64,000 nt of DNA, taken from NCBI RefSeq assembly GCF_001514535.1, contig NZ_BCNO01000001.1, positions 124,001 through 188,000 on the forward strand, in the 5' to 3' direction. Below are positions 1-64,000 of the stretch, one piece after another. The position numbers and the translations under genes are program-made. The stretch comes from Thermodesulfovibrio aggregans (GTDB taxonomy: Bacteria; Nitrospirota; Thermodesulfovibrionia; Thermodesulfovibrionales; Thermodesulfovibrionaceae). Below the pieces are notes generated by a model. That model made no database searches and was not told the origin of the DNA. It worked only from the letters and a program-made list of their open reading frames with translations. How positions within the stretch are numbered: the stretch's first letter is position 1; each line of letters opens with the position of its first letter.

Positions 1-708
1 TTCAATATTTGCAAACTCTTTTAAGAGATTGCCAATTTTTAATTCAAGAAAATTTTTAATTGAAAGTTGATCATTGTATTCACCAAATAAATCCTTTGAT
101 GTGAGTCTTTGATGTTTTGCCATAATACAGGCTTTAGCTAAATATTGCTTGAGCTGATAGGCATTTTCAATCCATGGATACTCTAATATTGCCTCTTGAG
201 CTTCCTTTGATAATTCCTTTTTATGAATATTCAAACACTCTGAAATCTCCTGTAGAAAAAAATTCGCAAGAGGAATAATATCTTGTTTTCTCTCTCTTAA
301 AGGTGGTATATAAATTTTTCTTGAACTTAATAAATTTTCATATAATTCAAATGGTATTGCTCCATTTTTATAGAGTTCAACATAATCATAGTCAGAGATA
401 AAAATGGCACATTTAAAATTTTTTTCAGGATTAAAAACAAAAGAAAAATCAATGTTTTCAAAATTTTTAATGACATAAACTATACTTTCTTGCCTGAAGG
501 AAGTTTTTTTGTGTATCTCCTCAGGAACCTTTATAATCTCAGGATGATTTATTTGTGCAAGAATAAATTTTACGATGTAGTCTTTTTCAGTTCCCTTTTC
601 TCCATAGATGAAGATTATGGTTTTTTCAAAGGTAAGCTTTCTTAGCTCTTCTAAAATCTCTCTCATCATTTGGCTTTTGTATACTCTAATTAATTGCATT
701 GGTTCCAT
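1..708 (-). CDS. Degenerate NtrC-like sigma-54 activator-type protein (3' end outside window)
   Basis: The frame is open for 236 codons from an ATG at 708 and runs off the left edge. A GGGAG Shine-Dalgarno sequence overlaps the nadD stop 4 nt upstream. Seen: an AAA+ segment ending in PLRERKQDI (about residue 139), a hallmark of sigma-54 activators, then a helical sensor-like part resembling the linker that precedes a Fis-type HTH in NtrC. The expected Walker A is replaced by GEKGTEKD (about residues 36-43), and I see no GAFTGA loop, so ATP hydrolysis and sigma-54 contact are doubtful. There is no receiver domain at the N-terminus. It probably acts as a DNA-binding or regulatory remnant of an activator and is likely co-transcribed with nadD. 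The family call is fairly safe; the function is not. Confidence 0.65.
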   Translation of the reverse strand, partial: MEPMQLIRVYKSQMMREILEELRKLTFEKTIIFIYGEKGTEKDYIVKFILAQINHPEIIKVPEEIHKKTSFRQESIVYVIKNFENIDFSFVFNPEKNFKCAIFISDYDYVELYKNGAIPFELYENLLSSRKIYIPPLRERKQDIIPLANFFLQEISECLNIHKKELSKEAQEAILEYPWIENAYQLKQYLAKACIMAKHQRLTSKDLFGEYNDQLSIKNFLELKIGNLLKEFANIE

Positions 709-712
709 AAAT

Positions 713-1333
713 CTACTCCCTGTAGAGTTTGTTTTCTTCAATGTATTTTCGAACTTCTTCCGGTACTAAGTAACGAATACTTTTTCCATTCTGAATCATC
801 TGTCTTATTTGTGTTGATGATGTCCAGAATGGTGAAACTGAAATAAAAAGAGCTTTTTTATCTGAATTTTTTATTCTAAAACAGTTATCTGACTCCTTAG
901 TTTCAATAAACTCAGAAACTTGTAAACTCTCAAAACCAGGTCTTGACATTACTATAAAATCAATCATCTTTAATAGTTCTTCATATTTATACCAGAATTT
1001 TAACTCAAGAAAAGCATCAATTCCCATTATAAAAAAAAGAGCATCCTTTTGGTAAAGTTTTTTTAAATATTTAAGAGTATTGAAAGTATAGGAAGGTTTT
1101 TTACTTCTCACTTCGATATCAGAGACTTCAAAAAATGGGTTGCCCCTGATTGCCAGTTCTGTCATTTTCAATCTGTGCATTCCTGACAAAATATTATGTC
1201 TTTTTAATGGCGGAATCCCTGCAGGAATAAATATAATTTTATCCATTGAAAAACTCTCTCTTACCTCTTCTGCAACTCTCAAATGACCATAATGGATTGG
1301 ATTAAAGGTTCCTCCAAAAATTCCTATTTTCAT
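713..1333 (-). CDS. nadD: Nicotinate-nucleotide adenylyltransferase
   Basis: Transfers AMP from ATP to nicotinate mononucleotide, giving deamido-NAD, in cytosolic NAD synthesis. The 206-residue protein has the nucleotidyltransferase signature GGTFNPIHYGH at residues 7-17 (with the HxGH motif at 14-17) and the C-terminal SSTQIR motif at 172-177. Length is normal for NadD. Its ATG overlaps the end of proA in an ATGA arrangement, so it is translationally coupled to proA and followed 4 nt later by the NtrC-like gene. The proA-nadD order is common in bacteria. High confidence. Confidence 0.96.
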   Translation of the reverse strand: MKIGIFGGTFNPIHYGHLRVAEEVRESFSMDKIIFIPAGIPPLKRHNILSGMHRLKMTELAIRGNPFFEVSDIEVRSKKPSYTFNTLKYLKKLYQKDALFFIMGIDAFLELKFWYKYEELLKMIDFIVMSRPGFESLQVSEFIETKESDNCFRIKNSDKKALFISVSPFWTSSTQIRQMIQNGKSIRYLVPEEVRKYIEENKLYRE

Positions 1334-2586
1334 TGTCTTAACTGTCCAGAACCAAAAACTATGAACTTAGTGCATGTGAGCTCTTCAAGACCCATCGGAC
1401 CACGAGCATGAATTTTGTCTGTGGAAATTCCTATTTCAGCACCAAGACCAAATTGATATCCATCGTTAAGTCTTGTTGAAGCATTAACAAAAACAGCTGA
1501 AGAGTCAACTTCTCTTAAAAATCTCATTGCTTTATTGTAATCCCTTGTAACTATTGCATCAGAATGGGCTGACCCGTATTTTGTTATGTGATCAATAGCT
1601 TCATCAATATCTTTTACAACCTTAACATTGAGGATTAAATCAAGATACTCTTTATAAAAGTCTTCTTCTGCCACATCCATCGCATTTGGATATATTTTCT
1701 TTGTTTTTGGGCATCCTTTAAGCTGAACTCCTGCTTTTTCAAATCTCTTTAACATTTTAGGTAAAAATATTTCAGCTACAGCTTCATCGACAAGCATCGT
1801 TTCCATGGCATTACAAGTACCTGGTCTTTGAACCTTCGCATTAAAACAAATCTCTTCTGCCATCTCTAAATCAGCGTCTCTGTCAACAAAAACATGACAA
1901 ACACCTTTGTAGTGTTTAAGTACTGGAATTCGTGAGTTTTCAGTAACAGTTCTTATAAGTGATTCTCCTCCACGAGGAATTACTAAATCTATCAGGCCTT
2001 CAAGCTTGATCATCTCAAGGACTGCTTCTCTTTGAGGAATATCAATAAAGCTTACAACTCCTTCATGCATTCCTTCATCTTTTAAAGCCTGTTTTAAAAT
2101 TTTTACTAAAGCTGCATTTGAATTTATCGCTTCAGAGCCTCCTCTTAAAAGAACTGAATTACCCGCCTTAAGACATAATCCAGTTACATCTACCGTAACA
2201 TTTGGTCTTGATTCATAAATCACAGCAATTACTCCTATGGGCACCCTCATTTTACCAACAAGCATTCCATTTGGTCTGAGCCACATTTTTGTTATTTCAC
2301 CCACTGGGTCTGCAAGAGCAATTACCTCTTCAAGTCCTTTTATCATCTCATCAATTCTTTTATCTGTTAAAGTAAGCCTATCAACTAAAGCTTTTGATAA
2401 TCCTTTTTCCTTTGCTTTTTCCACATCTACCTTGTTTGCTTTGATAAGTTCATCTTTACCCTGTTTAAGATACTCAACCATTCTAAGAAGAATTTTGTTT
2501 TTTGTATCTGTTGATGCTTTTCCAATAAGACGTGAGGCTTCTTTAGCCTCTTTTGCTTTACTTAAAACTAATTGTTTAATCTCCAT
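1330..2586 (-). CDS. proA: Gamma-glutamyl phosphate reductase
   Basis: Reduces gamma-glutamyl phosphate to glutamate semialdehyde with NADPH, the second step of proline synthesis. It is 418 residues, as usual for ProA. It contains YESRPN at 124-129 and the catalytic cysteine C258 in a QRPGTCNA context, which together distinguish ProA from other aldehyde dehydrogenases. A clear AGGAGGT sits 7 nt before the ATG. proB, its usual partner, is not in the window. It overlaps nadD by 4 nt, so the two form one transcript. Confidence 0.97.
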   Translation of the reverse strand: MEIKQLVLSKAKEAKEASRLIGKASTDTKNKILLRMVEYLKQGKDELIKANKVDVEKAKEKGLSKALVDRLTLTDKRIDEMIKGLEEVIALADPVGEITKMWLRPNGMLVGKMRVPIGVIAVIYESRPNVTVDVTGLCLKAGNSVLLRGGSEAINSNAALVKILKQALKDEGMHEGVVSFIDIPQREAVLEMIKLEGLIDLVIPRGGESLIRTVTENSRIPVLKHYKGVCHVFVDRDADLEMAEEICFNAKVQRPGTCNAMETMLVDEAVAEIFLPKMLKRFEKAGVQLKGCPKTKKIYPNAMDVAEEDFYKEYLDLILNVKVVKDIDEAIDHITKYGSAHSDAIVTRDYNKAMRFLREVDSSAVFVNASTRLNDGYQFGLGAEIGISTDKIHARGPMGLEELTCTKFIVFGSGQLRQ

Positions 2587-2611
2587 CTGACTGACCTCCT
2601 AAAAAATTTAA

Positions 2612-2640
2612 TTGCATATTTTAACTTTTTTTGGTATATT
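2612..2640 (+). promoter_or_regulatory. Promoter of the small ferredoxin gene
   Basis: A -35 box TTGCAT (2612-2617) and a -10 box TATATT (2635-2640) are separated by exactly 17 nt. The predicted start is near 2647, about 30 nt before the ferredoxin ATG, which leaves room for its strong GGAGGAGG ribosome site. It lies in the divergent gap with proA. The GGTATATT -10 context recurs before iorA. Confidence 0.6.
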
Positions 2641-2675
2641 TTATAAAAATAAATTTTAAAAAGGAGGAGGTAATT

Positions 2676-2858
2676 ATGCCAACACCAGTAGTCGATTACG
2701 ATCTTTGCGTAGGTTGTGGAAGCTGTGTAGAGATATGTCCAGAGGTTTTTGAGATGAGAGATGACAAAGCATGGGTTATTGGTCCTGACAAATGCAATAC
2801 CTGTGATTGTCAGCAGGCTGCAGATCTTTGTCCCTCTCAAGCTATCAGATTTGAATAA
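2676..2858 (+). CDS. Single-cluster 4Fe-4S ferredoxin, 60 residues
   Basis: Small cytosolic electron carrier. The ATG at 2676 is chosen because GGAGGAGG lies just upstream; longer in-frame readings reach into the promoter. The sequence shows C11-x2-C14-x2-C17-x3-C21-P, and C52-P near the C-terminus. This is the layout of one-cluster ferredoxins of the Thermotoga / Desulfovibrio FdI kind, in which C11, C14 (or its equivalent), C17 and the distal C52 bind the cluster. Three further cysteines (C40, C43, C45) replace the usual second-cluster site and could form a disulfide. It stands alone between proA and the Nudix gene. It could serve the nearby IOR complex, whose alpha subunit lacks its own ferredoxin domain; that link is inference. 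Confidence 0.93.
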   Translation: MPTPVVDYDLCVGCGSCVEICPEVFEMRDDKAWVIGPDKCNTCDCQQAADLCPSQAIRFE

Positions 2859-2864
2859 TTTTTT

Positions 2865-2890
2865 GAGGGTGGAGGAATGCCTCTACCCTC
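2865..2890. repeat. Strong hairpin between convergent ferredoxin and Nudix genes
   Basis: Two 11-nt arms (2865-2875 and 2880-2890) pair with one G-T wobble around a 4-nt loop, in the gap between two convergent genes. The polarity is unusual for an intrinsic terminator: T residues precede and A residues follow the stem on both strands, so no U tract follows it. It may stabilise 3' ends or act in Rho-dependent ends. Confidence 0.5.
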
Positions 2891-2893
2891 AAA

Positions 2894-3457
2894 TTAAAAA
2901 TTAAAAAATTTTCTGACAAGTTCTAAAAAACCAAATATTTTTAGATCTATGTAATTCCCTTTATTTCTCAATTCATTAAGCTTTTCTAAGGCATTATTAA
3001 ATGGAATCTTTAATACTTCTATGTTTTCGCTTTCATCAGGGGGGAATTTTTTCTGTATCTCTTCTGAAGCTTCTTTTACATTTTTTGCAATAAATACTGT
3101 TAAAACCTCTGTGGAAAGACCTGAAGAAACAGGTCCTTCTGCAAGAAATATGATTTCTTCTGAAAACAAACCTGTTTCTTCAATCAATTCTCTCTTTGCA
3201 ACTTCAACCAATGATTCTCTTCTATCATTTAATCCTGCTGGAAATTCTATAACATATCCATCAAGAACAGGTCTGAACTGTCTGATAAAGACGACTTCAT
3301 TGTTTTCTGTTATAGGAATAACTACTACAATTCCCTTACAGTTTACTCTTTCAACAGCTTCCCACTGTCTTATTTTTCCCTGATTGTCTTCATAGGAAAG
3401 TAAAACGACTTTTAGATATTTCCCCTGCCAGACCGTTTCTTTTTTAAGAATCTTCAT
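2894..3457 (-). CDS. Nudix hydrolase, ADP-ribose pyrophosphatase-like
   Basis: Likely hydrolyses ADP-ribose or a related nucleoside diphosphate sugar to AMP plus the sugar phosphate. From the ATG at 3457 it has 187 residues with a complete Nudix box at 75-97 (G-x5-E-x7-REL-x-EETGL). The preceding EFPAG is typical of ADP-ribose pyrophosphatases. An in-frame TTG at 3478 would overlap the HIT gene; I prefer the ATG because AGGA lies 8 nt upstream and the start then falls 5 nt after the HIT stop. It is the last gene of the cimA-hisI-HIT-Nudix run. Exact substrate not determinable. Confidence 0.88.
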   Translation of the reverse strand: MKILKKETVWQGKYLKVVLLSYEDNQGKIRQWEAVERVNCKGIVVVIPITENNEVVFIRQFRPVLDGYVIEFPAGLNDRRESLVEVAKRELIEETGLFSEEIIFLAEGPVSSGLSTEVLTVFIAKNVKEASEEIQKKFPPDESENIEVLKIPFNNALEKLNELRNKGNYIDLKIFGFLELVRKFFNF

Positions 3458-3462
3458 AAATG

Positions 3463-3804
3463 CTATCCTGGAGGCCAATGCATCTGTCTACCAGCTAAAA
3501 GATGAAAATGAACATGATAGACTGTCTGACCTGCTTCAGGATTGCAGTTTACGACAACTCTAAAACCTCTTTCATCAAAGCCTTTTTCTCTGGCAATTTT
3601 ATTTATAACCATAAAAATATGTCCGATAAGCTCCTTTTCTTCTTCTTTCATTTCAAGCACGGTAGAGTAGTGTTTCTTTGGAATTACGAGAATATGAACT
3701 GGAGCCTGCGGTGCGATATCTTCAAAGGCTAAAACCAAATCATCCTCATAAACAATTTTTGACGGAATTTCTTTTTTTATAATTCTGCAAAATACACAAT
3801 TCAT
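3463..3804 (-). CDS. HIT family nucleotide-binding hydrolase (HinT-like)
   Basis: Histidine-triad protein of 113 residues. The triad H97-V-H99-F-H101-L-L sits near the C-terminus, the place expected for HinT-type purine nucleoside phosphoramidases. An N-terminal CxxC (C3, C6) is part of the zinc site seen in many bacterial HIT proteins. The start overlaps the hisI stop by 4 nt (ATGA), so translation is coupled. HIT genes are often found near his genes in anaerobes; a physiological link is inferred only. Confidence 0.93.
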
Positions 3805-4136
3805 TTTACGCTCTTAAAATCAATTTTTCTGTAAAAACAGGTTCTATTTCCTGTATGACAGGCTCCACTGCCGTGCTGTTTCACCATGATAAGGAGTGTG
3901 TCTGCATCACAGTCATAGTAAATCTCTTTTACTTCCTGGACATTTCCTGAAGTTTCCCCTTTTTTCCAGTAAGTCTGCCTTGAACGTGACCAGAAATGGG
4001 TAAATCCTGATTCAATAGTTCTTCTAAGAGCTTCTTTATCCATATAGGCAACCATTAAAACTTCTTTTGTCTCTATCTCTTGAATTACTGCAGGGATTAG
4101 TCCTTTTTCATCAAATTTTAGATCTGGTATGTTCAT
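3801..4136 (-). CDS. hisI: Phosphoribosyl-AMP cyclohydrolase
   Basis: Opens the adenine ring of phosphoribosyl-AMP, the third step of histidine synthesis. It is 111 residues, the size of a stand-alone HisI without a fused HisE pyrophosphohydrolase. It has the metal motif D75-C76-D77-A-D79 and the zinc ligands C93 and C100 ([10 protein letters not shown]). It overlaps cimA by 4 nt upstream and the HIT gene by 4 nt downstream. Other his genes are not in the window. Confidence 0.96.
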
Positions 4137-5719
4137 ACTTCACCTTTTTTCGTTTTCTCTTTGTAAAGCTTATATTCAATGCTGTCTACTATTGCCTGCC
4201 ATGAAGCTTCAATTATGTTTTCTGAGACACCAACAGTGCTCCATACACTCTCTTCATCTCCTGACTCCACCAAAACTCTCACTTTTGAAGCAGTTCCTTT
4301 ACCTGAATTAACCACTCTAACTTTGTAATCTCTAAGTTTTACTCTTTTTAGTTCAGGATAAAATCTTTCAAGAGCTTTTCTTAAAGCGTTATCAAGAGCA
4401 TTTACTGGTCCATTACCAGTTGCTGCAGTATGTTCAATGCTTTTTCCCACTTTTACCATTATTGTTGCTTCACTTAATGTTGCTTCATCACCTTTTCTTT
4501 TCTCATCTATAACTCTAAAACCTATTAAATCAAAAAATTTTCTCTTTAATCCCAATGTGTTTCTAAATAAAAGTTCAAGTGATGCTTCAGCTCCTTCAAA
4601 TTGATATCCTTCATTTTCTAAAGTTTTTACTGCATCCACTATTGCCTGTACCTCAGGAGAATCAGGATTAAGAACAATACCAAATTCTTCTGCTTTTTTA
4701 AGGATGTTGCTCTTACCTGAAAGATCTGAAACAAGGATTCTTTGACGATTTCCAACCAGTTCAGGTCTAATATGTTCATAAGTTTCAGGACGTTTTCTTA
4801 CTGCACTTACATGAACTCCTCCTTTATGTGCAAAAGCACTTTCTCCAACAAATGGCTGTCTTTTAAAAGGCATGAGGTTAGCTATTTCATAGACAAATCT
4901 TGAAACTTCTGTAAGCTTTTTTAAATTATCTTCATCAATACATTTATATCCAAGTTTAAGCTGAAGATTTGGAATGATAGAACAAAGATTAGCATTTCCA
5001 CATCTTTCACCAAATCCATTTATAGTTCCCTGAACCTGAGTAATTCCATTTAAAACTGCTATAATGCTATTTGCAACAGCACAATCAGAATCATTGTGAG
5101 CATGTATTCCAAGGGGAGTGTTTATTGATTTTTTAACCTCCTTTATTATTCTTTCTACTTCATTTGTGAGGGTTCCACCGTTTGTATCACAGAGTATGAT
5201 ACAGTCTGCATAAGCTTGTTGAGCAGTTTTTAAACATTTTATAGCATACTCAGGATTGTCTTTAAATCCATCAAAAAAGTGTTCTGCATCAAAGAAGACT
5301 TTTTCAGCGTATTTTTTTAAATAATTGATTGTATTAAAAATAAGTTCAAGATTTTCTTCAAGAGTGATTTTGAGAGCTTCTGTTACATGAAAATCCCAGG
5401 TTTTACCAAAAACTGTAAATACAGGAACTTCAGATGAAATTAGAGCTTTTATATTTGAATCGTTCTCTACATTTGTTTTAGGTCTATGGGTGCTTCCAAA
5501 GGCAACTACTTTAGCATTTTTAAGTGAAAGTTTCCTGACTTTCTTAAAATACTCTGCATCTTTAGGATTTGAACCAGGCCATCCACCTTCTATATAATGA
5601 ATTCCGAGTTCATCAAGTTTTTCTGTTATTCTCAATTTGTCATCAACTGAAAAGGATATATCCTCTGCTTGAGAGCCATCTCTTAGTGTGGTATCATAAA
5701 TTTCAACAAGTTTTTGCAT
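4133..5719 (-). CDS. cimA: (R)-citramalate synthase, CimA type
   Basis: Condenses pyruvate and acetyl-CoA to citramalate, the threonine-independent entry to isoleucine synthesis. The 528-residue protein starts with the DRE-TIM motif DTTLRDGSQ (9-17) and has HAHNDSDCA near residue 206. It ends in a long LeuA-type regulatory domain (about 390-520) expected to bind isoleucine. The [12 protein letters not shown] segment is typical of the CimA / TIGR00977 group rather than LeuA. There is no Shine-Dalgarno sequence; a -10 box ends 6 nt before the ATG, suggesting leaderless mRNA. First gene of the operon with hisI, HIT and Nudix. Confidence 0.93.
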
Positions 5720-5725
5720 AAAGAT

Positions 5726-5755
5726 AATATATTACATTTTTGAAGTATTAAGCAA
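5726..5755 (-). promoter_or_regulatory. Promoter of cimA, predicted leaderless
   Basis: On the minus strand TTGCTT (5755-5750), an 18-nt spacer and TATATT (5731-5726), then only ATCTTT before the cimA ATG. Transcription would begin at or next to the start codon. It overlaps the divergent iorA promoter, so the two may exclude each other. Confidence 0.5.
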
Positions 5756-5768
5756 GGTATGGTATATT
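5740..5768 (+). promoter_or_regulatory. Promoter of iorA
   Basis: TTGAAG (5740-5745), a 17-nt spacer and TATATT (5763-5768), giving a start near 5775 and a leader of about 25 nt containing the GAGGGG ribosome site. The -10 is preceded by GG as in the ferredoxin promoter. It overlaps the opposing cimA promoter. Confidence 0.55.
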
Positions 5769-5799
5769 AAATATCTATCAACTTATGAGGGGAAAAAAT

Positions 5800-7350
5800 A
5801 TGGAAAAGACTTTAATGTTAGGCTGTGATGCAATTGCACGTGGAGCTATTGAAGCAGGAATTTCATATGCTTCTTCATATCCAGGTACTCCTGCAACGCA
5901 GATTCTTGAATATATTGCTAAGAATTCAAATGTAAAGGCTGAATGGTCTGTAAATGAAAAAGTTGCCTATGAAGTTGCCTATGGAGTATCCCTAACTGGC
6001 AGAAGAGCTCTATGTTCGATGAAGCATGTTGGTCTGAATGTAGCATCTGATCCATTCATGACATCAGCTTATCTTGGAGTACGAGGGGGGCTTGTTCTGG
6101 CAGTAGGGGATGATCCTGGTGCTTATTCCTCTCAAAATGAGCAGGACTCACGTTTTTATGCTTCTTTTGCAAAGATTCCATGTTTTGAACCTTCTGATAT
6201 CCAGGAAGCTAAGGATATGACCTACCTTGCCTTTGAAATATCAGAAAGGTTAGGTCTTCCTGTAATGATAAGGAGTATTACAAGACTTCTTCACTGCTAT
6301 GGTCCTGTAAGCCTTGGAAGTATAAATTCTGAAAAAGAGATTAAACTTGAAAAGAATCCTGACTACTTAATTGCAGTTCCCAAAAATGTTGTGAGACTTC
6401 ACAGAGAACTAAACAAAAAGCAGGAAAAAATAAAAGAAATTATAAAAGAATACGAATTTAATAAAATATTGCCGGGGAAAGGGAAAATAGGTATAATTGC
6501 CTGTGGAATTACTTATCTTTACGCAAAAGAACTAGAAGAGTCGCTACCAATTCTCAAAATTTCAGCTTATCCAGTTGATGAAGATTTAATTAAAAACTTT
6601 GTTACAACTCTTGATGAAGTTATTGTTATTGAAGAAGGATATCCTCTGGTTGAGACCATTGCAAGAAAGTACAGCTTAAACATCAGAGGCAAACTCTCAG
6701 GAGATCTGCCTCTTGAGGGTGAATTAGGAGTTGAACCTTTGTTAAAAATTTTTGGTAAATTAAAGTCCTTTGAGACAGAAGATAAAATTCTCTTAAGACC
6801 TCCCACATTATGTCCAGGATGTCCTCATAGAGAGTTTTACAAGGCATTGAATGAAGCCAGACCAACATTTGTTACAGGAGATATTGGCTGTTATACTCTT
6901 GGGGCAAATCCTCCTCTGACAGCAATTGATACCTGTCTTTGCATGGGAGCAAGTATAAGTAAAGCAGCAGGGGTCGTCTCACAGGGTATAAAGAGAGTAG
7001 CTGCTGTAATTGGAGATTCTACATTTATACATACAGGAATTCCAGCATTGATAAATGCGGTCTATAACAAACTGAATCTTCTTGTCTGTATTCTTGATAA
7101 TTCAGCAGTAGCTATGACAGGACATCAACCAACTCCGCTGACAGGAATTACAGCAAAAGGAGAGGAAACGAAGAAAATAGATCTTGTTGAACTCTGCAGG
7201 TCATGTGGAGCAGACTCTGTAGAGGTCGTTGATCCCTATGATAAAAAGGCAACATATGAGGCAATTAAAAAAGGACTTGATAATCCTGGTGTCAATGTGG
7301 TTATAGCCCGTAGAGCATGTATTTTACTGGCTAAAAGGCTAAAGAGCTAA
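5800..7350 (+). CDS. iorA: Indolepyruvate ferredoxin oxidoreductase, alpha subunit, without ferredoxin domain
   Basis: Catalytic thiamine-diphosphate subunit that oxidatively decarboxylates aryl-pyruvates to aryl-acetyl-CoA with ferredoxin. The start at 5800 follows GAGGGG; an upstream in-frame ATG at 5785 lacks a ribosome site. The 516 residues show the N-terminal YPGTPATQI segment, LCPGCPHR at 337-344, and a TPP fold with GDIGCYTLG (360-368) and IGDSTFIHTG (404-413). Most IorA proteins are about 600 residues and end in a two-cluster ferredoxin domain. Here the protein stops right after VVIARRACILLAKRLKS, and no such domain follows in any frame because the ACT gene overlaps the 3' end by 12 nt. 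Partner: iorB at the far end of the cluster. Confidence 0.93.
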   Translation: MEKTLMLGCDAIARGAIEAGISYASSYPGTPATQILEYIAKNSNVKAEWSVNEKVAYEVAYGVSLTGRRALCSMKHVGLNVASDPFMTSAYLGVRGGLVLAVGDDPGAYSSQNEQDSRFYASFAKIPCFEPSDIQEAKDMTYLAFEISERLGLPVMIRSITRLLHCYGPVSLGSINSEKEIKLEKNPDYLIAVPKNVVRLHRELNKKQEKIKEIIKEYEFNKILPGKGKIGIIACGITYLYAKELEESLPILKISAYPVDEDLIKNFVTTLDEVIVIEEGYPLVETIARKYSLNIRGKLSGDLPLEGELGVEPLLKIFGKLKSFETEDKILLRPPTLCPGCPHREFYKALNEARPTFVTGDIGCYTLGANPPLTAIDTCLCMGASISKAAGVVSQGIKRVAAVIGDSTFIHTGIPALINAVYNKLNLLVCILDNSAVAMTGHQPTPLTGITAKGEETKKIDLVELCRSCGADSVEVVDPYDKKATYEAIKKGLDNPGVNVVIARRACILLAKRLKS

Positions 7351-7770
7351 AACATCTTCCCAGCTTAATAGAGCTATTCCTTTTTCTTGTAGAATTGAGA
7401 TTGTTCTATCAAGATTTTCAGTTCGTATGACCACAACTGCCTTTTCGCCTGATTTTTCAACAAAAGCGTAAATATATTCAATATTTATGTTTGCATCATA
7501 AAGATGTTTAAGAGCTTCTGCTAAACCTCCAGGTTTATCTTTAACTGCCATGGCTATTACATTAGTAAGTTTCACAGTAAATTCATTTTTTTCAAGAACT
7601 TCTTTAGCCTTTTCAGGATCTGTAACAATCATTCTTAAAATTCCAAACTCGGATGTATCAGCAATTGACAGAGCTCTTATGTTTATGTTTTGGTCTGCCA
7701 AAGCACTTAGAGCTTCGTAAAGTCTTCCTCTTTTATTCTCTAAAAAAACTGATATCTGTTTTATCTTCAT
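7339..7770 (-). CDS. Tandem ACT-domain protein (regulatory), paaK-linked
   Basis: A 143-residue protein made of two ACT domains (about 2-65 and 70-140), the small ligand-binding folds that sense amino acids. Two adjacent ATGs exist (7773 and 7770); 7770 gives the better 5-nt spacing from GGAGG. It follows the first paaK with a 9-nt gap and is a paralogue of the ACT protein at 9094-9516; both contain a K/MKDxPGGL segment in the second domain. Such proteins are commonly encoded beside phenylacetate-CoA ligase in anaerobes. It probably binds an aromatic amino acid or aryl acid and modulates PaaK or IOR; the ligand is unknown. The 3' end overlaps iorA on the other strand. Confidence 0.85.
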   Translation of the reverse strand: MKIKQISVFLENKRGRLYEALSALADQNINIRALSIADTSEFGILRMIVTDPEKAKEVLEKNEFTVKLTNVIAMAVKDKPGGLAEALKHLYDANINIEYIYAFVEKSGEKAVVVIRTENLDRTISILQEKGIALLSWEDVLAL

Positions 7771-7779
7771 CATTACCTC

Positions 7780-9084
7780 CTAATCTATCAGTGTTCTTTT
7801 GTCAATAACTCTTTTAGCTTTTCCTTCACTTCTTGGCAGAGTTTTTGGTTCTACCAGTGTAACTTTAACTCTTATACCTATTGTCTCTTCAATTCTTTTC
7901 TCAAGTTTTTTCTTGAGATTCTCAATGTGTTTTACCTCATCAGAAAATGTCTCCTTTGACATCTCTACCATTACCTCAATTTCATCAAGATGTTGAGGTC
8001 TTGTAACAACAATCTGATAATGAGGTTCAACTCCTTGAACTTCAAGAATAGCTCTTTCAATCTGATAAGGAAATACCATAACTCCTCTTACTTTTATCAT
8101 ATCATCTGTTCTTCCACGAATTCTCTCAATTTTTGCAAAAGTTCTTCCACAACTGCATTTTTCTCTGGTGATTGATGTTATATCTCTTGTTCTAAATCTT
8201 AACATGGGCATTCCTTCCCTTGTAAGAGTTGTGATAACAAGTTCTCCCCTTTTACCATCGGGTAATGGGTCTCCTGTGTCCGGATCAATTACTTCTACAT
8301 AGAAATGATCTTCAAAAACGTGTAAACCTTTTTTTTCCATACATTCGTGAGCAACACCGGGTCCAATTATTTCTGTTAATCCATAAATATTAAAAGCATC
8401 TATATTGAATCTCTTTTCGATTTCTTTTCTCATCTGCTCGGTCCACATTTCAGCACCAAAACATCCAGCTTTAAGTTTAAGAGTTCTCGGTTCAACTCCC
8501 ATCTCAATGGCTACTTCAGCCATATATAAAGCATAAGAGGGAGTGCATGTAAGAATTGTTGTTCCAAAGTCCCTCATTATCTCAATCTGTCTTCTCGTAT
8601 TTCCAGCACTTGCTGGTACTACCAGAGCTCCTATTTTTTGAGCTCCGTAATGAACTCCAAATCCTCCAGTAAAAAGTCCATAACCATAGCAGTTCTGAAC
8701 AATATCATTCTTTGTAGCGCCAGCCATTGTAAGACATCTTGCCATTACTTCTGCCCATATCTCAATATCATTCCTTGTATATCCTGCTACAACTGGTTTG
8801 CCTGTAGTTCCACTTGACATGTGTATCTCAACAATTTCACCAAGCTCAGCAGCAAACATTCCAAAAGGATAAACTTCTCTTAAGTCTGCCTTAGATGTAA
8901 ATGGAATGTTTTTTATGTCATCAAGGTTTTTAATGTCTTCTGGTTTCAGTCCTATCTCATCAAATTTTTTTCTGTAATATGGAACTTTTTCATAGGCTCT
9001 TTTAACTGTTTGTTTTAATCTTTCAAGCTGTAGTTCTCTCAGTTTTTCTTCTTCCATACACTCCATTTCTTTATTCCATATCAT
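7780..9084 (-). CDS. paaK: Phenylacetate-CoA ligase, copy 1
   Basis: AMP-forming ligase that converts phenylacetate or a related aryl acid to its CoA thioester with ATP. The 434 residues contain the ATP-binding loop SSGTTGKP at 90-97, YGLTE near 234-238, a CSCGR segment near 312-316, and the C-terminal lysine region [19 protein letters not shown] precedes the ATG. It is closely similar in layout to copy 2 (9526-10821), and each is paired with its own ACT gene, suggesting duplication of a two-gene unit. Linked to IOR it may work in reverse, making ATP from aryl-acetyl-CoA, or activate aryl acids for assimilation. Confidence 0.93.
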
Positions 9085-9093
9085 AATCTCACC

Positions 9094-9516
9094 TCATTCA
9101 ATTGGTTTTAAGAATTTAAGATTTTCACCTTTAAGAGTTTCCATAGCCTTTTTAGTGTCCTCTACTTCAACAATTAGATAAGCCTTTTTTCTTGTTTCAG
9201 CCACATAAACAGCAGCACTTTCAATATTTATGCCCTTTGAAGATAAAATTTTAACAACCTCATAAAGTCCGCCAGGTTGATCTTTCATTTCAATTCCAAT
9301 TGCTTCATTAAGCGATACTGTAAATCCCTTTTCTTTCAACAGTTGAAAAGCCTCTTTACATCTGTCTACCATAAACTTTATTATTCCAAAACCATTTGTA
9401 CTTGTAATGGAAAAGGCGAGAATGTTTATGTTTGCCTCTGCAAGAACTTTTGTTATTCTCTCAAGTCTTCCAGGTTTATTTTCAGCAAATACTGAAATTA
9501 TGTGGACTTTATCCAT
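9094..9516 (-). CDS. Tandem ACT-domain protein, paralogue 2
   Basis: A 140-residue protein with two ACT repeats (about 3-68 and 71-138), paralogous to the protein at 7339-7770. The first repeat has the glycine-rich ENKPGRL turn where ACT domains bind ligand, and the second has MKDQPGGL. AGGAGG lies 7 nt before the ATG. It sits 9 nt after copy 2 of paaK and 9 nt before copy 1 of paaK, so the two ligase-ACT pairs are in series. A role as allosteric sensor for aromatic amino acids is inferred. Confidence 0.85.
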   Translation of the reverse strand: MDKVHIISVFAENKPGRLERITKVLAEANINILAFSITSTNGFGIIKFMVDRCKEAFQLLKEKGFTVSLNEAIGIEMKDQPGGLYEVVKILSSKGINIESAAVYVAETRKKAYLIVEVEDTKKAMETLKGENLKFLKPIE

Positions 9517-9525
9517 TTAAGCCTC

Positions 9526-10821
9526 CTAAATCGTTCTTTTATCTATCACTCTTTTAGCTTTTCCTTCACTTACAGGTAGTGTTCCAGGTTCAAGTAATTC
9601 CACTTTTGGTTTTACCATTGTAGCAGATCTTATTTTTTCAATTATTTCTTCTTTTAATTTTATCAATTTTTCAATCTTTCCATCGAAAAGCTCTCTGTCT
9701 ATCTCAACTTTAATAACCATTTCATCGTACGACTCAAGAACAATTTGATAGTTCTGGGCAACTCCCTTTATTCCCATCAACACCTGTTCAATCTGCTGCG
9801 GGAAGATGTTTACTCCCTTTACAATAAACATGTCATCGGATCTGCCAAGAATTCTTGAGATTCTTCTATGAGTTCTTCCGCATTTACAAGGTTCTATAAT
9901 AATCCTTGTTAAATCCCTTGTTCTGTATCTTATGAGAGGCATTGCTTCTCTGTTAAGTGTCGTTAAAACAAGCTCACCAATTTCGCCATCAGGTAAAACT
10001 TTTCCTGTTTGAGGATCAATTATCTCTATAAGAAAGTTGTCTTCCCATATATGAAGCCCTTCTTTGTAAGGACATTCAAATCCAACACCCGGACCATTCA
10101 TCTCTGTAAGTCCATAACAGTTATAAACATCTATGCCGAGCATGTTTTCAATTTTTCTTCTTGTTTCTTCAGAGTATGGCTCTGCACCAAGATAGGCTCT
10201 TTTAAGTTTCAACTCCTTACGGGGATCAATTCCTTTATCATAGAGCACAGAGGCAACATAAAGGGCATAACTTGGTGTTATATGAATCATTGTTGTTCCA
10301 AAGTCTCTCATTAAATTAATCTGTCTTTCTGTATTTCCAGGTCCTGCAGGAATAACGAGGATTCCCACTTTTTCTGCTCCGTAATGCATTACAAAAGCTC
10401 CTGTAAATAGTCCATAGGTCATGCTGTTTTGTAAAATATCTCCTCTTGTAGCACCTGTCATTACAAGACAACGGGCAATGAGCTCTGCAGAGTTGTTTAT
10501 GTCTCTTTTTGAGAAAAATATTGCTTTAGGTTTTCCAGTTGTTCCACTTGATGTATGCAGCCTCACTACCTTTTCAGGTGCAACAGTAAGTAGTCCATAA
10601 GGATAGTCAACAAATAGATCTTCTTTTGTGGTAAAAGGGAATTTTTTAATATCCTCAAGAGATTTAAGTTCTGAAGGATTTACTCCTGCATCTTGAAATT
10701 TTTTTTTGTAGTGAGGGACCTTTTGATAAACTTTTTTGATAGTTTTCTTTAGTCTTTCAAACTGAAGTTCTTCAAGTTTTTGCCTCGGTAAAGTTTCTAA
10801 TTCTTTGTTCCAAAATTGCAT
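9526..10821 (-). CDS. paaK: Phenylacetate-CoA ligase, copy 2
   Basis: Second aryl-acid AMP-forming CoA ligase, 431 residues. It has SSGTTGKP at 91-98, YGLTEMNGPG near 234, a CKCGR motif and the same [12 protein letters not shown]-terminus as copy 1. The first 50 nt overlap the 3' end of iorB in another frame. The start is still convincing because the N-terminus matches copy 1 residue for residue in many places. The divergence between the two suggests different aryl substrates (for example phenylacetate and indoleacetate), which cannot be settled from sequence alone. Confidence 0.93.
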   Translation of the reverse strand: MQFWNKELETLPRQKLEELQFERLKKTIKKVYQKVPHYKKKFQDAGVNPSELKSLEDIKKFPFTTKEDLFVDYPYGLLTVAPEKVVRLHTSSGTTGKPKAIFFSKRDINNSAELIARCLVMTGATRGDILQNSMTYGLFTGAFVMHYGAEKVGILVIPAGPGNTERQINLMRDFGTTMIHITPSYALYVASVLYDKGIDPRKELKLKRAYLGAEPYSEETRRKIENMLGIDVYNCYGLTEMNGPGVGFECPYKEGLHIWEDNFLIEIIDPQTGKVLPDGEIGELVLTTLNREAMPLIRYRTRDLTRIIIEPCKCGRTHRRISRILGRSDDMFIVKGVNIFPQQIEQVLMGIKGVAQNYQIVLESYDEMVIKVEIDRELFDGKIEKLIKLKEEIIEKIRSATMVKPKVELLEPGTLPVSEGKAKRVIDKRTI

Positions 10822-11395
10822 CTTCTTCTATTAACCTCCTGCCTTCATTGAATGCTTTTATGTTGAGTTCGATAGTTTTTGGTGGAACCGCCTTTGAAAT
10901 TACATCATGCCATATTTCTTCTTTAAAGGATAAAGCAGTTGATAGAATTCCTAAGATTACAGAATTTTCTATTTTAATATTACCAATTTGTTTTGCCATT
11001 TTTTCTGCTTCTACGGGAATTACAATAAATCCCTTTTGTTCTAGCAAATTTTCAACATTTTGGGGATAATCTTTTTCTTCGGTCATTGCAGGAAGAATTT
11101 TTTTCTTATTTAAAATGATAAGTCCTCCTTTTTTTAGAAATCGTAAATATCTTAATGCTTCAAGTTCTTCCAAGGCTACCATAATTTGAGCTTCACCAGC
11201 TGGAATTTGAGGAGAAAAAACCTTATCTCCAAATCTTATATGGCTTACAACACTTCCACCCCTTTGAGCCATTCCGTGAATCTCGCTCTCTTTAACATCA
11301 TAACCACTTTGAAAAGCAACATGAGTGATAATTCTACTTGCAAGAATAATCCCTTGCCCACCGGTTCCACTTATGATTATGTTGGTTGTTAACAT
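10772..11395 (-). CDS. iorB: Indolepyruvate ferredoxin oxidoreductase, beta subunit
   Basis: Gamma-type (KorC/IorB) subunit that completes the IOR complex with IorA. The 207 residues begin with IISGTGGQGIILASRI (GxGGQG at 10-15), typical of this family, and there are no cysteine clusters. IorA and IorB are at opposite ends of the aryl-acid cluster and on opposite strands, although they are usually adjacent. No Shine-Dalgarno sequence precedes the ATG; a -10 box lies 8 nt upstream. The last 50 nt overlap paaK copy 2. Confidence 0.92.
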   Translation of the reverse strand: MLTTNIIISGTGGQGIILASRIITHVAFQSGYDVKESEIHGMAQRGGSVVSHIRFGDKVFSPQIPAGEAQIMVALEELEALRYLRFLKKGGLIILNKKKILPAMTEEKDYPQNVENLLEQKGFIVIPVEAEKMAKQIGNIKIENSVILGILSTALSFKEEIWHDVISKAVPPKTIELNIKAFNEGRRLIEEDAILEQRIRNFTEAKT

Positions 11396-11403
11396 AGGAA
11401 AAA

Positions 11404-11433
11404 TTCTACCATATTATAAAATTAGTTGGCAAT
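11404..11433 (-). promoter_or_regulatory. Promoter of the iorB-paaK-ACT operon
   Basis: Minus strand TTGCCA (11433-11428), an 18-nt spacer, TAGAAT (11409-11404), then 8 nt to the iorB ATG. A second -10-like TATAAT lies inside the spacer. There is no ribosome site in the remaining leader, so a leaderless or nearly leaderless transcript is expected. Confidence 0.45.
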
Positions 11434-11511
11434 AAAAAAATTTTTTAAAGGACTTTGGTTTGGAAAAACTCAACAAAGTATGGGTAATTTGTGATATCAT
11501 AAATATCTAGA

Positions 11512-12033
11512 ATGAAAAAAATGAAACATATAACTTTAGTTCTGATAGCATTAATTTTAAATTTAACTCTCCAAAGTTGTGGATACAATCTTCATACAAA
11601 AGCTGACTTGCCTTTTCAGGAAATTTATTTAAGAAATGTTGAAAATTCTACACTTGAACCAGGACTTCAGGATAATGTTAGAAAAATTGCATATCAAACA
11701 CTTATTGATAATGGTTTTACTGTTACATCAACATCTCAGAGAGTTCTTGATATTCAAATAAAAAACTATCGCCTGATTACTCTGTCAGAAATAGGACTTA
11801 ACACTGTTGAATATCAAATTGTTATGGAGGTTAGAGCAATTCTCTATAATGAAAAGGGAGATAAAATAAAAGAGTTTACACCATCATCACCCTTTACTAC
11901 ATATTTCCGAACTACAAGAGATTTATCAAGCATAATTGCTGACAAAGCCATTGCCACTAATTCTTTGATTAGGGATATATGTGACGATATGGTAAGAAAG
12001 CTTATTTTTGAGACTGAACAAAACTTTGATTAA
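11512..12033 (+). CDS. lptE: LPS-assembly lipoprotein LptE
   Basis: Outer-membrane lipoprotein that plugs and matures the LptD barrel, delivering lipopolysaccharide to the cell surface. The 173 residues open with a lipoprotein signal peptide ending in a lipobox (LQSC, lipidated C23) followed by GYNLH, the usual start of mature LptE. The rest has the LptE fold pattern with PFQEIYLRNVENST. The stop overlaps the holA start (TAATG). The lptE-holA pair is widespread in Gram-negatives, which supports both calls and an outer membrane for this organism. Confidence 0.92.
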   Translation: MKKMKHITLVLIALILNLTLQSCGYNLHTKADLPFQEIYLRNVENSTLEPGLQDNVRKIAYQTLIDNGFTVTSTSQRVLDIQIKNYRLITLSEIGLNTVEYQIVMEVRAILYNEKGDKIKEFTPSSPFTTYFRTTRDLSSIIADKAIATNSLIRDICDDMVRKLIFETEQNFD

Positions 12034-12902
12034 TGAAAGAGTATCTACTTGAAATACAGAAATTCGAAGAGGAAATAAAAAAAGGACTTAAAAAGTTTCT
12101 CTATTTTTTTTATGCACAAGAGCAGTTTTTTCTTTTTGAAGTAGGAAGACTTATTCGTAAGAATTTTAATTCAATTTCAATTGAAATATATGATTCTCCT
12201 GAAGAAGTTGACATCAGCTCTTTTGCTTCTTTTTCTCTGTTTACGCCTAAGAGAATAGTCCTGGTATATAATTTTGAAAAGATAAGAAGAACGGAAAAAA
12301 GAATCGAATGGCTTAAAAAGATTAAAACATCAATTAATGGTTCTGTTAACTTCATTGTTCTTTGCAATGCCTCGTATAGGGATATATCTGAAGAGATTGG
12401 TTTTATAAAAGAGATTAAAAATGCAGTTGTTTATAATTTAGATATTCATGAAAAAGAGCTTCCCACATGGATACTCTATAAAGCATCACAGTTTGGAATA
12501 ACTCTAAAACCTGATGTGATTTATTACCTGATTGATATTACAGGTGGACAGCCTGGCATAATTTCATCTGAAATAGAAAAAATATCACTTCTCAGTGATA
12601 AATCTCATCTCGGACTTTTTGACATTAAGGACATTCTCACAGAGCTCGGTGAGTTTACAGCCTTTGACCTTATAGATGCAATAAAGAAAAAGGACAGAGA
12701 AAGGGCATTCAAAATTCTTGATAAACTTCAAAATACAGAGCCAGACATGATTCTTGGTGCATTGAACTGGTATTACAGTAATAAAAAAGATTCAGATGAA
12801 AAAGTTTACTCACTTCTTTACAGAACAAATCTATCATTAAGGCAGGCTCGTAGCTTAAGCCTTGATATGCTTGTGTATGAGTTGTTAAAGATTGAGAATT
12901 GA
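12033..12902 (+). CDS. holA: DNA polymerase III, delta subunit
   Basis: Clamp-loader subunit that opens the beta sliding clamp. The 289 residues have the early LYFFYAQEQFFLFEVGRLIR segment matching the delta N-terminal domain, a central PxWILYKA region, and a C-terminal helical collar domain. It is somewhat shorter than the roughly 330-residue norm. Its start codon overlaps the lptE stop, giving translational coupling. The identification rests on overall pattern and the conserved lptE neighbour; delta subunits carry no catalytic motif. Confidence 0.9.
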   Translation: MKEYLLEIQKFEEEIKKGLKKFLYFFYAQEQFFLFEVGRLIRKNFNSISIEIYDSPEEVDISSFASFSLFTPKRIVLVYNFEKIRRTEKRIEWLKKIKTSINGSVNFIVLCNASYRDISEEIGFIKEIKNAVVYNLDIHEKELPTWILYKASQFGITLKPDVIYYLIDITGGQPGIISSEIEKISLLSDKSHLGLFDIKDILTELGEFTAFDLIDAIKKKDRERAFKILDKLQNTEPDMILGALNWYYSNKKDSDEKVYSLLYRTNLSLRQARSLSLDMLVYELLKIEN

Positions 12903-12909
12903 ACAAGAT

Positions 12910-14229
12910 TTACGAATTCTGAATTTTTTCAGCCCACCACAATGCTTTCTCTATAATTTCATCTTCATCAACGAATTGGTGCCTGCCATTAAGTACTACA
13001 GGAACACCATTTACAAAGACATCTTCAATGTCAGATGCCTTTGCAGAATAGATTATTGTTGAATATATATCATAAACAGGCTGTAGATGAGCCTTTCTAA
13101 GATTCATTAAAATCATGTCTGCTCTTTTACCGATTTCTATACTTCCAATCTGGTTTTCCAATCCGAGTGATTCCGCTGCCCATATTGTTAGCATTTTCAT
13201 GCAGGTTTTTACATTAAGAACTGTTGGATCCGCAGTCACACCTTTTTGAACCTTTGCAGCAATGGAGATTTCTTCAAGAAGGTCAAGATTGTTGTTGCTT
13301 GCTGCACCGTCTGTCCCCATGCTTACCTTAACGCCTTTTTTAATCATCCTTGCCACAGGAGCAATACCACTTGAAAGCTTGAGATTGCTCTCAATACAGT
13401 GAGAGACTCCAACTCCATGTTCTGCCATAAGCTCTATTTCTTCATCATTAACCCATACTGAATGAGCAGCAGTTATTCTGCCTTCAAGAAATCCTATATC
13501 TCGTAGATACTTAATAGGTCTTTTGCCATGCTTTTTTATGCATTCCTCAACTTCCTGAAATGTCTCACTTAGATGGATATGAATGGGAACACTGGTTTTC
13601 AATGCAAGCTCTTTTGATTTAAGTAGAGTTTCTTTGCTGCAGGTATAAATGGCATGAGGTGCTACTGCAGGGACAATTAGTTCGTCATCTTTATACTTTT
13701 CAATAAATTCTGAAGCTTTTTTAAGATAATCATCTGCTCCTTTACCTGATGCAGTAGGAAAATCAAGAACTCCCTGACCAATAATTGCCCTGATACCCAA
13801 TTTTTTTGCTGCTTCTGCAATTGATTCAGTGAAAAAATACATATCATTAAAAGTTGTTGTTCCGCTTTTAAGTATCTCAAGTGATGCAAGGCAGGTTCCA
13901 TCATAAACAAACTCGGGACTGAGAAACTTTGCTTCTCTGGGCCATATATGCTCTATAAGCCACTGCTTGAGTGGAAGATCATCGGCAATTCCTCTGAAAA
14001 GAACCATGGCAGCATGGGTATGGGTGTTTATAAAACCTGGCATTAATGCTGAATGAGAGTTGCCGTATACAGGAATTGAAGAATCTTTATATTTTTTTAA
14101 AATTTCTGTGAATTCACCGATATCTTTAATTTTTCCATCTTCAACAACAACTGCTCCGTTTTCAATTATTTCATCTTTTTTATTCATAGTAATCAAGTAT
14201 TTCCCACGAACTATAAAAACTGATTTCAT
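12910..14229 (-). CDS. mtaD: 5'-methylthioadenosine / S-adenosylhomocysteine deaminase family amidohydrolase
   Basis: Metal-dependent deaminase of the amidohydrolase superfamily. The 439 residues show HxH at 70-72 (INTHTHAAM), H219 and E222 in HIHLSE, H256 (AAHSVW) and D307 (MGTDGAAS): a full mononuclear metal site. The ATG at 14229 is used because GGAGG lies 5 nt upstream; the ATG at 14241 precedes that site. Family members convert MTA and SAH to the inosine forms, and some also deaminate aminodeoxyfutalosine of the alternative menaquinone pathway. The neighbouring UbiA-type gene makes that second role possible, while the MTI-type phosphorylase at 57204 favours MTA salvage. Confidence 0.88.
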   Translation of the reverse strand: MKSVFIVRGKYLITMNKKDEIIENGAVVVEDGKIKDIGEFTEILKKYKDSSIPVYGNSHSALMPGFINTHTHAAMVLFRGIADDLPLKQWLIEHIWPREAKFLSPEFVYDGTCLASLEILKSGTTTFNDMYFFTESIAEAAKKLGIRAIIGQGVLDFPTASGKGADDYLKKASEFIEKYKDDELIVPAVAPHAIYTCSKETLLKSKELALKTSVPIHIHLSETFQEVEECIKKHGKRPIKYLRDIGFLEGRITAAHSVWVNDEEIELMAEHGVGVSHCIESNLKLSSGIAPVARMIKKGVKVSMGTDGAASNNNLDLLEEISIAAKVQKGVTADPTVLNVKTCMKMLTIWAAESLGLENQIGSIEIGKRADMILMNLRKAHLQPVYDIYSTIIYSAKASDIEDVFVNGVPVVLNGRHQFVDEDEIIEKALWWAEKIQNS

Positions 14230-14252
14230 AACAACCTCCATCCAGTTATTTA

Positions 14253-14280
14253 CGAGGGACTCGATGTCCCGAGGAATCTC
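14253..14280. repeat. Partial tandem copy of the inverted-repeat element
   Basis: A 28-nt stretch (CGAGGGACTCGATG then TCCCGAGGAATCTC) closely resembles 14311-14339 inside the neighbouring element. It looks like a leftover of a second insertion or an internal duplication. Non-coding. Confidence 0.45.
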
Positions 14281-14303
14281 TTTTTCCTATGTTATTTCTT
14301 TTT

Positions 14304-14413
14304 GTCACTGCGAGGGGCTCAATGCTCCGAAGAAGTCTCTGATGCCTTTAGCTCCTGAAAAAAACGAGATTGCGTCGTCAGCCTCGCCTCTGGCTCGGCT
14401 TCCTCGCAATGAC
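14304..14413. repeat. MITE-like element with GTCAYTGCGAGG terminal inverted repeats
   Basis: A 110-bp non-coding element between mtaD and ubiA. The ends are inverted: GTCACTGCGAGG at 14304-14315 and CCTCGCAATGAC at 14402-14413 (one mismatch). The interior is GC-rich compared with the neighbourhood, with the string GCCTCGCCTCTGGCTCGGC near 14381-14399. Dispersed repeats beginning GTCATTGCGAG are known from many bacterial genomes; a transposase for them is not visible here. Confidence 0.7.
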
Positions 14414-14425
14414 GTAATAAAGTTA

Positions 14426-15289
14426 TCAAATTTTTATCAAAACAGCCATTGCAGTAAACAAAAACACTGTTATGCTTATGTAACCGTTCATGTTAAAAAA
14501 TGCCACATTCAACTTTGAAAGATCATCGGGTTTTACAAGTCTGTGTTCATGAATAAATAAATAAGCAACCACTGCCATTCCAAACCAGTAAAATATATTT
14601 AGCTTGAAAACAAGACCTGTTAAAATAAGAAAGCTCCATGCAATAAAATGAAAGAGCCTTGCAAGATATATTGCCTTTTTAACTCCAAAGATTCTGGGGA
14701 TTGAGTATATCCCGTATTTTTTATCAAAATCCACATCCCAGAGTGCATAGAGTGTATCAAAGCCAGCAAGCCAGAAAATAACTGTCAAGACCATGGGAAT
14801 TATTTCCAGGTCAAAACTTCCTCTTACAGCAATCCATGCTCCAAGTGGTGCAAGGGCAAGAGCCAGTCCAAGCACAAAATGGCATGCCCATGTGAATCTT
14901 TTTGTGTAGGAATATATGAAAAGTATGAAAATAGCAACTGGAGAGAGTTTAAAACAAAGGGGATTGAGCATCCATGCTGAATAAACAAATATTATGAGAC
15001 AGAGCACAGTGAATAAAACTGCTTCCCATAGTTTGATTTTTCCTGCAGGAATCTCCCTCTGAGCAGTTCTGGGATTAAGAGCATCTATTTTCCTATCAAT
15101 TATCCTATTAAATCCAAATGCACTGGCTCTCGCAGTAACCATTGCAACAGTAATCCAGAGTATCTTTTCAACTTCAGGAATTCCTCCTGCAGCAAGCATT
15201 GCACCTGCAAAAGCAAAGGGAAGGGCAAAAACACTGTGTTCAATTTTGATCATTTTGAGATAAAGCACAGCTTTGTTCACTATGGACAT
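14426..15289 (-). CDS. UbiA-family polyprenyltransferase (MqnP / 4-hydroxybenzoate type)
   Basis: Integral-membrane aromatic prenyltransferase of quinone synthesis. The 287 residues show the first aspartate-rich motif N61-RIID65-RKID69 and a second at WDVDFDKKYGIYSIP (about residues 184-198). About eight to nine hydrophobic helices are visible. Length and motifs fit UbiA and the MqnP enzymes of the futalosine menaquinone route. A menaquinone-using anaerobe makes MqnP the more likely role, but sequence alone does not separate it from UbiA. ubiX lies at 55214. Confidence 0.88.
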   Translation of the reverse strand: MSIVNKAVLYLKMIKIEHSVFALPFAFAGAMLAAGGIPEVEKILWITVAMVTARASAFGFNRIIDRKIDALNPRTAQREIPAGKIKLWEAVLFTVLCLIIFVYSAWMLNPLCFKLSPVAIFILFIYSYTKRFTWACHFVLGLALALAPLGAWIAVRGSFDLEIIPMVLTVIFWLAGFDTLYALWDVDFDKKYGIYSIPRIFGVKKAIYLARLFHFIAWSFLILTGLVFKLNIFYWFGMAVVAYLFIHEHRLVKPDDLSKLNVAFFNMNGYISITVFLFTAMAVLIKI

Positions 15290-15336
15290 AATGAAATATT
15301 ATAACATTCTTGGTTAAGGCAAGTATTGATTTTTGA

Positions 15337-15429
15337 TGGAGAGGGATGGTGGGAATTGAACCCACTGGAGGACACTGTCCTCCATCACTGGTTTTGCAGA
15401 CCAGGAGAGACACCAGTCCCACATCCCTC
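15337..15429 (-). tRNA. tRNA-Cys (GCA) with tRNA-Sec-like architecture
   Basis: 93 nt on the minus strand. Folded by eye: an 8-bp acceptor stem (GAGGGATG with CATCCCTC), a D arm GGGAC-TGGT-GTCTC (5 bp with one G-U, 4-nt loop), an anticodon stem CTGGT/ACCAG with loop CTGCAAA (anticodon GCA, cysteine), a variable arm with 8 bp (TGGAGGAC / GTCCTCCA, 3-nt loop), and a T arm GTGGG-TTCAATT-CCCAC. The acceptor plus T stem is 8+5 bp, as in bacterial tRNA-Sec and unlike the 7+5 of ordinary tRNAs. The discriminator is U73 with G1-C72, the cysteine identity set. CCA is encoded (15339-15337), unlike the other four tRNAs here. It is not tRNA-Sec itself, since the anticodon would be UCA. A standard tRNA-Cys is expected elsewhere. 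Confidence 0.88.
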
Positions 15430-15480
15430 TGAATAAAATTTTAAATAAATATTTCCGAAAAGTAAAATAGATTTTTTCTA

Positions 15481-17613
15481 TTAAAGCCAGATTAATTTAT
15501 CAAAATCTGGTGGGGGAATATGGATTTTTATAAAACCAACGATTGGAGCTCGATCAATTAGGTAACTGTTTTTAAAAACTTCAATAAATAGGCAGATATT
15601 TTCTTCCTGTTTTATTTCTATGACATCAAAGGGCAGTTCTATTTCAAATATCTCGTCTAAAGCAACAGTTTCTATTTCGTCTTTTCTTATCCATGTTTCG
15701 TTTTCCTGGATAAAAACTTGAGCTAATCCTTTATCAAGGAGATCAAAAACTATTTTTACTTTTACTGGCTCAATGATTTGAATCTGTATTTTTAAATCTT
15801 TAAAATCTTTAATTGGAAATTTTGGATCTAGCCTGAGAAAGAGACTTTGTCTGTTAAATCCATAGTAAAGATAAGAAAAAAGGCTTTCTGTTTTATGCAT
15901 GCTTCCACCCATTCTTTGCAGATTAAATTTTCCTGCCTCAAGCCATTCAAAATATCCAGTTATTTTCCCTTCAATTTTAGGATATATAAAACCTTTTGGC
16001 TCAACTTCTGGTTTAATCTCTTTCATTTTTTTACTAATAGGTACATGAAGAAAGGAAGGAGGTTCCTTCCCAATATTTAAATACACACTCATTAAATGAT
16101 GCCGATATATTTCATCAAAAACATCCTTTGTTTCGGTATAATGCTCATCTCCGTACCACCAGTTCCAATCACTTCCTTCTGAAATATATAGTTCCTCCCA
16201 TGCCTGAGAGAGATCCTTGTGAGGATTTTCTTTTTGATGTGAAACAAGATCCTGTCTCACTTTATAAAGATAATCCCAGGAAAGATTATCTTCTTCGTGT
16301 CCGATCCAGATTGAAAAATTTGCACCAATCCATGAGCCTGGAAAAACTCTCTTTAAGGGATTTGAATAAGATTTTTCCTGGAGATACTCTGAAAAAGTCA
16401 CAGTTCTTATATCTTTACTTTTTTGCAAATTTGCATATAGTTTTTCAAGAAAATCTTTTCCGTCATTGTCATAATATTCCCATGCATTTTCTCCATCAAG
16501 AATTACAGAGACTATACCAGAAGTTGTTGAATCGCAAATCCTCTTTAAAAAATCTTCTACTGCTCTTTGTGGTTGCCAGTTTGAATAGACAAATCCTATC
16601 AAATCTGAAAGTATTCGGTCCCTGAAAAAAATTTTAACTCCTGCAAACTCATATGGCTGGTATAGAATTGAAGGATTGATTAATTTATCAGCACTTCTTA
16701 GATTTTCATTTATTGATTTACTTAAAATTTCCTCATCTGTTGCTATCCATTTGATTCCAGCATCTGCTATCAGTTTTATAACTTCTTCACTTACAGAACC
16801 TTCAGAGGGCCACATCCCTTGAGGCTTAAAACCAAATATTCCTTCAAAATAGGTAATGGCTTTTTTTATTTGAATTTCTGCATCTTCTGGTGCTTTAAAT
16901 TGATATTGTGGAAGTTTTGCCTCTGGCATACATTCTTTTGCTTTGTAGTTGTCATAAATAAGAGGAAGAATAGGATGGTAAAAAGGAGATACAGAGATTT
17001 CAATCTGACCTGAAAGAGCCATTTGTTTATAGGCAGGAATAATCTGCCTGACAATTTCAATATGTTTTTCAAGAAGCAGTCTTTTTTCCTCTTCTGTAAA
17101 ATTAGTTCCTTTTTTTTGTAATTCCCTCAGAAATGGATCAGCCTCTCTGTGAAGAGGATCCATCCAGACAAGATTAAAGAGAACCTGAAGGTCTCTTAAT
17201 TCCTGTGCAGTAAATTTTTTTGAGAGTTTAACTGGATCTCCATAAATTTTACCTCTTTTTTCAAGTAATTCTTTATACCTCGGAAATGGCTCTATCATTG
17301 TTTTCCAGTTAGCAAGAAAGAAGTTTTCAACTAAAAAAGCTCTTTGTTCTTCATTCAGCTCTTCTGCAGGAATAATTGAGTATTCAAAAAAAATATCAGT
17401 TGCACCATTTTCATATTCTTTGAGTTGTTTTAAAAGCGAAGGAACAATATTAAAATTTACTTTTACTTCTGGAAATTTTTTCAAAATAAGAACCATATCA
17501 AGATAGTCTTTTGTTGCATGAAGTCTAACCCATGGAAGCATGAATTTATTTTTTAGGGGATCATAGTAGTAAGGCTGATGCATATGCCAGAGAATTGCCA
17601 GACTAATGCTCAT
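15481..17613 (-). CDS. Glycoside hydrolase family 57 protein
   Basis: Retaining alpha-glucan-active enzyme, probably an amylase or 4-alpha-glucanotransferase-type protein. It has 710 residues and no signal peptide, so it is cytosolic and likely acts on glycogen-like storage polymer. GH57 regions visible: region 1 WHMHQPYY (9-16), WPSEGS with E271 (268-273) in the nucleophile region, IATDEE near 290-295, and LDGENAWE at 372-379. About 200 C-terminal residues beyond the barrel form a beta-rich domain. It overlaps the ftsB-like gene by 4 nt at its start, so it belongs to the eno-ftsB transcript. Substrate not assignable. Confidence 0.9.
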   Translation of the reverse strand: MSISLAILWHMHQPYYYDPLKNKFMLPWVRLHATKDYLDMVLILKKFPEVKVNFNIVPSLLKQLKEYENGATDIFFEYSIIPAEELNEEQRAFLVENFFLANWKTMIEPFPRYKELLEKRGKIYGDPVKLSKKFTAQELRDLQVLFNLVWMDPLHREADPFLRELQKKGTNFTEEEKRLLLEKHIEIVRQIIPAYKQMALSGQIEISVSPFYHPILPLIYDNYKAKECMPEAKLPQYQFKAPEDAEIQIKKAITYFEGIFGFKPQGMWPSEGSVSEEVIKLIADAGIKWIATDEEILSKSINENLRSADKLINPSILYQPYEFAGVKIFFRDRILSDLIGFVYSNWQPQRAVEDFLKRICDSTTSGIVSVILDGENAWEYYDNDGKDFLEKLYANLQKSKDIRTVTFSEYLQEKSYSNPLKRVFPGSWIGANFSIWIGHEEDNLSWDYLYKVRQDLVSHQKENPHKDLSQAWEELYISEGSDWNWWYGDEHYTETKDVFDEIYRHHLMSVYLNIGKEPPSFLHVPISKKMKEIKPEVEPKGFIYPKIEGKITGYFEWLEAGKFNLQRMGGSMHKTESLFSYLYYGFNRQSLFLRLDPKFPIKDFKDLKIQIQIIEPVKVKIVFDLLDKGLAQVFIQENETWIRKDEIETVALDEIFEIELPFDVIEIKQEENICLFIEVFKNSYLIDRAPIVGFIKIHIPPPDFDKLIWL

Positions 17614-17939
17614 TTTTCTTCTTTTTGAAACTGAAAAACCATTTCTCCCGGTTTAACAAGTCCAAATTTTTCTCTGGCATATTTTTCCATGTAAGAAGGG
17701 TCTTTTTTTAAAAGCTCTATCTCATTTTTTAAAGCATTATTTTCCATTAAGATCTGGTTAATATCTTTCATAAGTTTTTGCTCATTTTTTTTCAGTTCAA
17801 GATACTTTAAATAACCCATGTCTCCAAAGAAAAAACTGTAAGCAAGAAATAGAATAATCACTAAAAAGAAAAAAAGAAATATTCGGTCATTTCGTTTTTT
17901 TTCCCTTAAGAGTTGTTCTTTGAGAAACCGCCTTTTCAT
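17610..17939 (-). CDS. ftsB: Septum formation initiator / FtsB-DivIC family protein
   Basis: Bitopic cell-division protein of 109 residues. It has a basic cytoplasmic N-terminus, one transmembrane helix (about 21-39), then a coiled coil (about 48-84) and the family end motif ...YMEKYAREKFGLVKPGE (about 82-98). It is thought to bridge FtsL and FtsQ in the divisome. It lies 1 nt after eno, an association seen in many bacteria, which supports the call. FtsB-like proteins are short and diverged, so the symbol follows the conserved motif and context. Confidence 0.87.
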   Translation of the reverse strand: MKRRFLKEQLLREKKRNDRIFLFFFLVIILFLAYSFFFGDMGYLKYLELKKNEQKLMKDINQILMENNALKNEIELLKKDPSYMEKYAREKFGLVKPGEMVFQFQKEEK

Positions 17940-17940
17940 T

Positions 17941-19221
17941 TTAAAAGCCCAGATTATAAAAGGCTGAAAGACCTTTGAATTGAGCTATATTACCAAGTTC
18001 TTCCTCTATCTGTAAAAGTCTGTTATACTTTGCAATTCTTTCACCTCTTGAAAGGGAACCAGTTTTTATAAATCCTGTATTACATGCAACTGAAAGGTCT
18101 GCGATTGTTGTATCCTCTGTTTCACCTGAGCGATGAGATACAACTGCTGTATATTTATTTGTTTTTGTAAGCTCAATTGCCTCAAGTGTTTCAGAAACTG
18201 TACCAATCTGATTAAGCTTAATCAAAATTGAGTTGGCAATTCCTCTTTTCATTGCTTCTTTGATTATTTTCGGATTTGTAACAACAAGGTCATCTGCTAC
18301 AAGTTGAATTCTATTTTTAAGTCTTTCACTTAGCAGTTCCCATCCTTCCCGGTCAGCTTCGCTCATTCCATCTTCTATTGATATTAGAGGATACTTTTCA
18401 ATCAAAGATTCGTAATATTCAACCAGATCCTTTGAGCTGAGTTTTCTACTTTCAACTGTATAAAATCCGTCACTGAAGAGTTCTGATGCTGCTACATCCA
18501 GCGCTATGTAGATATCTTTTCCAGGTTCATATCCAGCTTCTTTTATTGCTTCAATAATCAATTTAATTGCTTCTTCATTACTGCTAAGCATAGGAGCAAA
18601 TCCGCCTTCATCACCAACTGCTGTGTTTAATCCTCTCTTTTTAAGAATTGCCTTTAATGTGTGGAAGACTTCAGCTCCAGCTCTTAAAGCCTGAGAAAAC
18701 TTTGTAAAGCCTGCAGGAACAATCATAAACTCCTGTATATCAAGGTTGTTGTCTGCATGAACTCCACCATTTATTATGTTCATCATTGGAATTGGTAAAA
18801 CTTTAGCGCTGGTTCCACCGATGTATCTATAAAGTGGGACTCCGAGTTCCTCTGCAGAAGCCTTACAAACAGCCATTGAAACTGCCAAAATTGCATTGGC
18901 ACCAAGTCTGCTTTTGTTTTCTGTTCCATCAAGCTCTATTAGAAATTTATCAATGCCTTCCTGATCTAATGATTCCATTCCAACAATGTTTGGGGCAATT
19001 TCATTTGTTATATTTTCAACTGCTTTTTTGACTCCTTTACCCAAATACCTTTTTTTATCACCATCTCTTAATTCAAGAGCTTCTCTTGTTCCAGTAGATG
19101 CTCCAGAGGGAACTGTTGCTGTTGCTATCACTCCGCTGTCAAGATAGACATCTACCTGAACTGTTGGATTTCCTCTTGAATCAAGAACTTCTCTTGCAAT
19201 TATGTCAATAATTTCTCCCAT
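17941..19221 (-). CDS. eno: Enolase
   Basis: Interconverts 2-phosphoglycerate and phosphoenolpyruvate in glycolysis and gluconeogenesis. It is 426 residues, standard for the family. It shows [11 protein letters not shown] (11-21), [15 protein letters not shown], the catalytic GDEGGFAP (acid/base glutamate), SIEDGM, the lysine in [11 protein letters not shown], and [15 protein letters not shown] lies upstream of the ATG. It follows the DUF401 gene by 26 nt and precedes ftsB by 1 nt. Confidence 0.98.
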
Positions 19222-19247
19222 TATAAATCCTCCTTTTTTAGTAAAGT

Positions 19248-20444
19248 TTAACTATAATATCTCAAAATAACAAATTCAATCAATGCAGTAATCATTATTG
19301 CAAGGCAACCGGGAACAATTTTTCTGTAAATTCCTATCATATCTGCATTAAAGTATTGTCTTGTAAGAATCAAGCATAGATGAAGTGGAGAAAGAAGCAC
19401 TCCAATATAGCCAGACACAAAGGCTATGGAAATCTCATAAGGTAACGTCTGTTTCAGATGTATTAGTAGTGGAAATGTGCTTCCTACAAATCCTATACTC
19501 AGTCCTGTAATAACTCCGATAAACATTGGAAGTGCTATAAAAACAACAAGATATGGAATTTGTGATTGAGTTATTGCTTGTGTTATTCCCTCTACAGCAC
19601 CTGATAACTGAAGCATTTCTTTGAACACAATCACTCCAGCTACAAGGACAAAAACATCAGCAGTAAATCCATGCCTTATGATTGATATGGTCTCTTTAAG
19701 AGATTTTCTGTAATAAATACACAATATCAAAATGTTTGCCGCAAGTGTAATGTAAAGGTCAATTTTAAAAAATATCACAGGCAAAAGAACCATAACTATC
19801 GGAATAAAACTCATTAAACCCATATAAGAGACAGTTTTATTAATTTTTTTGTCCCTTTCAACACCACGCATACTTAAAAATAAACCTGTAATAAAAAGTA
19901 TCACTGCCACTGGAAGATTAAGAAGTATCAGTTTTCTTAAAGGCACATCTGAAACTGCAGAAGCGAGAACTATGCCGGGATAAAGGGGCAGAATTAGTTC
20001 CCATGGATGTCTATACCAGTAGTTTATAAACGCCTTTTCTTCTTTTGACATGTTGAGATTTTTTGTAGCTGAATCAACCATTGGAGCTGAAAGATAGGCT
20101 CCTCCAAGAGATGGTAACATTCCAATTATAAGAGGCATTGAGAGTATTGAAAGTTTCCTGTTATTGAGCAAAGTTTGCGTGGCTTCTGTCATCTTCTGCA
20201 TTAATCCGGTTTTTCTTAGAGCGTACTCAAAGGATTTGATTAAAGTAAGGGAGAAAAATAAATTTATTGAAGTGTTGGATGTAAGACTTTTAAGAAGTGT
20301 AGCTGCTAAGTTTTTAAAATTAAAGGAGTAAAAAATTAAAAATATCAAAGAACCAGCTAAAAGGGCATATCCAACACTTATTTTTTTGCGAAGTAAGAAT
20401 AGTATAAAGAGAAAGATAAAGGAGACTTTGATTATATCAATCAT
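19248..20444 (-). CDS. DUF401 family multi-pass membrane protein
   Basis: Hydrophobic protein of 398 residues with roughly ten to twelve predicted helices, resembling the DUF401 group of uncharacterised permease-like proteins found in archaea and thermophilic bacteria. A conserved-looking [17 protein letters not shown] segment (about 108-124) and a second [16 protein letters not shown] in the C-terminal half suggest two homologous halves, as in ion-transporter superfamily proteins. It overlaps lpdA by 4 nt (ATGA). Whether it moves a substrate for the gcvH-lpdA system is unknown. No function assigned. Confidence 0.75.
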
Positions 20445-21763
20445 CTTAATTTGTGAATTGCTTCACCAGAGATGTCCTTTATTGCTTCACCAACACACTC
20501 AGAGAGGGTAGGGTGAGAATGAATTAAATCATATAAATCTTTTGATTTTGCTTTAAGTTTTATTGCCAGTGCAAGTTCATGAATTAGTTCTGAAGCATCT
20601 GCTCCAACAATATGAGCACCTATAATTGTGTCAGATTCTTTATCTGCAATTACTTTTATGAATCCATCAATCTCTCCAATGATATGGGCTTTGCCAGAAG
20701 CTCTGTATGGAAAAATTCCTTTTTTGATGTCAAATCCTTTTTCTACTGCCTCATTTTCCTTTAATCCAACAGAGGCAACTTCTGTAACTGTATAAATTGT
20801 TGAAGGAATAACGCTGTAGTCCATTTTTTCATTGTGTCCCATTGCGTTTTTTGCAGCCACCTCAGCTTCTCTGTATGCAACATGAGCAAGAAGCCATCCA
20901 CCTGTAACATCACCTGCTGCAAAGACATCTTCAACACTGCACTGCATTTTTTCATTCACAACAATTTCTTTTCTTTTTCCAACTTTGATTTCAGAAGTTT
21001 TTACACAGTCACTATTAAAATCTCTTCCTACAGAAACAAGAACAACTTCTGATGTTGCAATTTTACCATTAGAAAGGGTTATATGAACTGAATTTTCAAC
21101 TACTTTTAAATCTTCAATTTTTACTCCAGTATGAAACTCTATTTTTTTCCTTTTAAAAAGCTTTTCAACTTCTCTGGATATCTCTTCATCCTCCATTGGC
21201 AACACTCTTGGCATTAGCTCAACAAGGGTAACCTTACTTCCCATAAGGTGGAATATCCAGGCAAATTCACAACCTATAGCACCTGCACCTATGATGGTAA
21301 TGGATTGGGGAATTTTTTTTAGATTCCATAAGTCATCACTTGAAAGTATTCTCTCACCATCAAAATTAAGCATAGGAAGCTGTCTTGGTCTTGAGCCTGT
21401 AGCAATAATTATTCTGTCTGCCTGTAATTTCTCACCTGTGTTTTTTATAAACAATGTTTTTGGATCTATTAATTCTGCCTCAGATTTAATAACTTTTACT
21501 CCTGATTGTTTAAGAAGCATCGTGAGACCTTTTTTCTGTGTATCAACAACTTTATCTTTTTTATCCATTAAAGTTTGCAAATCTGTTGAAAAAGATGAAT
21601 TTTTAAGAGAATGAATCAATGTTTTTGTAGGAATGCAGCCTTTGTTAAGACATGTTCCACCAAGCTCTTCTTTTTCAATTAAAAATACCTCTGCCCCGGA
21701 TCTTCTTAGAACAAGGGCAGAGACATAACCTGCAGGTCCTCCTCCAATTACACAGGCTTTCAT
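20441..21763 (-). CDS. lpdA: Dihydrolipoyl dehydrogenase
   Basis: FAD enzyme that reoxidises dihydrolipoyl groups with NAD+. The 440 residues contain the FAD motif GGGPAG (7-12), the redox disulfide C38-LNKG-C43, the NAD motif GAGAIGCEFA, the second FAD motif near VFAAGDVTGG, and the C-terminal His-Glu dyad in HSHPTLSE. Its ATG overlaps the gcvH stop (TAATG), so it is coupled to the H protein and likely serves the glycine cleavage/synthase system. Confidence 0.95.
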   Translation of the reverse strand: MKACVIGGGPAGYVSALVLRRSGAEVFLIEKEELGGTCLNKGCIPTKTLIHSLKNSSFSTDLQTLMDKKDKVVDTQKKGLTMLLKQSGVKVIKSEAELIDPKTLFIKNTGEKLQADRIIIATGSRPRQLPMLNFDGERILSSDDLWNLKKIPQSITIIGAGAIGCEFAWIFHLMGSKVTLVELMPRVLPMEDEEISREVEKLFKRKKIEFHTGVKIEDLKVVENSVHITLSNGKIATSEVVLVSVGRDFNSDCVKTSEIKVGKRKEIVVNEKMQCSVEDVFAAGDVTGGWLLAHVAYREAEVAAKNAMGHNEKMDYSVIPSTIYTVTEVASVGLKENEAVEKGFDIKKGIFPYRASGKAHIIGEIDGFIKVIADKESDTIIGAHIVGADASELIHELALAIKLKAKSKDLYDLIHSHPTLSECVGEAIKDISGEAIHKLR

Positions 21764-22152
21764 TATTTCTCTTCTTCAAGATAACTTTCATAATCTTCAT
21801 AGTCCATCAAATCATCCAGCTCTTGAGGATTATCCATTTCAATCACAGCAATCCAGCCTTTACCATATGGGTCTTCATTAATAAGTTCAGGATGGTCAAT
21901 CAATTCTTCATTTACTTCAACTATTGTGCCGCTTACAGGAGCTATGACAGGTGAAGAGGTTTTTGTTGACTCAATTTCTGCCATTTCAGTATCTGCCTCA
22001 ACATGAGTATCTACCTCTGGAAGTTCAATATAAATAATATCTCCTAAGGATTCCTGGGCATAATCAGTGATTCCGACTTTTACTTTTTTACTTCTACCTG
22101 AGACCTTTACCCAAGTGTGCTCTTTGTGAAATTTGTAATTTTCTAAACTCAT
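21763..22152 (-). CDS. gcvH: Glycine cleavage system H protein
   Basis: Lipoyl carrier of the glycine cleavage (or reverse glycine synthase) complex. It is 129 residues with the lipoylation lysine K64 in AEIESTKTSS, preceded by GDIIYIELPEV, both diagnostic. GGAGGG precedes the ATG. The pair gcvH-lpdA is tight; gcvT and gcvP are not in the window. The acidic C-terminal tail (about 113-129) is slightly longer than usual. Confidence 0.96.
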   Translation of the reverse strand: MSLENYKFHKEHTWVKVSGRSKKVKVGITDYAQESLGDIIYIELPEVDTHVEADTEMAEIESTKTSSPVIAPVSGTIVEVNEELIDHPELINEDPYGKGWIAVIEMDNPQELDDLMDYEDYESYLEEEK

Positions 22153-22187
22153 TTTCCCTCCGTTTTAAAAAGTTTTTTATTCTGATT

Positions 22188-22216
22188 ATTTAATTTGACA
22201 GGAGATAATTTGTCAA
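22188..22216 (-). promoter_or_regulatory. Promoter of gcvH-lpdA
   Basis: Minus strand TTGACA (22216-22211), a 17-nt spacer and TTAAAT (22193-22188). The spacer ends in TGTCAA, so the -35 box is one arm of an inverted repeat TTGACA-N10-TGTCAA that could bind a dimeric regulator or be chance. It separates gcvH transcription from murA. Confidence 0.5.
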
Positions 22217-22218
22217 GT

Positions 22219-23469
22219 CTACTTAATTCGCTTTATTTTTGCTCCAAGTTGAATGAGCTTTTTGTCAAGCTCTTCGTATCCTCTGTCAAGGTGATATATT
22301 CTGTCAATAATCGTTTCTCCTTCAGCAATTAATCCTGCAATTACAAGTGATGCCGATGCTCTTAAGTCAGTTGCCATAACAGGTGCACCTTTCAATTTTT
22401 TCACTCCTCTTACAGTAGCAGTATTACCTTCCACTGTGATATCTGCTCCCATTCTTCTTAGTTCTGCTACATGCATAAATCTATTTTCAAAGATTGTTTC
22501 TTTTATTACACTTGTTCCATTTGCTATAGTCATCATTGCCATAAACTGTGCCTGCATATCAGTGGGAAATCCAGGATAGGGCATTGTTTTTATATCAACA
22601 GCTTCAGGTCTTTTTGGTCCGATTACTCTTAATCCTTCTTTTGTTTGTTTAAAACTCACTCCTGCATCCTTCATCTTTACCATTATAGCATCAATGTGGT
22701 CAATTCTGCAGCCTTTCAGTGTTATATCTCCTCCAGAGGCACCTGCAATTGCTATGAATGTGCCTGTCTCTATTCTGTCAGGAATAATTTCATAATCTTG
22801 AAAGGGAATTAATTCATCTACTCCTTCTATTGTTATTATACTCGTGCCTGCCCCCTCTATTTTTGCTCCCATAAGTTTTAAGTAATTAGCAAGGTCAACA
22901 ATTTCTGGCTCTTTGGCAGCATTTTCAAGAACTGTAGTTCCTTTTGCCAGTGTGGCAGCCATCATAAGATTTTCTGTTCCGGTTACTGTGGGAATATCAA
23001 AATATATTTTTGTGCCTTTCAATCTTGTAGCTTTTGCAATTATATATCCTTCTTCAAGAGATATTTTGGCACCCATTTTTTCAAGTCCCATGATATGAAG
23101 ATTTACAGGCCTTGCTCCAATTGCACATCCACCAGGCAAAGATACTTTTGCTCTTCCAAATCTTGCCACAAGTGGACCAAGCACTAAAATTGAGGCACGC
23201 ATTGTTTTAACAAGGTCATAGGATGCTTCAAATCTGTTTATTTTTGTAGTATCAATTCTACAAACTTCATTAAATTCAACTATACCACCCATTCTTTTAA
23301 TAAGCTCAGTCATTGTAAATACATCCCTTAGTTTAGGAATTTTTTTAAGAGTATGAACTCCTTGAGCAAGTAGAGTTGATGCCATGATTGGAAGAGCAGC
23401 GTTTTTTGCTCCGCTTATTGTAACCGAACCTTTTAAAGAAGTTCCACCAAAAATAAGTAGCTTATCCAT
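22219..23469 (-). CDS. murA: UDP-N-acetylglucosamine 1-carboxyvinyltransferase
   Basis: First committed step of peptidoglycan synthesis: transfers enolpyruvate from PEP to UDP-GlcNAc. The 416 residues carry K22-N23 (ISGAKNAAL) and the catalytic, fosfomycin-targeted C115 in [11 protein letters not shown], the same number as in E. coli. It is divergent from relA across a 38-nt gap. A cysteine rather than aspartate at 115 predicts fosfomycin sensitivity at the enzyme level. Confidence 0.97.
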
Positions 23470-23507
23470 GTTAAATATATTAAACTAAAATAAGGAGATA
23501 AAGAAAT

Positions 23508-25616
23508 ATGTTAACAATAGATGATTTAATTAAAAAGGTTTTGAAATATAGGCCCAATGCTAATGTTGAGCTTATAAGAAAAGCTTATATTTTTTCAAGA
23601 GAAGCTCATTGTGCTCAAAAAAGAAAAGAAGGCATCCCTTACATATATCATCCATTGGCTGTTGCAGATATACTTGCCGATATGAGACTTGACTCTACTA
23701 CAATTGCAGCTGGACTTCTTCACGATACTGTTGAAGATGCTGAAATGACCATTGATGATATAAGTGAAATGTTTAATCCTGATGTTGCCTTTTTAGTTGA
23801 TGCTGTTACAAAGTTGAGCAAACTTCAATTTTCCACCTTAGAGGAAGCTCAGGCAGAAAATTTTAGAAAGATGTTTCTTGCAATGTCGAAGGATATAAGA
23901 GTAATTTTAATAAAGTTTGCTGACAGACTTCATAATATGCGCACAATTGAGTTTCTTCCTTTAGAAAAACAAAAAAGGATAGCAAAAGAAACTCTTGAAA
24001 TATATGCTCCTCTTGCAAATAGACTTGGAATTGGATGGATGCGTTCAGAGTTTGAAGACCTTTCATTTAAAGTTCTTTACCCGGACGAATATAATGACCT
24101 TGTTCAAAAAGTAGCAAAAAGAAAAGAAGATCAGCAGGCATACATTGACAGTGTCATAAAAATACTTTCTGAAAAAATCAAAGAAATGAATATTCCCTTT
24201 AAGATATTCGGAAGAGTGAAGCACTACTATGGAATATATCAAAAAATGGTCAAACAGAAAATATCTTTTGAGCAGGTCTATGATGTTATAGGAATAAGAA
24301 TTATTACTGATACGGTGCCACATTGTTATGATATCTTAGGAATTATTCATTCTCTGTGGACACTTATACCTGGAAGATTTAAAGATTTTATAAGTCTTCC
24401 AAAATCTAATTATTATCAATCACTTCATACAACTGTTATAGGTCCTGGAGGAGAAAGAGTTGAGTTTCAGATAAGAACAGAGGAAATGGATATAATTGCA
24501 GAAGAAGGTATTGCTGCTCACTGGAGATATAAAGAAAGAAAAGATTTGACAGAAAGAGAAGCAAAACTTGTATCTTGGCTTAGAGATTTAATTAAAGAAA
24601 TATCTGATCCAAAGGAACTTTTAGATGCAGTAAAAGCTGAAGTTGTACCTGATACTATCTATGTTTTTACTCCAAAGGGAGATGTTAAGGAACTTCCAGT
24701 CGGCTCAACACCAGTAGATTTTGCCTATGCAATACATTCTGAAGTCGGTGCAAAATGTGCAGGAGCAAAAGTTAACGGTAGAATAGTTCCACTTAATTAT
24801 CAACTTCAAAGTGGTGATGTTGTGGAAATCATAACAAGTCCTCATCAGAAGCCAAGAAAAGATTGGTTACAATTTGTTGTTACTCAGAGAGCAAGAAACA
24901 GAATAAAACATTTCCTCAGACAGGAAGAAAGACAACAGGGAATTGATATAGGCAAACAACTGCTAGAGGCAGAATTACGAAAAAGTGGAATTCAGCCATC
25001 AATTCTTAAAAATGAAAAAATTGAAGAAGTTTTACAGGCTTTTTCTGTTCAGAGTCTTGAAGATTTGTATCTTCTCATTGGACATGGAAAAATCTCAGTT
25101 CATCAGGTTGTAAATAGACTTTCTCCTGAAATCTCTCAAGAAGAGTTTGTTCTTCCAAGAAAAAAAACTCATAGGAAGGATCAAAGACAGTTTATTTCTC
25201 TTAGAGGAGTTGATGAAGTTCTCTATCACATAGCAAAATGCTGTATGCCTGTCCCCGGAGACGAGATAATAGGTTTTATTACAAGAGGCAAGGGTATCTC
25301 AGTGCATAGAAAAGATTGCGTGAATGTAAAACATATGGAGCCTGATAGACTAATAGAGGTATTTTGGACAGCTGATGACACTTCTAAAGTTCAAACAAAA
25401 ATAAGTATAGAATGTATTGATAAACCTGGTATCCTTGCTACTCTTACAGGACTTTTGTCAGCCAATCAGGTCAATATAACTCAAGTAAAGGCTAACTCTA
25501 CTTCTGATAAAAGAGCTCTGATTGATTTTACAATTGAAGTAAAAGACAGAGTTCATCTCTCCGATATTATCAATAAAATATATCAAATAAGTGAAGTTCT
25601 ATCTGTCAAAAGATAG
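23508..25616 (+). CDS. RelA/SpoT-family bifunctional (p)ppGpp synthetase/hydrolase
   Basis: Makes and degrades the alarmone (p)ppGpp. The 702 residues run: an HD hydrolase domain with H48 and HD72-73 (GLLHDTVEDAE), so hydrolysis looks intact; a synthetase domain with RFKDFI and NYYQSLHTTV; a TGS domain (about 385-445); a zinc-finger-like region with C-C-x-P near HIAKCCMPVPGD; and a C-terminal ACT domain (about 630-700). Bifunctional Rel enzymes carry RxKD where synthetase-only RelA has ExDD; RFKD here agrees with bifunctional. AAGGAG precedes the ATG. The last 18 nt overlap tsaC on the other strand. Confidence 0.95.
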   Translation: MLTIDDLIKKVLKYRPNANVELIRKAYIFSREAHCAQKRKEGIPYIYHPLAVADILADMRLDSTTIAAGLLHDTVEDAEMTIDDISEMFNPDVAFLVDAVTKLSKLQFSTLEEAQAENFRKMFLAMSKDIRVILIKFADRLHNMRTIEFLPLEKQKRIAKETLEIYAPLANRLGIGWMRSEFEDLSFKVLYPDEYNDLVQKVAKRKEDQQAYIDSVIKILSEKIKEMNIPFKIFGRVKHYYGIYQKMVKQKISFEQVYDVIGIRIITDTVPHCYDILGIIHSLWTLIPGRFKDFISLPKSNYYQSLHTTVIGPGGERVEFQIRTEEMDIIAEEGIAAHWRYKERKDLTEREAKLVSWLRDLIKEISDPKELLDAVKAEVVPDTIYVFTPKGDVKELPVGSTPVDFAYAIHSEVGAKCAGAKVNGRIVPLNYQLQSGDVVEIITSPHQKPRKDWLQFVVTQRARNRIKHFLRQEERQQGIDIGKQLLEAELRKSGIQPSILKNEKIEEVLQAFSVQSLEDLYLLIGHGKISVHQVVNRLSPEISQEEFVLPRKKTHRKDQRQFISLRGVDEVLYHIAKCCMPVPGDEIIGFITRGKGISVHRKDCVNVKHMEPDRLIEVFWTADDTSKVQTKISIECIDKPGILATLTGLLSANQVNITQVKANSTSDKRALIDFTIEVKDRVHLSDIINKIYQISEVLSVKR

Positions 25617-26195
25617 CTCTATAGCACCTTTTCTTATTACCTTAGGAGGTTTAACTGTTACATCTACTATTGTTGAGGGGATTCCCGGCAGTTTTCCTCC
25701 ATCAATTATTAGATCAACTGGAGTTTCCTTAAAATACTCAACTACAGTATCAATACAATCTGCTGGTGGCAACCCTGATAGATTTGCCGATGTTGCTGTG
25801 ATGGGGAAAGAGGATTCCTTAATTAATCTTAAGGCAAAAGAATCACCTGGCATTCTGACTGCTACTTTTCCATCTTTTGTTATTTCTTCCGGTAAATTTT
25901 TTTTTGCTGGTAAAAGCAGAGTCAAAGGACCGGGCCAAAACTTTTCAATTAGGTCTTGTGCCTCTTTAGGTATAGATTCGACGACTAAATTAAGATTTTT
26001 TAAGTTTACAATTAGTGGAAAACTTTTCTCTTTTGGTCTTTTTTTGATTTCAAAGATTTTTTTAAGAGCTATCTGGCTGTCAAATCTTGCTCCAATTCCA
26101 TAAAGAGTCTCGGTAGGATAGATTATTATTCCATCATTTTCAAGAATTTCCAGAACTTTTTTAATATTTACTTTTGTAGCATCTGCAAGTTTCAT
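25599..26195 (-). CDS. tsaC: L-threonylcarbamoyladenylate synthase (TsaC/YrdC)
   Basis: Makes threonylcarbamoyl-AMP from threonine, bicarbonate and ATP for the t6A37 tRNA modification. It is 198 residues (YrdC domain only; no Sua5 extension). Motifs: IYPTETLYGIGARFDS (about 20-35), the KKRPKEKSFPLIV basic patch (about 51-63), GPLTLLLPAK, VRMPG and SANLSGLPP. Its start overlaps the end of the transglutaminase gene by 35 nt, so it is translated from the same mRNA. YrdC-like paralogues exist, so the symbol is likely but not certain. Confidence 0.88.
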   Translation of the reverse strand: MKLADATKVNIKKVLEILENDGIIIYPTETLYGIGARFDSQIALKKIFEIKKRPKEKSFPLIVNLKNLNLVVESIPKEAQDLIEKFWPGPLTLLLPAKKNLPEEITKDGKVAVRMPGDSFALRLIKESSFPITATSANLSGLPPADCIDTVVEYFKETPVDLIIDGGKLPGIPSTIVDVTVKPPKVIRKGAIELSFDR

Positions 26196-28026
26196 TTAAT
26201 TTTTCAAGTAATACTTTAAGTTTTTTTAGTTCTTCCTTTGTAATTTCTCTATCTCGAAAATATATTTTTTCATATTCTTTTACAAATTTTTCTGCCTGTA
26301 ATCTTATTTCTGGATTATCTATTGTAGCTATAAACTCTTCCAGCCCTTGATATCTTTTCCTTTCAAAACCATATTTTTTCATAATATCAAAAAATTTGTA
26401 AAGCAAACTTCTTTTTCTTTTGAAATGATGGTATATTCTGAAAAATCCAAAAAGAATAAGGGCAATTAATGGAATTAAAAAAATCAATGGGAAAATTTTG
26501 ATCTGCGGAACTTTTATGGATTTTGCCAATTTTAATTGGGCTTTTAAATCGTAATCAAGAACAATGTTATTCCACAGATAGTCAATCAGATGAAAAATAA
26601 TGGGCTCCTGAAATCTTTCTATTTTCCCGGATGGATCAAACATTAGCCATTTTCCATCAATCCAAGCTTCAACCCATAGATGAGCATCGGACGCTCTAAT
26701 TATGTAGTAACCTCCAAAGGTATTGTATGTTCCTCCTTTAAATCCTCCAACAACTCTTGATGGAATACCTTTAATTCTCAACATTAAAGCCATAGCTGTA
26801 GCAAAGTATTCACAATTCCCTTTCTTTTTATTGAATAAAAACTCTTCTACAGGATTTTCTCCACCAGGAAGGTCTTTGAGAGAATATTGATATTCACTTA
26901 AAAATTTTAATATGCTTAATGCTATCTTTTCTTTAGTTAAAGATTGATTTGTGATTTCATGAGTTAGATCTATAATTTTTTTTGAGATGTTTTTAGGAAT
27001 ATCAAGATATGCAGATGTGACAGAGAATTCTTTTATTTCATGGTTTATGTAAGATGTGGCAGTATATTTGATTGTTTTTTCAGATTGAGAATTCATTCTG
27101 TAAACTCCTGGATATTCCTGATAAATATTAGGCAAATAAACTTTTAATGGGTAATCAAGTGTTGGGATATATTGTTCTGTGAGTGGCTCTAATATTACAG
27201 TGTAGTTTACTTTCTCTCCATTGATGATTGCCTTGTCTTTTTCTGAGATTTTTTTATACCACTTTTTTCCATCAAAGGTATCAAATACGATGACCCGCCA
27301 GTAAAGTTCCTGAGAAAGTTTTTCCATTTTTACTCTCATCACCACTGTTTTGTCTTCCTGTATCTCACTTACAGAACCAAGATTTACAACAGAAGAAAAT
27401 CCTGTTTTTGACTTACTGAAACCAATATCCATAAGTGGAACAGGGCTTCTTGGTAAAATAATAAAAAATAATGCACTCAAAGGAATTGAGAGAATCGATA
27501 TAAAGATGGCGATTTTAAAGAGATTTACTACTCTCTCAAAATTTATGAATTCCTCTTTAATCTCCCTCATATAGGTTAAAATCAAAACTGAAAAAATTGT
27601 TAAAACTAACATCAGAACAACTCTTATTAGAAATACCCAGGATATGTTAAAAAGTGAATAACCTCCAAGTAAAAGTAAAGAAATAAGATAAATTTGTAAG
27701 TATTCTCTGGAGCTTTTTTTACCAAGAAATCTTATTGCAAGAATCAGAGTGAGAGCTTCTATGGATGATAAAAGGATATCCTCTAAGGAGTAGTTTAAAA
27801 ACGGCATAAAAATAAAGCCAATTGACACTAAATTGAGGAGCCATACTGGTAAAAAAATTTTTTTGATATGTAAAAATATAGAAACAGCAATCAACAAGAG
27901 GAATATTAAATTCACATAAAAAGAAATATATTTAATTATTGCTGTGAAAGGTATCATAGCAATTAATATGCTGATGATAAATATAATATTTTGAGCTTTA
28001 CTCTGATTTATAAAATGCAAGAGCAT
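26161..28026 (-). CDS. Transglutaminase-like membrane protein (TgpA / DUF3488 type)
   Basis: Membrane-anchored periplasmic transglutaminase-fold protein of 621 residues. Six or so N-terminal helices (about 12-190), then an extracytoplasmic domain with an intact Cys-His-Asp triad: C405 (KGNCEYFATAM), H449 (SDAHLWVEAW) and D464 (MFDPSG). One further helix (about 505-525) is followed by a cytoplasmic tail. The MoxR-DUF58-TgpA order matches a widespread conserved operon of unclear function, studied in Pseudomonas where TgpA is important for viability. AGGAG 8 nt upstream lies within the end of the DUF58 gene. Confidence 0.9.
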   Translation of the reverse strand: MLLHFINQSKAQNIIFIISILIAMIPFTAIIKYISFYVNLIFLLLIAVSIFLHIKKIFLPVWLLNLVSIGFIFMPFLNYSLEDILLSSIEALTLILAIRFLGKKSSREYLQIYLISLLLLGGYSLFNISWVFLIRVVLMLVLTIFSVLILTYMREIKEEFINFERVVNLFKIAIFISILSIPLSALFFIILPRSPVPLMDIGFSKSKTGFSSVVNLGSVSEIQEDKTVVMRVKMEKLSQELYWRVIVFDTFDGKKWYKKISEKDKAIINGEKVNYTVILEPLTEQYIPTLDYPLKVYLPNIYQEYPGVYRMNSQSEKTIKYTATSYINHEIKEFSVTSAYLDIPKNISKKIIDLTHEITNQSLTKEKIALSILKFLSEYQYSLKDLPGGENPVEEFLFNKKKGNCEYFATAMALMLRIKGIPSRVVGGFKGGTYNTFGGYYIIRASDAHLWVEAWIDGKWLMFDPSGKIERFQEPIIFHLIDYLWNNIVLDYDLKAQLKLAKSIKVPQIKIFPLIFLIPLIALILFGFFRIYHHFKRKRSLLYKFFDIMKKYGFERKRYQGLEEFIATIDNPEIRLQAEKFVKEYEKIYFRDREITKEELKKLKVLLEKLNETCRCYKSKY

Positions 28027-28765
28027 AAAGCATTCTCCTTAAGTGAGCCTGTCCTGTTTCTGGAGGATAAAATTCTTTGTCAAGATTTAACCCTACAGGA
28101 TTTCCTCTTTTTATGAGTTCAATGAGTGCATAGGTTGTCTTGCTAAGCTTTTCTTCTATGTTACCTGAAAAATCATTCAGATTTAAAACTATTGGAGTTC
28201 CTACCGGAGGTGAAAATTCTTTCACTTTTATTAAAGATGTTTTAGCTGTTGCCTTCCAGTGTATGTATTTTAGAGGATCTCCATAAGTATAACCTCTTAC
28301 TCCAACGAGTTCACCTTCATATGATTTACCCCTTGAAATATTTGAATCTATTTTTGTTTTACCTTCTGATAAAAAATGAGATAAATCACATTTTAGAGGA
28401 TATGGAAATATGGTGATTTCTAAGTTAATTGGTATTCTTTTTGTTCTTCTGAAAAAATAAAAAGGAAAATAAGAGGAAATAATGACTTCCTTGAGAATGT
28501 ATCTGCCTCTGTGGGGAAATGTGAGATTTATGATAAAAGTTTCTTTCTCTTTCAAATAAGGAATAACAATTTCACTGTCAAGAATTTTAACTCTTAAAAT
28601 AAAAGTCCAGAAAAAATATCTATTTTTTGCTTTTATTTTAAATGCTGCAGGTTTTAAAGCAAAAATATCATCCGGAGGCAATATTGTAAATTCAATATTA
28701 TTCAAATTCAAAAAAGCAAGAATACCGCTCAAAGCCATTATGCTTAAAAGAAAGGATATCATCAA
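27998..28765 (-). CDS. DUF58 domain protein (5' end probably extends upstream)
   Basis: DUF58 proteins are membrane-anchored, vWA-like partners of MoxR ATPases. The signature YGDPLKYIHWKATAKTSLIKVKEF region is present (split here by memory of the family: G-D-P-x-x-x-I-H-W-K). The coordinates run from the first TTG/ATG. However, the same frame stays open upstream to a stop near 28909 and encodes the expected first membrane segment (TGWIYIVITLFIGFGAVN, then TGNNLL). No ATG, GTG or TTG lies in that extension; GAGG followed 7 nt later by ATC at 28885 is the best candidate start. So the true protein is probably about 295 residues with a rare start codon. It overlaps moxR if so. Confidence 0.85.
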   Translation of the reverse strand: MMISFLLSIMALSGILAFLNLNNIEFTILPPDDIFALKPAAFKIKAKNRYFFWTFILRVKILDSEIVIPYLKEKETFIINLTFPHRGRYILKEVIISSYFPFYFFRRTKRIPINLEITIFPYPLKCDLSHFLSEGKTKIDSNISRGKSYEGELVGVRGYTYGDPLKYIHWKATAKTSLIKVKEFSPPVGTPIVLNLNDFSGNIEEKLSKTTYALIELIKRGNPVGLNLDKEFYPPETGQAHLRRMLYALAFYKSE

Positions 28766-28851
28766 AAATAGTAAGTTATTTCCTGTATTAACTGCTCCAA
28801 AGCCTATAAAAAGAGTGATTACAATGTATATCCAGCCTGTATTTGTAACTT

Positions 28852-29781
28852 TTACGGTGGAGTTGAAATACTTTGAAGGATTGATGATATCACCTCTTGT
28901 TTTGAAGTTGTTTCTTCTTTAAGTATAATACGATGGGGTACAACAAAAGGAATCATCTCCTTTACATCCTCAGGTATTACATAGTCTCTTCCACAAAAAT
29001 ATGCATAAGCCTTTGCAGTAACAGTAAGTGCAAGAGCAGCTCTTGTAGATATTCCTAAAAGAATTCTGTTGTCTTGTCTTGTAGTATTAACAAAGTCAAT
29101 AATCCAGTTGATGATTTTGTCAGAAACATAAATTTGTTTTATTTCGTCCTGAATTTTCAGTATTTCATCTTTTTCAATTGCAGCAGTTATTTTATATAAA
29201 CTTTCTCTTGAACTTCCTCCTTTAAGAATTTGCTTTTCTGATTCTTTATCTGGATACCCAATACTTATTTTCATCATAAATCTATCAAGCTGACTTTCAG
29301 GTAGGGGAAAAGTTCCATAAATCTCAACTGGATTCTGTGTTGCAATAACAAAAAAAGGTTTTGGAAGTTTGTACGTTTTTCCATCAACAGTAACCTGTTC
29401 TTCTGCCATAGCTTCAAGTAGAGCAGATTGAGTTTTTGGTGTTGCTCTATTGATCTCATCAACTAAAACAATGTTGTTAAATATAGGACCTGCTTTAAAC
29501 TCAAATTCACCAGTATTTTTATTATAAATCGAAAGTCCAGTTATGTCAGTTGGAAGAAGATCATTGGTACACTGAATTCTACCAAAACTTAAACCAAGCA
29601 CTTTTGATATAGCAACTGCCAGAGAAGTTTTACCAAGACCTGGAAAATCTTCAATAAGAAGATGTCCTTTGGAAAATATTGCGATTAAAGATAAAATAAT
29701 TGCTTTTTCTTTACCTTGAAGGCAATTTTGAAGGCTTTCAATAATTTGAAGAATTTTTTGATTCTTTATTTTTTCAATCAT
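28852..29781 (-). CDS. MoxR-family AAA+ ATPase
   Basis: Chaperone-like ATPase of 309 residues that acts on the neighbouring DUF58 protein in known systems. Walker A EDFPGLGKTS (44-53), Walker B VLVDEINRA (about 106-114), sensor 1 FVIATQNPVE and the GISTRAALAL sensor 2 region are all intact, so it should hydrolyse ATP. The first gene of the MoxR-DUF58-TgpA-tsaC run. Its ATG overlaps the T tract of the ppaC terminator and no ribosome site is visible, so its expression may depend on read-through or an internal promoter. Confidence 0.93.
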   Translation of the reverse strand: MIEKIKNQKILQIIESLQNCLQGKEKAIILSLIAIFSKGHLLIEDFPGLGKTSLAVAISKVLGLSFGRIQCTNDLLPTDITGLSIYNKNTGEFEFKAGPIFNNIVLVDEINRATPKTQSALLEAMAEEQVTVDGKTYKLPKPFFVIATQNPVEIYGTFPLPESQLDRFMMKISIGYPDKESEKQILKGGSSRESLYKITAAIEKDEILKIQDEIKQIYVSDKIINWIIDFVNTTRQDNRILLGISTRAALALTVTAKAYAYFCGRDYVIPEDVKEMIPFVVPHRIILKEETTSKQEVISSILQSISTPP

Positions 29782-29810
29782 AAAAGAGGGGGCTTAACCC
29801 CCCTCTTTTA
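29782..29810 (-). terminator. Intrinsic terminator of ppaC
   Basis: On the minus strand a GC-rich stem (GAGGGGGG / CCCCCTC) with loop TTAAG-like bases follows the ppaC stop and is trailed by TTTTATG. On the plus strand the same stem is followed by TTTTATTTT. The T tract on the minus strand runs into the moxR start codon. Confidence 0.85.
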
Positions 29811-29812
29811 TT

Positions 29813-30712
29813 TTAACCTTCTAAGTAAACCTTTTCAACAGGTGGTGCTACCTGTTTCTTACGGGACATTACCCCAGGAAGCCATACAGAAGGACCTGAT
29901 ACCTTTACATTAAAGGCTTTTTCAATAATTGCTGCATTTCCAACATAGTAAAGCTCTGTTCCTTCTTTTATGATATCGGTTGCCATGAATATTACCATAT
30001 CATAGCCTTTAGAGTTTTTAAGCTCATTAAGATAATTTACAAACTCATCTTTGCGCTCATAAACTTCTTCAATGTCAACAACTTCTGTCTGTCCGATTCC
30101 GACTTTTTTACCTTTAAAATCATAATCTTTGAAATCAACATGAACAACATCAGCAACTGGTTTTCCTTTAATGCTTGCCTTTGCTTTTTTAAGATCTACT
30201 CCAAATTTTGTAATATCAGAAATACCTGCTACCTGAGCGAGTTCCTGGGCAATCTTTTTATCTTCCTCTGTTGTTGTTGGAGATTTAAAAATAACGGTGT
30301 CAGAAAGGATTGCACTAAGAAGCAGACCAGCGTATGCCTTGTTTGCTTTTACTTCATTTGGAAACATTTTTGCAATAACTGTTGCTGTACTTCCAACGGG
30401 TTCAACATGAATAAAAATTGGATCGGGATAGTTAAAGTTCATCTTGTGATGGTCAATAATTGCAAGAATTTTTTCTGCTCCATCAACTCTCTGACCTGGT
30501 TCATTGTGGTCTACTAATACCAGCGTTTTACCTGAAGCATTTTCAAGAACTTCGGGTGCTGGTACTCCAAACTGCTTAAGTGCAAACTCTGTCTCTTCAT
30601 TAATTGGTCCTGCTGTGGCTGGTTTGTAACCCTTAATACCTGCATAAACAATTGCTGAACACACTGTGTCTGTGTCAGGTGCCTTATGGCCGATTACATA
30701 AATATCGCTCAT
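29813..30712 (-). CDS. ppaC: Manganese-dependent inorganic pyrophosphatase (family II)
   Basis: Hydrolyses pyrophosphate to two phosphates in the cytosol. The 299 residues have the DHH-family metal ligands H9, D13 and D15 (GHKAPDTDTVCSA), D68-H69, the DHH motif at 87-89, and the C-terminal DHHA2 domain with SRKKQ (about 283-287) that binds substrate phosphate. There are no inserted CBS domains, so it should not be nucleotide-regulated. GGAGGG lies before the ATG and a terminator follows the stop; transcribed alone. Confidence 0.95.
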   Translation of the reverse strand: MSDIYVIGHKAPDTDTVCSAIVYAGIKGYKPATAGPINEETEFALKQFGVPAPEVLENASGKTLVLVDHNEPGQRVDGAEKILAIIDHHKMNFNYPDPIFIHVEPVGSTATVIAKMFPNEVKANKAYAGLLLSAILSDTVIFKSPTTTEEDKKIAQELAQVAGISDITKFGVDLKKAKASIKGKPVADVVHVDFKDYDFKGKKVGIGQTEVVDIEEVYERKDEFVNYLNELKNSKGYDMVIFMATDIIKEGTELYYVGNAAIIEKAFNVKVSGPSVWLPGVMSRKKQVAPPVEKVYLEG

Positions 30713-30821
30713 TTTTCCCTCCTAATTGAAATTTTTTTAAAAAGTTAAAAAATTTTGACAATTTTTTATTCAAAAAGTCAAGAAAACAGCCATTAAAATT
30801 TAAAATAGAGTTATTAAAGGT

Positions 30822-30850
30822 TTTCAAAATTCAGTTTAATCTGGTATACT
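30822..30850 (+). promoter_or_regulatory. Possible pel operon promoter
   Basis: TATACT at 30845-30850 in a GGTATACT context like other -10 boxes here, with a poor -35 (TTTCAA, 30822-30827) 17 nt upstream. A weak -35 would suit an activator-dependent promoter. It lies 34 nt before the pelC GTG in the 171-nt gap with ppaC. Confidence 0.35.
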
Positions 30851-30883
30851 GGTAACAATTATTAAAATTTATAGGAGGTAAAA

Positions 30884-31369
30884 GTGATAAAAAAATATTT
30901 TTTAGTAGTAATTTTTCTCTTTTTATGCTCCTGTGCCAGTGTTGTTCAAACTATTGATTTACAAAAGGATAAAGTATATGCTGTAATACCCTTTGAAAAC
31001 TATACAGACACACCTTTGGCAGGGTATACAATAGCTTCTACAATAGAGGGTAGTTTAAGATCTCAAGGATTAAAAGTATCAGAAAGACAATGGATTTTCA
31101 ACGATAGAGAACCCACTAAAGAAGAGATAGATAGAATATTTAAAAAAGCTTCTCAAAATGCAGATTACATAATAACAGGTACAGTAAATGAATTCAGATA
31201 TAAAACAGGAATAGATGGAGAACCTACTGTGAGCTTGAGCATTTTTATTTATGATACTCAAAAAGGAGTTGTAGTGAAAGGAGCTTCTGGTGCTTGGTGT
31301 GGATGGGCTCACGAATCACTTGGAACAGTATCCCAAAAGCTTGTCAGAGAAATTTTCAAACTAGAGTGA
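30884..31369 (+). CDS. pelC: PelC-like outer-membrane lipoprotein
   Basis: Predicted periplasmic lipoprotein of the Pel exporter; PelC rings form an electronegative funnel that guides the cationic polymer to PelB. The 161 residues start with a GTG 4 nt after GGAGGT. A signal peptide ends in LCSC with C17 as the lipidation site, then VYAVIPFENYTDTPLAGY and a central ADYIITGTVNEFRYKTG region typical of this alpha/beta fold. Named mainly from its place as first gene of a pel operon plus the lipoprotein features; family divergence is high. Confidence 0.82.
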   Translation: MIKKYFLVVIFLFLCSCASVVQTIDLQKDKVYAVIPFENYTDTPLAGYTIASTIEGSLRSQGLKVSERQWIFNDREPTKEEIDRIFKKASQNADYIITGTVNEFRYKTGIDGEPTVSLSIFIYDTQKGVVVKGASGAWCGWAHESLGTVSQKLVREIFKLE

Positions 31370-31381
31370 TAGAATGAATTA

Positions 31382-32611
31382 ATGGAATTTATTAAAAAAT
31401 TTATCCCCAATCTAATACTGATCGAGATTTCTCTGTTTTCTATTTTTTCAATTGGTATTCAATATTTTATTAATAAAAGAGATCCTTTTTTTATTAATAC
31501 TTTCTTTTCTCCAACTTTGTTAATGTCTATGGTTTTTTCTTTGTATTACGGCTTTTTAGGAGGATTTATTTTTTGGGGCATTTTAGTACTAAGTTGTTTT
31601 TATTTTTATAAAGATTTCCCACTCCAACAAATTATATGGAATCTTCTCATAGTTCTTATAGCCTCCGAATTTAGATATTACTGGCAAAGAAGAATAAATA
31701 CTGCTGAGATAGAAAAGAACTATTTATTAGAACAAATAAAAAGTTTAAGAAAAAATCTATATTTTCTTAATCTTTCTCACGAACAAATGGAATTTAACTA
31801 CATAATGAAATCCTACAGTTTAAGGGAAATGATAAATGAAGTCAGAAATAAACTCCTATCAACTTCTGAAGAAAAACTGCTTGCAGAGTTTATTATGAAT
31901 ATAATCATGAAAAACTTTCAGGTCTATACTGCATGTCTGTATAAAAAACAGGGAAACGATTTTACTGTCCTGGCAAGCATAGGACCACAGGAGCAAATTG
32001 ATGAAAATGACCCGATGATTAAAAATGCAATTGAGATAGAAACTGCGAAGTATATATCACCAAAAATAATTGGTGAAAATTTATCAAATTTGAATAATTT
32101 AAAATATCTTGCAGTTATAGCTGCAAAGACAGAAGAAACGATTTACTTACTTACAATAAAAGATATGTTATTTATAAATTTTAATGAAGAAGTTCTAAAT
32201 TATATTCACACTCTTCTTCAGTATCTTCTTGAAGAGTTTTCCATAAGCAGAAAAATATCTAATTATTATACAGACAGAGAACCACTTTGCGAATTTGAGT
32301 TTATAAAAGAATTTTACAAAATGTATGAATTGAAAAAGAAATCACAAATAAATAGCAGCATTGTTGTTTTTTCCTGTGAAGAAACAGAAAACCTCATTCA
32401 TAAAGTTCGTTACTTGATAAGAACATCTGATTTTTATTGTTTTGTTAAAGAAAAAAATTTAATAATTTTTTTACTACCATTCACCAACTACGCTGGTGCT
32501 GTAAGCTTTTCTAATAGAGCATTGTCTGAATTAAAGGGAGTAAAACTTCTGGGTATATATGATTTAGATGAACCTACACCTGAAAAATTTCTTCAAGGAG
32601 TAGAATTATAG
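31382..32611 (+). CDS. pelD: PelD, inner-membrane c-di-GMP receptor
   Basis: Controls Pel synthesis by binding cyclic di-GMP. The 409 residues show four N-terminal helices (about 8-28, 42-58, 60-76, 84-97), a short coiled coil (about 105-135), a GAF-like domain (about 150-285), and a degenerate GGDEF domain with no GGDEF active-site motif. The inhibitory-site motif R347-T-S-D350 is intact (RxxD, the c-di-GMP anchor in Pseudomonas PelD), with R379 as a candidate second arginine. The stop overlaps the pelE GTG (TAGTG). Confidence 0.92.
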   Translation: MEFIKKFIPNLILIEISLFSIFSIGIQYFINKRDPFFINTFFSPTLLMSMVFSLYYGFLGGFIFWGILVLSCFYFYKDFPLQQIIWNLLIVLIASEFRYYWQRRINTAEIEKNYLLEQIKSLRKNLYFLNLSHEQMEFNYIMKSYSLREMINEVRNKLLSTSEEKLLAEFIMNIIMKNFQVYTACLYKKQGNDFTVLASIGPQEQIDENDPMIKNAIEIETAKYISPKIIGENLSNLNNLKYLAVIAAKTEETIYLLTIKDMLFINFNEEVLNYIHTLLQYLLEEFSISRKISNYYTDREPLCEFEFIKEFYKMYELKKKSQINSSIVVFSCEETENLIHKVRYLIRTSDFYCFVKEKNLIIFLLPFTNYAGAVSFSNRALSELKGVKLLGIYDLDEPTPEKFLQGVEL

Positions 32612-33555
32612 TGGACAAAAAGTTTTATCTATCCCTGTTATTAGAACTTAAAGGAGTATTAATTGTTTTTAGTTTAAACAGTATTTATGGTTTATTAGTG
32701 TTTTTTGTTTTGCATGGTTTGTCCTCCTTAATCCTGTCTTATTGTTTGACACGATTAATTCTAATTCTTAAAAGGCAACAAAATAAAAAAATTTTCTGGG
32801 CTTTGTTTTTCATGACATATTTTACAGGACCTGCTGGAATGTTTCTCTCCTTTTTTATGTACTTAGCTTTAGTTTCAAGGAAAATAAATCTTCTTAATTT
32901 TTATGAAACTACAAGTACAGAAAACTTGCCTAAACTGGATTTTTCTGGCAGAAAGGTAGGAGAAGGGATGCCAAAGGCTCAAAATTTTAAAACAGTTTTC
33001 TATATGAGCAAGTTTATTCATCCAACTTCTACAAAATTTCTAAAAAAAACTGTCAATACTGATCAAGATGAAATAAGACTTTTAGCTTTTTCCCTTTTAA
33101 CAAATTTGGAAAAAAATATAATTGAAAAAATAAGTTTAATGAAAAAACAGTTAGAAAAAACGAAAGATGAAAGAGAGAAATTTGAAATTTTTTACTCCTT
33201 AGGAGAACTTTACTGGGAGATTGTTTATCTCAATATTTCTGATAAAGAACTTATAGAGGCATATCTTAAGGAAGCTTTAAAATATATACAGAAAGCTTTA
33301 CAAATAAGAGAAGAACCAAAAGTTTATTTTATTCTTGGTAGAATTTATCTAAAGTTAGGTAATAATGATTCTGCTCAAGAGGCTTTTTATAAATCTTTAG
33401 AGCTCGGTTTCCCTGCTGAAAGAATTTTGGTGTATCTAATGGAGATTCTTTACTATAAAAGAAATTTTGCAGAAATTTTTAATATTTTGAAAAAATTAAA
33501 AAACATTACATTACCAGATCCCAAAACTGAATTAATACTGAAAGTGTGGAGATGA
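32611..33555 (+). CDS. pelE: PelE, inner-membrane protein with TPR region
   Basis: Component of the Pel synthase complex. The 314 residues start with GTG overlapping the pelD stop. Two hydrophobic stretches (about 10-50 and 62-96) anchor it; a cytoplasmic helical part follows, with TPR-like repeats at about 195-300 (including EAYLKEALKYIQKALQIREE then YFILGRIYLKLGNNDSAQEA). In known Pel systems PelE bridges PelD and PelF. Named from operon position and topology; sequence identity in this family is low. Confidence 0.85.
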   Translation: MDKKFYLSLLLELKGVLIVFSLNSIYGLLVFFVLHGLSSLILSYCLTRLILILKRQQNKKIFWALFFMTYFTGPAGMFLSFFMYLALVSRKINLLNFYETTSTENLPKLDFSGRKVGEGMPKAQNFKTVFYMSKFIHPTSTKFLKKTVNTDQDEIRLLAFSLLTNLEKNIIEKISLMKKQLEKTKDEREKFEIFYSLGELYWEIVYLNISDKELIEAYLKEALKYIQKALQIREEPKVYFILGRIYLKLGNNDSAQEAFYKSLELGFPAERILVYLMEILYYKRNFAEIFNILKKLKNITLPDPKTELILKVWR

Positions 33556-35039
33556 AGATAATTGATAAACAGGTTCCCATAGATGTTTTATTTATTTCAG
33601 AGGGCACATATCCTTATGTCCTTGGTGGAGTATCAAGTTGGATTCATTCAATAATAGAAGCAATGAAAGACCTCAGATTCGGTATAATTTTCTTGGGTTC
33701 AAAACAGGAAGATTATCCGGGTATTCAATACAAACTTCCTGAAAACATAGTATATCTTGAAGATTATTTTATCTTTTCTGAAAAGGAGTATCCACCTTTA
33801 TGTTATATAAAAGGCTCTGATAAGGTAAAAAAATTAAAATCTCTTCTTATCAATTCAAAGCACTTTCCAGAAGAGTTGTCAAATATTAATTTTTATCTAT
33901 CTGAAGTAACATTCAGCGAGATTCTTTATAGCAGAAAAACTTTTGAGATGATTGAAGACCTTTATGTTGAATTAAATTTAAGTATACCTTTTGTAGATTT
34001 TTTCTGGACCCTCAGGAATATTTTTATCCCTTTATGGATAGTTGTAAGAGCCATTACTTCAGTTATTGACAGAAATATCTCACTTATTCATAGTCCATCT
34101 ACTGGATATGCTGGATTTTTAGGAGCATTACTGAAGAAAGTCAGAGGTATTCCATTTATAATTACTGAACATGGTATTTACACAAGAGAAAGAAAGATAG
34201 ATCTTCTAAATGCACAGTGGATAAATACAGGTTCCAATTATTTTTTTAAAGATTTAAAAATTGAAGAGCCTAAAAATCTATGGATCAATTTTTTTGTAAA
34301 TCTGGGTAAAATCTGTTATCAAGAAGCAGATAGAGTTTTTTGTTTATTTGAAGATGCAAAAGCTGCGCAAATTTCTCTCGGTTGTCCGCCAGAAAAAATA
34401 GAAGTTGTACCAAATGGAGTTGAGATACAAAGATATTCACATTTAAGGGATAGAAAGCAAGGTATTCCACCAGTTGTTGCTTTGATTGGTAGAGTGACAC
34501 CTATCAAGGACATTAAAACTTTTATAAAAGCTATAAAACTACTTGTAGAAAAATTACCTGAAGCAGAAGGTTGGATAGTTGGACCTGAAGAGGAAGACCC
34601 TGATTATGCTAAGGAGTGTAAACTAATGGTAGAAGTATTGGGTATAGAAAAAAAAGTTAAATTTTTAGGAACACAAAAATTAACAGATATACTACCTAAG
34701 ATAGGTCTGTGCACTCTTACTTCAATCAGTGAAGGAATGCCACTTGTTGTTCTTGAGTCTTTTGCAGCAGGTCTGCCATGTGTAACAACTGATGTAGGCT
34801 CATGCAGACAGCTTGTATATGGCGGATTGAACAAAGAAGACATACAATTAGGAAAAGCAGGCGAAGTTGTTAGTGTAGGAGATTCAAAGTCTCTCAGTGA
34901 AGCTTACTATAAGCTTCTTACAGATAAACAACAATATTTAATGGCACGAAGGGCAGGTATTGAAAGAGTAGAAAAGTTTTACTCTTTTGAAAGATTTATT
35001 AATAACTACAGAAGCATTTATAACTACTTTATTAAATAA
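33552..35039 (+). CDS. pelF: PelF, cytosolic GT4 glycosyltransferase
   Basis: Presumed Pel polymerase using UDP-sugars (UDP-GalNAc or UDP-GlcNAc in Pseudomonas). The ATG at 33552 overlaps the pelE stop (ATGA); a GTG two codons earlier is less likely. The 495 residues show the PelF N-terminus SEGTYPYVLGGVSSW (16-30), TEHGIYTRERK (205-215), the GT-B nucleotide site VVALIGRVTPIKD (308-320), and the retaining-enzyme EX7E motif E394/E402 (SEGMPLVVLES). No membrane segment. High confidence. Confidence 0.95.
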   Translation: MKIIDKQVPIDVLFISEGTYPYVLGGVSSWIHSIIEAMKDLRFGIIFLGSKQEDYPGIQYKLPENIVYLEDYFIFSEKEYPPLCYIKGSDKVKKLKSLLINSKHFPEELSNINFYLSEVTFSEILYSRKTFEMIEDLYVELNLSIPFVDFFWTLRNIFIPLWIVVRAITSVIDRNISLIHSPSTGYAGFLGALLKKVRGIPFIITEHGIYTRERKIDLLNAQWINTGSNYFFKDLKIEEPKNLWINFFVNLGKICYQEADRVFCLFEDAKAAQISLGCPPEKIEVVPNGVEIQRYSHLRDRKQGIPPVVALIGRVTPIKDIKTFIKAIKLLVEKLPEAEGWIVGPEEEDPDYAKECKLMVEVLGIEKKVKFLGTQKLTDILPKIGLCTLTSISEGMPLVVLESFAAGLPCVTTDVGSCRQLVYGGLNKEDIQLGKAGEVVSVGDSKSLSEAYYKLLTDKQQYLMARRAGIERVEKFYSFERFINNYRSIYNYFIK

Positions 35040-35043
35040 AAGT

Positions 35044-36417
35044 ATGGCAGGGATTTCGATTCAGCTTAAAAAATTTTTAGAAAAGAGAAGTCTGATAGGC
35101 CTGGTAACTGCGACAGCTTATTCAGCTGTTTTGAGTTCGGGTAATTGGATTATAGCAGTTGTTAGTGTATTCTTTTTTTCTTTGTTGACAAATAAATTCG
35201 TAAAGGAACCTAACACGACTTTAATATATCAGATTTATATAACATACACTGTAGCTATAAGTCTTATTCTGTCAGGTCCATTACAGTTAATGTTTACTCG
35301 TTATGTGGCAGACAGGCTTTTTGAAAAACAGATAGACAGAGTTTTGCCAAACTACTTTGGAGCTCTTGCTATTTGCATGGGATATTCTTTTGTAATATCT
35401 CTGTTTATTTCATTTTATTTTTTTGAATCTCTTCCCTTTTATTATCACATAATTTTTTCATTCACAATATCAACTCTAAGCGGTGTATGGCTAAGTAATG
35501 CTCTTCTGTCAGGACTCAAAAGTTACAGATACATTATTTTTTCATTCTGTTTTTGTTATTTATTAATAGGGGTATTACTTTTCTTTACTTCAAGATTCGG
35601 TATAATTTGGACATTTATATCCTTTTATACTGGGCAGGTTTTGCTTTTATTTCTTTTAGTTACAAGAATAATTCTTGATTATTCCACAGACAGATTATTT
35701 GAATTTGACTTTCTTAGCAAAAGGAAGTCCTATTACAGTCTTGGTGTAGCTGGTTTTTTTTATAATCTTGGTATCTGGTCAGATAAATTTATTTTTTGGT
35801 TTAACCCATTTACAGGAAATCAGGTATTTGGTAATTTAAGAACTTCTGTGCTTTATGATATCCCTATTATTCTTGCTTATATTAGTTTAATTCCTGGTAT
35901 AGCGATTTTTTTCATGAAAGTTGAAATTGAGTTCGCAGAAAGCTATGATAACTACTACAGAGCAGTGAGAGACTGGGGAAGGCTTGATGATCTTTATAGA
36001 CTTGGTAATAAAATGATAGAAAATGTAAGAACAACTTTTTACGATACATTAAGGGTTCAGGGAATATGGTCAGTACTTATTTTTTTCTTTGAGGAAAAAA
36101 TTTTTTACTTTCTTAAACTTCCTTCACTTTATATACCTCTTTTCAATATTCTTTTAACTGGCGCATTGCTTCAGCTTTCATTTATGGTAGTTTTTGCTTT
36201 TTTGTCTTATTTTGACAAAAGAAGACAAATAGCTTTGATAAGCATTATATTCTGCACAGGAAACATTATTTTAAGCATCTTGACTCAGTTTTTAGGTCCC
36301 TATTACTATGGTTATGGATTTGCTTTATCATTGCTTATTGCTACAACCACTGGTATATTATTTTTAAGGAGGTTTCTTGATGATATACATTATAGGACTT
36401 TTGTTTCTATTGTTTAG
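35044..36417 (+). CDS. pelG: PelG, multi-pass polysaccharide exporter
   Basis: Inner-membrane protein of the MATE/Wzx-like fold that works with PelD, PelE and PelF to pass polymer across the inner membrane. 457 residues and about twelve helices. The ATG at 35044 gives MAGISIQLKKFLEKRS, matching the usual PelG start; a longer frame reaching back into pelF would add an implausible N-terminus. It lies 4 nt after the pelF stop and its 3' end overlaps pelA by 38 nt. Confidence 0.92.
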   Translation: MAGISIQLKKFLEKRSLIGLVTATAYSAVLSSGNWIIAVVSVFFFSLLTNKFVKEPNTTLIYQIYITYTVAISLILSGPLQLMFTRYVADRLFEKQIDRVLPNYFGALAICMGYSFVISLFISFYFFESLPFYYHIIFSFTISTLSGVWLSNALLSGLKSYRYIIFSFCFCYLLIGVLLFFTSRFGIIWTFISFYTGQVLLLFLLVTRIILDYSTDRLFEFDFLSKRKSYYSLGVAGFFYNLGIWSDKFIFWFNPFTGNQVFGNLRTSVLYDIPIILAYISLIPGIAIFFMKVEIEFAESYDNYYRAVRDWGRLDDLYRLGNKMIENVRTTFYDTLRVQGIWSVLIFFFEEKIFYFLKLPSLYIPLFNILLTGALLQLSFMVVFAFLSYFDKRRQIALISIIFCTGNIILSILTQFLGPYYYGYGFALSLLIATTTGILFLRRFLDDIHYRTFVSIV

Positions 36418-39082
36418 TTTTGTTGATGTTAATGCTACAATAACTCCACGATGTGTTTTGTTTTATTACCACGACAATGTTCTTCCAGATGATATTTTTT
36501 ATACCTATGATTGGATATTTTTAGATCAAGATTACTCTCATATTAAAGAAATAAAAGAAAAGTTCTACATGAAAAATCGAGCCAAATTAATAGGTTACAT
36601 AAGTGTAGGAGAAATACAAAAGCACAGAAAATACTTTAACGACTTAAAAAAATTTGCAATAGGTAGAAACATAACCTGGGACAGTTTCATAGCAGATCTA
36701 AGAAGTAAAGAATACAGGGATTTTCTTGTTAATATAGTGGCAAAAGATATTGTAAATAAAGGTTTTGATGGTTTTTTCCTGGATACCTTAGATTCTTATC
36801 AATTAGCGGTGTCTCAGAAAGAATGGAAAGATTTTCAAGAAGCAGAGATTGAATTAATTAAAAAGTTAAGAGAACTCTTTCCAGACAAATTAATAGTTTT
36901 AAACAGAGGTTTTGAAATAATTGATCAGGTTCGAACTAAAGTAGATGGAGTTGCAGTGGAAAGCTTGTTCTGGGGACTTGATAAAAATAAAAAATATAGA
37001 GCTGTCAGTGAAGACGAAAGAAAATACTTACTTGGACAGATTGAAAAGATAAAATTTTATGGAATTCCAGTAATAGCGATTGATTATGTAGAGCCAGATG
37101 AAAGACAAAAATCAATCTCAGTCGTAAAAAAAATTTCAGCTTTAGGTGTTATTCCTTATGTTTCCGATGCAGAACTTTCAAAAGTAGGTTATTGTGAATG
37201 TGAGATAATACCAAGAAAAGTAATTTTACTTTATGACTCTAATTCAACACCTATAAGACAACTGGCAGATGTTCACAGGCTGATCCAGATGCCCCTGGAG
37301 TATTTAGGTTTTGTCCCAGAAGTTTATGATATTAATAGTGAACTTCCAGAGGTATATCCGAATCTTGGATATGCAGGTGTGATCTCTATGAATATAGATA
37401 GTCAAAATGAAAAGCTCGAAAAATGGCTTCTTCAGGCTAAAAAATACGGTTTAAAGCTATTTTTTATAAACGCCTTTCCTTTTGCAAGAAATTCTCAAGC
37501 CTTTAATGATTTAGGAATTAGCTTGTACGAAAATAAAGACAAAAAAATTTTGAGTTTTAGGATACTTAGAAAGATATCAGGAGATGGGTTTGAAGCTCCG
37601 TTAGTAGTTTCATATACAGACAGTCTCATCAGAATTTCAGAGGCAGAGGATATGATTGAGTTAGAAAATTCTGCAGGACAAATACACATTCCCTTTGCGA
37701 TTACAAAGTGGGGTGGATATGCGGTTAATAATACTCTTATAAATAATGAAAATGAACTTTGGATTTACAATCCTTTTGAGATATTTGCAAGAGTTTTTAG
37801 AAATGACTTATTCCCTATACCTGATACAACTACCGAAAATGGAAGAAGAATTTTAACTGCTCACATATATGGAGATGGTTTTACTGAAATTTCTGAGTTT
37901 AATACTTTGAAAACAACAGGAGAAATAATTAGAGACGAAATTATTAAAGTCTTCACTATTCCTCATACTGTATCAATTATAGAGGGTGAAGTTGCTCCAT
38001 GGGGGTTATATCCTGAAAAAAGCAAAAAATTAGAATTAATAGCGAAAAGCATTTTTGAGCTTCCAAATGTTGAAATGGCTTCTCACTCTTTTTCACATCC
38101 TTTTGCATGGCAAACAAACAATATGATTGCAGAGTTTCGTACCTATGAACTTAAATACGGGCATAATCTGCCGATTAAGAATTATAAAACAAATTTTGAA
38201 AGAGAGATTATTGGCTCTATAAACTATATCCAAAGTCTATTGAAAGATACAAAAAAAACAGTTAAGGTTTTTCTCTGGACTGGAGATTGTAGCCCTGATG
38301 AGGAACAAATCAAACTTACCTATAAAGCCAGAGTTTTTAATGTAAATGGTGGAGACACCGCAATAACTCAACAAGAACCTTTTCTTTCTAGAGTATCACC
38401 AATGGGATTAAACTATGGAAATTATTTTCAAGTTTATGCTCCAATAACAAACGAAAATATATTTACTAATCTATGGAAGGGTCCATTTTGGGGATATTCA
38501 AATGTAATACAGAGTTTTGAGCTTACAGAAAAGCCAAAAAGACTAAAACCTATCTCTATTTATTATCACTTTTACTCTGGGAAAAAACTTGCTTCTTTAA
38601 ATGCTTTAAAAAAAGTCTACAGATATGCTCTTTCTCAGTCACCTAATCCTATGTTTCTGTCAGAATACGCAGAAAGAGTGCTTGATTTCAGGCAAACAGC
38701 AATCATAAAAATACCAGAAGGTTTTATAGTAAAAAACGCAGGTTATTTAAGAACTCTTAGAATGCCAATAAAATTGGGATTTCCAGATATAAGAAAAAGT
38801 AAGGGTGTCGTCGGCTTTTCAATTGGAGTAGATGAGATTTATGTACATCTTGACGGTTCAGGAGATCATGTAATAAAGCTCTCACAGAAAAAACCTGAAA
38901 CTTTTTACCTGGTGAGTTCAAATGGTCAGATAGAAAGCTTTACAAAACAACAAAATTTTTATTCAATAAAATTAAAATCTTATGTTCCTTTGGAACTAAA
39001 TTATGAAAAAGGAAACTGTGAAGTTTTACTTAAAAAAGAAGGGAAATATGGAGCAGAAATCAAATCAGTATGTCCTGATTAA
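36380..39082 (+). CDS. pelA: PelA, periplasmic glycoside hydrolase / deacetylase
   Basis: Processes Pel polymer: partial deacetylation plus endo-hydrolysis. 900 residues from the ATG at 36380, 7 nt after AAGGAGG. Signal peptide about 1-20; a GH114-type TIM-barrel (about 22-270) with acidic candidates E78 (SVGEIQ) and E194 (VAVESLFWG), plus GFFLDTLDS (131-139); a central Rossmann-like part (about 275-430); then the deacetylase with D499 (HIYGDGF) and HSFSH (H569, H573). The D499-H569 spacing of 70 equals that I recall for the Pseudomonas metal ligands D530-H600. The residue matching the presumed catalytic D528 is Y497, which is odd. The last 35 nt overlap the next gene. Confidence 0.92.
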   Translation: MIYIIGLLFLLFSFVDVNATITPRCVLFYYHDNVLPDDIFYTYDWIFLDQDYSHIKEIKEKFYMKNRAKLIGYISVGEIQKHRKYFNDLKKFAIGRNITWDSFIADLRSKEYRDFLVNIVAKDIVNKGFDGFFLDTLDSYQLAVSQKEWKDFQEAEIELIKKLRELFPDKLIVLNRGFEIIDQVRTKVDGVAVESLFWGLDKNKKYRAVSEDERKYLLGQIEKIKFYGIPVIAIDYVEPDERQKSISVVKKISALGVIPYVSDAELSKVGYCECEIIPRKVILLYDSNSTPIRQLADVHRLIQMPLEYLGFVPEVYDINSELPEVYPNLGYAGVISMNIDSQNEKLEKWLLQAKKYGLKLFFINAFPFARNSQAFNDLGISLYENKDKKILSFRILRKISGDGFEAPLVVSYTDSLIRISEAEDMIELENSAGQIHIPFAITKWGGYAVNNTLINNENELWIYNPFEIFARVFRNDLFPIPDTTTENGRRILTAHIYGDGFTEISEFNTLKTTGEIIRDEIIKVFTIPHTVSIIEGEVAPWGLYPEKSKKLELIAKSIFELPNVEMASHSFSHPFAWQTNNMIAEFRTYELKYGHNLPIKNYKTNFEREIIGSINYIQSLLKDTKKTVKVFLWTGDCSPDEEQIKLTYKARVFNVNGGDTAITQQEPFLSRVSPMGLNYGNYFQVYAPITNENIFTNLWKGPFWGYSNVIQSFELTEKPKRLKPISIYYHFYSGKKLASLNALKKVYRYALSQSPNPMFLSEYAERVLDFRQTAIIKIPEGFIVKNAGYLRTLRMPIKLGFPDIRKSKGVVGFSIGVDEIYVHLDGSGDHVIKLSQKKPETFYLVSSNGQIESFTKQQNFYSIKLKSYVPLELNYEKGNCEVLLKKEGKYGAEIKSVCPD

Positions 39083-39704
39083 GAGTTTCCCTATAAAAGA
39101 AATTCTTGGCTTTGTAGTGCTTTTTGCAGGACTCTTTATTTTTCTTTTCCCTCAAGGCGAGCTTGAAAAAAGAATTTTTCAAGAAGAAAATTCAAATCTT
39201 GATTTATCAATAGTTTATCTTAAAAATATTTCAAAAATTTACAAAACTCCAGAAATTGTAGGAGCCTTAGCAATAAGATATGCGATGAAAGGTGATTATT
39301 CAAAAGCTTATGAAACAATTAATGAAAGTAAAAAATTTTTTTCATATGACAAAAAAAATTTATTAATAGCAGAGTACACTATTTTAAAAAACATGTATTT
39401 TTCTAATCAGGAACAAAAAAAAGAAATCATTGAAAAAATCGAAAGACTTTTAGAAAATTTGGTTTCAACGACAAAAGACTCAGATGACCTTTTTTGGGCT
39501 ATTAAAGAAAGTAAAACTCTCGGAAGATATGCATTTGTAAAGTATTTGATACAAAAGTACATGTATCTTTGTAATGATGATACAGAATGTGACTCGTTTA
39601 TACTCAAGTCTGCTCTTGCCACAGGAGATTCAGAGTTTGCCAGCCAAATAGCTATTAAAATTGCAAAAAAAAGAGGTATCATCAATGTGGATTCTAATTT
39701 TTAG
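39048..39704 (+). CDS. Single-TM TPR protein, probable N-terminal half of a split PelB
   Basis: 218 residues from the ATG at 39048, which has an AAGGGA site. A short basic N-terminus is followed by one membrane helix (about 21-37) ending at FLFPQG, then a helical, TPR-like region. In Pseudomonas, PelB is one chain of about 1190 residues with an N-terminal inner-membrane helix, TPRs and a C-terminal outer-membrane barrel. Here the membrane helix and first TPRs are on this protein and the rest on the next gene, and the two add up to about 1130 residues. Split-PelB identity is inference from topology and position. Overlaps pelA and the next gene. Confidence 0.7.
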   Translation: MEQKSNQYVLIKSFPIKEILGFVVLFAGLFIFLFPQGELEKRIFQEENSNLDLSIVYLKNISKIYKTPEIVGALAIRYAMKGDYSKAYETINESKKFFSYDKKNLLIAEYTILKNMYFSNQEQKKEIIEKIERLLENLVSTTKDSDDLFWAIKESKTLGRYAFVKYLIQKYMYLCNDDTECDSFILKSALATGDSEFASQIAIKIAKKRGIINVDSNF

Positions 39705-42435
39705 TTTAATTTTCAGTTTATTGTTTCAGTTAGATCAATGCCTTGCACAAAAAAATGTATTGAAGCCAGAAACTTCTGCTAAACAAAATAATGCTGAAAA
39801 ATATAAGGAAATATCAAAAGATGAAGAACTTTACAGGCTTTTATTGTCTGCTTTTTTAGGAGCAGGTAAACTTCAAGAAGCAGAAAAATTGGCTAAAAAA
39901 GCAACTTCTATGTTTCCAAAAAACTCTTTTTGGTGGAAAACTTATGCAGACATTTTGATATGGAATGGCAAGGCTGAAGAGGCTATTGTTCCTCTGGTAA
40001 AAGCCTTTGAAATCTCAAAAGACAGAAGTATAGCCGAAAAAGCCTTTCGCTTAGCATTTGCATTAAAAAAATATGATATTGCTAAACAGCTTTTAAGTTT
40101 TGTAAAAACTTCTCCTCAGGAAAAACAAGCTATTTATGAAGGATTGGGAGATGTTGAAGGATTAATAAAAATTTTAAAACAACTCACAGACAAAGACTCA
40201 AAAGTTTTACTTTCTGAAATACTCTTTTTAACAGGCAGAAAAGAGGAATCTCTGGAAATTTTAAATGAAATAGAAAAATTACATGCCTTTACTGTGAAGG
40301 AAGTGCTACTAAAGGCAAATATTCTTTATTCACAAAAAAAATTTGCTGAGGCATTAGAGGTTTTTAAAAAATTTTACCACAATGTAAAACCTGAAGAAAA
40401 AGAATTCTGGAATACTTTTTCTGATCTTGCATGGATGTTACAGGATTGGAATTCTGTCAAGTATGCCTCTTTTATACTGATAAAATCAGGACAAGCACAG
40501 CTTCAGGATTATGATAGACTTTCTACTGTTTTGTCCTTTGAGGATTCCCAGAAGGCTATAGAAGTCAGTTTTGAAGGATGGAAAAAACTGAAATCAAGAT
40601 TGCTACTTGAAAAAGCATTTTATTTAGCTTACTCTACTGAAAACTGGGATAAGATTTTAAAGATGTTTTCACTTTCAGAACCTGAAATGTTTAACAATGA
40701 TAACATTCTCATAGCTTACTTAACCGCACTAAGGCAGATGGGCAAAAACAAAGAATCTTTGACTGTTATGGAATCCGTACTCAAAGAAAGACTTTCTAAG
40801 CCTGTTCTTTCATTTTATATATACTCACTTATAGAGCTTGAAGAGTTAAAGAAATTGAGGAAAATTTTAATTGAATATGGTAGATACCAATTTGATTCAG
40901 AAGTAGCCCAAGCTTTTTGTAATGCCTATTTAAATTTACAAAATGGACATAAAGCATACGAGATTTACAAGAAAGCCTCAATTAATGACCCTGTTTTAAT
41001 GGCTGATATACTCAGTCTTTCGGGAAAGGAATGGGAAGCAAAAAATCTCAGAGTTAAAGAGTTTAAAAAAAGAACAGATATGATTAAACAAAACAGAGAA
41101 CTTTTAAAAGACCCGGAATTTCTAAGAATTTATCTTTCACTTGGAATTTACTCTATGAATGCACCGACCTATGAAAAACTTCTCTATGAAGCAAAACAAA
41201 CTCTTTCGGCTCCTGTATGGAAAGACATATATCTGTCTTATTTGTTTTATCATGAAAAAAAAGAAAAAGTGTTAAGACTTGCAAAATTTTACAAGTATCC
41301 ACTAAAGCCCTGGATGTGGTTAAATTTAGCTTTATGGCAGGATGATAGATATCTTATGTCTGAAATGCTTGAAAATAATGCAGATATGCTTCCTATAAGA
41401 GATAGAGTAATTGCATTGCAGAGAACAGGGGAAATAAAGAAATCTTTATATTATGCATCTAAAGGGCTTAAAGAAAATATCTATGACAGCCTTCTTTATA
41501 AAGATTTTAGGGATGCTATTGTTAAATATGAAGATAAATTTAGTTCAGAAATTAGTTATTTGAAAAGAAAAGAGCTTTCAGGCATACAGATCGAAAACGA
41601 ACTATACATTGGTATGTTACAAAAAGGATTTGGACTTGGACTAAACTTTGATAGTTTTAGCCCTATCAGCAGGAATTCCTCAGAGCTTAGTAAAACTGTA
41701 TTCGTTCAAAGAGAGTATCTCTTTTTTGAAAAAATTTTTGACAGAGGTTTCGCAAGGATTTACATGGGACAAATAAAAAGTTTAAATGAAAATTTTTCCG
41801 CTAAGCTCTATGGAGAGATGATGTTTTCTCAAAACATAACCGTATTTTATGAAATAGGGAAAAATCTTAAAACTGATGAGACATTGTATTTATTACTTGA
41901 TGGTATGAAAGATAGTTTAAAAGTTGGTGCTTATTATAATATTACACCCAAAACCTTGTTTCATTTAGAATTACAGCAATCTAGTTATTATTCTTCTGAT
42001 CGTGAAAGGATTGGGCGAGGATTCAACTACAATGCTGATGTGCAATACAAACTTAGAACCGGATATCCTGATTATGTAATAAGATTTTATACTAATTACG
42101 GAACTTATTCAGAAAAAGAAAAAAAAGGAAGCATTTCAGAACTTTCACCTTATGAGGACTTTAAAGCTTTACCTGAAAATTATTTCAATACAGGTATAGA
42201 ATTTTCCTACGGTTTTGAAAATAGGGATTCTTATACAAGAGTTTGGAGGCCTTTCTTCAGTTTTGACACTGGTTACAACAGCATAGGAGCTTTTTCTTTT
42301 GCGACATTAGTTGGAGTTGGCGGATCTGTTTTAAGTAAAGACAATTTGAGCTTGCAATTAGGTTTTGAACAAAATAAAGGAGGATTAAAAGATAACTCTC
42401 TTAGAATAACTTTTTCTTATAAAATATGGTTTTAA
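39685..42435 (+). CDS. pelB: PelB-like outer-membrane porin with TPR scaffold
   Basis: Exports Pel across the outer membrane. 916 residues from the ATG at 39685 (AAGAGGT upstream). It has its own cleavable signal peptide (about 1-21, ending near CLAQ), so it is not simply a frameshifted continuation of the preceding gene. About 600 residues of TPR helices include AGKLQEAEKLAKKATSMFP and KKFAEALEVFKKFY. The last 270 residues are beta-barrel-like with alternating aromatic strands, ending in LRITFSYKIWF, a terminal phenylalanine typical of BAM substrates. Last gene of the operon. Confidence 0.9.
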   Translation: MWILIFSLIFSLLFQLDQCLAQKNVLKPETSAKQNNAEKYKEISKDEELYRLLLSAFLGAGKLQEAEKLAKKATSMFPKNSFWWKTYADILIWNGKAEEAIVPLVKAFEISKDRSIAEKAFRLAFALKKYDIAKQLLSFVKTSPQEKQAIYEGLGDVEGLIKILKQLTDKDSKVLLSEILFLTGRKEESLEILNEIEKLHAFTVKEVLLKANILYSQKKFAEALEVFKKFYHNVKPEEKEFWNTFSDLAWMLQDWNSVKYASFILIKSGQAQLQDYDRLSTVLSFEDSQKAIEVSFEGWKKLKSRLLLEKAFYLAYSTENWDKILKMFSLSEPEMFNNDNILIAYLTALRQMGKNKESLTVMESVLKERLSKPVLSFYIYSLIELEELKKLRKILIEYGRYQFDSEVAQAFCNAYLNLQNGHKAYEIYKKASINDPVLMADILSLSGKEWEAKNLRVKEFKKRTDMIKQNRELLKDPEFLRIYLSLGIYSMNAPTYEKLLYEAKQTLSAPVWKDIYLSYLFYHEKKEKVLRLAKFYKYPLKPWMWLNLALWQDDRYLMSEMLENNADMLPIRDRVIALQRTGEIKKSLYYASKGLKENIYDSLLYKDFRDAIVKYEDKFSSEISYLKRKELSGIQIENELYIGMLQKGFGLGLNFDSFSPISRNSSELSKTVFVQREYLFFEKIFDRGFARIYMGQIKSLNENFSAKLYGEMMFSQNITVFYEIGKNLKTDETLYLLLDGMKDSLKVGAYYNITPKTLFHLELQQSSYYSSDRERIGRGFNYNADVQYKLRTGYPDYVIRFYTNYGTYSEKEKKGSISELSPYEDFKALPENYFNTGIEFSYGFENRDSYTRVWRPFFSFDTGYNSIGAFSFATLVGVGGSVLSKDNLSLQLGFEQNKGGLKDNSLRITFSYKIWF

Positions 42436-42468
42436 ATTAATTTGCAAAGGTGCTTAATGGAATAAATC

Positions 42469-42927
42469 CTAAAGATTAAGATTTTCAAGGAGTTCTTTTA
42501 CTGTCAATTTTAAGACAGGATGGACAAAATCTGGTGCAATGTCATTCAAGGGTTTGAGAACAAAGCATCTTTCATGCATAAGTGGATGTGGTATAGTTAG
42601 GTTTTTACTTTCATATATGAGGTTATCGTAAAAGATAATGTCAATATCAATGACTCTCGGACCGTATTTTACTGTAGGTTTGCGTCCCATGTTTTTTTCT
42701 ATTTTTTTTATTAAATTAAGAAGTTCAGCTGGCTCAAGTTCAGTAAATGCTTCAACAGCCATATTTGCAAAATCTGGCTGATTTTTGAAGCCCCAAGGTT
42801 TTGTAATATAAATGCAAGATTTTTTATCAATAATCAATCCTGACTGCTCAAGCATAGAAATAGCCTGAAGACAGTTTTTTTCTTTTTCACCAATATTTGA
42901 TCCTATGGAAAGAAAAACTCTATGCAT
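42469..42927 (-). CDS. folK: 6-hydroxymethyl-7,8-dihydropterin pyrophosphokinase
   Basis: Transfers pyrophosphate from ATP to hydroxymethyl-dihydropterin in folate synthesis. From the ATG at 42927 it has 152 residues starting MHRVFLSIGSNIGEKEKN, the normal HPPK opening; the longer frame to 42966 adds an unlikely hydrophobic stretch. Other motifs: GPRVIDIDIIFYD with the two Mg-binding aspartates, and IPHPLMHERCFVLKPL. No Shine-Dalgarno sequence precedes the ATG, and a TAAAAT lies 7 nt upstream, so it may be leaderless. Stand-alone, convergent with pelB. Confidence 0.94.
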   Translation of the reverse strand: MHRVFLSIGSNIGEKEKNCLQAISMLEQSGLIIDKKSCIYITKPWGFKNQPDFANMAVEAFTELEPAELLNLIKKIEKNMGRKPTVKYGPRVIDIDIIFYDNLIYESKNLTIPHPLMHERCFVLKPLNDIAPDFVHPVLKLTVKELLENLNL

Positions 42928-42978
42928 AAAAAATATTTTAATGGTAAAATTAAAAAAATTCATCAATAGGAGGGCTTT

Positions 42979-43401
42979 ATGCTTAAAGCAAAGGTAAAAT
43001 GGGCAGGTGGGCTGCAGTTTATAGGACAGTCAGGGACAGGTCATGCAATTGTTATGGATGGAAGTCCAGATTACGGTGGTGACAATACAGGAATGCGTCC
43101 AATGGAACTTTTGCTTGTTGGACTCGGTGGATGCAGTGGTATGGATATAGCAAGCATTCTTGCAAAGAAAAAGCAGGATGTAAGGGGTATTGAGATAAAT
43201 GTTCAGGGAAAACAGGCTGAGGAATACCCAAAAAGATTTACTGAAATAGAAATTGAATTTATTGTCAAAGGTAAAAATCTATCAGAGGAGGCTGTAAAAA
43301 GAGCTGTTGAGCTAAGTATGGAAAAATACTGCTCAGTTAAGGCAACACTTGAGCATTCTGCAAAGATAATTCATTCATACAAAATTGTAGAAGTTGATTA
43401 A
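42979..43401 (+). CDS. OsmC family peroxiredoxin-like protein
   Basis: Thiol-dependent peroxide or hydroperoxide reductase fold. It is 140 residues with the two family cysteines in GGCSGMDIA (about C52) and EKYCSVKATL (about C118), and the PMELLLVGLGGC helix. The shorter YhfA-like subgroup fits best. AGGAGG precedes the ATG. It is divergent from folK with a 51-nt gap and overlaps the hypD end by 4 nt. Confidence 0.92.
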   Translation: MLKAKVKWAGGLQFIGQSGTGHAIVMDGSPDYGGDNTGMRPMELLLVGLGGCSGMDIASILAKKKQDVRGIEINVQGKQAEEYPKRFTEIEIEFIVKGKNLSEEAVKRAVELSMEKYCSVKATLEHSAKIIHSYKIVEVD

Positions 43402-44456
43402 CTTCTTCCATACTTGTAATAGGCTGCGCAACTTCCTTCAGAGCTTACCATACATGCTCCAACAGGATTCTCTGGTGTGCATATTTTTGCGAATAGAGGA
43501 CATTCAGGTGGTATCTTGACTCCTCTAAGAACAAGACCACACTGGCATCCCTTTGGTTCTTTTGATTGTATTGGAGGTATGTCAAAAACTTTTTCAACAT
43601 CGTAGGATGAGTATTCTTCTCTGAGCTTAAGACCGCTTTTAGGAATTACTCCAATACCTCGCCAATTACTGTCAACTGGTTTAAAGTATTTGTATAGAAA
43701 TTCAACTGCCTTAGGATTACCTTCCTCTTTTACAGCATCTTTGTATTGAATTTCAATCTTTGGTTCATTATTAATAATTTGGTTAAGAAGCATAAGTATT
43801 GCCTGCAAAATATCATCTGCATCAAATCCTGTGATAACACAGGCTTTTTTATATTTTGATGAAATAAACTCATAAGGTTTAGTCCCAATTATTGTGCTAA
43901 CATGACCTGGAAGAATAAATCCGTCAAGCTTTAATTCTTCAGTATTCACTAAAACTTCCAATGCAGGTGGAACCAGTTTATGAACTGAATAAATATAAAA
44001 GTTTTCAATTTTTTTATCTTCTGCAACAGCAATTGTTGCTGCTATGAGAGGAGCAGTTGTTTCAAATCCAACTGCAAAAAATACTACTTTTTTATTTTTA
44101 TTTTCATGAGCTATTTTTAATGCATCAAGAGGAGAGTAAACCATTTTTATATTAGCTCCTTCTGCCTTTGCCTTATAAAGAGAGCCGTCACTTCCAGGAA
44201 CTCTCATCATGTCTCCAAAAGTTGTAAGAATTACATCAGGCTGTTTTGCAATGTAGAGCATTCTGTCAATGTCTTCTATTGGAGTAACACACACAGGGCA
44301 TCCAGGTCCGCTAAGCAGTCTTATGTTGGATGGTATGAGACTTCTTATGCCATGTCTGAAGATGGATACTGTATGGGTTCCGCAAACCTCCATAAGATTT
44401 ACTTGTTTTTCAATTTTTTTTGAGAGTTTTTCAATAGCTTCAATGAATTCTTTCAA
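43398..44456 (-). CDS. hypD: [NiFe]-hydrogenase maturation protein HypD
   Basis: Iron-sulfur scaffold on which HypC-bound Fe(CN)2CO is assembled. It is 352 residues with C25 in LMEVCGTHT, the C53-P-V-C56 site in SGPGCPVCVTP, and the C-terminal 4Fe-4S cysteines in GCQCGLVLRG, PLFAKIC and GSCAAYY. Its ATG overlaps the stop of the unknown gene upstream (ATGA). hypC, hypE and hydrogenase structural genes are absent from the window, so it must act with loci elsewhere. Confidence 0.96.
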   Translation of the reverse strand: MKEFIEAIEKLSKKIEKQVNLMEVCGTHTVSIFRHGIRSLIPSNIRLLSGPGCPVCVTPIEDIDRMLYIAKQPDVILTTFGDMMRVPGSDGSLYKAKAEGANIKMVYSPLDALKIAHENKNKKVVFFAVGFETTAPLIAATIAVAEDKKIENFYIYSVHKLVPPALEVLVNTEELKLDGFILPGHVSTIIGTKPYEFISSKYKKACVITGFDADDILQAILMLLNQIINNEPKIEIQYKDAVKEEGNPKAVEFLYKYFKPVDSNWRGIGVIPKSGLKLREEYSSYDVEKVFDIPPIQSKEPKGCQCGLVLRGVKIPPECPLFAKICTPENPVGACMVSSEGSCAAYYKYGRS

Positions 44457-45496
44457 TTTATTCCTCCTCTTTCAAATATCTTATTGGTTAAATTTTTAAC
44501 TGCTTCAATACCCTGAGATTCAAATATTTTTAAAATTTGCTCATAATTATTTTTCCATTTATTTAGCTCTCTAATCCTTACTTCTTCGATTGCATCCCAG
44601 TCATCGGCTATTAATGCCTTTTCTATTTGCAATAAAGCAGGTTTTAAGATTTTTTTCTGATATGCTCCCTGAAATATAATGTAAAGAGCAAGAAACTCCT
44701 TGTCTTTTTCTATAAACGCTTTATGAAGAGGTCCTTTTTCAGAGAAATCAGCAACAAAATCTTTAATTCCTCTTAAAATATGCTCTGTTTTTGAGTTATT
44801 ACATTCTTTTATCATTTCGTTCCATTTAGGTATACTTACCTGCTGTTCTGCTATCTCATGGTAAAGAACAATTTTTGAGTATTTATCAATAATCTCTTTA
44901 AACTCTCTAAAGGGATTCTGCCACTCAGAGGGATTGCCAAATTTTTTTAAAATATACTCATAGAGACCCTTTTTCCCAATCCAGCTATGTAGTTCCTCCC
45001 ATATTCTGTATTTTATATCTGTTAATCTTATATAGACTTTTTTTTCAATACTCATTCCTGGGGATGAAAAAATATCTCTTACAACTTCTTTATCAACAAA
45101 GTAAACATCATATCCTTCAATTTTCTCAACGTTATGAATTAAACCAACAAAAAAGCTCGGTTTCATAAATAATGCAAAACCAGCTCCATATACAAAACCA
45201 TCGTTTACAATAGCATTGTTTATGTTGTCAATATCAAAGGGTGAATAAGATTTTCCATTAATTCTAATTGGTATCAATTTAGCATCTTCTAGCTCTTTCC
45301 AGGTTTCTTCTTTTTTTTCAATCCACGGAAATATATCTTCGTTGTTGATTTTGTCCCATGGTTCAAGGTCTTTTTCGATTTTAAAAAGTTGTCTGAGGCG
45401 AAGAAGCAAGGTACAGATGGAAAAATATCCCCAATAATTAGCGTCTGATACATTACAATTATAGCGTACAGTATTAAAAAAATCTGGATCTAACAT
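44453..45496 (-). CDS. Conserved-looking protein of unknown function, coupled to hypD
   Basis: 347 residues, not recognised. No signal peptide or membrane helices; acidic and tryptophan-rich. Early motif VSDANYWGYFSICTLLLRLRQLF (about 17-39, shown in part), a short HEIAEQ (213-218) that could bind metal but may be a chance HExxE, and a helical C-terminus (about 255-345). It overlaps hypD by 4 nt, the only clue to its role; perhaps it is an accessory in hydrogenase or anaerobic metalloenzyme maturation. Codon use matches its neighbours, so no sign of recent transfer. Confidence 0.75.
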   Translation of the reverse strand: MLDPDFFNTVRYNCNVSDANYWGYFSICTLLLRLRQLFKIEKDLEPWDKINNEDIFPWIEKKEETWKELEDAKLIPIRINGKSYSPFDIDNINNAIVNDGFVYGAGFALFMKPSFFVGLIHNVEKIEGYDVYFVDKEVVRDIFSSPGMSIEKKVYIRLTDIKYRIWEELHSWIGKKGLYEYILKKFGNPSEWQNPFREFKEIIDKYSKIVLYHEIAEQQVSIPKWNEMIKECNNSKTEHILRGIKDFVADFSEKGPLHKAFIEKDKEFLALYIIFQGAYQKKILKPALLQIEKALIADDWDAIEEVRIRELNKWKNNYEQILKIFESQGIEAVKNLTNKIFERGGIN

Positions 45497-45526
45497 AGCG
45501 TTATCACTCTACATCAGCAATTTTTC

Positions 45527-45556
45527 TTGAATTAACAATCTACAGTATTTTAACAT
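45527..45556 (+). promoter_or_regulatory. Promoter of secA, predicted leaderless
   Basis: TTGAAT (45527-45532), an 18-nt spacer, TAACAT (45551-45556), then ACAACT and the secA ATG. No ribosome binding site is present in the gap, so transcription probably starts at the ATG. Confidence 0.45.
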
Positions 45557-45562
45557 ACAACT

Positions 45563-48202
45563 ATGGTGAAAATTTTAGAAAAGATTTTTGGAACAAAGAA
45601 TGAGAGAGAACTTAAACGATATTTTAAAATTGTTGAAGAAATCAATGCCCTTGAACCCGAAATTTCCTCTCTTTCTGATGATGCCTTAAAAGCAAAAACT
45701 GAAGAATTTAAAGAAAGACTTGCTAAAGGACAAACTCTTGATGAGCTTCTGACAGAAGCTTTTGCAGTTGTCCGTGAAGTCGCTAAGAGAACTCTTGGAA
45801 TGCGACATTTTGATGTTCAGCTCGTTGGTGGAATAGTTTTACACGAAGGTAAAATTGCGGAAATGAAAACTGGTGAAGGTAAAACTCTCGTTGCAACTCT
45901 TGCTGCATACTTAAACGCTTTGGAAGACAAAGGTGTTCATGTAGTAACAGTCAATGATTATCTTGCCCGAAGAGATGTTCAATGGATGGGACCAATTTAC
46001 AATTTTCTCGGGCTAAGTGTTGGAGTGATTCAGCCTGATGCTTCTTTTGTTTATGACCCAAAATATCGTGTTCCTGACAAACGTTTTGACAGACTTCGTC
46101 CCTGCACCAAAAGAGAGGCGTATCTTGCTGATATAACCTATGGAACAAACAATGAATTTGGCTTTGATTATCTAAGAGATAACATGAGATACAGCCTTGA
46201 TGAACTATGCCAGAGAGAACTGAATTATGCAATAGTTGATGAAGTTGACAGCATTCTCATAGATGAAGCAAGAACTCCGCTTATTATTTCAGGTCCTTCA
46301 GAGGAATCAACTGATATTTATTATGCTGTAAACAGAATCATTAAGTATTTAAAACCTGATGAAGACTTTAAACTTGATGAAAAGCTTAAAACAGTAGTAT
46401 TAACTGAGCAGGGTTCTCGTAAGGCAGAAAAACTATTGGGTATAGACAATCTATATGACCCTTCAAATATTGAGATAGTCCACCACATAAATCAGGCAAT
46501 AAGAGCCCATTACTTCTTTAAGAAAGATGTCGATTATGTTGTAAAGGATGGAAAAGTCATCATTGTTGACGAATTTACAGGAAGACTTCTTCCAGGAAGG
46601 CGCTGGTCTGACGGACTTCATCAGGCTATTGAAGCAAAGGAAGGATTAAAAATAGAGGCGGAAAATCAAACACTTGCAACCATAACCTTTCAGAATTACT
46701 TTAGAATGTATAAAAAACTTGCTGGAATGACTGGAACAGCAGATACTGAGGCGGCTGAGTTTGCGGAGATTTACAATCTTGAGGTTGTTGTGATTCCTAC
46801 CCATAAGCCAATGATAAGACAGGATTATCCAGATGCAGTATATAAAACTGAAAAAGCTAAATATGAAGCAGTTGTTAGAGAGATTGAGGAGTGTTATAGA
46901 GTTGGAAGACCGGTACTCGTTGGAACGACATCAATCGAAAAGTCTGAACTCTTAAGTAAAATGCTTAAGAAAAAGGGCATTCCTCACTATGTCTTGAATG
47001 CTAAGTATCATGATAAAGAAGCTGAGATTGTTGCTCAGGCAGGAAGAATTGGTGCTGTCACAATTGCTACAAACATGGCTGGAAGAGGAACAGACATTCT
47101 TCTTGGTGGAAATCCTGAATTCTTAGCAAGGGAAATGCTTGCCGGAAAAGATTACACCGAAGAAGATTACAAAGAGGCTTTAGAAAAGGCAAAAGAAATC
47201 TGCAAACAGGAACATGAAAAAGTTGTCTCTCTTGGCGGACTTCACATAATTGGTACAGAAAGGCATGAATCCCGAAGAATTGACAACCAGCTCAGGGGTA
47301 GGGCAGGAAGACAGGGTGATCCGGGTTCTTCTCGTTTTTATCTTTCCCTTGAAGATGAATTATTGAGACTTTTCGGTGGAGAGAGACTTCAGAGTCTCAT
47401 GCGATTTTTGAAAATCGAAGATGACACTCCAATTGAAAATAAAATGGTCTCAAAGGCAATTGAAAATGCTCAAAAAAGAGTTGAAGCTCATAACTTTGAT
47501 ATAAGAAAACATTTGCTTAAGTATGACGATGTGATGAATAGTCAGAGAAAGGAAATCTACGCATTTCGCAGAGAAGTTTTAGAGAGTGATTCTTTAAAAG
47601 ATAAAGTTTTTGAACTTCTTGAGATAGAAATTGATGAAATGGTTGATTTTTATTTAGCTCAGGAAGATGAAGGTATTGAAAAACTGAGAGATCAAATCAA
47701 TGCGAGATTTGATGTAGATGTTGATTTGAGCAATAAATCAAAAGATGAAATAAAACAGCACATACTGGAAAAACTCAAAGAAGCCTATGAACAGAAAGAG
47801 GCAAAAATTGGAACTCAATTAATGCGAGATGTGGAAAAGATGATTTTTCTGCATGTCATAGATACGAAGTGGAAAGACCATTTATTGGCAATAGACCATA
47901 TTAAAGAAGGAATTGGACTAAGAGGATATGCCCAGAGAGACCCACTTGTTGAATATAAAAAGGAGGCTTTTGAACTTTTTGAGGAGATGTCAAAAAATAT
48001 TATTTCCGATATTTTAACGAGACTATTCAAGATTCAAATTAGAGAAGAGTCTCAGGTCAGGATGCCAAAAAGTCATAGAATTCAAAAAAGAAGTGACGGA
48101 AGCGACAGACCGGTTGAAAAGCCCAAGAAAATAGGTCGCAATGATCCATGCCCCTGTGGAAGTGGTAAAAAGTATAAAAAATGCTGTGGTAAAAATGTCT
48201 GA
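45563..48202 (+). CDS. secA: Preprotein translocase ATPase SecA
   Basis: Motor that pushes preproteins through SecYEG. 879 residues. Walker [12 protein letters not shown] (about 98-108), the DEVDSILID box (about 226-234), [20 protein letters not shown], the second helicase half with [10 protein letters not shown] and [12 protein letters not shown], and the C-terminal zinc tail with [13 protein letters not shown] for SecB/ribosome contacts. Standard length. Starts without a visible ribosome site. Confidence 0.98.
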
Positions 48203-48273
48203 AATTAAAAAAAGTTGAAGATTTTTTAAAAAATGATAATCCAGTAATTGCAGAAAGTTATATGAGAAGAGCC

Positions 48274-48723
48274 TTATCTCTCATTAATTTCAACTGGTTT
48301 GTCTCTTTCAGAATCAACAATACAGAGGAAACCAAAAGGTTCCCGAAACGGATTAAATAGCTGATGAATTTCGTTCGGTGCTATGTATAGTATATCAAGA
48401 TATTTTAAAATATGGTTTTTCTTTCCAAGACGTACTTTCCCTTTTCCTTTTAAACATATAACAACATGCGAGTGTTGGTGATACTCAAGAGAGGAGCATC
48501 CACCTGGTGCAATTTCAAAGTATCTTACTTCAAATTTTGCATCATCTGTTTTAATAAGAGGGAATCTTTCAATTGAATGCCAGTTGCCTTCTTTCGTTTT
48601 GTAGGGAACACTTTTTATGTTTTGCCATCTTTTGTTTCTAAAACGGATAATTTTACTTTTTTTTAATTTAACAGCTCTGTCTATCTCGCAAAAAAAATTT
48701 TCTTGTTTTTTCTTTGAATTCAT
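48274..48723 (-). CDS. Cupin-domain protein
   Basis: 149 residues with a single double-stranded beta-helix. The cupin motif 1 pattern is [18 protein letters not shown] (about 80-97), with three histidines available for metal, and motif 2 is around [10 protein letters not shown] (about 116-125). The N-terminal 45 residues are basic. Cupins of this size bind metal and act as dioxygenase-like enzymes, isomerases or sensors; substrate unknown. It lies between secA (convergent) and the chemoreceptor gene (divergent). Confidence 0.82.
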
Positions 48724-48733
48724 GTTATATAAT
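48703..48733 (+). promoter_or_regulatory. Possible promoter of the chemoreceptor-dehydrogenase pair
   Basis: TTGTTT (48703-48708), a 17-nt spacer and TATATAAT (48726-48733), lying in the start region of the divergent cupin gene, about 50 nt before the chemoreceptor ATG. I see no flagellar sigma-28 consensus (TAAA-N15-GCCGATAA). Confidence 0.35.
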
Positions 48734-48781
48734 TATAACTCATCAGAGATTTTTTATTTTACATGCAGCAGGAGGGGGAAA

Positions 48782-50749
48782 ATGAACAAATTATTTAATC
48801 TGTTTAACTCGTTGTCACTTGGTAAGAAAGTTTTTGTTTTAGCGATATTATCAATTTTAATCGTCTATTCTGTAGTTGCTCTGGTTATTTACTACCAGAC
48901 AAAATCAAAGATTGAGACTTACAACATTGAAGCATTAAAAAGAGAAGTTTCTCTTATTAAAGAACAGATTTCATGCTTTGACGAATCTGCTAAAGACTCT
49001 GCTGAAAAGTTTATGAAAATATTTCAAAGTATGGTAAAAGGTATTAAACCAGACAACGATGTATGCGACCGATTCACTTCAATGACAGGTGGTTCTGTAG
49101 CAACTATATTTGAGAGAAAGGGAGATGACTTTTTAAGAATTGCCACATCTTTGAAAAAAGAAGATGGCACAAGGGCAGTGGGAACTACTCTTGACAGAAA
49201 CCATCCTGCCTATCAACTTTTACTTAAAGGTGAAACCTATATTGGTAAAGCAACTCTCTTTGGTAAAGATTATGTGACAAAGTATGTTCCTGTAAAAGAC
49301 AGTTCAGGCAATGTAGTTGGTGTGTATTTCATAGGTTTTGACATAACAAAGACAATGAAACATCTTAAAGATTTTATTCGTTCCATTAAAGTTGGAAAGA
49401 CTGGTTATATGTATGTCATTGACAGCAAAGGCACTTTGATAGTGCATCCTGCTTTAGAAGGCAAAAACATCATAGATTCAAAAGATGCAAAAGGAAGAGA
49501 ATTTATAAAAGAGATCGTTACTAAAAAAGAAGGCATAATTGTTTATCCCTGGAAAAATCCAGGAGAAACTTCAGTAAGAGACAAAGTGGTTGCCTATGTT
49601 CATTATCCATCATGGGACTGGATAATCGCATCTGGAAGTTATATAGAAGACATTGCCTCAGAAGTGGCGGTAGTAAGAAATGTTATGTGGCTCATGAATA
49701 TATTGGGTGCCATAGCGGTTTCTTTGCTTATTCTTTTCGTAACGCAGAGAGCCTTGAGACCAATTCCTGATATGGCAAACAAACTTGAAGAAGTGGCAAA
49801 AGGCGATTTCAGCCGTGTAGGCTTTGGTAAAGGTTATAGAAACAGAAAAGACGAAATTGGTCTCATTGCAAGGTCTGTTATAAAAGTGGAAGAATTTACT
49901 CAAAATCTGGTGAAACAGATAAAAAATTCAACTACAATGGTAAATAGTGTTGTCGAGGCTTTGGAACAAAATGTTGAACATGTCAAAGCAAAGGTTAATG
50001 AGCAGACTTCACAGGCACACCAGATAGCAACTGCTGCAGAAGAGATGAGTCAGACGATAACTGACATTGCAAAAAATGCTGCATCTGCATCTGACATTGC
50101 CACAGAGAGTATGAATGTAGCGAAGGAAGGACAAACTCTGGCTGAAAACTCAATGAAAACAGTTCAGTCTGCAAATCGTTCAACAGTAGAACTTAAAAAG
50201 ACAATAGATGCACTAAACAGCAGAGTAGAGGAAATAGGAGACATTGTAACTGTTATCAAAGACATTGCAGACCAGACAAATCTTTTAGCACTTAATGCAG
50301 CAATTGAGGCAGCCAGGGCAGGAGAACAAGGTAGAGGGTTTGCAGTTGTAGCAGATGAAGTAAGAAAACTTGCTGAGAGAACAATCAGGGCAACAGATGA
50401 AATTGCAGAAAAAATAAATGCAGTTCAGACTGAATCAAGAGAGAGCATTAAGAGCATGGACGCAACTGCCAAAGAGGTAGCTGAAGCACTTAAATCATTG
50501 AATGAAGTGAAGAAATCCTTAAACAAGATCGCTGACTATTCTATGAAAGTAAAAGACCAGATAACACAGATTGCAACTGCAACTGAGGAGCAGTCCTCAG
50601 CAAGTGATGAAGTAGCTCGTGCTGCAGAGCGTTCAAGTGCTCTTGCACAGGAAGTTAAAAATACTACAGAAGTAGTTATACAAGAGGTTGAAAACTTAAA
50701 TGATGTGATAAAGAAACTTACTGATGCAATTAAGGGCGTAAAAGTTTAG
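48782..50749 (+). CDS. Methyl-accepting chemotaxis protein with Cache sensor
   Basis: Transmembrane chemoreceptor, 655 residues from the ATG at 48782 (GGAGGGGG upstream; the longer frame is antisense to the cupin). Order: TM1 (about 15-37), periplasmic double or single Cache domain (about 40-285) with the typical [15 protein letters not shown] and [15 protein letters not shown] strands, TM2 (about 298-322), HAMP, and a signalling domain with the hairpin tip [20 protein letters not shown]. There is no C-terminal CheR/CheB docking pentapeptide. The stop overlaps the next gene's GTG (TAGTG), so it is coupled to an alcohol dehydrogenase. Confidence 0.95.
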
Positions 50750-51786
50750 TGAAAGTAGCAAAACTTTACAGATTTGGCGATATAAAAATTGAAGAAATTC
50801 CCTTACCAGAGCCTTCACCCAAAGAAGCTCTGGTAAGGGTAAAAGCCTGCGGAATATGCTCTGGTGATGTAATGCCATGGTATATTGAAAAAAAAGCACC
50901 TCTTGTTTTAGGTCACGAAATTTCAGGAGAAATTGTAAAAATTGGAGATGAAATTAGAGCAAAAGTTTCTTTAAATGAAGGAGACAGAGTTGCGATTCAT
51001 CATCACGCACCATGTATGAGTTGTTTTTACTGCAGAAGAGGTGATTTTGTTCAATGTGATACATGGAAAAAATCAAAGATTATTCCAGGAGGACTATCTG
51101 AATATATAGTTGTTCCAGAAGTCAATTTAAAAAATGACACTCTAAAGCTTCCAGATTCAGTTTCCTTTGAGCAGGGAGCGCTTGTTGAACCAGTTGCGTG
51201 TGTTGTTAAATCTTTAAAAAGAGCAAACATAAAAAAGGGTGATACAGTATTGGTTATTGGACTTGGTGTAATGGGACAAATACATATAATGCTTGCGAAG
51301 GATTTTGGTGCTCAGATGATTATTGGTGCAGATATGGTGCCATTCAGGCTGGACAAAGCACTGGAGGCTGGTGCAGATTATGTAGTTGATGTTTCAAGGG
51401 AAGATATTTTTGAAAAATTGAGTGATTTGACAGATGGATTAATGGCTCAGGCAGTTATAGTTGGACCTGGAAATGTTGATGTAATTGCAAATTCTACGAA
51501 ACTTGTTTCCCGTGGAGGAACTCTTTTGATATTCACTCCAACACCTCCAGAACAGAGACTTTGTTTTTCAGTAAACGATATTTATTTTAATGATATTACA
51601 ATTACAACAAGTTACTCCTGCGGACCTGATGATACAAAAGAAGCATTGAGATTTATAGAGAATGGTGTTGTGAATTCGGATTTACTTATTACCCATAGAT
51701 TTCCATTAGAAAAAGTTAAGGAAGCCTATGAAATTACAGCAATGGCAAAGAATTCTTTAAAATGCATGATACTGTTTGATAACTGA
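50749..51786 (+). CDS. Zinc-dependent medium-chain alcohol/polyol dehydrogenase
   Basis: NAD(P)-dependent MDR enzyme, 345 residues, GTG start overlapping the chemoreceptor stop. Catalytic zinc ligands: C37 (CGICSGD), H56-E57 (LGHE) and E147 (LVEPVAC). Structural zinc ligands: C89, C92, C95 and C103. Rossmann motif GLGVMG near residue 166. It resembles sorbitol, threonine or glucitol-type dehydrogenases; substrate not assignable. Coupling to a sensor suggests its substrate or product is also the chemotactic signal (inference). Confidence 0.9.
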   Translation: MKVAKLYRFGDIKIEEIPLPEPSPKEALVRVKACGICSGDVMPWYIEKKAPLVLGHEISGEIVKIGDEIRAKVSLNEGDRVAIHHHAPCMSCFYCRRGDFVQCDTWKKSKIIPGGLSEYIVVPEVNLKNDTLKLPDSVSFEQGALVEPVACVVKSLKRANIKKGDTVLVIGLGVMGQIHIMLAKDFGAQMIIGADMVPFRLDKALEAGADYVVDVSREDIFEKLSDLTDGLMAQAVIVGPGNVDVIANSTKLVSRGGTLLIFTPTPPEQRLCFSVNDIYFNDITITTSYSCGPDDTKEALRFIENGVVNSDLLITHRFPLEKVKEAYEITAMAKNSLKCMILFDN

Positions 51787-51826
51787 ATCGAAAATATTAA
51801 ATTAGTAGTATATTGCATTGGTATAT

Positions 51827-51856
51827 TTGACTTTTTCACAGAAAATGTATTATTTT
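51827..51856 (+). promoter_or_regulatory. Promoter of tRNA-Phe
   Basis: TTGACT (51827-51832) with an AT-rich -10 (TTATTT/TATTTT) 17-18 nt later, about 23 nt before the tRNA. Confidence 0.4.
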
Positions 51857-51878
51857 AAATAATCTTCAGTTGAGAAAA

Positions 51879-51951
51879 GGGCAGGTAGCTCAGTCGGTAG
51901 AGCAGGGGCCTGAAAAGCCCCGTGTCGGCGGTTCGATTCCGTCCCTGCCCA
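51879..51951 (+). tRNA. tRNA-Phe (GAA)
   Basis: 73 nt. The acceptor GGGCAGG pairs with CCTGCCC, with discriminator A. Anticodon stem GGGGC/GCCCC with loop CTGAAAA gives anticodon GAA. T arm GGCGG-TTCGATT-CCGTC (one wobble-type pair). CCA is not encoded. Confidence 0.96.
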
Positions 51952-51969
51952 CTTTAAATCAAATGATAT

Positions 51970-51999
51970 TTGACAAAAATTAACCTAAAAGTGTAAATT
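51970..51999 (+). promoter_or_regulatory. Promoter of tRNA-Lys/tRNA-Glu
   Basis: Perfect TTGACA (51970-51975), an 18-nt spacer and TAAATT (51994-51999), 14 nt before tRNA-Lys. Confidence 0.6.
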
Positions 52000-52013
52000 A
52001 ATAAAGTTATTTT

Positions 52014-52086
52014 GGGCCGCTAGCTCAGCAGGCAGAGCACCGCCCTTTTAAGGCGGGTGTCGTTGGTTCGAATCCAACGCGGCTCA
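52014..52086 (+). tRNA. tRNA-Lys (TTT)
   Basis: 73 nt. The acceptor GGGCCGC pairs with GCGGCTC (one G-U), with discriminator A. Anticodon loop CTTTTAA on stem CCGCC/GGCGG gives anticodon TTT. T arm GTTGG-TTCGAAT-CCAAC. CCA is not encoded. Confidence 0.96.
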
Positions 52087-52093
52087 TAAGTTT

Positions 52094-52168
52094 GTCCCCA
52101 TCGTCTAGCCAGGCCTAGGACATCGCCCTTTCAAGGCGGTAACAGGGGTTCAAATCCCCTTGGGGACG
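52094..52168 (+). tRNA. tRNA-Glu (TTC)
   Basis: 75 nt. The acceptor GTCCCCA pairs with TGGGGAC, with discriminator G. Anticodon loop CTTTCAA gives TTC. T arm AGGGG-TTCAAAT-CCCCT. CCA is not encoded. It lies 7 nt after tRNA-Lys, so the two share a transcript. Confidence 0.96.
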
Positions 52169-52170
52169 TA

Positions 52171-52206
52171 TAAGAGCCGCAGTTAAAACTGCGGCTCTTA
52201 TTTTAT
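52171..52206 (+). terminator. Intrinsic terminator after the tRNA cluster
   Basis: A perfect 11-bp stem (AAGAGCCGCAG / CTGCGGCTCTT) with a TTAAAA loop followed by ATTTTATT. It probably also ends the convergent rubredoxin transcript, whose stop codon lies within the second arm. Confidence 0.92.
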
Positions 52207-52383
52207 TGGAACAAAGCCAGATTTCTTAGATTTACACACAGGACAGCGATATTCTTCTGGGACTTCTTCAAATGATGTGTTTGGTTTTACGTTATTTTTC
52301 TCACAGCCTTTTGAAGGATCATAAATATATCCACAGTGACAACACCTATACTGCATAAATTTTTCTTTTTTGTCTTCATTCAT
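52198..52383 (-). CDS. Rubredoxin
   Basis: Mononuclear iron electron carrier, 61 residues from the ATG at 52383 (AAGGAG upstream). Iron ligands: C14-x2-C17-G (CCHCGYIYDP) and C47-x2-C50 (YRCPVCKSKKSGF). The usual glycine after the second pair is lysine here. It has an 8-10 residue basic/acidic N-terminal extension. It follows a tiny rubredoxin-like gene by 11 nt, so they are co-transcribed; typical partners are rubrerythrin or superoxide reductase, absent from this window. Confidence 0.92.
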   Translation of the reverse strand: MNEDKKEKFMQYRCCHCGYIYDPSKGCEKNNVKPNTSFEEVPEEYRCPVCKSKKSGFVPIK

Positions 52384-52394
52384 TTTAATCTCCT

Positions 52395-52502
52395 TTAAGA
52401 TACTTTCTGCATAGTTCCTTTCTGCCCACATTTTGGACATTTCTGAGGTTTGCATTTTCCTTCTTTTGTAGCTCCGCAATTACTGCATTTAAAAATTGCC
52501 AT
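52395..52502 (-). CDS. RCKP-type rubredoxin-like small protein, 35 residues
   Basis: Too short for usual gene cut-offs, but clear. ATG at 52502 with GGAGG upstream, and stop TAA at 52395. Two CxxC knuckles, C6-x2-C9 and C22-x2-C25, with the intervening TKEGKCKPQKCPKCG typical of the RCKP-type rubredoxin-like domain. It likely binds one iron or zinc ion. First gene of a two-gene transcript with rubredoxin. Confidence 0.9.
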   Translation of the reverse strand: MAIFKCSNCGATKEGKCKPQKCPKCGQKGTMQKVS

Positions 52503-52586
52503 TTTTTACCTCCTCTGTTTAGTTTTATTTTATTTTAAATAAAAATATTTATAAATGCAAGCTTTTTAGTTAGTTAGAATGTGCGT

Positions 52587-52592
52587 TATAAT
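52587..52592 (+). promoter_or_regulatory. -10 box of ugd
   Basis: Consensus TATAAT about 30 nt before the ugd ATG, followed by AGGAGG. The -35 region (TTTTAG-like) is poor. Confidence 0.45.
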
Positions 52593-52622
52593 ATTTAAAT
52601 AAATTCTTTAGGAGGTTAATGA

Positions 52623-53927
52623 ATGCATATAGCCATAATTGGTACAGGATATGTCGGACTTGTAACTGGTGCTTGTTTTGCAGAGTTTGGAGTTTTTGTT
52701 ACCTGTGTAGATAAAGATGAAGATAAGATTGAAAAACTGAAAAAAGGAATAATTCCCTTTTATGAGCCAGGACTTGATGAGATTGTAAAGAGAAACTTGA
52801 AGGAAAATAGATTAAAGTTTACCACTCGTATCGATGAAGCAGTGAATGAATCTCTTGTTATATTTATCGCCGTAGGAACACCTCCAAGAGGAGATGGTTC
52901 TGCAAATCTTGAGTATGTGGAAGAGGTAGCTAAAGAGATTGCAAAAAATATGAATAGTTACAAGGTCATTGTAACAAAAAGCACAGTGCCTGTTGGAACA
53001 GGATTTAAAATAAAAGAAATTATCAAAAAAAATCTTGAAAAACCTGTTAATTTTGATATTGTTTCAAATCCTGAATTTTTAAGAGAAGGCTCTGCTGTTG
53101 AAGATTTTATGCGTCCAAACAGGGTAGTAATAGGCGCAGAAAGTGATCAAGCAGTTGCAATAATGAAAGATCTTTATAGACCTTTATATTTAATTGAAAC
53201 TCCCTTTGTAATTACCAATATAGCGACCGCTGAACTAATAAAATATGCTACCAATAGTTTTCTTGCTACCAAAATTTCATTTATCAATGAAATCTCAGCA
53301 CTTTGTGAGTTAGTAGGTGCAGATGTTAATACTGTAGCAAAAGCCATGGGACTTGATGGAAGAATTGGGCCAAAATTTCTTCATGCAGGGATAGGTTTTG
53401 GCGGTTCCTGTTTACCAAAAGATACAATGGCACTTTTAAAAATTGCTGAAGAAAAAGGAATAAGGCTTCGCATTGTTAAAGCTGCAGTTGAAGTAAATCA
53501 ATGGCAGAGAGAGAGATTAATTTCAAAAATAATAGAGGCTTTTAATAGTAATATTGAAGGAAAAGTTATTGGAATTCTCGGTTTATCATTTAAACCAAAC
53601 ACTGATGATATAAGAGAAGCTCCAGCATTATCTATAATTCAAAGTTTACTTAATAAAAAAGCAATGATTAAGGTTTATGATCCACAGGCTATGGAGAATA
53701 CTAAGAAAGTTTTTCCAAATATAATCTATTGCTCCGATGCTTACTCAGTAGCAGAGGGAGCTGATGCGTTGGTTGTTGTTACTGAGTGGAACCAATTTAG
53801 AAATCTTGATCTGGAAAAAGTTAAAAAAATCATGAGAGGTAGTTTATTTTTTGATTTTAGAAATATCTATGACCCTTTAAAAGTAAGACAATTAGGATTT
53901 GAATATTTCAGTGTGGGAAGACCTTGA
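52623..53927 (+). CDS. ugd: UDP-glucose 6-dehydrogenase
   Basis: Four-electron NAD+ oxidation of UDP-glucose to UDP-glucuronate (or UDP-GlcNAc/ManNAc relatives). 434 residues: GTGYVGLVTGACFAEFG (7-23), VGTPPRGDGSAN, the catalytic cysteine in GIGFGGSCLPKD (about residue 259), and GLSFKPNTDDIREAP. AGGAGG precedes the ATG. It is separate from pel but could supply sugar nucleotides for surface polymers. The 3' end overlaps the convergent TPR gene by 36 nt. Confidence 0.95.
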   Translation: MHIAIIGTGYVGLVTGACFAEFGVFVTCVDKDEDKIEKLKKGIIPFYEPGLDEIVKRNLKENRLKFTTRIDEAVNESLVIFIAVGTPPRGDGSANLEYVEEVAKEIAKNMNSYKVIVTKSTVPVGTGFKIKEIIKKNLEKPVNFDIVSNPEFLREGSAVEDFMRPNRVVIGAESDQAVAIMKDLYRPLYLIETPFVITNIATAELIKYATNSFLATKISFINEISALCELVGADVNTVAKAMGLDGRIGPKFLHAGIGFGGSCLPKDTMALLKIAEEKGIRLRIVKAAVEVNQWQRERLISKIIEAFNSNIEGKVIGILGLSFKPNTDDIREAPALSIIQSLLNKKAMIKVYDPQAMENTKKVFPNIIYCSDAYSVAEGADALVVVTEWNQFRNLDLEKVKKIMRGSLFFDFRNIYDPLKVRQLGFEYFSVGRP

Positions 53928-54515
53928 ACAAAATTTTTCCATAATTGCTTGAAAACAAGGATGATTTCTTATGAGATCATATGTTTTGGATGTTTTAAGA
54001 TATTTCCAGTTATTGTAGCCTTTTTCAATTGCCTGAAGTAGCCATTTACAGGCTTCTTCAGGCATTCCTTTTATAGCAAAAAGTTCTGCCATACTGTTTA
54101 ATGCATAGATGTTGTTAGGATTAAGTTCAATTGATTTACTAATATCTCTCTCAGCTTCTTCTAATTTACCCATTAGTAGATATGTGAATCCTCTGTTGTT
54201 GTATGGCATTCCATTGTTTGGTTTTAACTCAATAGCCTTATTATAATCTGCAATTGCTAACTCGTATAGACCCAAAACTGAATAAACAATTCCACGATTA
54301 TTATAAGCAAGAAAGTAATCTGGTTTAAGCTCAATAGCCTTTGTGTAATCTGCTATTGCAAGATGATAAAGTTTTTTTCGGTAATATGCATTTCCTCTTT
54401 CTTTATAAGCCTGATAGTTATCAGGCTCTTTTTTTATAATTTTTGTATACTTTGCAATTGCAATATCGTGCTTTTTTCTTTTTATAAATTTTAAATTTTT
54501 ATTTGCCTGTGGCAT
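53892..54515 (-). CDS. TPR-repeat protein
   Basis: 207 residues containing four clear tetratricopeptide repeats (about 15-150), each with the A/Y-x3-G/N-x-A-Y consensus, such as AIADYTKAIELKPDYFLAYNN. No signal peptide or membrane helix; the C-terminus carries a less regular helical part. A protein-interaction scaffold of unknown partner. No ribosome site precedes the ATG; a -10 box ends 6 nt upstream. Confidence 0.85.
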   Translation of the reverse strand: MPQANKNLKFIKRKKHDIAIAKYTKIIKKEPDNYQAYKERGNAYYRKKLYHLAIADYTKAIELKPDYFLAYNNRGIVYSVLGLYELAIADYNKAIELKPNNGMPYNNRGFTYLLMGKLEEAERDISKSIELNPNNIYALNSMAELFAIKGMPEEACKWLLQAIEKGYNNWKYLKTSKTYDLIRNHPCFQAIMEKFCSRSSHTEIFKS

Positions 54516-54521
54516 ATTTAA

Positions 54522-54551
54522 ATTTTATTTTGTTTTGTTGTTTTATTTCAA
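54522..54551 (-). promoter_or_regulatory. Promoter of the TPR gene, predicted leaderless
   Basis: Minus strand TTGAAA (54551-54546), an 18-nt spacer, TAAAAT (54527-54522), then TTAAAT directly before the ATG. Confidence 0.45.
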
Positions 54552-54559
54552 CACTTATA

Positions 54560-55144
54560 TCAACCAATCCATACAGTTTTATTAAAATCAAACATTCCCT
54601 CGACAAAATGATTTGTGGTGCCTCTGAATCCAACTTTGAGTCTATCTTCAAGGTTATAATACTTAAGGCATGTTCCGCATGTAAATATCTCTGTTCCCAT
54701 TTCTTCAATCTTTTTTAGAAGCTGAATAAACTCTTCATCTACAGTAGAAAGCTTAACAGCTGTATTCATTAAAAAAATCATCTGGGGAAGTTGCTTTGTT
54801 GCTATCATTGTTTCAAAGTAGGCTTTCATAAGAATTCTACCAAGTTTCTCATCTTTACCAATTACATCTGATGTAATGATAACAAGTAAATCTTTTTTAG
54901 CAGGTTTTTCTTTATGCGAAGTAATCTGACATGTATACCCTTTAACTATTTTAACTTTCCAGTAATCTTCCTCTTTTTCAACTTCATAATAATAACCAAA
55001 TCGAGTAGCATATTTCTTTAAATTTTCCATAGAACCTTCATTATCAACAACTATTGTTACCACTCCCTCTTGCATTTTTGATAATGCCTCTTCCGCAAGG
55101 ATAATTGGCTTAGGACATGCTAATCCTCTCGCATCTATCTCCAT
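54560..55144 (-). CDS. yedF: YedF-type selenium/sulfur-transfer protein
   Basis: Two-domain protein, 194 residues from the ATG at 55144 (GGAGGG upstream; a longer frame to 55177 has no such site). An N-terminal TusA-like domain has the CPxP motif C10-P-K-P (ARGLACPKP), which carries persulfide or perselenide. A C-terminal DsrE-like domain includes FTCGTCLKYY. This fusion corresponds to the selenium-metabolism YedF group (TIGR03527), usually found in genomes that use selenium. selD, selA and selB are not in the window. Confidence 0.88.
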   Translation of the reverse strand: MEIDARGLACPKPIILAEEALSKMQEGVVTIVVDNEGSMENLKKYATRFGYYYEVEKEEDYWKVKIVKGYTCQITSHKEKPAKKDLLVIITSDVIGKDEKLGRILMKAYFETMIATKQLPQMIFLMNTAVKLSTVDEEFIQLLKKIEEMGTEIFTCGTCLKYYNLEDRLKVGFRGTTNHFVEGMFDFNKTVWIG

Positions 55145-55213
55145 AACTCCCTCCGATTTTTTATTTATTTTACTCAATTTTATGGGAAGTTATAAATATG
55201 TTAGGATAAAATA

Positions 55214-55786
55214 ATGGAAAGATTAATTCTGGCAATTACAGGAGCTTCAGGCATAATTTATGGAATAAGACTTCTTGATGAACTTTCTAAAAATTTTGAA
55301 GTTTCTGTAATTTTATCTAAAAATGCAATTCAGGTGATTAAGCATGAAATAGGGATAGAAAGCCTACATGAGTTTAAACAGAGATTTAATAAACCAAATA
55401 TAAAGATTTATTCTGAAAATGATATTGATGCTTCAGTAGCAAGCGGCTCTTATAAAACCAGAGGGATGTTCATTGTTCCCTGTTCAATGAAGACTCTATC
55501 TTCAATTGCCAGTGGTTATGCCGATAATTTAATTACAAGAGCTGCTGATGTGACGATTAAGGAAGGAAGAAAACTCATTATTTCTCCAAGAGAAATGCCT
55601 CTTAGTTCAATTCATCTTGAAAATATGCTAAAACTTGCTAAAATTGGAGTCATCATAGCACCACCAGTGCCTGCTTTTTATCACAAACCCAATACAATTG
55701 ATGATATTGTTAATTTTATAGTTGGTAAGCTTCTTGATAGCATGGGGATAGAAAATCAACTTTACAGGAGATGGAATGGACAGTAA
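55214..55786 (+). CDS. ubiX: Flavin prenyltransferase UbiX
   Basis: Prenylates FMN with dimethylallyl phosphate to make the cofactor of UbiD-type decarboxylases (including the MqnL step of futalosine menaquinone synthesis). 190 residues with ITGASGIIYGIRLL (8-21), the phosphate-binding PCSMKTLSSIASG (about 94-106) and the SPREMPLSSIHLENM motif. GGATAAA precedes the ATG. The 3' end overlaps hemH by 11 nt. Confidence 0.94.
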   Translation: MERLILAITGASGIIYGIRLLDELSKNFEVSVILSKNAIQVIKHEIGIESLHEFKQRFNKPNIKIYSENDIDASVASGSYKTRGMFIVPCSMKTLSSIASGYADNLITRAADVTIKEGRKLIISPREMPLSSIHLENMLKLAKIGVIIAPPVPAFYHKPNTIDDIVNFIVGKLLDSMGIENQLYRRWNGQ

Positions 55787-56714
55787 AATTGGAGTATTAC
55801 TGCTTAACATGGGAGGACCTGACAGTCTCTCAGCAATTAAACCCTTTCTTTATAATCTTTTTAGCGATCCTTACATAGTAAACTTTGGATTTATGCAAAA
55901 ACCTCTTGCATGGCTTATTTCTAATTTAAGGTCAGGTAAGATTAAAAAAGCATATGAAAAAATTGGTGGTAAATCTCCTTTAAAGGAAATTACAGAGGCA
56001 CAGGCAAGAGCTCTTGAAGAAGCATTGGGGGATAATTTTAAAGTTTTAGTTGGGATGCGATACTGGCACCCTTTTATTGAGGAAGCTCTACAAGATTTTT
56101 TAAAATTAAAAATAAAAAAAGTTGTTGCTATTTCGCTTTATCCTCAATTTTGTAGGGCTACTACTCTTTCAGTATGTGAGAAATTTAAAGAATTGGCAGA
56201 TGGATACTTTGACTTTAAAATTATAAAATCATGGTGCGACTATCCTCTATTTATTGAAGCATGGGTTGAGAACATTGAAAGATCATTAAAAAAACTTGGA
56301 AATGACTGTTTTTTACTTTTCAGTGCCCATGGAATTCCTATTTCACTTCATAAAAAGGGTGATCCCTATATCTCTGAAGTAGAGAGAACCGTAAAAGCTA
56401 TTACCAATAGGATGAACCTAAAGCAATTTAAAATATGTTATCAAAGTAGAACTGGACCTGTTAAGTGGGTAGAACCCTCAACTGACGAAGTTATAAAAGA
56501 TCTAAGCAAAGAGGGAATTAAAAAAATTTTAATCATACCTGTGAGCTTTGTATCTGATCATATAGAGACTCTTTATGAGATTGACTTTGTTTACAAAAAA
56601 ATGGCAGAGGAATCAGGGGTAAAACTTTACAGGGTTGACTCCTTAAACACCTCATCAAAGTTTATTGAAGCTCTCAAAAATCTTGTATTAGAATCTTTAG
56701 AAGGAGGAAGTTAA
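55776..56714 (+). CDS. hemH: Ferrochelatase
   Basis: Inserts iron into porphyrin (protoporphyrin or coproporphyrin) for haem. 312 residues: [12 protein letters not shown] (6-17), [11 protein letters not shown] with the metal-binding histidine (about 180-190), [17 protein letters not shown] (in part) and [16 protein letters not shown] with the catalytic glutamate. GGAGATGGA overlaps the end of ubiX. No 2Fe-2S cysteine extension. Middle gene of ubiX-hemH-queF. Confidence 0.95.
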
Positions 56715-56716
56715 AA

Positions 56717-57076
56717 ATGCTTTATGGTGAAAAAGCTATAGAAGAGGCAAAACTTGAAGCATGGGACAATCCATATCCTGATAGAGATTACAGAATTGAG
56801 ATCAGCTTTCCTGAGTTTACATGTTTATGCCCAAGATCTGGATATCCTGATTTTGCAACAATTAAGATAAGCTACATTCCTGATAAAAAAATTGTTGAGC
56901 TTAAATCATTAAAACTTTACCTTAATTCTTACAGAGATAAATACATTTCTCACGAAGCGGTAACGAATAAAATATATGATGATCTTCACAATCTTCTTAA
57001 ACCAAGATTTCTTGAAGTGATTGGAGACTTTAATCCAAGAGGAAATGTAAAAACCATTATAAAAGTGTCCTCATAG
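56717..57076 (+). CDS. queF: NADPH-dependent 7-cyano-7-deazaguanine reductase
   Basis: Reduces preQ0 to preQ1 in queuosine synthesis. It is 119 residues, so a type I (single-domain) QueF. Catalytic C38 in [14 protein letters not shown] with D45, and the QueF motif [15 protein letters not shown] (61-75) with the ISHE glutamate at 80. AGGAGG lies 10 nt before the ATG. It is followed directly by tRNA-Arg, whose -10 box sits just after the queF stop. Confidence 0.96.
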
Positions 57077-57090
57077 AACAATCATTGTGT

Positions 57091-57096
57091 TATAAT
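57091..57096 (+). promoter_or_regulatory. -10 box of tRNA-Arg
   Basis: TATAAT 7 nt before the tRNA, so transcription would start at or next to its 5' end. No good -35 is visible, because the region lies in the end of queF. Confidence 0.45.
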
Positions 57097-57103
57097 ATTT
57101 TTA

Positions 57104-57177
57104 GCGCCCATAGCTCAGTAGGATAGAGCGGCGGACTACGAATCCGTAGGTCGGGGGTTCAAATCCTCCTGGGCGCA
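57104..57177 (+). tRNA. tRNA-Arg (ACG)
   Basis: 74 nt. The acceptor GCGCCCA pairs with TGGGCGC, with discriminator A. The anticodon loop CTACGAA gives ACG, whose A34 needs TadA editing to inosine. T arm CGGGG-TTCAAAT-CCTCC with wobble pairs. CCA is not encoded. Confidence 0.96.
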
Positions 57178-57203
57178 TTGATAAGATTAAAAGAGTTAAA
57201 CCT

Positions 57204-57983
57204 GTGAAAATAGGAATAATTGGCGGTAGTGGACTTAGTGAATCAGATATAAAAAAAGAGGTTATCACTATAAACACTCCCTATGGTGAGCCTTCATGTC
57301 CCTATGAAATAGAAGAATTTGATGATATAAAAGTTTTATTTCTCAGAAGACACGGACAGAAACACAGCATTCCTCCTCATAGAGTAAATTACAGAGCTAA
57401 TATCTGGGGATTTAAAACTGTCGGAATAGAGAGGATTTTTGCAGTTTTTGCTACAGGTTCTTTAGATGAATATTTTCCTCCGGGGAGCATAGTTATACCA
57501 GATCAGATAATAGATTTCACCCAAGGAATGAGAGCCAATACTTTTTATGAAGAGGGAAAGGTTGTTCATATAGATTTCACAGAACCATTCTGCTCTGAAA
57601 TGAGACACTATCTACTGGATACAGCCAGAAAATTAGGAATTGATGTAATACCTAGTGCAACATATGTTTGTGTAAATGGTCCCAGACTCGAGACAGCCGC
57701 TGAGATAAAATTTTTTAGAAATATTGGAGCTGACATCATTGGCATGACAGCTATGCCCGAAGCTTCTCTGGCAAGAGAAGCTGAAATATGTTATGCAGCA
57801 GTTGCTGTTGTTGCAAACTATGCAGCTGGAATATCAAAATTTCCTCTTACAGTTAAAGAGGTTATTGAAACAATGCAGGATACAATTGAGACAGTAGGCT
57901 TACTCATAAGAGAGACGATAAAGAGATTACCACAAGAAAGGGGTTGTCTCTGTAAAAATGCTCTTAAGAAAGCTTCTTTTTAG
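57204..57983 (+). CDS. MTAP-family phosphorylase, probably methylthioinosine-specific
   Basis: Phosphorolyses methylthio-nucleosides to a base plus methylthioribose-1-phosphate. 259 residues, GTG start. Motifs: GIIGGSGL (4-11), RRHGQKHSIPPHRVNYRAN (48-66), PSATYVCVNGPRLETAAE (150-167) and GADIIGMTAMPEASLARE. At the base-binding site it reads N205-Y-A207. MTA-specific enzymes carry Asp at both positions, whereas the Pseudomonas methylthioinosine phosphorylase has Asn and Ala. This, with the MTA deaminase at 12910, points to the MTI route. The end overlaps the next gene by 26 nt. Confidence 0.88.
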   Translation: MKIGIIGGSGLSESDIKKEVITINTPYGEPSCPYEIEEFDDIKVLFLRRHGQKHSIPPHRVNYRANIWGFKTVGIERIFAVFATGSLDEYFPPGSIVIPDQIIDFTQGMRANTFYEEGKVVHIDFTEPFCSEMRHYLLDTARKLGIDVIPSATYVCVNGPRLETAAEIKFFRNIGADIIGMTAMPEASLAREAEICYAAVAVVANYAAGISKFPLTVKEVIETMQDTIETVGLLIRETIKRLPQERGCLCKNALKKASF

Positions 57984-58452
57984 TTTTTTAATTTTGCTTT
58001 TTTTTATTAATTCAACATCAGCATATGAAGTTGCCGATTTGGTAGTTGTTATTAAATCAAAGAGAGTCATGTTTCTAATGAATGAAGGTAAAATAATCAA
58101 AGCCTATAGAATTGCTCTTGGAAAAAATCCTGTAGGAAAAAAAACAGTTCAGGGAGATGGAAAAACTCCTGAGGGAAGATACTACATAGTTGGCAGAAAT
58201 CCAAACAGTAGTTTTTATAAAGCACTTAAAATATCTTATCCAAACGAACAGGATGTTGAGTATGCTACAAAAATTGGTTTAAAGCCAGGTAGTGGGATAA
58301 TGATACATGGCCTTTCAAAAAGGGTGGAGTATCTTGGAAAATATCATGTAATTGATGATTGGACAGAAGGCTGCATTGCTGTAACCAATGAGGAAATGGA
58401 TGAGATATGGAACTTAGTGCCTGATGGTACTCCAGTGGAGATTCTTCCATGA
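57958..58452 (+). CDS. L,D-transpeptidase (YkuD family)
   Basis: Periplasmic peptidoglycan cross-linking or protein-anchoring enzyme of 164 residues. A signal peptide (about 1-22) is followed by a YkuD domain with the catalytic motif H118-G-L (IMIHGLSKR) and the nucleophile cysteine in WTEGCIAVTNEE (about C142). No LysM or PG-binding domain. It starts inside the end of the phosphorylase gene and ends with ATGA overlap into the helicase gene, so three unrelated functions are in one transcript. Confidence 0.93.
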   Translation: MLLRKLLFSFLILLFFINSTSAYEVADLVVVIKSKRVMFLMNEGKIIKAYRIALGKNPVGKKTVQGDGKTPEGRYYIVGRNPNSSFYKALKISYPNEQDVEYATKIGLKPGSGIMIHGLSKRVEYLGKYHVIDDWTEGCIAVTNEEMDEIWNLVPDGTPVEILP

Positions 58453-59999
58453 TTAAAATCGATTTAAACGAAGAATTCCTCAGAGCTTTAAACTTAGCTG
58501 AAAATACAAATAAAAATTTATTTATAACAGGTAAAGCAGGCACAGGCAAGTCAACATTTTTAAACTATTTTAGAGAAAAAACGAAAAAAGATATTGTAGT
58601 TCTTGCACCAACAGGTGTAGCTGCAGTAAATACTAAAGGACAGACAATTCATTCATTTTTTAACTTTAAACCTGATATAACTATAAATAAAATAAGAGAG
58701 ATAAAACCTAGAAATCCAGCACTTTATAAGAAACTTGACTGCATCATCATTGATGAAATCTCAATGGTAAGAGCTGATCTTCTTGACTGCGTTGATGCTT
58801 TTTTAAAAATTCATGGTCCAAAGAAGAAAAAACCCTTTGGTGGTATTCAGGCGATCTTTATAGGTGATCTATATCAACTGCCCCCTGTTGTTACATCAAA
58901 AGAAAAAAACATTTTTAGAGATTTTTATAATACACCTTACTTTTTTAGTTCTAATGTTTTTAATGAGATGGAATTTGAATTTATTGAGTTTGAGAAGGTT
59001 TACAGACAGTCTGATATTGAATTTCTTGAAATTCTCAACTCAATTAGAAATAACACTGTAAATGACGAAATTATTGAGAAATTAAATAAGAGAGTAAATC
59101 CTTATTTTGAGCAAAATGATGAAGATTTTTGTATTTATCTTACAACAACAAATAAAATGGCTGAGAAAATAAATTTTGAAAGACTCTCAAAGATAAAACA
59201 TAAAGAATTCAAATACTACGGGTTTATTAATGGAGAATTTACTGAACAGGAACTTCCTACATCTCAAGAGCTTGTTCTTAAAGTTGATGCTCAGGTAATG
59301 CTTCTTAATAATGATTCAAAAGGAAGATGGATAAATGGTGATATAGGGAGAATAGTCAAGATAGAAACAAGAAAAACAGAGCCAGATATAATACATGTGG
59401 AACTTCAGAATGGAGAAGTTGTTGAGGTTACACCATTTACATGGGAGATGTATGAGTTTTATTATGACAAAGACAGGAAGAAGATTTTAACTCAGACAAT
59501 TGGAGATTTTACTCAATATCCTTTAAAGCTTGCATGGGCTATTACAATTCATAAAAGTCAGGGTTTAACTTTTGATAAATTAATTCTTGACATAGGAAGA
59601 GGAACTTTTTCACATGGTCAATTATACGTGGCATTGTCAAGATGTCGAACTCTACAGGGATTAATATTAAAAAAACCTCTTTCAAAGAAACATATACTAC
59701 TTGATAAAAGAGTTGTTGGATTTCTCACAAAATTTCAATACAGGCATTCAGAAAAAAATCTACCAATTGAGGAAAAAATAAAAATTATAAAAAATGCAAT
59801 AGAAACCGAGAAAAATCTGGAACTTGTCTACCTGAAATCTACAGATGTAAAATCAAAAAGAGTTGTAAAACCTATCTACATTGGAGAAATTGAGTACGGT
59901 AGTCGAACATTTCTTGGATTAAAGGCTTTCTGCATGCTACGAAATGAGGAAAGAAATTTCAATGTCGAAAAAATTATTGAACTGAAGCTCATAGATTAA
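58449..59999 (+). CDS. Pif1-type SF1B helicase with C-terminal WYL-like domain
   Basis: DNA helicase of 516 residues. Walker A GKAGTGKS (28-35), APTGVAAVN motif Ia (about 54-62), Walker B IIDEISMV (about 99-106), the GDLYQLPPV motif III (about 139-147), and a late AITIHKSQGLTFDK (UvrD_C-like) motif. The final 60 residues (457-516) read LELVYLKS...KRVVKPIYIGEIEYG...FLGLKAFCMLRNEERNF, the pattern of a WYL domain, a regulatory ligand or nucleic-acid sensor. GGAG lies 8 nt before the ATG. It could work in repair, replication restart or phage defence; the last is only a suggestion from WYL biology. Confidence 0.85.
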   Translation: MIKIDLNEEFLRALNLAENTNKNLFITGKAGTGKSTFLNYFREKTKKDIVVLAPTGVAAVNTKGQTIHSFFNFKPDITINKIREIKPRNPALYKKLDCIIIDEISMVRADLLDCVDAFLKIHGPKKKKPFGGIQAIFIGDLYQLPPVVTSKEKNIFRDFYNTPYFFSSNVFNEMEFEFIEFEKVYRQSDIEFLEILNSIRNNTVNDEIIEKLNKRVNPYFEQNDEDFCIYLTTTNKMAEKINFERLSKIKHKEFKYYGFINGEFTEQELPTSQELVLKVDAQVMLLNNDSKGRWINGDIGRIVKIETRKTEPDIIHVELQNGEVVEVTPFTWEMYEFYYDKDRKKILTQTIGDFTQYPLKLAWAITIHKSQGLTFDKLILDIGRGTFSHGQLYVALSRCRTLQGLILKKPLSKKHILLDKRVVGFLTKFQYRHSEKNLPIEEKIKIIKNAIETEKNLELVYLKSTDVKSKRVVKPIYIGEIEYGSRTFLGLKAFCMLRNEERNFNVEKIIELKLID

Positions 60000-60000
60000 A

Positions 60001-60849
60001 TTATCTTAAAAGGTCTCTCAGATTTTGAGCATAAGTGCTATTCATAGAAGAAAGTATCGAAACTTCTTTATAAGCTCTTTCTTTGTCATTGATCAGGTAA
60101 TAAAGAATTCCCCTCAGATAGTGGATATATGCAGAATTTAACCCTGAATTATTTATAACCTTTAATGCACCATTAAAATCTTTTTCAATTATATAGATTC
60201 CAACAACTTTTATAACATTTTCTTCAATATTTGATAGCATTTTGAAATATTCCTTTGCTTTTTTGAAGTTTCCAATACGATAATAGAGAACTCCAATTTT
60301 TTTTATAATATTATCTTCCTGCTTATTTTTAAGTAAATTTTCATACATTGATAAAGCCATGCTCCAGTTGCCTATTTTTTCATATTTTTCAGCTAAAGCA
60401 ATATAATCTGTTTCCTGTTTTTTTATCTCTATTTTTTTTGTTTCCAGAGGAAATAAATTTTTAACTTTTGAGTAAATATTTTTTTTATTTTCCATTAGCA
60501 CCTTTATATCTCTGTCAATCAAAACTTCTTCTGGATTAAAATAAATAGGTTTTCTCTGTAAAAAATCAATCAATAAAAGGGCAATACCCTGTTTTTTATC
60601 TATGATAATTGAGTCTTTAACAGGATAAACATGCCCATTATGCACAACAATTAACTGCGACTTAAGAGAAGTAATCCACTTCTTTATTGGCTCAATTTTG
60701 CTGACATAAATATCGTCTCTTTGTGTTTCAAGAAGTTTATACCCGTAAAAAGGTTTGTTATTTTCATCGGTAATGAAAACATAGACTGAATCTTCAGCAA
60801 ATAGGAAAGATGGAATAAATAGCAAAATAATTAAAATTAAACTTCTCAT
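60001..60849 (-). CDS. Exported TPR-containing protein, unknown function
   Basis: 282 residues with a signal peptide (about 1-18, ending FLFAED). An N-terminal beta-rich part (about 20-120) with DSIIIDKKQGIALLLID looks like a trypsin-like or PEGA-type remnant and is not recognised. TPR repeats follow from about 150 to 280 (YIALAEKYEKIGNWSMALSMYENLL and others). Probably periplasmic. Convergent with the helicase, 1 nt apart; divergent from the cysteine-rich gene. Confidence 0.75.
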   Translation of the reverse strand: MRSLILIILLFIPSFLFAEDSVYVFITDENNKPFYGYKLLETQRDDIYVSKIEPIKKWITSLKSQLIVVHNGHVYPVKDSIIIDKKQGIALLLIDFLQRKPIYFNPEEVLIDRDIKVLMENKKNIYSKVKNLFPLETKKIEIKKQETDYIALAEKYEKIGNWSMALSMYENLLKNKQEDNIIKKIGVLYYRIGNFKKAKEYFKMLSNIEENVIKVVGIYIIEKDFNGALKVINNSGLNSAYIHYLRGILYYLINDKERAYKEVSILSSMNSTYAQNLRDLLR

Positions 60850-60899
60850 TTAAATATTTTATCACAACAGAGTATATGAAAAGTTTTAAAATTTATTAA

Positions 60900-61388
60900 A
60901 TGCATCTTATTACCGAAAAAATAGAGCCTTTAAAAAAAAGAATAAAAATGTTAGAGAAAAAAGGGGAGTTGCCTAAAATAGAGTTGCTACTTAATGAGTT
61001 GAAAGAAATTATAATACAGGAAAACATGGAACGAAAACTCTGTGGAATGACTTCAATATGTGTTCAATGTGGTATTGAAGGTAAAAGCTGCTGCGGAAGC
61101 AATATAGAGTTTAAATACTCTGATGAACTTCTTTTAATAAATCTTCTTTATGGAGTTGAGATTCCTGAGGAGCCTAAATTTTCTGATATGTGTCTATTTC
61201 TTACAGATTCAGGATGTTTACTCTTTGCAAGAGATGCCTTTTGTATAAACTTTATCTGCGACAAAATTAAAGATAAACTCTCACCCGAAAAATTAAAAAA
61301 ACTCAGAGAATTAGAAGGATTGCATCTTAAACTTCAATTTCAACTTGAACAAAGACTTAAAAGATTTAGTGATGTTTATTATTTATAG
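60900..61388 (+). CDS. Cysteine-rich protein, possible metal-binding
   Basis: 162 residues, not recognised with certainty. Nine cysteines: C48, C54, C57, C64, C65, C98, C106, C115 and C120. The C54-x2-C57-x6-C64-C65 cluster followed by later cysteines is reminiscent of the YkgJ zinc/iron-chelating family but not a clean match. Helical N-terminus (about 1-45) and C-terminus (about 125-160). No signal peptide. No ribosome site; TAAAAT lies 7 nt before the ATG. It overlaps the cation-efflux gene by 23 nt. Confidence 0.7.
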   Translation: MHLITEKIEPLKKRIKMLEKKGELPKIELLLNELKEIIIQENMERKLCGMTSICVQCGIEGKSCCGSNIEFKYSDELLLINLLYGVEIPEEPKFSDMCLFLTDSGCLLFARDAFCINFICDKIKDKLSPEKLKKLRELEGLHLKLQFQLEQRLKRFSDVYYL

Positions 61389-62256
61389 AATTACAATAGA
61401 TTGAGCTTTTTTCGCATTTAATACACTCTACTTGAATAACACTGTGTTTGATCCCCATATTTTCAAGTTCCCTTTCAATCTGTTTTCTTATTGTATCTGC
61501 TTCACTTAGAAGTTGATTTTCAACAACTACATGAGCTGAAAAGGCTGGAACACCAAAACCTATTGACCATATATGAATATCATGAATATCAGTAATTCCT
61601 TTAATTTTCTTTATTTTTTCTGTTATTTCCTCTATGTCAAATCCTTTAGGAACAAAGTCGAGGAAAATCCATAGAGAATCCTTGATAACTCTTATCCCGC
61701 CAACAATAATAATTATTCCCACAAACAAGCTTACTATCGGATCAATTATAAACCATCCTGTAAATTTTATGATTAAACCTGCAACAATTACTCCTGCAGA
61801 AGAGATGGTATCTCCAATTACATGAAGCCATGCACTTTTTAAATTCAAATCTTCATGTTTATGACCTAAAATCCAAGCCATAAGTAGATTACCTAAAAAA
61901 CCAAACACTGCCACAGGAAGCATTATTGCAAAGTCAATTTTTGGTGGATTAATCAGTCTTTGATAACCTTCAAAAAATATTAAACCAGCAATCAAAATAA
62001 GACTAAGTCCGTTTATAAATGCTGCAAGAATACCAATTTTATGATATCCATATGTAGCTTTCTTATTTGATGGTTTTCTAACAATAATTGAAGCAATCAG
62101 ACTAAGAATTAATGCAAAGGAATCGGTAAAAACATGTCCAGCATCACTAAGCAAAGCAAGACTGTTACTTATTAGCCCACCAATTAGTTCAAAAATGAAA
62201 ATAAAAAAGGTTATTCCTAAGGCAAAAGATAGTTTTTTTGTAGAAGAATGCTGCAT
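61366..62256 (-). CDS. Cation diffusion facilitator (Zn/Co/Cd efflux)
   Basis: Six-helix proton-coupled metal exporter of 296 residues. The metal site is visible: D38/H41-x3-D45 in helix 2 (LLSDAGHVFTDSF) and H-x3-D in helix 5 (LHVIGDTISSAG). There is a long cytoplasmic C-terminal domain (about 200-285) with HDIHIWSIG, plus cysteines in QVECIKCEKS that may bind metal. The final residues NSINNKHH are histidine-rich. The ZitB/CzcD subgroup fits; the exact metal is not determinable. Confidence 0.92.
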   Translation of the reverse strand: MQHSSTKKLSFALGITFFIFIFELIGGLISNSLALLSDAGHVFTDSFALILSLIASIIVRKPSNKKATYGYHKIGILAAFINGLSLILIAGLIFFEGYQRLINPPKIDFAIMLPVAVFGFLGNLLMAWILGHKHEDLNLKSAWLHVIGDTISSAGVIVAGLIIKFTGWFIIDPIVSLFVGIIIIVGGIRVIKDSLWIFLDFVPKGFDIEEITEKIKKIKGITDIHDIHIWSIGFGVPAFSAHVVVENQLLSEADTIRKQIERELENMGIKHSVIQVECIKCEKSSIYCNSINNKHH

Positions 62257-62259
62257 TGT

Positions 62260-63042
62260 TTATTTTATTAAATCCAGAATTTTTTTATGAAGTATCTCAC
62301 TGGTAGAAACTAAAAGCGTGGTTTTTGTGTCAAAATTAACTGGTAAATTTTCAATAGAATTACCTTCAATATCAGTAACAATTGCACCATATTCCTTTGC
62401 AATTAAAATTCCTGCTGAAAAGTCAAAAATTCTAGAAGGAGTTGGAACAATAAATACGCTAAGAGCCCCTGCAGAGAGATAAGCAAGGTCTAAGGCAGTG
62501 CTTCCAAAACATCTTACTCTGTTTGCAATTTTAAATACAGGTATAATATTCTTAATGGCTTTATAGGGGCTGGATGCCTCAAAGGCAATAATTATTGGTG
62601 ATGTAGCATTATTAACCCTAATTCTATCTCCATTAAAAAAAGCCCCATCTTTTCTTATTGCCCAAAATTCATCTCCATTTATGAGATTTATAATATATCC
62701 TAATTTAAGGTTATTTAAAGTATTCCCGTCAGCTATTGCAATTGATGTGGAAAAAAAAGGAATACCTGATACTGCGTTTTTACTTCCGTCAATTGGATCA
62801 ACTATAAGGGTGGGATAACTTGAATCTACTAAATTTTCTCCTTTTTCTTCTGAAATTAAATTAACTTTTATATTTTCTTTTTCAAATGCTTCAATTATTC
62901 TGTCTTCAACTAATTTATCAATAGGAAATGTAGTATCTCCTGAGGCTCCTCTGCCTAATGAAGTTCTGTTGAACTGTGGCTTAACCAGTGATATTTCTTT
63001 AAATATTTTTTGACCAATATTTCTTAAAAAATTTATCTCCAT
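62260..63042 (-). CDS. Inositol monophosphatase family protein
   Basis: Mg-dependent sugar-phosphate phosphatase of 260 residues. Metal ligands are in ISEEKG (E66/E67) and DPIDGSKN (D82, D85), with RIFDFSAGILIAKEYGA near the C-terminus supplying the last aspartate region. Archaeal and thermophile members are often bifunctional inositol monophosphatase / fructose-1,6-bisphosphatases, so a gluconeogenic role is possible. It ends 3 nt before the start of the cation-efflux gene, so the two are likely co-transcribed. Confidence 0.88.
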   Translation of the reverse strand: MEINFLRNIGQKIFKEISLVKPQFNRTSLGRGASGDTTFPIDKLVEDRIIEAFEKENIKVNLISEEKGENLVDSSYPTLIVDPIDGSKNAVSGIPFFSTSIAIADGNTLNNLKLGYIINLINGDEFWAIRKDGAFFNGDRIRVNNATSPIIIAFEASSPYKAIKNIIPVFKIANRVRCFGSTALDLAYLSAGALSVFIVPTPSRIFDFSAGILIAKEYGAIVTDIEGNSIENLPVNFDTKTTLLVSTSEILHKKILDLIK

Positions 63043-63124
63043 AAACTTTTATTATAACTTAAAACAGTGCTGAAAATACTCATCAATGTGCATTTATATT
63101 GTAAAAAGCGAAGTTATAAAAATA

Positions 63125-63155
63125 TTGACACTGTCAAGACAAAAGAGATTATAAT
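63125..63155 (+). promoter_or_regulatory. Promoter of the UvrD/AddA-like gene with overlapping palindrome
   Basis: Perfect TTGACA (63125-63130) and perfect TATAAT (63150-63155) with a long 19-nt spacer. The -35 is part of a 13-bp palindrome TTGACACTGTCAA (63125-63137), which could be an operator. Confidence 0.5.
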
Positions 63156-63170
63156 ATTTCAGAGTTTTCA

Positions 63171-64000
63171 ATGGAAATTCAGTTTCCCCATTATGTTATT
63201 TTGAAAGCTTCTGCTGGTTCAGGAAAAACAACTGCTCTCACAGAAAGGTTTGTATATTTTTTGATTTCAAATAAAGTTCCTTATAACTCGCTACGAAATA
63301 TTCTTGCTATAACCTTTTCAAACAATGCTGCATTTGAGATGAAATCAAGAATAATGCAGTGGCTTAAAAATATATACTTTCAAGAAGAATCTTCTATTTC
63401 CAGATTTTCTGAATTAACAGGTCTTTCTAATGAAGAGCTCTCATTTAGAGCTGGAGAGGTTCTTGATGAAATACTTAATCATTACTCAGACTTTCAGGTT
63501 AAAACAATTGATAGCTTTATGACTTCAATTTTTAAGGCTTCTGCTCTTGATTTTGATTACAATCCGGAGTTTGAGATTTTAATGAACAACGAATCTCTTT
63601 TTAGGCTTAGTTATGATCTATTTTTGAAAGATGTGGAGGAAAACTCTATAAAAACTGAGTTTTTCAATGAAATTATAGAAATAATAAATTCAAATAGCAA
63701 TACCTATGTCTGGAATCCTTCAGAAAGAATTTTTAATGAAGTAAAGGGATTACATCTAAAAATTAATAACACTGATAAAGAGTTTGTATTTAAAAAAGAA
63801 TACAGAGAGATATTAAAAAATATTGAAGTAAAACTTGAAGAAACAATGGAGAATATTAAGAAATATATAAAATTTTCTGGACTTGAGATAAATCGCTCAA
63901 CAAAAATTCTTGATGAATTTGACAGGATAATTGAGAGCAGGAATTTTAAGGTTCTTCTAACAAAAGGTATTAAAAGGATTCCTGTAAATAAACCTAAGGA
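63171..64000 (+). CDS. UvrD/AddA-like DNA helicase, N-terminal part (3' end outside window)
   Basis: The frame is open for 276 codons from the ATG at 63171 and is cut by the right edge. It starts MEIQFPHYVILKASAGSGKTT, with Walker A ASAGSGKT (13-20), then ILAITFSNNAAFEMKSRI (motif Ia) and VKTIDSFMTSIFKASA, the RecB/AddA pattern rather than small UvrD. A repair helicase-nuclease is likely. No ribosome site; it begins about 16 nt after the -10 box. Confidence 0.85.
   Translation, partial: MEIQFPHYVILKASAGSGKTTALTERFVYFLISNKVPYNSLRNILAITFSNNAAFEMKSRIMQWLKNIYFQEESSISRFSELTGLSNEELSFRAGEVLDEILNHYSDFQVKTIDSFMTSIFKASALDFDYNPEFEILMNNESLFRLSYDLFLKDVEENSIKTEFFNEIIEIINSNSNTYVWNPSERIFNEVKGLHLKINNTDKEFVFKKEYREILKNIEVKLEETMENIKKYIKFSGLEINRSTKILDEFDRIIESRNFKVLLTKGIKRIPVNKPK

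Follow-up and report, generated by a model that had tools for sequence, protein, structure and literature searches.

A cysteine tRNA with a selenocysteine-tRNA body in Thermodesulfovibrio aggregans and its probable role at recoded UGA codons

What use could a bacterium have for a third tRNA, combining the identity of one with the body of the other, when it already possesses an ordinary cysteine tRNA and a canonical selenocysteine tRNA? The question is raised by a 93-nt tRNA gene with an encoded CCA on the minus strand at 15337..15429 of the window, by which is meant the whole 64,000-nucleotide stretch of the Thermodesulfovibrio aggregans genome that was analysed. ARAGORN reads this gene (15337-15429, minus strand) as tRNA-Cys(gca), and Rfam cmscan reads the same interval as tRNA-Sec (RF01852, E 9.5e-11, full model covered). 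A preliminary description had already seen both characters in this one molecule, and the covariance model accepts the fold drawn there, scoring 59.9 bits where its cut-off is 47 bits. Below, the tRNA is called tRNA-ReC (a selC*-type tRNA-Cys), the name applied to the tRNA of Desulfotomaculum nigrificans and others like it.

All parts of the tRNA lie on the minus strand. The acceptor stem has 8 bp, formed by the 5' strand GAGGGAUG (15422..15429) and its partner at 15341-15348, and together with the unbulged 5-bp stem of the T arm (GUGGG-UUCAAUU-CCCAC, 15349..15365) it makes a 13-bp branch. The D arm (15407..15420) consists of a 5-bp stem, GGGAC/GUCUC, and a 4-nt loop, UGGU; the anticodon arm (15388..15404) reads CUGGU-CUGCAAA-ACCAG; and the long variable arm (15366..15384) has 8 bp and a 3-nt loop. 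The anticodon GCA (15395..15397, also called by ARAGORN), the pair G1-C72 and the discriminator U73 with the encoded CCA (15337..15340) are read directly from the sequence. The fold had originally been drawn by hand, and unconstrained RNA folding returns exactly this cloverleaf, with an energy of -46.3 kcal/mol compared with -31.6 +/- 3.6 for shuffles (z -4.1; 0 of 200 shuffles as good). The coordinates given for the tRNA were likewise exact, the cysteine set GCA, U73 and G1-C72 does stand on a tRNA-Sec-like body, and this is indeed the only one of the five tRNAs in the window that encodes CCA, which the other four (Phe, Lys, Glu and Arg) lack. A sub-threshold Rfam match to mir-3747 at 16214-16282, on the opposite strand within the coding region of the neighbouring glycoside hydrolase gene, was set aside as chance.

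How widespread is the type? In what follows, G000 is the genome containing the window, other G numbers are genomes of relatives, and L numbers are loci or contigs examined. A covariance model built from 12 orthologues and searched in 396 Nitrospirota genomes found 67 ReC-type tRNAs in 63 of them, all in the same class; its lower-scoring matches overlap in score with tRNA-Sec. The type had been called rare, which is an overstatement, since it occurs in this many of the sampled Nitrospirota genomes and in several other phyla, and was published in 2017-2018. U73-CCA, which lies inside the model, is present in 67 of 67 homologues, and in the 66 distinct ones 95.7% of the cells of the 31-pair structure pair (83.2% in shuffles) and 284 cells carry two-sided changes (80 in shuffles) in an alignment fitted to the structure; the way they were obtained thus raises both counts a little. 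A model-free alignment of 12 sequences gives the same covariation picture, and sliding the pairing partners along the alignment destroys the 31-pair structure. The anticodon GCA and the loop CUGCAAA, among the best-conserved parts, are found in 66 of the 67, as is G1-C72. The eighth acceptor pair covaries between A-U and G-C, the T stem has 5 bp and is unbulged in nearly all Nitrospirota homologues, and the variable arm, which is the fastest-evolving helix, shows compensatory changes at all 8 of its 8 pairs. The invariance of U73-CCA and near-invariance of GCA, together with the strong covariation of the helices, show that the gene is functional and under purifying selection.

Several variants turned up in the same search. 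Four genomes (G227, G307, G291 and G044) have two ReC-type tRNAs apiece, and very long variable arms bring the tRNAs of L307, L316, L317, L319, L320, L323 and L044 to 119-132 nt. At L325:192-287 (G367:C88) the fold and U73 are intact and the anticodon is GUA, for Tyr codons, so that ARAGORN calls a tRNA-Tyr; one base from GCA, this is either a MAG error or a real codon change. ReC-like tRNAs are also found on contigs (L181, L188, L114, L165 and L189) whose labels, as deposited, are Chloroflexota, Actinobacteria/Actinomycetes, the unclassified bacterium BMS3Abin01 and Planctomycetaceae; these labels go beyond the phyla named for selC* in PMC7609411.

Where did such a tRNA come from? Among those tRNAs of its own genome that were compared, the closest to the window tRNA is tRNA-Sec, with an alignment score of 97.5; the next scored 59.5 and tRNA-Cys 42.5. 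The T arms of the two are one base apart (GUGGGUUCAAUUCCCAC in the window tRNA and GUGGGUUCGAUUCCCAC in tRNA-Sec). The anticodon loop and the three stem pairs that close it, GGU-CUGCAAA-ACC, are identical to those of the ordinary tRNA-Cys of the same genome. The simplest reading of these sequences is a copy of tRNA-Sec that acquired cysteine identity.

The genome of 2.0 Mb, in three contigs and rated 100% complete, contains a full selenocysteine system with likely UGA targets. The preliminary description had allowed that this might be the sole tRNA-Cys of the genome, which it is not: a second, ordinary 7/5 tRNA-Cys(GCA), its CCA not encoded, lies at C1:1101394-1101466. The other genes named there, tRNA-Sec(UCA), selA, selB and selD, are each present. 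The canonical tRNA-Sec(UCA), ending in GCCA with the CCA encoded, is at C3:158590-158683, and the window tRNA is thus a third tRNA beside these two. There is one full-length selB (C2:90291-92129), a second match to the selB model being partial, weaker and apparently EF-Tu; one cysS (C2:46865-48313); and one selA. Neither selB nor cysS is linked to the window tRNA in this genome, both being on another contig, which counts against the explanation preferred below. A search through one selenoprotein family after another gave at least two genes with UGA: the single-copy selD, with an in-frame UGA, and fdhA, in which the in-frame UGA lies in the motif ARI-U-HSPTV and has a hairpin of -23.7 kcal/mol behind it. 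Of 140 genomes of the order Thermodesulfovibrionales, 23 encode a short paralogue of CysRS that lacks the C-terminal domain, measures about 410 aa and is about 32% identical to CysRS (e.g., L342:2362-3603); it is absent from G000. As a dedicated CysRS* partner it was rejected, since 11 of 22 comparable genomes have ReC and 11 do not, and the two are therefore unlinked.

The fold, the conservation, the gene context, the UGA genes and the Sec machinery are best explained by the following picture of how the tRNA would be charged, delivered and used. The tRNA probably derives from tRNA-Sec, is charged by CysRS, is delivered by SelB and inserts cysteine at UGA codons that bear a SECIS. CysRS would recognize GCA, U73 and G1-C72 and load cysteine. 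The 13-bp branch and 8-bp acceptor stem would keep the tRNA off EF-Tu and on SelB, which would bring Cys-tRNA-ReC to UGA codons with a SECIS hairpin, such as those of fdhA and selD. There, GCA would read UGA through a G34-A mispair; the need for this mispair makes the pairing non-canonical and is a point against UGA decoding. The same mRNAs would then yield a cysteine form of the protein in place of the selenocysteine form, for example under selenium shortage. One genome would thus have two tRNAs, one for selenocysteine and one for cysteine, competing for the same recoded UGA.

Could the gene simply supply a second cysteine tRNA for ordinary translation, charged with cysteine and delivered by EF-Tu to UGC and UGU? 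Although GCA and the cysteine identity set are what such a tRNA would carry, this is improbable, since the genome already has its complete 7/5 tRNA-Cys(GCA), the T arm resembles that of tRNA-Sec and not that of tRNA-Cys, and compensatory changes have kept the 13-bp branch. Moreover, an 8-bp acceptor stem is the main determinant for SelB and weakens EF-Tu binding (PMC7609411).

Is the gene needed by its hosts? Directly upstream of it is a promoter-like site, TTTACT-17-TAAAAT (15438..15466, minus strand), a consensus match only, most of which is preserved in three congeners (G010, G013 and G001). The gene sits between a UbiA-family prenyltransferase gene of the menaquinone type (14426..15289) and a glycoside hydrolase family 57 (GH57) gene (15481..17613), both on the minus strand and both mere context outside the system. 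This position between the UbiA and GH57 genes is shared by G000, G010 and G013, and adjacency to GH57 is also seen in G010, G013, G002 and G001; in G008 and G012 the gene is at other sites. A link to the selenium-metabolism gene yedF was rejected. The tRNA had been described as near yedF, which is misleading, as that gene (54560-55177, minus strand; TIGR03527, 214.9 bits) is about 39 kb away in the window and no neighbour; the distance of about 2.7 kb in G002 arose via rearrangement. Eleven near-complete genomes of the genus were compared. The gene is intact in six of them (G000, G002, G008, G010, G012 and G013) and was undetected in four, each at least 94% complete (G004, G005, G009 and G014). 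The copy in G001 (L331:2493-2589, G001:C12), beside GH57, is decayed, with an acceptor mismatch and a T loop shortened to 6 nt, and is unrecognised by ARAGORN. Because of these four genomes and the one decayed copy, the gene is probably dispensable, which also counts against the preferred explanation. Congeners in which it is absent or decayed keep the same UGA genes, fdhA and selD, and whether fdhA has a Sec or a Cys codon was not seen to vary with ReC: congeners with and without ReC both have a UGA fdhA and a UGA selD. G009, in which the covariance-model search found no ReC, has two fdhA paralogues (L333 and L334) that differ at this codon, which is UGA (Sec) in one and codes for Cys in the other.

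A different kind of linkage, which supports delivery by SelB, is seen in family f10 of the order, five genomes of which (G054, G198, G289, G291 twice and G361) together have six loci where a selB starts immediately behind ReC. These loci are L043, L312, L313, L318, L327 and L328; the open frame of the linked selB even extends towards the tRNA in G054 and G198. G054 holds an additional, unlinked SelB. The C-terminal region of SelB binds SECIS, and in the alignment this region is kept in the ReC-linked SelBs, except where the fetched stretch ends early (G291).

The abutment of ReC on selB in f10, the patchy distribution of the gene and the poor match of GCA to UGA would all suit a tRNA that is mainly regulatory, one that binds SelB or CysRS and either titrates SelB or senses the supply of cysteine and selenium, with little decoding. 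We regard such a role as quite improbable, for the loop CUGCAAA is kept in 66 of 67 homologues, as would be expected from charging by CysRS and decoding, and the homologue in D. nigrificans is reported to decode UGA (PMC11415595).

Which amino acid, then, does the tRNA carry? A tRNA-Sec isoacceptor would be charged with serine by SerRS, converted to Sec by SelA and used at UGC or UGU before a SECIS, as in Aeromonas salmonicida, from which a genuine tRNA-Sec(GCA) has been reported (PMC11415595). The tRNA-Sec fold, the compact D arm and the long variable arm are those of such a molecule. However, SerRS requires G73 on tRNA-Sec (PMC7609411), which is present in 30 of 30 tRNA-Sec(UCA) genes of the order, whereas ReC has U73 in 67 of 67; cysteine rather than serine is therefore to be expected on the strength of the discriminator, and a selenocysteine isoacceptor is very improbable. 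That the gene is a pseudogene or a chance fold can practically be dismissed, because, although a decayed copy is known from the genus (the T loop and acceptor stem in G001), every helix of the window copy pairs, with the z of the folding energy as given above, the homologues covary and the promoter-like site is kept in congeners.

The genus offers a natural experiment, in which ReC is intact, decayed or absent while the same UGA fdhA and selD are present throughout, and the value of the cysteine version becomes directly testable. A more far-reaching proposal, which we put forward only tentatively and consider rather unlikely, is that Nitrospirota ReC constitutes a distinct, unbulged 8/5 form with the T arm of tRNA-Sec that shares a single SelB with tRNA-Sec and, coming and going among closely related species, serves as a facultative switch from Sec to Cys at shared UGA genes, with a dedicated selB behind it in one family and an anticodon that has drifted to new codons in a few genomes (GUA in G367). 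If this were true, such anticodon drift could open other codons to SECIS-dependent recoding. For mapping what SelB and CysRS recognise, natural variants are available in the unbulged 8/5 form and in the selB-linked family.

How does the window tRNA compare with known systems? With canonical tRNA-Sec it shares the 8/5 branch, the compact D arm, the long variable arm and a nearly identical T arm, but it has GCA instead of UCA, U73 instead of G73 and, as in tRNA-Cys, a U31-A39 pair closing the anticodon stem. An ordinary tRNA-Cys, with its 7/5 branch and short variable loop, it is not. Allo-tRNAs (8/4 and 9/3) resemble it in their tRNA-Sec-like outline and sense anticodon, but their branch is 12 bp long and their identity is that of serine (PMC7609411), compared with 13 bp and U73 here, which places the window tRNA outside that group.

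Among the closest known systems are the selC* tRNA-Cys species (Mukai et al. 2017, NAR 45:2776), whose hosts, according to the review PMC7609411, are Firmicutes, Thermodesulfobacteria, Nitrospirae and Proteobacteria. The 8-bp acceptor, long variable arm, U73 and GCA are shared with these, and the original suggestion of a selC*-type, tRNA-Sec-like tRNA-Cys is borne out by the fold, the identity set and this comparison with the published type. The same review gives the selC* tRNA-Cys an 8/4 branch with a 4-bp T stem and a bulged A51a, the bulge being dispensable for charging, and the window tRNA, with its unbulged 8/5 branch, falls outside this subtype. The bulged 8/4 form is seen in the Desulfacinum copies L119 and L126 (GGAGG/CCCC). 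The review also describes a delta-proteobacterial operon form, with selB* downstream and, in Desulfobacterales, cysS*; G000 has no linked selB* or cysS* and differs in this respect. The selB behind ReC in f10 is of this kind, and in the review such a selB* is named for delta-proteobacteria only.

According to PMC11415595, the D. nigrificans tRNA (Vargas-Rodriguez et al. 2018, RNA Biol 15:471) is charged with Cys by CysRS and inserts it at Sec UGA codons, with SelB rather than EF-Tu as its carrier. The window tRNA resembles it in the tRNA-Sec-like fold, GCA with U73 and thus cysteine identity, coexistence with a canonical tRNA-Sec and SelB, and having no need of a dedicated CysRS. It differs in the T stem, which is fully paired over 5 bp, whereas in Desulforamulus aquiferis (L163), which is related to D. 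nigrificans, a single C of the stem is left unpaired (GUC-C-GG/CC-GAC); this unpaired C in a 5-bp T stem is common to the Desulforamulus and Peptococcaceae copies, while those of Nitrospirota have a plain 5 bp. Judged by its sequence, the window tRNA is a tRNA-ReC and not of the bulged 8/4 subtype. It is a new Nitrospirota example of a published type, and its fully paired T stem sets it apart from the 8/4 form of the review's description.
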